A DNA stretch of 20,806 nucleotides, taken from the IMG/VR virus record IMGVR_UViG_3300018081_000023, positions 1 through 20,806 of that record. The stretch is one strand, 5' to 3'. The position numbers and the translations under genes were made by a program. Shown piece after piece: positions 1 through 20,806 of this stretch (position 1 is the stretch's first letter; each line of letters starts with the position of its first letter). The stretch comes from a virus. The notes below the pieces were generated by a model. The model was given only the letters and a program-made list of their open reading frames with translations. It had not been told where the DNA came from and ran no database searches.

Positions 1-1249
1 CGGGTCCGCCGGTGGGCCCGGTCGCGTTGAAGTTGCCGGGGTTGGATACAGTCCCCGCGCCGCCCGGACCGGGTCCGCCGGTGTCGAGGCCGGGTCCGCC
101 CTGCACGGCGCCGCCGAAGGCGGACGAGGGCGCGCCCTGTCCGCCCGGCGAGCCGCCCATGCTGCTCATGGCGCCGCCGTTGCCGGCGTTTAGGCCAGAG
201 CCGAGCCCGAACAGGCCGGGCCCGGTGACGCCGCCGCCGAGGGCGCCACCCTTGGACGCGGCGCCGAGGCCGGGGAGGCCCGCAGCACGGCCGATGCCGG
301 TGGACGTGGCGCCGAGGCTCTTGCCGACCGTGCTGGTGCCGCCGCCTTGGCCGTAGCCGCCCGCGCTGAAGCCGGACCCTTCCGTGCCCAGCCCCTGTCC
401 CTGCGGCCCGGTGCCCATCGAGGGACTGCCGCCGAGGCTGACGTTGCCGAGGCTGGGGCTGACGATCGAGCCGCCGAAACCGGCTGCACTGTTCGCAGCA
501 GCTGCCTCCGCGGCCGGGTCCGCCACGCCCTGAGAGAAGGCGGCGCCGGGGCCGTTGTTGCCGGACATGCCGGGCGTGCCGGTGGTGCCCATGCCACCAC
601 CGCGCCCTGCCGCGCTGGCGCCGCCACGACCACCGAGGCCGTGGCTTGAACTGATGCCGAGGATGCCGCCGCCGATCAGGTCGGCTGCGCTGCCGAGCTG
701 GCCGGTGCTGGGCAATCCGGCGGGGCCGCCCAGCATGCCGAGGCCGACTTGGTTGCCGATCGCGTTCCCCGCCTGCGCGATGCCGCCGCCGTAGATGCCG
801 ATGTCGCGTGATCCACTGCTTTCGATCGGCGCGGCGGCGGGCGCAGGCGTGCCCTCGACCGGCGCATCGGGTGTGGCCTCGATCGGCGTTGCCGGAGGCG
901 GCGCGGCTGGCGGCGGTGCGGCTGGCGGCGGTGCGGCTGGCGGCGGTGCGGCTGGCGGCGGTGCGGCTGGCGGCGGCGCCGCTTGCGGATTGCCGAGCGG
1001 GTTGGTGGCGGGCGGCGGCGGCGCGCCCGCCATGAACGGGCCGGTAACGGTGCCGCCCCAGTCGAAGCTGGGCGCCCCGGTCGGGCTACCGCCGGGTAGG
1101 CCGGCAGCACCTTCGGCGCCGGACGGAATGCCGCCGGCACCTTCGGCCTCGATCAGCGCCTGCACGATCGCGCGCCGACGCGCCTCGGCGGTGTCGGCCG
1201 GCGTGATGCCCCATCCGGTCGGAGGATCTGCAAAGCCGTAGTCCGACAT
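1..1249 (-). CDS. Gly/Pro/Ala-rich phage structural protein, 3'-partial
   Basis: The ATG at 1249 (MSDYGFADPPTGWGITPAD) lies 9 nt after the nozzle stop, behind a good AGGAG site. The frame runs open through 416 codons to the left edge, so the C-terminus is missing. Residues 15-40 form a short helix (ADTAEARRRAIVQALIEAEG). Residues 89-121 are a run of AAPPP pentapeptides encoded by a 15-bp tandem repeat. The rest is Gly-rich with Ser/Ala/Asn (GLGGRGGASAAGRGGGMG, GSPSMGTGPQGQGLGTEG), predicted disordered. Position after the nozzle suggests an internal (ejected) virion protein or tail component whose folded domain lies beyond the window. I do not recognise a family. Confidence 0.75.
   Translation of the reverse strand, partial: MSDYGFADPPTGWGITPADTAEARRRAIVQALIEAEGAGGIPSGAEGAAGLPGGSPTGAPSFDWGGTVTGPFMAGAPPPPATNPLGNPQAAPPPAAPPPAAPPPAAPPPAAPPPAAPPPATPIEATPDAPVEGTPAPAAAPIESSGSRDIGIYGGGIAQAGNAIGNQVGLGMLGGPAGLPSTGQLGSAADLIGGGILGISSSHGLGGRGGASAAGRGGGMGTTGTPGMSGNNGPGAAFSQGVADPAAEAAAANSAAGFGGSIVSPSLGNVSLGGSPSMGTGPQGQGLGTEGSGFSAGGYGQGGGTSTVGKSLGATSTGIGRAAGLPGLGAASKGGALGGGVTGPGLFGLGSGLNAGNGGAMSSMGGSPGGQGAPSSAFGGAVQGGPGLDTGGPGPGGAGTVSNPGNFNATGPTGGP
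903..977. repeat. 15-bp tandem repeat, five copies, encodes AAPPP
   Basis: The plus-strand unit GCGGCTGGCGGCGGT is repeated five times (903-917, 918-932, 933-947, 948-962, 963-977), the last differing at its final base. A degenerate copy precedes it. The unit is a multiple of three, so copy changes keep the frame of the Gly/Pro-rich gene. Near-identity at synonymous sites indicates recent slippage. Confidence 0.85.
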
Positions 1250-1258
1250 GGCGTACTC

Positions 1259-3166
1259 CTAGACGTTGACGCCGCCGATTTCGAAGGTCGCCGCGATCGC
1301 GACCAGCTCGACATCGGGCTTGACGGTCTGGGCGATGGTGACCTGCAGGATCGGCGCATGGGCGAAGCCGGTGGTGCCGACCGACACCCACAGCGTGTTG
1401 CGGTTCTGCGGGCGCTGCGGCGCGGGCTGGTCCCACTGCGCCCAGCGCGTGCGATCGTCCTGCGTCGGCGGCACCGTTGCCGGTGTCAGCGGACCCCACT
1501 TGCCTTGGTTCCAGACGTCGGGCAGGCCGGGGTCGAGGCCGGCCGCGGGCGGCGGCGGGATGGTTACGACGTAATCGATCGTCGAGGTGATCTGCGGCTC
1601 GAACGGCTCGGTCAGCCCGGCGGTGAACACGGCGCGCGCCTGCCGCCACGTTACGGTCTGCGAGCGCGCCTGAAACGTCTCCCAGCCCCCGACGAGCGTA
1701 CAAACATAAGGCTGGCCGTCGTCGGTGCCGCTCTGGTCGGCCTGCATCACGAGGCCGTCCTGCGTCCCGAAGTACAGGTTCTCGGCTTTGCGGACGAAGG
1801 CCATCGCGTCGTAGCCGACCGCACGCGCGAAGGCGCCGGTGGCGCTGTTCATCACGAGGCAGTAGCGATTGCCGGGACCGCCGCCGGGGAAGGTGACGAA
1901 GATGCCGCCGTATTCGTCCCAGCGCTTGATCGTCCACGGGTAAGCGATCTTGTGTTTCACCTCCTCGCGCCACATCGGCTTGATCGCGCGCGAGATCATC
2001 GCCAGCTCCATCTCGCCCGCGCTCTTGGTGATCACCTGACTGATCGGGACCATGCCCTCGACGGTCAGGATCACGAGGTCGCCGCCGACCTGCGTGTGCG
2101 CGTTCATCCCCATCGGCTTGCCGACGAAGTAGCGCCCCTCCTGCCGCCACGTCGCGGCGTTGCCGGGGTCGTTGCCGGTGAAGATCAGCGCTTCGCCCTC
2201 GCTCGTCACCACCACCAGCTTGTCGTCGATGCCGTCGCCAGCATCGATGGTCCAGCTGGCGAGGAACAGCAGGTAGCCGCCGAGGGTGGCTGCGCCCGAT
2301 ACCGGGATCTTGGTGAGCGTGCCGCCGACGCTGTCGGTCTGCAGGAACCAGAGGTTCATGCTTTGCTTTTCGATGAAGTAAAGCCGGCTGCGGTATTTGG
2401 CGACGTAAGTTAAATTGCGCCCGAACTCGACCGGCGAGCCGACCGGGCCGGTGATCGCGGCGGCGCCGTCGGAGGGAACGGCTGGCGGCAGCAGCGTGAC
2501 CCAGCCGGTTGCGCTGTTGAAGCGCAGCACCGGGTCACCGGCGTCATTGACCACGATGAGCCAGTTGCCAGCGAGATTGGCGAGCGGGCTGGCGCAGTAG
2601 TTGCCGCTGTTCTGGCCCGACTTGACCAGCGCGGGCACTGGCGCGGTGACGTCGAACAGCTTGGTCTTCTGCGCGGCGAACATGCGCTGCTGCGAGACGT
2701 CGGCATACTCGAACGCGGACACGATTGGCTGGCGCGACGGGTCGCCCACCGGCGGCGTTACGCCGACCGGGACCGGGGTCCACAGATAAGGGATCGCCGC
2801 GCGAGATGCCGCGAACGTGTTCGGTGCGGCGGCGCTGATGTGGTCGAGCCGCGCGCCCCAGAGCGAGTTGTCGGTGTCCTTGGCGATCGCACCGGCGGCG
2901 TAGAACGTCTCGTTCAGCCACGCGGGCGTGTCGGCGACCGCCGCCATCGTGTGCAGGTCGCAGTGGCGCACACAGCCGCCGCGCAGCTTGACGCCGCGCA
3001 TGGTCGGTATCCAGTTGTCCGAGACGATGCACGAGCCCGGCCCCATGTAGGCGTCGTTCTCATGCTGGATGATCCCGCGGGTCGGGGCGGGGATGGTGAT
3101 CGCCTTGAGCTGCTGGGCGTACTGGCCCGGCACCGGCTGGCGACGATAGGCTGCGTGCGCGCTCAT
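1259..3166 (-). CDS. Tail nozzle / stabilisation-like virion protein (635 aa)
   Basis: The start is ATG 3166, overlapping the previous stop as ATGA; the stop is TAG. The N-terminal signature [20 protein letters not shown] (23-42) and [16 protein letters not shown] (49-64) is typical of a phage tail-tube or nozzle family in short-tailed phages, positionally like T7 gp12 or P22 gp10. It is followed by a repetitive beta-propeller-like body ([64 protein letters not shown]). The C-terminal 100 residues have a Pro-rich insertion ([20 protein letters not shown]) and end in beta strands. It has no signal peptide or membrane segment. The protein would close the tail tip and hold packaged DNA. Family placement is good; the exact equivalence to gp10 or gp12 is inferred. 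Confidence 0.8.
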
Positions 3167-3441
3167 CCCAGAGTTTCCAGCTTGATGATGAAGTCGGTGG
3201 CCTTCATCGGCGGCTTGCCTTCGAGCGCAAGCAGGCGGTTTTCGTGCTCGTAGAGTAGACTGGTTTCGGCCGGAACGGTCGGCTTATCGCGCGGCGGCTC
3301 GACGTATGGGTCCGGCTCGCCGCCGTCGGCGAGCCACGCCTCGTATTCCGCGCGATCGCGATTGGCCGGATCGTTCGGTATGCACGCGCCATCCTCGGTG
3401 CGGATCACGACATCGGTGGCGGTGAGTTGATACTCTGCCAT
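3163..3441 (-). CDS. Small fibre-associated phage protein (92 aa)
   Basis: The start is ATG 3441, one-base overlap with the fibre stop (TGATG), with GAGG five bases before; a GTG at 3444 would add one residue. The protein is acidic, beginning with a beta hairpin ([20 protein letters not shown]). The helix [20 protein letters not shown] follows, then a proline linker ([10 protein letters not shown]) and a helical C-terminus ([17 protein letters not shown]). The 'DGA-IP-DP-NRD-YEAWL--G--PDPY' pattern is common in small proteins or domains encoded after tail fibres in many phages. Some of these act in fibre assembly, but a chaperone role here is inference. It overlaps the nozzle gene as ATGA. 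Confidence 0.77.
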
Positions 3442-4973
3442 CACAACCTCGCGTCCACGCTTACGTTACCTTTGTTTTGGACAGCCATAGCTATTCTTCC
3501 TTGCGTACTGAGTGGCCCTCCTGTCACCGTCCCGTCGAACTCAATAAGCAACGTGGTTGAGTAGGAAGTCACCGGACCTGCTAAATCCCCAAATAACGCG
3601 CCATCGCCAATCAAAATAGGCGATGTAATTGTAATGGTCGGCGTTGCTCTCATCGGGACAGGATGTATAGCTGCAAGGCGTCCAATGTTATTGCTGCCAA
3701 CACACCCGCCCCGCAAAGGAGGAACACCGTTGTAGAAATACCTCTGACACATCACCAACTCCTGATCAAACGGCCGCATGATCAGCGGCGACTGCGCTGC
3801 GGTCGGAGCCTGCGTGCCGGGGAGGACGGTTACGCCAGTGATGCGGAAGTTGTCAGAAGTAGCAGCAACGCCGTTAACTTGATTGGTCGATCCGACAAAG
3901 TTACCGGCTTGCCACCCGGGCGTCGCCAAGAAAGTTGTACCGGCCGCCACCGTAAACGTGAGGATCATGCCTGTGCCGTTGGTAACCAACCAAGTGCCTA
4001 TCGTGTCGCCGGGAATAGTTATGCTTTTGAACTCTGCTACAGTCGAGACATTCTGTGTATAAGTAAATACATATGCGCGATCCAATCCCGCGTTCCTTAT
4101 GCTCCCGGAATAGATACCAACGCGAGTGTGACCCGTCCAAAAGCTGATAGTGATGGGTGATGCTGCTGCATTTCCCCACGCCAATCGCCCTATACGATAA
4201 CCCTCGATCGAATGTTGAAGAAACACATAATCATTGGCGCCGAGAGATGGTTGCGCCGTAGAAACCGCTATACCTATTTGCGCATGAACAAAAGCTGGAA
4301 ATATTCCCGTAAGACTATATCTAGTTACGGCAACGCCACTGGTGCCAGCTTTGAGCAATCGCCAACCATCGGCGGGATGCTGACCAGATATAGATACGGT
4401 ATTGTCTCCGAACTCCTGACTGACCTCCATCGAGCCGTTGATCTGCATCCCGTTGTAGGCCAGCGCGTCGAACGGCGCGGCGTAGACACGCACGGCGTCG
4501 ACGTACTGCTTCGGGGCGGCCTGCAGCGCGGTTGCCGGATCGCCACTGAGCGCGAGCAGGCCGGTCATCGTGCTGCCCGACTTGGCCACCGCGGCGTTCG
4601 CCGTCACCGCCACTCCGGCCATCTCGGCCGAGAGCTGGTTGTCTGCGGTGTCCACATAGGCCTTGCTGACTTCGCCCGGGGCACCCTGTGGGCCGGTGGC
4701 GCCGGTCGGTCCTGTCGGGCCAGTCGGGCCCTGCGGCCCCTGTGGCCCTTGCGACCCTTGCGGGCCGGTCGGGCCCGGCACGGTGCTGGCGGGACCAGTC
4801 GGTCCTGCGGGTCCGGTGTCGCCCTTCGGGCCGGGCGGGCCGCCCGGCGTGCCAGCCTCCCCCTGCGGCCCCGGCGGGCCCTGCGGCCCGACCGGCCCGG
4901 GTGGGCCTTCCAGCGCGATATTGTAGCTCGAACCGACCGGCGGCGAGCCCCAGCCTGATGATACCGGGCTCAT
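3441..4973 (-). CDS. Second collagen-like tail fibre, low-GC distal domain (510 aa)
   Basis: The start is ATG 4973 (MSPVSSGW), overlapping the S74 fibre stop as ATGA, with AAGGTGG upstream. Residues 1-21 are an anchor (SSYNIALEG) shared with the other fibre. Residues 22-100 are collagen Gly-X-Y repeats with a [16 protein letters not shown] run. [12 protein letters not shown]...[15 protein letters not shown] (104-145) also parallels the first fibre. From about residue 178 the protein becomes a beta-rich lectin-like domain ([75 protein letters not shown]). I know this domain as a recurrent distal module of alphaproteobacterial phage fibres. There is no S74 chaperone. GC content drops to about 48% from roughly 4440 to 3450, unlike its neighbours. 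It is probably the variable receptor-binding part. Confidence 0.87.
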
Positions 4974-6850
4974 GCGGCCACCTTCGCTTCCAGCGCCTCG
5001 ATGCGCGTCATCGCCTCTTGCAGCGCCTTGGTCAACGCGGCGACCAGCGGCGGCCATGCCAGCGACTGCACCACGTCAGGGTCGTCCTTGCGCCCGTTCG
5101 CGGTCGTGGGCAGCAGCGTCTCCTGCAATTCGTGCGCGATGAAGCCCCAGTGCTCGATGTTCGTCTCGACGACGAACGGCTTGCCCTCGCTCTTCGCCGT
5201 CGCCTCAAGGCCGGGCGGGGTGTATTCCTTCGGCGTGTAGGAAATCGGGTTGAGTTTCCTGACCTGATCCCACATGCTCTTGAGCGGCGCGATGTCCTTC
5301 TTGATGCGGTAATCCGACTGGAACGCGAGCTGCCCTACTGCTGTGCCGCCGATATAGAACCAGCCGCCCGGCCAGTCGATCGAGAAGGTGTAACCGGGAT
5401 CGGATTGACCCGGTCTGCAGCGATACCCGTTGGTCGAGAGGATGTGCGTGTTTGAAGAGATATTCTTGGCGCTGACATCACCGGCGCCGTTAATGAAAAG
5501 GGCGTTGCCGTACCCGGCTGTATACAGCCTGAACGCATCGCCGCTACCCTCGGTACCGAGATAGAAGCGGTTGCCGTAGCCGGGCACTGCGAACCACATG
5601 CCCGCACCCGATCCCGACTGCGCGAGCTGTATCTCCTGCACGTAAGAGGTGCCGTTGACGCCGAAATTGCCGGTGATCGTGCCGCCGCCGATCGGGAGAT
5701 AGCCGCTGACCGTCGCACTGAGCGCGTGGCTGAACTGGAACTGCGATCCGTTAAAATACATGAACGTATTATCATCGCCGAACCGGATCACGTTGCCGCG
5801 CACTTTCACCTCACTGCCGGCTACCAGATTTCCTTTAGCCGTTGTGTCTGCTGCGGTGATGGTGAGCAGGTTGACACCCGCTCCTCCTCCGAAAATTCGG
5901 AAATGATCGTTCGCTCCTTCCGTACCGACGAAAAACCGCTGCGACATGCCGGACGTGTCGTACCAGCCGCCAGCGCCGGGAGAGGTGTAATGGTGATACT
6001 GGATCGTGTTAAACTCAAAGCCTCCGGCGGATGATTTGGCGAACGTCGTACCGCCGCTGATGTCTTGGAACGAGTGCGCCGTGTTGCGATAATAGTTGGA
6101 CGGATCACCTGTGCCACCGGACACGAAGCACTGGTTGCCGGGTACGTTGGTGATGACGGTGTAAATCCCTGACGAATAGACGCTGCCGCCGCCCGCGAAA
6201 GCGAAGCCGGGCGCCGCCACCGTTGCGCTGAACGTGGCGCCGCCGGTGGCACGGTTAATGGTCATTGGGGTGCCGAGATAGGCACCAGCGTCGCTGTAGC
6301 GCGCGAGCGCGAAGCCAGACCCAGCGTTCGCCCCGCTCTCGGCCGCTTGGTCGCCCAGCGCCATCACCCAGCGCAGGTTGGCGCCATTATAGCTCGCCAA
6401 CTGTGCCGCTGATCCGGCAACAGGCTTGACGAGATTGACCCCCGGCCACGCTCCCGAAACGGTCAGGTTGCCGGTCATGGTGTCGCCGGCTTTGAGCACG
6501 CGCAGCGCATCGGCGGCGTCGACGTAGGCCGCGCTGACGCCGCCGCTCGGCGCGCTCCACTGCGTGTTGTAGTCGGTGGCGTTGACCTTGGTCAGCACCT
6601 GACCGGCAGCGCCGCCCGCGGCGACGCCCGGGCCTGTGGCGCCCGGCGGGCCCGGTACCGTGCTGTCGGCGCCCGGCGGTCCCTGTGCACCGGCAACACC
6701 CGCCGGCCCCTGTGGCCCCGCCGGACCCGGCGGTCCGCCCGGCTCGCCATTGGCGCCCGGCGGGCCTTGCGGTCCCATCGGGCCGGGCGGCCCCTGCAGC
6801 GCGATGTCGAAGGCTCCGGCCGTCGTGTGCGGGTTGTTAATAGTGGGCAT
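4970..6850 (-). CDS. Collagen-like tail fibre with C-terminal S74 chaperone (626 aa)
   Basis: This is a trimeric host-recognition fibre. The N-terminal anchor is [15 protein letters not shown], then Gly-X-Y collagen repeats (about 20-75: [20 protein letters not shown]). [17 protein letters not shown] motif (83-98) follows, then [20 protein letters not shown] with GNLTVSG (107-133), and a long beta-structured shaft. The shaft contains a duplicated module: [18 protein letters not shown] near 305 and [20 protein letters not shown] near 425. The C-terminal 115 residues form an intramolecular chaperone of the endosialidase/S74 type: [11 protein letters not shown] (from 512), HWGFIAHEL, and a final helix [20 protein letters not shown]. 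In the family the chaperone trimerises the fibre and cuts itself off at the Ser of the S-D motif, helped by the nearby Lys. ATG 6850; the stop overlaps the next fibre gene as ATGA. Confidence 0.9.
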
Positions 6851-7529
6851 TGCGCGACCACCGCGACGTCGGCATGCGATCGACCAATATCGGCGCGGGC
6901 TGGTCGCGTCCCATCGCGTTGGCCAGAGCGTCGCTGTACGACCCCATCGGCTCTGCGTAAGGCGATCCCTTGTTGGCCATCCACTGCCAGATCATGCCCA
7001 GCTTGAGCAGCCGCTCGTCGAGCCGGAAGCGGTCGGTGTCGGCGATGAAGCTGTCGCCGTAGCCGCCACTGGCGAGAGCGACGCAGTTGCGGTCGAGGTA
7101 GGCGAACGAGGCGGTGACGCCGACGCCGAGCGCAGGCTGGATGATCAGGTTGTCTCCCAGCACCGTCCACATGCCGATGCCGTTGACGATCGTGTTCGAG
7201 AGCCGGTGGCGCAGCCACTCGTCGGTGTCGGGGACGAACGCCATCGGGGCTTGGCTGTTGAGCGACGACCACACATTGGTGGTCAGCAGCATGCGCTTGT
7301 AGTTGGCTGGCAGCGGCCATTCGGTCTGCACGGCGTCGCCGGTGTAGGTCTGCAGCGCCCTGAGCACCGACCAGTCGCGCGTGTCGTAGGCGATGCGCTG
7401 GGCCATCTCGTCGGCCAGCGCGACCATCTCCTGCATGGTGCGGTTGGCGGTGAGGTTGGTGAACACCGACGACGGCAGCGCCACGCCGACGGCGGCGCAG
7501 ACATCCCGAACCACCGCCAGCAGTGTCAT
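6837..7529 (-). CDS. Head-tail adaptor / connector protein (230 aa)
   Basis: This protein matches a recurrent phage family coded between capsid and tail genes. Its hallmarks are the N-terminal helical start [16 protein letters not shown], the helix [19 protein letters not shown] (35-53), the strand [10 protein letters not shown] (73-82), [12 protein letters not shown], and the C-terminal [20 protein letters not shown] with YAEPMGSY after it. Similar proteins are annotated as adaptors or tail tubular protein A-like connectors that bind beneath the portal. The start is ATG 7529, one base after the previous stop; the stop overlaps the fibre gene by 14 nt. Family recognition is good; the exact ring it forms is inferred from gene order. 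Confidence 0.8.
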
Positions 7530-7530
7530 G

Positions 7531-8241
7531 TCACGCCGCCTTGTCAGGCCGTGCGTCGAGCGCCATCCGCACCAGTGCCTTGCGGTTCAAGCTGCCGATC
7601 GGCGCCTGCCCGGTCTGGGTGGTGATGAAATCGCGGATCTGGTCGAGGTCCATGTCCTTGAACTGGCCCTCGCCGCCGGTCTTCTTCAGCGCCTCGTTGT
7701 CCTCCGCGAGCGCCATATTCTTCGCCCGCAGCGCCTCCAGCTCGGCCTGCAGCTGCGTCGTCGGGGCGTTCTCTCGAGCCGCGGCGAGATACTCGTCGGC
7801 ACGGTTCTTCTGCTCGCGGCCATAAGGGCCGAGGTTCTTCAGCTCCTGCCCATCGACATTCGCGAGCTGCTCGACGGTGTAGATGTTCTGCGCCTTGAGG
7901 CTGGCGCGCTGGCCTTCGGTGAGGAACGGCGCGAAGTCGAGCGGCGTGCCGCTCTTGGTTTGCTGGGTCTGCGCCTGAAACTGGCGATATTGGTGCGCGA
8001 AGCGCTCGGCGTAGGTGATCGATACCTGCTCGCCGGTGAACTGGTCGATGCGCCAGTGCGAATGCGAGTGCGCCGGATAGGACGTCCAGTTGCGACTGCC
8101 GGGCACGCGCACCTCGCACACCTCGACATCGTCGAAGATCGGTCGTCCCTCGGCTGCGCTCCTGCTCGGGTTCGGGTTCGCCATGTTCCTGAACGTGGCG
8201 ACGAGGACAGCGTCAGGGTCGCGGGTCTGTGTCTGCTGCAA
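7531..8241 (-). CDS. Conserved phage protein, HhH-like, TTG start (236 aa)
   Basis: The best start is TTG 8241, preceded by CAGGAG at proper spacing; the next Met (residue 20) lacks a well-placed ribosome-binding site. The N-terminus is beta-rich ([18 protein letters not shown], 35-52), with a His cluster (AHSHSHWR, 57-64) that could bind metal. A block at about 107-138 ([20 protein letters not shown], then DGQELKNLG) resembles a helix-hairpin-helix-like module seen in virion-region phage proteins. Residues 160-188 form a short coiled coil, and a C-terminal small helical domain ([20 protein letters not shown]) resembles SAP/Rho-N-like folds. I recognise it as a recurrent hypothetical of such phages, function unknown. 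One base separates it from the adaptor gene. Confidence 0.78.
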
Positions 8242-8255
8242 GGTAGGCTCCTGTT

Positions 8256-8271
8256 TGTTTCACATGAAACG
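8256..8271. promoter_or_regulatory. parS-like palindrome (candidate ParB site)
   Basis: Plus-strand TGTTTCACATGAAACG matches the bacterial chromosomal parS consensus TGTTTCACGTGAAACA at 14 of 16 positions. The arms GTTTCA/TGAAAC are perfect; the mismatches are the central G to A and the last base. It is AT-rich in a GC-rich context, lies in a non-coding gap, and sits between a stem-loop and the ribosome-binding site of the 236-aa gene. It could be a ParB loading site, or an operator for another dimeric regulator. Function is inferred from resemblance only. Confidence 0.45.
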
Positions 8272-8277
8272 GTCGGA

Positions 8278-8317
8278 ACCACCGCCCGTCAGGCTCGTCC
8301 ACTGGACGGGCGGCGGT
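8278..8317 (-). other. Long GC-rich stem-loop between capsid and 236-aa gene
   Basis: Arms 8278-8290 and 8305-8317 pair over 13 positions with one G-U; on the transcript they read ACCGCCGCCCGTC and GACGGGCGGTGGT. The 14-nt loop overlaps a second small palindrome (GTCCACTGGAC, 8297-8307). No T-run follows. Together with the 8325-8366 stem it makes the most structured non-coding RNA in the window. It is probably a processing, attenuation or stability element that sets capsid output above that of the downstream genes. Confidence 0.55.
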
Positions 8318-8324
8318 CCCTTAC

Positions 8325-8366
8325 CGGGGGAGAGCGGGAAGGATTGGGGGTTTTGACCCTCCCCCG
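8325..8366 (-). other. Stem-loop just after the capsid gene
   Basis: An 8-bp perfect inverted repeat (CGGGGGAG at 8325-8332, CTCCCCCG at 8359-8366) encloses 26 nt. An alternative GGGGG/CCCCC pairing is possible inside the same stretch. It begins 8 nt after the capsid stop on the transcript. There is no T-tract after it, so it is not a standard intrinsic terminator. It could protect the 3' end of capsid mRNA or act as a weak terminator. Confidence 0.5.
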
Positions 8367-8373
8367 ATTATCA

Positions 8374-9396
8374 TCACGATCCCGGGACGCTGTCGTACAA
8401 CCGCCAGTTCATTTGCGGATTTACCATTGTCAGCTCGCCCATCCAGCCGATGAACTGCGCAATCGCGTCCTTGTCTATCGGCATTTGTCCCTCGCCCTCG
8501 AACAGCTTGTCGAAGTTACGCGAGGGGTGGTAGCGAAGACGGAAAGTATCCGTGTTCAACCCGAAGGTGGTATTGGCCGGCATATTACTTCCGATGCCGC
8601 CGTCCAACACGATCTCGGCCCGTTTTCCGCCGCCGATATACTCCAGCGAGGTGAAGCCGAGCTTGCCCATGCTCGTCTCGTTGGTGATGCGCTGGATGGC
8701 GACCGTTGCGGCATCGTAGGCGGCGTAGTGTTCCGGGGACATCACCAGCAGGTCGGCGTACTGCCGCCCGCGGCTCTGCTTGGTCATGATCGCGTTGATC
8801 AGCGGCCGGATCGTCGTCGCGCTGACCTGCGTTCCGATCGCGGCCGAGTAGGTATGCGCGTCATAAGTCTTGGTTTGCCAAATTGTGGCGGTGGCGCGAT
8901 CGATGCCGCCGTAGACGCCGGTGGTGGGCACGATCGGCAGCGCGGTGGCGAGCCCGGTGAGCTGCTTGCCGCCGTTGGCGGTGCCGTCGCCGTAAAGCGC
9001 CGCGTCCATCGTGTCTTCGAGGCTGCGCTCGGCCGCCTCCATATACGCATCCAGAACGTCTTCGAGCTGGTTCTCTCCTTGGTTGTTGAGGATCTCCTGC
9101 ATGCTCAGGACGATCGGCACGACCACCATCTTCGGGTCGAAGTAAGCGTCGTTGAACAGATCGATCGCCGGGTTGAGCAGCTGGTCGTAGCCGCTGTACC
9201 ACTGGGCGACCTGTTTCGCGATCTGCAGGGTCTGGCGGATGCGCGGCCCGCTGTAGGACTGCCACAACCCCTTGCGGCGCATGACCGCGAGGAGGGCGTT
9301 GTTGTTGCTGACGAGATCCTCATACGAGGACGAACGCTCTTCGACCGCCATGCTCAGGATCTGCTGATAGGCGGCGTTGGTGGTGATATTCGGCAT
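8374..9396 (-). CDS. Major capsid protein (HK97-like fold expected)
   Basis: This is the 340-aa shell subunit. The order of motifs is typical of phage coat proteins with no propeptide: N-arm (NITTNAAYQQILSMAVEER), E-loop region ending QVAQWYSGYDQLLNPAIDLF (62-81), the AYFDPKMVVVPIVLSMQEIL strand-helix (84-103) and the long spine helix NQLEDVLDAYMEAAERSLED (109-128). GDGTANGGKQLTGLATALP (136-154) follows, then the A-domain (ADLLVMSPEHYAAYDAATVAIQ). It starts ATG 9396 behind a weak GGGG and ends TGA. It follows the scaffold gene and precedes a structured intergenic region. The family is common in podoviruses and siphoviruses of alphaproteobacteria. Confident. Confidence 0.92.
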   Translation of the reverse strand: MPNITTNAAYQQILSMAVEERSSSYEDLVSNNNALLAVMRRKGLWQSYSGPRIRQTLQIAKQVAQWYSGYDQLLNPAIDLFNDAYFDPKMVVVPIVLSMQEILNNQGENQLEDVLDAYMEAAERSLEDTMDAALYGDGTANGGKQLTGLATALPIVPTTGVYGGIDRATATIWQTKTYDAHTYSAAIGTQVSATTIRPLINAIMTKQSRGRQYADLLVMSPEHYAAYDAATVAIQRITNETSMGKLGFTSLEYIGGGKRAEIVLDGGIGSNMPANTTFGLNTDTFRLRYHPSRNFDKLFEGEGQMPIDKDAIAQFIGWMGELTMVNPQMNWRLYDSVPGS

Positions 9397-9420
9397 GGGA
9401 TGTACCCCGTTTGCGTTGGA

Positions 9421-10662
9421 TCAGAGCGAGCCATTCGCGCGCTTGATGGCGCTGGTAATGGCCTCGCGGCGGCCGACTGGTTTGTCCCTGCGCGCCACGC
9501 CGTTGGACGGGCCTGCGGGGGCTCCAGAAATGCTCTTCGCGGTACGGGTCTGAGCCGTCGGGGTGCGGGTCTGAGCCGCGTGGGTTGCCGGGCGGAGCAA
9601 CTCCGCTCTGGCGTAGGCCTGATCCAGCGTAAATCCGAGCTTGATCTCGCGTTCGATCAGGTCGCTGAGTTCGTCAAATCGGGGCTTGGCGTCGGCGTAC
9701 CGATCAAGCTGCGCCCTCGTCTGCGCGAACGTGGCCTGATACTGCATCTGCTGGATGCCGTTGACAAGCTTGTTCACGGTCTGGTGCAGCTGCCCGATCT
9801 GGCTGGCCTGCGCGTCGACCTTGTTCTGATGCTTGAGCAGCTCCTGCTGCTCGGGCGTCTGGTTGAGGTGGTGCCACGCGAGGTCGCGGAAGGTCAGCCG
9901 AGTGCCGTCCGGCGCCTGTAGGTTGAGGTTGTAGACGATTGTGTCCAGACCCGCGATCGGGTCCTGCCGCAGCTTGTTTTCCATCGAGACATAGTTCGAC
10001 AGCGCGCGCTCCAAGGTGGTGCCCTGCTGCTTCGCCATTTCATGGAAAGGGCGAATGGTGTTCATCGTCTCGATGTCACCCTTGTACTTCTGGTAGGCCT
10101 GCTGGAACTCGCTCTGGGCGCGGTAGATGTCACCGCGCACGCTCTCCGGCGTGGCCGCCCAGTCGGCCTTGGCGCGCTCGTGCATGCGCGGCAGCGGCTC
10201 GCGGTAGGGCGCGTTCGCCGGCAGCTGGGGGGTGCTACCGTGCGGGGCTGGGGGTGACACGGTGCCACCCTTCTGCTCGCGCGGCGCGAAGTGGCCGTGC
10301 TCGGCACGCGGAGTTGCGGCAGGTTTTGCCACAGAAGCGGAGGTTGCACCGGGCTGGTCGTCCGGGCGCTTCTTCAGGTTTATCGTCGGCTTTTCCGGGT
10401 CGATCGGCTCGGGCGGCTGGTTGTCTCCGACCTTGGCGCGGCGCGGTTGCGGCGGGTTAATCTCGCGCGACTTGGCAAACGCCTTCTGGATGCTCTCGCG
10501 GCGGCTGTTGGCCTCGGCGACCTTGTCGGGCGCCTGCGAGCCGACCGGCGCCGGGCTCGAGGGCGGGTTCGGATTGATCGGCACCTCGGCCTGCTGCGGG
10601 GCAGGCGCCGGGGCGGGAGCTGCAGGGGGAGGCGTGTTGGGGGCGTTGACGACGTCAGACAT
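9421..10662 (-). CDS. Probable capsid scaffolding protein (413 aa)
   Basis: The start is ATG 10662 after AAAGGACG. The N-terminal 150 residues are disordered and Pro/Ala-rich (PPPAAPAPAPAPQQAEVP). Residues about 150-330 are mainly helical with coiled-coil character: RGDIYRAQSEFQQAYQKYKGD, QEQQ-type helices and VDAQASQIGQLHQTVNKLVNGI. The C-terminus is basic (VARRDKPVGRREAITSAIKR), as expected of the capsid-binding tail of scaffolds. It lies 24 bp before the major capsid gene, the canonical scaffold position. Scaffolds nucleate prohead assembly and leave before or during packaging. No protease motif is visible. The call rests on architecture and position, not on a recognised signature. Confidence 0.75.
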   Translation of the reverse strand: MSDVVNAPNTPPPAAPAPAPAPQQAEVPINPNPPSSPAPVGSQAPDKVAEANSRRESIQKAFAKSREINPPQPRRAKVGDNQPPEPIDPEKPTINLKKRPDDQPGATSASVAKPAATPRAEHGHFAPREQKGGTVSPPAPHGSTPQLPANAPYREPLPRMHERAKADWAATPESVRGDIYRAQSEFQQAYQKYKGDIETMNTIRPFHEMAKQQGTTLERALSNYVSMENKLRQDPIAGLDTIVYNLNLQAPDGTRLTFRDLAWHHLNQTPEQQELLKHQNKVDAQASQIGQLHQTVNKLVNGIQQMQYQATFAQTRAQLDRYADAKPRFDELSDLIEREIKLGFTLDQAYARAELLRPATHAAQTRTPTAQTRTAKSISGAPAGPSNGVARRDKPVGRREAITSAIKRANGSL

Positions 10663-10741
10663 GGCACGTCCTTTGGCCGCGACGAGCGGCGGTTAAGACG
10701 AGCCTTGTGAAAGCGGCTAGACCCCCGTCCCCCGCCTTTGG
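10663..10741 (-). other. Intergenic leader of scaffold gene
   Basis: This 79-bp non-coding gap has a G-rich start on the minus strand (GGCGGGGGACGGGGG). A 5-bp hairpin (GCCGC TCGTC GCGGC, 10676-10690) sits just before the AAAGGACG ribosome-binding site. It might tune scaffold translation. No clear promoter or terminator is seen. Confidence 0.35.
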
Positions 10742-11056
10742 CTATCTGGGCCGGTGACCGGCCCGGTACTTCTCCGTCGCCGTCTTGAGCGCCGCGCGGC
10801 GCGCGGCCTTGACGGTCTTGGTATCGGTCGCACGCCATTTCGGCGGCGCCTTGTCGTTGCCGACCTCGGTGAGGCCCTGCGCGCGGGTGATGGCACGGAA
10901 CGCGGCCTTGGACGTGTAATGACGGCCGTCGACGTGCTCGGTCGGCGGTATCTCGTCCGAGATCACATGCGGGCATGGCAGCGCAGAGCGCGCCACTGGC
11001 GCGCTATTCCGCTTGACGCGCCACCGACCTCGCTCGACCTCGACCAGCTCGACCAT
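10742..11056 (-). CDS. Conserved phage protein (104 aa)
   Basis: The start is ATG 11056 with a strong GGAGGG ribosome-binding site embedded around the preceding TAG. The central block VISDEIPPTEHVDGRHY followed by TSKAAFRAITRAQGLTEVGND (31-68) matches a pattern I know from small phage proteins coded near the capsid gene ('PTRHM..GK.YTSKSKFR..T...G..EVGN'), whose function is not established. The N-terminus is basic with beta character; the C-terminus is a Lys/Arg-rich helix (TDTKTVKAARRAALKTATEKY), suggesting nucleic-acid or scaffold contact. It lies directly ahead of the scaffold gene. Confidence 0.78.
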   Translation of the reverse strand: MVELVEVERGRWRVKRNSAPVARSALPCPHVISDEIPPTEHVDGRHYTSKAAFRAITRAQGLTEVGNDKAPPKWRATDTKTVKAARRAALKTATEKYRAGHRPR

Positions 11057-11063
11057 GACCCTC

Positions 11064-11243
11064 CTACAGCAGCGGCGGCACCACGAACACCACCGGCAGG
11101 CCGGGCTTGCCGGTGACCTTGGTCACCGGCACGCCGCGGCCGTTGGCCGCTTCGGTAACCGGCAAGCCGGTGCGCGGCGCAATCGCAGTAACATCAACAA
11201 CAGGCAGGCCGCCAGCGGCGACCGTCACCACTGGCATGCCCAT
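11064..11243 (-). CDS. GLPV-repeat micro-protein (59 aa)
   Basis: The ATG at 11243 overlaps the upstream TAA (TAATG); the stop TAG is followed 7 nt later by the next start. The protein is almost entirely five imperfect repeats beginning G-M/L/V-P-V: GMPVVTVAAG, GLPVVDVTAI, GLPVTEAANG, GVPVTKVTGK and GLPVVFVVPP. Each predicts as a short beta strand and turn. I recall similar short 'GLPVTEAANG' proteins beside capsid genes in other alphaproteobacterial phages and prophages, of unknown function. Repeat regularity and tight coupling on both sides make it a real gene. A small decoration, cement or fibre-plug protein is plausible but not shown. Confidence 0.78.
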   Translation of the reverse strand: MGMPVVTVAAGGLPVVDVTAIAPRTGLPVTEAANGRGVPVTKVTGKPGLPVVFVVPPLL

Positions 11244-12223
11244 TACTTCTTGCCCTTCTTGGTGCGCTTGCTCGCCGGCTCGGTCTTCTTCGGCTTGCGC
11301 TGCTGCTCGCGCTTGGTCTTGCTGTCGCGCGCCACGGCGGTGAACTCAAAGGTGAGCACATCGCTCATGTCCTCGCCGCGCGTCACCTCGACGTCGACAA
11401 TCTCGGCCACGTCCGACACTGGACAATCGGCCGTCAACGAGGTCTGCGAGACGAACACAGTCGGCACCTCGGCATCGTCAAACACCACGACGCAGTTCGG
11501 CGTAAAGCCGGTGCCGGTCACGGTGAGCGCGACAGAACCGGAGCCGACCACCGCGGCGTCGGGATCGATGTCGGAGAGCACCAGCGGCGGCAGCTCATGC
11601 TTGGGGTCGTCGGGGATCTGGTTCGGGCCGTCCTCGCCGGTGTACACACGCGAGCCGGGCGGCTCGTTGATGCTGACCAGCCGGTCAGTCTCACCCAAGC
11701 CGCCGGAGCCTTCGCGCGCCTGCCGCTGGCGGTTCTCCGCCTCTTCCTTCTGGTCTTCGGCGTCCTTGGTGTGGTCGAGGCCGAGGCTCGGCCACTGCTC
11801 GACCTTGTTCTCCGGTTCGGGTGGTGCCACGCCGGCCTGACTTTCCATGCCGAGCCGCTTGGGATCGACGATGCCGCCGGGGTTGGGGACACGCTTGGTC
11901 GCCGGGCCGATCTCCTCGCGCGTCACGCTCGGAATGTTCGGGTTGACGTTGTCGCGCGTCTGCTGGCCACCGGCCGGATCGAGCCGGTCCTCCGGTCTGG
12001 TGCGCTCGATGAAGTCGAACGGCTTCTCCTCCAGCAACTCGCGCCGCTCGTCGCCCTCGGCCTTGGGCAACTCGCGCCGGGCCGGACCACTGGTGACACC
12101 TCCTCTCGCGGCCGGGTGCGTTCCATCATCAAATTCGCGCTGTTTCTGGCGTGCGCTTTCCTCGGCAGCCTGCTGCCGTTGCCGCTCGTTGCGGCCGTCG
12201 TCGGGCGTGCGTGGTGTGCTCAT
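11243..12223 (-). CDS. Second IPT/TIG domain protein with Lys-rich tail (326 aa)
   Basis: The start chosen is ATG 12223, overlapping the upstream stop as ATGA; a TTG at 12235 is a possible but less likely start. Residues 1-200 are charged, disordered-looking and rich in Arg/Glu/Gln/Pro (RNERQRQQAAEESARQKQRE). An IPT/TIG domain spans about 211-296: SDIDPDAAVVGSGSVALTVT, GTGFTPNCVVVFDDAEVPT, FVSQTSLTADCPVSD. The last 30 residues are strongly basic (KTKREQQRKPKK, SKRTKKGKK), suited to contact with DNA, RNA or an acidic surface. Its domain aligns by eye with that of the gene just upstream, suggesting duplication of the Ig module. Probably a minor structural or capsid-associated protein. The stop TAA overlaps the next ATG as TAATG. 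Confidence 0.78.
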   Translation of the reverse strand: MSTPRTPDDGRNERQRQQAAEESARQKQREFDDGTHPAARGGVTSGPARRELPKAEGDERRELLEEKPFDFIERTRPEDRLDPAGGQQTRDNVNPNIPSVTREEIGPATKRVPNPGGIVDPKRLGMESQAGVAPPEPENKVEQWPSLGLDHTKDAEDQKEEAENRQRQAREGSGGLGETDRLVSINEPPGSRVYTGEDGPNQIPDDPKHELPPLVLSDIDPDAAVVGSGSVALTVTGTGFTPNCVVVFDDAEVPTVFVSQTSLTADCPVSDVAEIVDVEVTRGEDMSDVLTFEFTAVARDSKTKREQQRKPKKTEPASKRTKKGKK

Positions 12224-12939
12224 GTGAACGTCCAATTGGTTGCGTTGCTGGGGGTACCACCGACACCGTTGACGACCGTGACCGGCACAGTGCCGGCGGT
12301 GGCCTTCTTTGGTGCGTTGGTGACCGTCAACGAGGTGGCGGACACATAGTTCGTCGTCTGCGCGATGCCGTTGACGTAGACGACGCTGGAGCGGTTGAAG
12401 TTCGTCCCGGTCACGGTCAACAGCGTGGTGCCGGCGCCGGAGACGTTGCTGGCGCCGCTCGCCGCCGACGTGGTCGGCGTGGCGACACCGGCCGTGCCGG
12501 TCAAGTAGGACGCATGGCTGGCATTCGGCGTGGCGGTGTAGGCGCCCAAAGTTGACACGGTCGGCAGCTGGCCGAGCGGGCCGGGATTGGTCGAGGTCGC
12601 GCTGACCACCACCTCGGTGCCGGCGCCCTCGTGCGCCACGGAGGTAGAAGCCGGGACCACGCCGTTGGCAGCGCCGGGGTACGATCCTTCGGTCCCGCCC
12701 GCCGTCGCACCCGTACCGCTCGCCAGCGCCGCGGTGTTGGCGGCGAACGCAACGAGCGATCCGGCCGCACCGTCGTCGAAGTAGGGCGGCGGATAGGTGT
12801 TGAAGATGTTGTTGTCGGCCGCGTCCGCATAAGTATTTTTCGTAAAATTCGGCGGGTTGGGCGGCGTGGCGCCGGTGAACGACATGTTCGTCGGCGGCGT
12901 CGGAGAAGGGGGAGTTACAGTCAACGCGCTCTGGGCCAT
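12220..12939 (-). CDS. IPT/TIG (Ig-like) domain phage protein (239 aa)
   Basis: The start is ATG 12939 with an excellent AAAGGAGA ribosome-binding site. The N-terminal 60 residues are Pro/Asn/Thr-rich (TPPTNMSFTGATPPNPPNF). A small-residue-rich middle (about 65-155) resembles a virion surface segment: AAGSLVAFAANTAALASGTGAT. The C-terminus (about 160-239) has the IPT/TIG immunoglobulin fold pattern: TLLTVTGTNFNRSSVVYVNG, then TTNYVSATSLTVTNAP and TVPVTVVNGVGGTPSNATNW. Such domains occur on capsid-decoration and tail proteins and often bind carbohydrate or stabilise the surface. It overlaps the next IPT gene as ATGA. Virion decoration is the most likely role; the domain call is firm, the role inferred. 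Confidence 0.8.
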   Translation of the reverse strand: MAQSALTVTPPSPTPPTNMSFTGATPPNPPNFTKNTYADAADNNIFNTYPPPYFDDGAAGSLVAFAANTAALASGTGATAGGTEGSYPGAANGVVPASTSVAHEGAGTEVVVSATSTNPGPLGQLPTVSTLGAYTATPNASHASYLTGTAGVATPTTSAASGASNVSGAGTTLLTVTGTNFNRSSVVYVNGIAQTTNYVSATSLTVTNAPKKATAGTVPVTVVNGVGGTPSNATNWTFT

Positions 12940-13039
12940 TGTCGTCTCCTTTACCGGCGTGGTACGATCTGCACGAGGGGTCCGGTAGCGAGCCTTAAGC
13001 CTACGGCTACTACACGGCTGTTGTGGAAAGTGTCTCCGT
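12940..13039 (-). other. Intergenic spacer with weak dyads, leader of IPT gene
   Basis: This is a 100-bp non-coding gap between the 683-aa gene and the IPT protein. On the minus strand it contains AGCCGTAGGCT (4-bp stem, 3-nt loop) and a GTAGC/GCTAC pair around CTTAAG, then ACGCCGGTAAAGGAGACGACA ahead of the ATG. There is no T-tract and no convincing -35/-10 pair. It may hold a promoter for the capsid block that I cannot recognise. Confidence 0.35.
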
Positions 13040-15091
13040 CTACCGGGCTCCCTCTTCTTGCCGCGGCCATACTGCCGGAGCGATCGCGCCGGTCAATCCC
13101 AAATAGCCCATCTGCGATGCCAACCCGGGAAGCGGGCGCGTCGGCTGCAGCGAGCCTTCGTCGGTCTTACCATAAGTCTTGTGTCCGGTCGCCCTGTGCG
13201 CGGCATCGACCTCGCGCAGCTGGTTGATCGACGGCGCGGGCAGCTTCGAGAGGCCGGGGAACATGTTCTCGTGCGGCTCGAAGCGATTGCGGATGCGGTC
13301 CCATTCCATCCACTGCGACATGAACAGGTTCAACCCGTTCTCGTCGGCAATCTTCTGGTTGAGGTCGAGCGCCTGCTTGTATGCGCGCCCCATCTTGTAG
13401 ACCGTCTCGGGCTCGCGCACCCATTGCGCCTGCTGCAAGTGCGGCGGGATGTTCGGGTTGACCTCGCCGGTGGCGAGGCGGAATTTTGGCGTCTTGGCAT
13501 CGCCGACATGGTCAAGCAGCATTTCGCCGATGTGGCCATCTGAGCCGCTCTTGGTCATCAGATTGTCGAAGTCGGTGGCGAGGTCCGCGGGCGCTGCATC
13601 CTCACCCTTCTTCGCGGCATCCGCGACGCGCTTCTCCTCGCGCTTATTCCAGCGACCGACACTCTGGTTCTCCCAAGCGGCGCGCTCGGCCGGATCGGCG
13701 AACAGGCCGCCGGTCTTTTCCAGCTCGCGCGCCATGTGACGATCGATCGCGGAAATAGCGGCATGGGCCGGGTCTTGCCACACCGTGCCGAACGAGCCGG
13801 TTTTCATCGAGAGGCCGGGTATCTGCGAGGATATGCGCTCGACCGCTTGGCTCCAGCTCTCGTTGGGGTCTTTACGGAAAAACGCCGGGTTCTCGCGAAA
13901 CATCTGCGCCATCTCGGCGACGCGCGAATAGTCGGCGGTGCCGCGTGTACCCAACCCGCCCTTCGGCTCTGCCTGTAGTCCAAAGCGCGCCGCAATGTTG
14001 TCGCTCACCAGCTTGCGCGCTTGTGGGGTCACTTCCTCGCCCGGCTTCCATGGGATCATGCTGGCGAGGTCGTTAAGCATCTCCGGCGAGCGCAAGCGGA
14101 GCCGCGACTGCGACACCTGATTGGGGAATAGCGGATTGTTCGGCGACGTCATGCCGAACACCAGACCGTTGAACACATCGGCATCGCTCGCAACGCCGCC
14201 TTCCGGCGTCATGGTGCGACCGAGCTTGCGCTGCATCTCGGCATGCAGCGTGCGATCGACGTTAGCCGGATTGATCGGATTGGCCTTCATGTGCAGCATG
14301 TCGGCATAGGTCCAGTTGCCACTGGTGCCGCCGGGGAGCTGAAACTCATTGCCGAGCATGTCCTTGTAAGTCTGCAGCGGCGACAAGGGCCCTAGGTTCT
14401 TCACGCCGTAATGCTCACCGAACGCCTGCATGTCTTCCGGCGTCATCTCCTTGAGCTGCTTGCCGCGAAACGTGACGTCGACGTTGTCGAGCGGATTGAG
14501 ACTGCCGGTCGGCGCGGGAAAGTCGGCAGGCGGGTTGTTGTGCCCGCGCGGCGGAAGCCAGTTGTCGACCGCAGCAACCTCGCCCAGCTTGCCTGTACGC
14601 GCTGGCGGCAGGCGCGTGCGAACGCCTGCTTCGGCCGTGTCCGAGCCGAGCACAGCTCCCGCGATCGCCGGAACGGCACGCCCGGCCTTGCCCAGCATCC
14701 TGACCGGGTTGAACGTGCTCGCGGCGTCGAGCACGTTGTCGGGCGCCAACGTCTCGCCGATCGCGTCAGCCGCGCGCATGCCGGAGAGCACCGGGCGCAC
14801 GTCGGCCGGGCCCTGCTGGCCGCTCAGGCCGCGCGCCACGTCGGCTGAACGCTGCACGCGCTGCGCCTGCGCATCATCGCGCGCCTGCTGGGCCTGCGCG
14901 CGATCATAGGCGCCGAACACGGCGTGCGGCGCGTCCTGCATGGCATACTCGTCCATGCCCGCCAGCCCGCCCATCTTGAACGCGCTGGCGACGTCGGGCT
15001 GGTCCGGCCAGCGACTGTCGACAGAATAGGACGGCTGATCGGCGGGGCCGCGCAGGTAGTCGAGCCCGAACGGATTGTACCGATCAGCCAT
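13040..15091 (-). CDS. Large phage protein of unknown function (683 aa)
   Basis: The start is ATG 15091 (MADRYNPFGLDYLRG), with no strong ribosome-binding site, 6 nt after the PEP-CTERM stop; the stop is TAG. The N-terminal 110 residues are Gln/Ala/Asp-rich and helical, then a small hydrophobic patch (AVPAIAGAVLG, about 140-150). The central part (about 200-450) is a folded, Pro- and aromatic-rich region with MTSPNNPLFPNQVSQSRLR and a KTGSFGTVWQDPAHAAISAIDRHMARELEKTG block. The 'IDRHMAR' element recalls a helical domain seen in other phage proteins (DUF7178-like), but only weakly. It has no signal peptide or clear membrane segment. Position between portal and capsid genes suggests an ejected or internal virion protein, or a DNA-associated factor; neither is shown by motif. 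Confidence 0.75.
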   Translation of the reverse strand: MADRYNPFGLDYLRGPADQPSYSVDSRWPDQPDVASAFKMGGLAGMDEYAMQDAPHAVFGAYDRAQAQQARDDAQAQRVQRSADVARGLSGQQGPADVRPVLSGMRAADAIGETLAPDNVLDAASTFNPVRMLGKAGRAVPAIAGAVLGSDTAEAGVRTRLPPARTGKLGEVAAVDNWLPPRGHNNPPADFPAPTGSLNPLDNVDVTFRGKQLKEMTPEDMQAFGEHYGVKNLGPLSPLQTYKDMLGNEFQLPGGTSGNWTYADMLHMKANPINPANVDRTLHAEMQRKLGRTMTPEGGVASDADVFNGLVFGMTSPNNPLFPNQVSQSRLRLRSPEMLNDLASMIPWKPGEEVTPQARKLVSDNIAARFGLQAEPKGGLGTRGTADYSRVAEMAQMFRENPAFFRKDPNESWSQAVERISSQIPGLSMKTGSFGTVWQDPAHAAISAIDRHMARELEKTGGLFADPAERAAWENQSVGRWNKREEKRVADAAKKGEDAAPADLATDFDNLMTKSGSDGHIGEMLLDHVGDAKTPKFRLATGEVNPNIPPHLQQAQWVREPETVYKMGRAYKQALDLNQKIADENGLNLFMSQWMEWDRIRNRFEPHENMFPGLSKLPAPSINQLREVDAAHRATGHKTYGKTDEGSLQPTRPLPGLASQMGYLGLTGAIAPAVWPRQEEGAR

Positions 15092-15097
15092 GATGCG

Positions 15098-15847
15098 TCA
15101 CGCCGCGAGCTGGCGGCGTCGCCGCGCGAAGCCCCACAGTGCACCGCAGGCGATCACGAGGCCGGGGATGCCCGCACCGACCACTGGGCCGGGTACCGCC
15201 TGCGGTACGAGAAAGAAGCTGTCCGGCCCGTCGTTGGCACCGCTGATGCGTGCATAGAAGATCAGCTGGTCGCCGAGCTGGATGTCGCTGCCGATGTTGA
15301 TGTCGAAACCGGACAACGTGTAATCAGGAAAGCCGGTGCCGTTGTTGATCGACGGGATCAGCGCGCCGCCGGGCTGCAGCAGCGAGTATTGCGCCAGCAC
15401 CGTGTGCTGGGTCAGGTTGAGCAGCGCGAACGCTTCGAGCGTCTGCGGCGTGCCAGTGTCGTTGACGTCGATGCCGATCGAGAACGTCAGGTTCGGATCG
15501 CCGTTCGCCGCCAGATACGCGCGCAGGAAGCTGCCGTCATACGGCAAGCCGACCGTGTCGACGCCGGGATTGGCACCACCGCTCACGTTGGTCGAGAAGA
15601 AGATCGCGTCGGACAGGTTGCCGCTGTTCTTGAAGTTGGTGTAACCGAACGTGGACGACTGCTGCGGCTGGTTGTCGCCACAGATGACGCACTGGATGTT
15701 CTGCGGCTGGTTGCCGCCCGGCACCACGTTCTGCAGCGTCAGGGTCGTTCCGGTGTTGGTCCACGTCTGGCCGCCGAGGACCACGTCGGCGCTGGCAGGT
15801 GAAGCAAAAGCGGCGAGCAGTGCCGCGGCGAGCAGGGTCTTGCGCAT
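15098..15847 (-). CDS. PEP-CTERM (VPxP-type) secreted surface protein
   Basis: This is a 249-aa exported protein. A Sec signal peptide occupies 1-20 (MRKTLLAAALL, cleavage after ASA). The mature part is a beta-rich, Gly/Asn/Thr-rich domain with a CVIC pair at 53-56. The C-terminus has the exosortase sorting tripartite: VPGPVVGAGIPG (about 216-227), a hydrophobic helix (LVIACGALWGFA) and an RRRRQ cluster. In the family, exosortase cuts near the PEP/VPxP motif and the protein is anchored or released at the cell surface. This motif flavour is common in Bradyrhizobium-like alphaproteobacteria (from memory). A strong AAGGAG precedes ATG 15847. It sits in frame with the virion operon, 17 nt after the membrane micro-gene and 6 nt before the next gene, so it is co-transcribed with capsid genes. 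Its role in the phage is unknown: cargo (moron), envelope modification or virion-associated. Confidence 0.85.
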   Translation of the reverse strand: MRKTLLAAALLAAFASPASADVVLGGQTWTNTGTTLTLQNVVPGGNQPQNIQCVICGDNQPQQSSTFGYTNFKNSGNLSDAIFFSTNVSGGANPGVDTVGLPYDGSFLRAYLAANGDPNLTFSIGIDVNDTGTPQTLEAFALLNLTQHTVLAQYSLLQPGGALIPSINNGTGFPDYTLSGFDINIGSDIQLGDQLIFYARISGANDGPDSFFLVPQAVPGPVVGAGIPGLVIACGALWGFARRRRQLAA

Positions 15848-15864
15848 GGGTCGGGCTCCTTGGG

Positions 15865-15954
15865 TTAAAACGCTCCTACAGACACGAACACTATCACCAT
15901 CGCGGCGATCGCAATGAGAATGATCAGCGTGATCGCCTTGTGATCGTCCTTCAT
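15865..15954 (-). CDS. Single-pass membrane micro-protein (29 aa)
   Basis: This short ORF begins ATG 15954, overlapping the portal stop as ATGA, and ends TAA 15865. It encodes a charged head (MKDDHKA), then one unbroken hydrophobic helix (ITLIILIAIAAMVIVFVSV, about 8-26) and a GAF tail. It looks like a classic single transmembrane segment. The TAA lies 17 nt before the PEP-CTERM start. Coding is supported by the exact translational-coupling overlap and by the hydrophobic pattern, which random GC-rich sequence would rarely give. Possible roles are a small holin or spanin-like accessory, or an envelope-interacting peptide paired with the secreted protein downstream; none can be chosen from sequence. 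Confidence 0.65.
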   Translation of the reverse strand: MKDDHKAITLIILIAIAAMVIVFVSVGAF

Positions 15955-18386
15955 AGCCCCGGCCTACCGGCTGGCGGCGGGCGCATCGCGGCCTGCTGCA
16001 GCTTGAACTGCTCGGCGGCGCGCTTCTGTTCGCCCTGTGCCGCGGTTTGCTGCAGCTTGAGCTGCGCCAGCTGCTTGGCGTGATCGATCTTGACCGCGCC
16101 CATCTGCAGGTCGCCCTTCTGCTTCTCGACGTCGAGCTGGTGCTTCTCGCGATCGGCGATCGCCTTGAGCTGCAGTGTCTGCGCCTTGGCCTGCTCGTCG
16201 CCCTGACGCGCCTGCAGCTCGGCCTGCTTGATCTTCTCGTTGGAGGCGATCTTGGCCTGCTCGTGGCCGTCGCGCATCGCCATTTCCTGCTTCTTCAGCT
16301 CGGCGTCGAGCTGGTCCTTCTGCTGCGCGTGAGCGATCTTCATCGCCTCGATTTCCTTGGCGGTGCGCGCCTGCATCGTCGCCGGGTCTTCGCCCTTCGG
16401 CGCTTCGGCCTTGGCCTTCATCAGCTCGGCGAGGTCGTCGATCGAGCCGTCGAGCGAGCGCCCGGCGCGATAGGGCGCGACGGTGAACTTGAGCACCTCG
16501 GAGCAGAACGCGCCGGTCTGCGGCTCCATTGCGATCATCTGGGCTAACTGCGGCAGCAACTGCGCGAGCACCGCAGTGAACTCGCTGCGGCGCTGCTTCT
16601 CGGCATTCTCATCAACCTGAATGGTGCTGTCGGTTTCGATGTCGAGGGTAAAGCACTTGGTGCGGCTGTCCTTGAACAAGGTCATCACCTGATCGAAGGT
16701 CGGCTTCTCGAGCACCGCCTTGAGCGTCTTGTGGCCCTCGTCGATGACGTCCTGCGCCTGCTTGAGCAGCTCCTGCGGGTCCTGCCCGCCGGGCGGCGGC
16801 GCGCCCGGCGGTGCCGCGCCCGGCGAAGCCGGAGGCGCGCCCGGAGCCGCACCGGGAGGCCCTGCCGGCACCGCACCCGGGGGAAGGCCCGGCGGCGGCG
16901 ACGGCGGTTGCTGCAACTTCTCGCGCGCCAGTGCGAGCTGCTGCTCCTGACGCTGAATTTGCGTTGCCAGCTCGCGCGCCTGCTTCTCCTGCATCTTCTT
17001 GGTCGGCAACAGGGTCTGGCTCATCTTGATGATCGTCACCTCGTCGAAATTCTCGGTGATGATTTCCGCCACGATGTTGACGAGGTCGCGCGCGATGCGC
17101 ACCAGCGCCTCCTGCTTGTCGCGGATGCGCGCGGAGCCGTACTGGGTCTTGAGTTGCTGCGCGCCGAGCGTCTCGCCCGGATCGGTGGCGCCGCGCATGA
17201 TGTCGCTCAGGCCCATGATCTGGTAAATGTCCTGAATGATCTGCTGGCGCAGCGTGACGCACTGCTGGATGGTCTGCGCGATCACCTCGATCGGCAGCCA
17301 GACGATCACCTCCTTGGAGCCGCCGAACGCGGCCCAGTTGGAAATCGGTACCAGCAGGCGGCCGGGCGTGTTGGTGGCGATCGCGGCTTGGATCGCCTCG
17401 GACAGCTCGGCGCCGCCGGCCGGATAAAACCCCTTCGCCTCCAGCGCCACGCTCAACGCATGGATCTTGGCGGTGAGCGTGTTGATCTCGTCGAGCTGGT
17501 CCTCGTACTGCAGCACGTCGGGCACCGGCACCAGCGAGCCACGCTGCAAGGTGCCGTAAGCCGGGCGCGGGCAGGGAAAGAAGTCGGTGAAATCAAGGTG
17601 CGGGTCATCCTCGTCGAGGATCTTGTCGCAGCCCTCGGCGACCCAGACCACGCGCTTGTTCGGACGGTCCCAGATTTCCCAGAACTTGGCGCGCTCGCGG
17701 TTGTCGGTGCCGCCGACTTCCTTGATGTCGCGGTCGACCTTGTAGTCGGCATCCTTGTAGCAATCGCCGGAGGTCGGATAGAAACGCTCGCGCGCCTCGG
17801 CGCGGGTCAGGTAGCTCGCGCCGGCGACCCACGTCACCTCGCGCCAGTTGCGCGAGACGGAATGCAGGAAATCGCGGCGGTGCTTGAAGTCGATGCAGAC
17901 GCACTCGTAGTCGTGGTCCTCGCCTTTCGGCTCATACCTGCACCACGCCACGCCGCGGCCGATCAGCGCGACGTCGTCGCGCACCAGCTTCATCAGCTCG
18001 TCGATGTGGCACTGGTCGAAGGTGGCGGAGATGCAGCGTTCGAGCACCTCGGATGCGGCCTGCGGCACTGGCCGGCGGTCCTTCCACTTCGGCGTGACGG
18101 CAGGTTGCGGGGGCGTGGCGTAGATGCTCGGGCCGATCACCTCGATGTTGGCCCAGAACATTTGAAATTCGCGATCGCGGCCGCTGGTGGAAAGGCGCTC
18201 AAGGTTGGCGTAGCGCTTGTCGATGTTGTCGCAACGCGCGTTCCAGTCCTCGAACGCCTTCTCGCTCTCCTTCAGCAGATTGAGCCACGCATGGCTCTCC
18301 TGCGGCTCGATGGTGGGATCGAACTCCAGATCGTCGTGGCGGATGTCAGCGTCGTGCGGGGCGGCGGGTCGATTGTATTCAGCCAT
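15951..18386 (-). CDS. Portal protein, podovirus-type (811 aa)
   Basis: This dodecameric ring at the special capsid vertex is the DNA entry/exit channel and terminase docking site. The start is ATG 18386 (MAEYNRP), after an AGGAGAG ribosome-binding site and overlapping the previous stop by one base. Residues 25-480 form the portal core: SHAWLNLLKESEKAFEDWNAR, FWANIEVIGPSIYATPPQPAV, a crown-facing IYQIMGLSDIMRGATDPGETLGAQQLK stretch and the long helix KTQYGSARIRDKQEALVRIARDLVNIVAEII. Residues about 490-532 are almost pure Pro/Gly/Ala. Residues about 667-800 are a long Lys/Gln/Glu/Ala-rich coiled coil, probably internal to the capsid. The size suits portals of the large podovirus type, and adjacency to terL supports the call. 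Its stop overlaps the next micro-gene as ATGA. Confidence 0.92.
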   Translation of the reverse strand: MAEYNRPAAPHDADIRHDDLEFDPTIEPQESHAWLNLLKESEKAFEDWNARCDNIDKRYANLERLSTSGRDREFQMFWANIEVIGPSIYATPPQPAVTPKWKDRRPVPQAASEVLERCISATFDQCHIDELMKLVRDDVALIGRGVAWCRYEPKGEDHDYECVCIDFKHRRDFLHSVSRNWREVTWVAGASYLTRAEARERFYPTSGDCYKDADYKVDRDIKEVGGTDNRERAKFWEIWDRPNKRVVWVAEGCDKILDEDDPHLDFTDFFPCPRPAYGTLQRGSLVPVPDVLQYEDQLDEINTLTAKIHALSVALEAKGFYPAGGAELSEAIQAAIATNTPGRLLVPISNWAAFGGSKEVIVWLPIEVIAQTIQQCVTLRQQIIQDIYQIMGLSDIMRGATDPGETLGAQQLKTQYGSARIRDKQEALVRIARDLVNIVAEIITENFDEVTIIKMSQTLLPTKKMQEKQARELATQIQRQEQQLALAREKLQQPPSPPPGLPPGAVPAGPPGAAPGAPPASPGAAPPGAPPPGGQDPQELLKQAQDVIDEGHKTLKAVLEKPTFDQVMTLFKDSRTKCFTLDIETDSTIQVDENAEKQRRSEFTAVLAQLLPQLAQMIAMEPQTGAFCSEVLKFTVAPYRAGRSLDGSIDDLAELMKAKAEAPKGEDPATMQARTAKEIEAMKIAHAQQKDQLDAELKKQEMAMRDGHEQAKIASNEKIKQAELQARQGDEQAKAQTLQLKAIADREKHQLDVEKQKGDLQMGAVKIDHAKQLAQLKLQQTAAQGEQKRAAEQFKLQQAAMRPPPAGRPGL

Positions 18387-18952
18387 CAGGCCGCTCTCCT
18401 CTTGATCGAGCGTGGCGACGACGTGGCGACGATCAGCCAGTCGCGCCGGGTGTCGCAGGCGAGCACGTCGAGCGTACCACAAAGATAGCCGCGTTCACGC
18501 CGGGTCACGTCCCATACCACCGACCGGCTCATCCACACCTCGACCGGCGAGCGGCGGCCGTGGCGGCGATCGTGCTGCGCCTTCTCGGCGATCTGGCTGG
18601 CGCGCGAGGCGGAGATGTTGAGTCGCTCGCCGATATCCCGATAGGTCAGCCCGGCGGCGCGCATCGCCAGCACGGTGGCGCCGCGCTCCCACGCGACCTG
18701 CATGGTGGCGACGACGCTGTCGTTGGTCAGTTCCGCCCAGTCGACGCGCGAGCGGCGCTGGCGCTCGGGCTGCGCCCGGGCGCGGCGCGCGTCCAGCTCG
18801 GCGCGGCGCGCCTCGCTTGTCGCGCGCGCCTCAGCCTGCGCCAGCACCAGCGCGGCCTCGAACTCGGCCTGCTTGGTGAAGTGGGCCAGCACGCGGCGCG
18901 TGCGCGCCCGCTCCGGCCGCGCCAAGCGAAGGTAATCGCGGTGCCACGTCAT
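18386..18952 (-). CDS. Helix-turn-helix DNA-binding protein (188 aa)
   Basis: The clearest element is a helix-turn-helix at about 102-125, LTYRDIGERLNISASRASQI. It has the 'Y-x-x-I-A/G-x-x-L-x-I-S-x-S-R-x-x-Q-I' form of sigma-70 region 4-like and LuxR-like recognition helices. The N-terminus (about 30-75) is a highly charged Ala/Arg/Glu helix, probably a coiled coil for oligomerisation. The C-terminus (138-175) is predicted beta with Trp and Cys residues. The start is ATG 18952, overlapping the zinc-ribbon stop as ATGA; longer forms lie inside that gene. The stop overlaps the portal start as TGATG. A small terminase subunit (DNA-recognising, oligomeric) or a late-gene regulator would both fit. 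No separate small terminase is visible in the window, but one could lie to the right of it. Confidence 0.75.
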   Translation of the reverse strand: MTWHRDYLRLARPERARTRRVLAHFTKQAEFEAALVLAQAEARATSEARRAELDARRARAQPERQRRSRVDWAELTNDSVVATMQVAWERGATVLAMRAAGLTYRDIGERLNISASRASQIAEKAQHDRRHGRRSPVEVWMSRSVVWDVTRRERGYLCGTLDVLACDTRRDWLIVATSSPRSIKRRAA

Positions 18953-19395
18953 GCGCGCTCTTCGATCCGGTAGGGCCACTCCTTGGCGCAGACCGGGCAG
19001 CGCAGGATCAGGCGATTGCCGACGCGGGTGACCTTCTTGGCGGCGCGGCTGTCGCACTGCGGGCAAGTCTTGGGGCTGCGCGGGCGTGTCTGCACGGCGC
19101 CGACGGTTGGCAGGTCGGCGGCGTTGAAGCTGCCGACCGAGGTGAGCGGGCCCCAATCGACGTAGGGGTTGTAGGGCCGTGGCGGGGCCGCGGCCTTGTC
19201 CGCGTCGTCAACCGCCTCCACGGCCTCGGCCGGAGGCTTGAGCGCGCCGTCGGCGCCGTCGAGCACGTTGGCGGCCTCCAGCAGCAGGTCGACCGCCGAG
19301 GTCTTGACGATCATGGCGGCCCAGTGCTCGCCCTTGACCTCCTGCGCGAGGACGTGGGCGGCGCAGGTGCGCAGCTTGTCGGTCAGTTCGGACAT
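18949..19395 (-). CDS. Zinc-ribbon phage protein (148 aa)
   Basis: The C-terminal quarter carries two CxxC knuckles: CPQC at 111-114 and CPVC at 133-136. They are separated by an 18-residue beta-type spacer rich in basic residues (KKVTRVGNRL), the classic zinc-ribbon arrangement for nucleic-acid or protein contact. The N-terminal 50 residues are helical (DKLRTCAAHVLAQEV, SAVDLLLEAANVL). Residues 51-105 form an acidic, Ala/Pro-rich linker. The start is ATG 19395 (MSELTDK), preceded by AAGGACAG; an upstream start at 19437 would overlap the 67-aa gene far more. The stop overlaps the next start as ATGA. The precise role is unknown; lying between terL and a helix-turn-helix gene suggests DNA handling or late regulation. 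Confidence 0.75.
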   Translation of the reverse strand: MSELTDKLRTCAAHVLAQEVKGEHWAAMIVKTSAVDLLLEAANVLDGADGALKPPAEAVEAVDDADKAAAPPRPYNPYVDWGPLTSVGSFNAADLPTVGAVQTRPRSPKTCPQCDSRAAKKVTRVGNRLILRCPVCAKEWPYRIEERA

Positions 19396-19586
19396 GGACG
19401 CCTGTCCTTCAGCGCCGCCTTGGCGCGACGCATGCACGCCTCGACGCCGCCGTGCAGGTCGAGCAAGATCGGGATCATCTCGGCGCTGTAGCCCGCGCGC
19501 AGCAGCGTCTCGATGGCGAGCATAATCTCCAGCCGCGTCGGCGGCGCTGGCGTGGGATACGAATAAGTTCGGGCCGGTCGCCTCAC
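19383..19586 (-). CDS. Small hypothetical phage protein (67 aa, GTG start)
   Basis: I do not recognise this protein. The start is set at GTG 19586, which overlaps the terminase stop as GTGA and sits 8 nt after a strong GGAGGG ribosome-binding site. Longer starts would run deep inside terL. The first 20 residues are basic and proline-rich (PTPAPPTR). They are followed by an amphipathic helical stretch, LEIMLAIETLLRAGYSAEMIPILL (about 19-42), and a basic Cys-containing tail (EACMRRAKAALKD). The 'LRAGYSAEMIP-LL-HGG' pattern looks like a small helix-turn-helix or helical-bundle protein, but this is only an impression. Position directly after terL allows a packaging accessory role. It overlaps the next gene by 13 nt. 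Confidence 0.7.
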   Translation of the reverse strand: MRRPARTYSYPTPAPPTRLEIMLAIETLLRAGYSAEMIPILLDLHGGVEACMRRAKAALKDRRPCPN

Positions 19587-20806
19587 AATCGTATCCCTCC
19601 GCGCTTGGGCTCGGGCGGCGGCGGGATGACCCAGCCGCTCAGGGCGGGATTGACGGGCGGCTTTACCTTGCGCAGCGGCGCCTTGCGCCACGCCATCGCT
19701 AGGTAGCGGAAGGCGTCGGCCGGGTGCGAGGTCCAGTCGTGGACGGCGTTGGCGCGGAAGGCTTTCTTTTCATCGTCCCACTCCCGCCTGTATTGATCAA
19801 GCGCGCTAAGGCCGCCCTCCTCCGTGCGCGGGTGAAAAACGCATAACGGCAGTGTACGCCTGACGGCATTGATGCCGTCGTCGAGGGAATGATGCGGCAC
19901 GAGCATAGGCCGCAGGCCCATAGACTGCATGGTTTCGACCCGCGTTCGTCCACTGCCCCACTCCTTGATTTTCGCATCGTGTGGCACCCAGTCGTCGCCA
20001 TTCTTCCAGCCGTGCTGCTGCGCGCGGCTCTCGATCACGCCGGCGTAGTGTTCGAGCCCGACGCCGGAGGAGGCGTAATGATCCAGTATCATGAGCTGGG
20101 CCCCGCGCGGCTGGAACCACCAGATCGAGGTGTCGTCGCCGACGCCGAGGTCCCACGCGCGGTGCACCGGCGCGCCCTCGATCGCGACCACCTTGTCGGT
20201 GACGCGCTCCTCCTCGCGCACCTTCTTCATCTCGAAGGCGTAGAACGCGCCGAGGATGGCGGCGTGCCAGTCGCACATGTACTCCTGCTGGAACTGGGCC
20301 TGCCCGACGTCTTGGCCGTAGAGCGCCTGATACTCCGCCATCGCCTCTTCGAGCTGCAGCAGGCTCAGGGCGCCGGTGTCGATCGCGGTGAGGCGCTCGC
20401 AGAACCAACCGTCGGTGCGCTGCGCATGCTTGAACATCTCGTGGGCGTGGTTCCTGCCGCGCGGCGTGGTGATGAACGCGGCCCAGCCTTGGTTTTCTTC
20501 GATGATCGGCCGGTGATAGGCCCACGCACTCGGGTTGGCCAATGCCCACTCCGAGTACGTGATGCCCGCGACGCCGGCGCCAACAGTCGCGTCATAGCGG
20601 TCGCTCCCGATCAGCTGCCACGTCGAGCCCTGCATGCGGATGAACATCTCGTGGTCGTTGGTGGTTTCGCGCAACGCGAGCGGGAAGGCCTCGTCGATGC
20701 GGCGGATGCCGGTGTGCGGGTTGACGGCGGTCCAGATGGCCTTTCTGGCCTGTCCGTACTCGGGTAAGCAGTGCCAGTAATTTCCCTTTCTTTTCATCAT
20801 GCTAAC
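19583..20806 (-). CDS. terL: Phage terminase large subunit, 5'-partial
   Basis: This is the ATPase/nuclease motor that pumps DNA into the prohead through the portal. The frame stays open to the right edge. The first in-window ATG (20800) is not the true start, because the residues after it (GNYWHCLPEYGQARKAIW) are the interior block that normally follows the Walker A region; Walker A therefore lies outside the window. Numbering from that ATG, ITYSEWAL (80-87) fits Walker B with the catalytic Glu, and AFITTPRGRNHAHEMF (108-123) is the coupling motif. QQEYMCDWHAAILGAFY (171-187) is the usual linker to the nuclease. The RNase H-like nuclease acidic residues fit AWDLGVGDD (215-223), PHDAK (273-277) and SHPADAFRYLA (359-369). 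The ORF ends in TGA, overlapped GTGA by the next gene. Family assignment is firm; the N-terminal third is missing only because of the window edge. Confidence 0.93.
   Translation of the reverse strand, partial: VSMMKRKGNYWHCLPEYGQARKAIWTAVNPHTGIRRIDEAFPLALRETTNDHEMFIRMQGSTWQLIGSDRYDATVGAGVAGITYSEWALANPSAWAYHRPIIEENQGWAAFITTPRGRNHAHEMFKHAQRTDGWFCERLTAIDTGALSLLQLEEAMAEYQALYGQDVGQAQFQQEYMCDWHAAILGAFYAFEMKKVREEERVTDKVVAIEGAPVHRAWDLGVGDDTSIWWFQPRGAQLMILDHYASSGVGLEHYAGVIESRAQQHGWKNGDDWVPHDAKIKEWGSGRTRVETMQSMGLRPMLVPHHSLDDGINAVRRTLPLCVFHPRTEEGGLSALDQYRREWDDEKKAFRANAVHDWTSHPADAFRYLAMAWRKAPLRKVKPPVNPALSGWVIPPPPEPKRGGIRL

Follow-up and report, generated by a model that had tools for sequence, protein, structure and literature searches.

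The DNA analysed here is a 20,806-base IMG/VR viral record, taken whole and hereafter called the window, in which a block of virion genes lies on the minus strand (Table 1). The nearest TerL relatives of this phage are found in Rhizobium and Bradyrhizobium phages and in Rhizobiales genomes (46-64%). Between the portal gene and a 683-aa phage gene sits an ORF of 249 aa on the same strand as all virion genes in the window. A sequence-only reading of the locus had taken it for a host-type PEP-CTERM surface protein in a phage virion operon, citing a signal peptide, a C-terminal motif with hydrophobic helix and RRRR, a strong ribosome-binding site and gaps of 17 and 6 bp. All of these are present. 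Both gap lengths hold to the base: 17 bp separate the ORF from a small membrane ORF (29 aa) that begins within the last bases of the portal gene, and 6 bp separate it from the 683-aa gene. The spacing is that of an operon member. No promoter or terminator was apparent, and a scan of the window copy, restricted to the sigma-70 consensus, gave no more sites than shuffled sequences.

Two further observations concern the window at large. A gene for a TIG/IPT Ig-like domain protein (PF01833) lies at 12220-12939 (minus strand), between the 683-aa gene and the scaffold and capsid genes, and a similar-looking stretch adjoins it at 11243-12235. ARAGORN calls a tRNA-Arg (tcg) at 1017-1095 (minus strand) within a G/P-rich ORF of the same strand (2-1249), which is perhaps spurious.

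Table 1. Features of the window and second tailed proteins in other phage loci (prefixed by locus)
Feature	Position	Strand	Basis or remark
PEP-CTERM-like phage cargo gene, 249 aa	15098..15847	-	
Ribosome-binding site AAGGAG, 8 nt 5' of ATG	15856..15861	-	
Signal peptide MRKTLLAAALLAAFASPASA, residues 1-20	15788..15847	-	sequence; kept in all complete relatives
Mature body, beta-sandwich (predicted), residues 21-215	15203..15787	-	alignment; AF2 model
C-terminal sorting tail (putative) AVPGPVVGAGIPGLVIACGALWGFARRRRQLAA, residues 217-249: motif, hydrophobic helix, basic cluster	15101..15199	-	alignment; same tail type in bacteria
29-aa one-helix membrane ORF, portal/cargo junction	15865..15954	-	
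Portal gene, upstream neighbour of cargo gene	15951..18482	-	phrog_12082, E 5.9e-181
683-aa phage gene, downstream neighbour of cargo gene, 6 bp off	13040..15091	-	ATG at 15091
Capsid gene	8374-9396	-	homology to annotated major capsid proteins
Terminase	minus-strand virion block	-	phrog_2 and phrog_2472
Collagen-like and S74 fibres	window virion block	-	the block further has phrog_5107
Second tailed protein	L049:8792-9523		
Second tailed protein	L054:8775-9554		
Second tailed protein	L061 to 9370		
Second tailed protein	L076:3318-4010		
Second tailed protein	L085:7466-7996		

The protein begins with MRKTLLAAALLAAFASPASA followed by DVVLGG, with AxA where expected by inspection, and ends in QAVPGPVVGAGIPGLVIACGALWGFARRRRQLAA; its tail consists of VPGPVVGAGIPG, a hydrophobic helix and RRRR. 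Between the two ends the alignment shows the body motifs GNQPQN..C.ICG.NQP, IGIDVNDT, NNGTGFPD and DGPDSFF, and no family was found for the body in Pfam, NCBIfam or PHROG. The signal peptide and a tail of motif, helix and basic residues were found without exception in the complete members that we inspected (about 90 loci), hence we regard the signals at both ends as not due to chance.

For the mature body, the AF2 model gives a beta-sandwich (pLDDT 86, pTM 0.87), a fold which we predict with fair confidence. Foldseek searches of PDB and BFVD gave no match at E <= 0.001, and a sequence search found no related solved structure. VIA-align returned carbohydrate-binding or lectin-like beta-sandwiches with Z <= 7.2, which is within the chance range for such folds, and for this reason no function was assigned from this weak similarity.

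To find relatives of the cargo protein we scanned viral contigs: a single query gave 41 relatives, and an alignment gave 229. A pattern-based scan of 84,980 bacterial and archaeal species with the same alignment gave 55 pattern matches, none of which was confirmed as a relative, and no relatives were found in INPHARED phages or in plasmids. Body profile searches gave no match in samples of 196 Bradyrhizobium-genus genomes and 398 genomes of the phylum, and a single distant homologue (L131, E 3e-10) in a sample of 385 alphaproteobacteria. At 230 aa, this homologue carries both a signal peptide and a tail of VPLPA type, an anatomy suggesting that the phage body may derive from a bacterial exosortase-dependent protein. 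The term host-type thus describes the tail, while the body belongs to a phage family; the database check proposed earlier gave abundant viral kin and next to no bacterial kin. The cargo gene is often trailed by two small companion genes (L003, L007, L014, L019, L030, L037, L041 and others), one for a membrane protein of 65-92 aa (11 loci) and one for a secreted protein of 80-99 aa with the pattern.YLRDK.GEHYATI..DGTRT.YD..GKV (10 loci), neither matching Pfam or PHROG.

It could be argued that the gene is a recently captured host gene, or a misassembly, under no phage-specific selection, as the phage tail can hardly be told apart from those of hosts. We find this very unlikely given the distribution just described (229 viral contigs against none confirmed among the species scanned, none in the Bradyrhizobium sample and one distant homologue in the alphaproteobacteria) and the dN/dS of the body, which is 0.05-0.20. 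For the tail the ratio is 0.10-0.44, with dS of this short segment near saturation. From these ratios both body and tail look to be under purifying selection.

The position of the gene differs between phages. In the siphovirus-like contigs L002-L015 and L029 it lies between TerL (phrog_9) and the major head/protease gene (phrog_617), in the window between portal and 683-aa gene, and in other phages beside tail-fibre or early modules. The body nearest to that of the window (93% identity) is from L002, though the two phages are unrelated. The sister of the window phage, L034 (TerL 88% and portal 86% identical), has at the corresponding junction the portal gene, a 30-aa counterpart of the small membrane ORF in the same place, and then directly the homologue of the 683-aa gene; the cargo gene is absent there, and L034 carries its own copy upstream of TerL. 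A tyrosine integrase was detected in 4 of 31 viral records, some of the remaining 27 being fragments, and each of the four has the cargo gene 123-1615 bp from it (naive chance about 5e-5, with few independent cases).

The varied sites in unrelated phages, the empty site in the sister phage and the integrase proximity lead us to conclude that the window gene is, as judged from its genomic context, a phage cargo gene ('moron') and not a virion gene. Presence or absence at a site in close relatives together with unrelated genomic places, by which morons are recognised, are both seen here. The cargo reading offered earlier is thereby strengthened by the mobility of the gene and by its phage-borne family, whereas the exported virion factor offered beside it is disfavoured. 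The tight spacing and the site between portal and capsid genes would fit a virion or virion-assembly protein with incidentally hydrophobic ends. That identity was rejected on synteny, and we give it hardly any credence, since the sister phage lacks the gene at that site, unrelated phages carry it in unrelated places, all complete members have both signal peptide and tail, and no PHROG is matched. To the question raised earlier, whether relatives sit between portal and capsid in other phages, the answer is scattered sites, such as the TerL/head-protease junction. Nor is the family, as had been named as a possible refutation, a normal virion family without export signal.

Further we looked at the tails, which fall into the classes VPGPxxGAGLPG (most members), PEPxxW (AVPELSTWFMMILGFAG), VPLPAxVW and VPLPAVGSG. 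A body tree built without the tail requires no fewer than 12 class changes; on well-supported branches alone the GAGLPG label changes 10 times, PEPxxW 6 times and VPLPAxVW 3 times. Some switches between VPLPAVGSG and GAGLPG could be point changes, both tails being alike, but the PEPxxW and VPLPAxVW changes would be hard to explain in this way. In five phage loci a second secreted, tailed protein of unrelated sequence was found, its gene directly following the family member in L049 and L054, and its tail class is that of the family member in five of five. The exchange of tails would be best explained by selection to match whichever exosortase class the present host has. Two loci (L057:1157-1933 and L058:8001-8777) have a hybrid tail, AVPGPTVGA followed by VPEPATWAMMLLGFAG (VPEPATWAMM), which looks like a VPGPxxGA tail largely replaced by a PEPxxW tail.

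When compared with profile models, the window tail matched neither PEP-CTERM nor VPLPA nor similar models. Among 33 scanned members of the family, PF07589 was matched by four, TIGR02595 by three (weakly), PEPxxWA-CTERM (NF035944) by three and VPLPA-CTERM (TIGR03370) by four, with E-values of 1.9e-5 for PEP-CTERM, 4e-6 for VPLPA-CTERM and 4e-7 for PEPxxWA-CTERM; members with PEPxxWA-CTERM- or VPLPA-CTERM-like tails are, for example, L018, L042, L093 and L026, L054-L064. As PF07589 and TIGR02595 do not match the window protein, we file it as PEP-CTERM-like and not as a PEP-CTERM member. The PEP-CTERM label of the sequence-only reading hence holds for close relatives, which match PEP-CTERM, PEPxxWA-CTERM and VPLPA-CTERM, but not in the strict sense for the window protein. 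Failure against such models had been named as a refutation, and the window tail does fail them; on the other side, the same tail is found on unrelated Bradyrhizobium proteins, where it tracks an exosortase, as described below.

Searching the species collection for the DNA pattern VPGP[IV][AV]GAG[LI]PG gave only 12 stretches, clustered in a small number of MAGs from Bradyrhizobium and other alphaproteobacteria. These stretches are the C-termini of open frames, mostly of clearly secreted, unrelated proteins, some being short or cut by the contig end. With a profile of the phage tail we detected up to 10 tailed proteins per Bradyrhizobium-genus genome, the best match having E 2.5e-18 across 32 residues. 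In three genomes the tail genes lie in a conserved exopolysaccharide (EPS) locus with Poly_export, Wzz/kinase, sugar transferase and acyltransferase genes.

The exosortase model PF09721 gave no match at E <= 10 in the tail-bearing genomes, while the control genome G006 yielded XrtV. This absence at first suggested a processor other than an exosortase, an idea that was dropped once TIGR04178 found a divergent enzyme. TIGR04178 scored over its cut-off in four genomes in the genome search, with the enzyme 20-40 kb from tail genes in three of them; the cut-off is 23 bits, the G127 enzyme reaching 24.2 and that of G004 22.9, just under. The enzyme has the residues Cys (APCSSL), Arg (NVTRI) and His (IHNQWGD), and no named exosortase type (XrtA-XrtZ) matched it; by its sequence it is apparently an unnamed type. 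Divergent exosortases with VPGPxxGAGLPG/APGPIAGAGLP tails were seen in G127, G060, G002, G004 and about 18 more Bradyrhizobium-genus genomes (L137-L140, L143-L148).

Among the 196 Bradyrhizobium-genus genomes, 26 have the tail and 23 the enzyme: both occur in 21, the tail only in five, the enzyme only in two and neither in 168 (Fisher p 1.8e-21, uncorrected for relatedness). In seven genomes (G018, G056, G112, G133, G139, G164, G182) a tail gene lies less than 1 kb from the enzyme gene, and the tailed proteins near the enzyme, where read, are of 80-100 aa with APGPIAGAGLP...RRRR. In two draft genomes the exosortase signature was not found (AP_8, an alphaproteobacterial MAG with four tails) or was matched only below cut-off (AP_7). 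None of the 31 viral records holds an exosortase, hence the host must supply the enzyme.

Motif-helix-basic tails would anchor a protein without any enzyme, and the window tail fits no curated sorting model. The tail could then be a membrane anchor only, the uncut inner-membrane protein facing the periplasm and blocking DNA entry with no exosortase processing. We judge this quite unlikely, as neither exact VPGPxxGAGLPG, PEPxxW and VPLPA motifs nor switching among recognised sorting classes would be called for in a pure anchor, and as the host tail tracks the exosortase. The anatomy, the tail exchange and the pairing of tail and exosortase in Bradyrhizobium instead support an exported protein with a host-exosortase-type tail, as the sequence-only reading had proposed, and it is well supported that the protein would work like a PEP-CTERM protein. 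The likely reading, which we favour, is a mobile cargo gene of the phage whose product is an exported, host-sorted envelope protein, the sorting itself being what we infer from anatomy and co-occurrence.

For the window phage we infer the following course. The cargo gene would be transcribed together with the neighbouring phage genes, and the signal peptide would direct Sec export. The tail would anchor the exported protein, after the model of Haft et al. 2006 (PMC1569441), and the divergent host exosortase would recognise the VPGPxxGAGLPG motif at the membrane surface and then cleave, the beta-sandwich domain passing outward to the cell surface or the exopolysaccharide layer. In a last, hypothetical step, the domain now exposed would alter the surface of infected cells or lysogens such that related phages adsorb or inject less (superinfection exclusion); alternatively, EPS-linked adhesion would be altered.

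Superinfection exclusion, taken alone, is a hypothesis that we put forward tentatively as one possible role. The integrase adjacency, as a feature of gene order, favours lysogenic conversion or exclusion, while in the other phages the late-operon position would also allow a role in the EPS or at lysis. As 27 of the 31 viral records, some of them fragments, have no tyrosine integrase, exclusion in lysogeny may not be the whole story. With the same sorting, the benefit might lie in the EPS or lysis phase, where cells, debris or matrix would be coated against re-adsorption of progeny, or infected cells would aggregate or form biofilm. Consistent with this are the place of the gene among late virion genes in the window and the HK97-like group, the EPS locus encoding host proteins with the same tail, and the low number of records with an integrase. 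However, in integrase-bearing phages the gene occupies the usual site of lysogenic conversion, and no adhesin or polysaccharide-binding family was recognised for the body (Pfam, PHROG, solved structures); we regard such a benefit as rather unlikely. For the host-sorted cargo protein, surface remodelling would, as our leading hypothesis, serve the exclusion of other phages.

Exosortase systems are common in environmental bacteria, and their role is poorly understood. Our literature search on phages and PEP-CTERM or exosortase found no paper with phage-encoded substrates. Beyond the earlier reading, two outcomes are the most interesting: a family carried by phages in which the sorting tails are interchangeable, and an unnamed pair of tail and exosortase. 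On balance we think it probable that phages infecting soil Rhizobiales and other proteobacteria rely on host exosortases, with one conserved surface domain whose tails are swapped to the exosortase class of the host, and that the commonest tail (VPGPxxGAGLPG-CTERM) defines this unnamed pair. A body that is kept while the tail alone is exchanged would be natural evidence that tails are sorting addresses of class-specific enzymes, and the family would show phages exploiting the exosortase route to the host surface or matrix. The exchange of tags on a constant body suggests that viruses may remodel the surface of the cells they infect by means of the host's sorting machinery. In Bradyrhizobium a testable new tail/exosortase pair is indicated, and further, tail class might aid host prediction for uncultivated phages.

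Compared with known systems, the cargo protein resembles phage morons and superinfection exclusion proteins such as Ltp of S. thermophilus phages (PMC3952083) in being predicted as exported and directed to the host surface and in being a single cargo gene, and, as with morons and lysogenic conversion genes, it lies near the integrase in temperate relatives. Unlike in Ltp-type proteins, delivery to the surface would use an exosortase tail and not a lipobox or plain transmembrane anchor, and exclusion is hypothetical here. In the PEP-CTERM/exosortase (EpsH) system, proteins are exported by Sec, anchored by the tail, recognised by their motif at the membrane surface, cleaved and transferred outward (Haft et al. 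2006, PMC1569441). By the marks given there, the window protein has the signal peptide and the tripartite tail of membrane-edge motif, hydrophobic helix and basic cluster, while PF07589 and TIGR02595 do not match. The host tails are also alike, lying in an EPS locus, being several per genome and co-occurring with a multi-helix Cys/Arg/His enzyme. In contrast to PEP-CTERM proteins, the cargo protein is carried by a phage, its VPGPxxGAGLPG motif falls outside all curated models, and the paired Bradyrhizobium enzyme reaches TIGR04178 only, and neither PF09721 nor a named exosortase type. Some tails of the family are like PEPxxWA-CTERM (NF035944) and VPLPA-CTERM (TIGR03370), yet here the protein bearing them is a phage one, and its nearest relatives have a tail of a different class, the phage family mixing several tail classes on one body.
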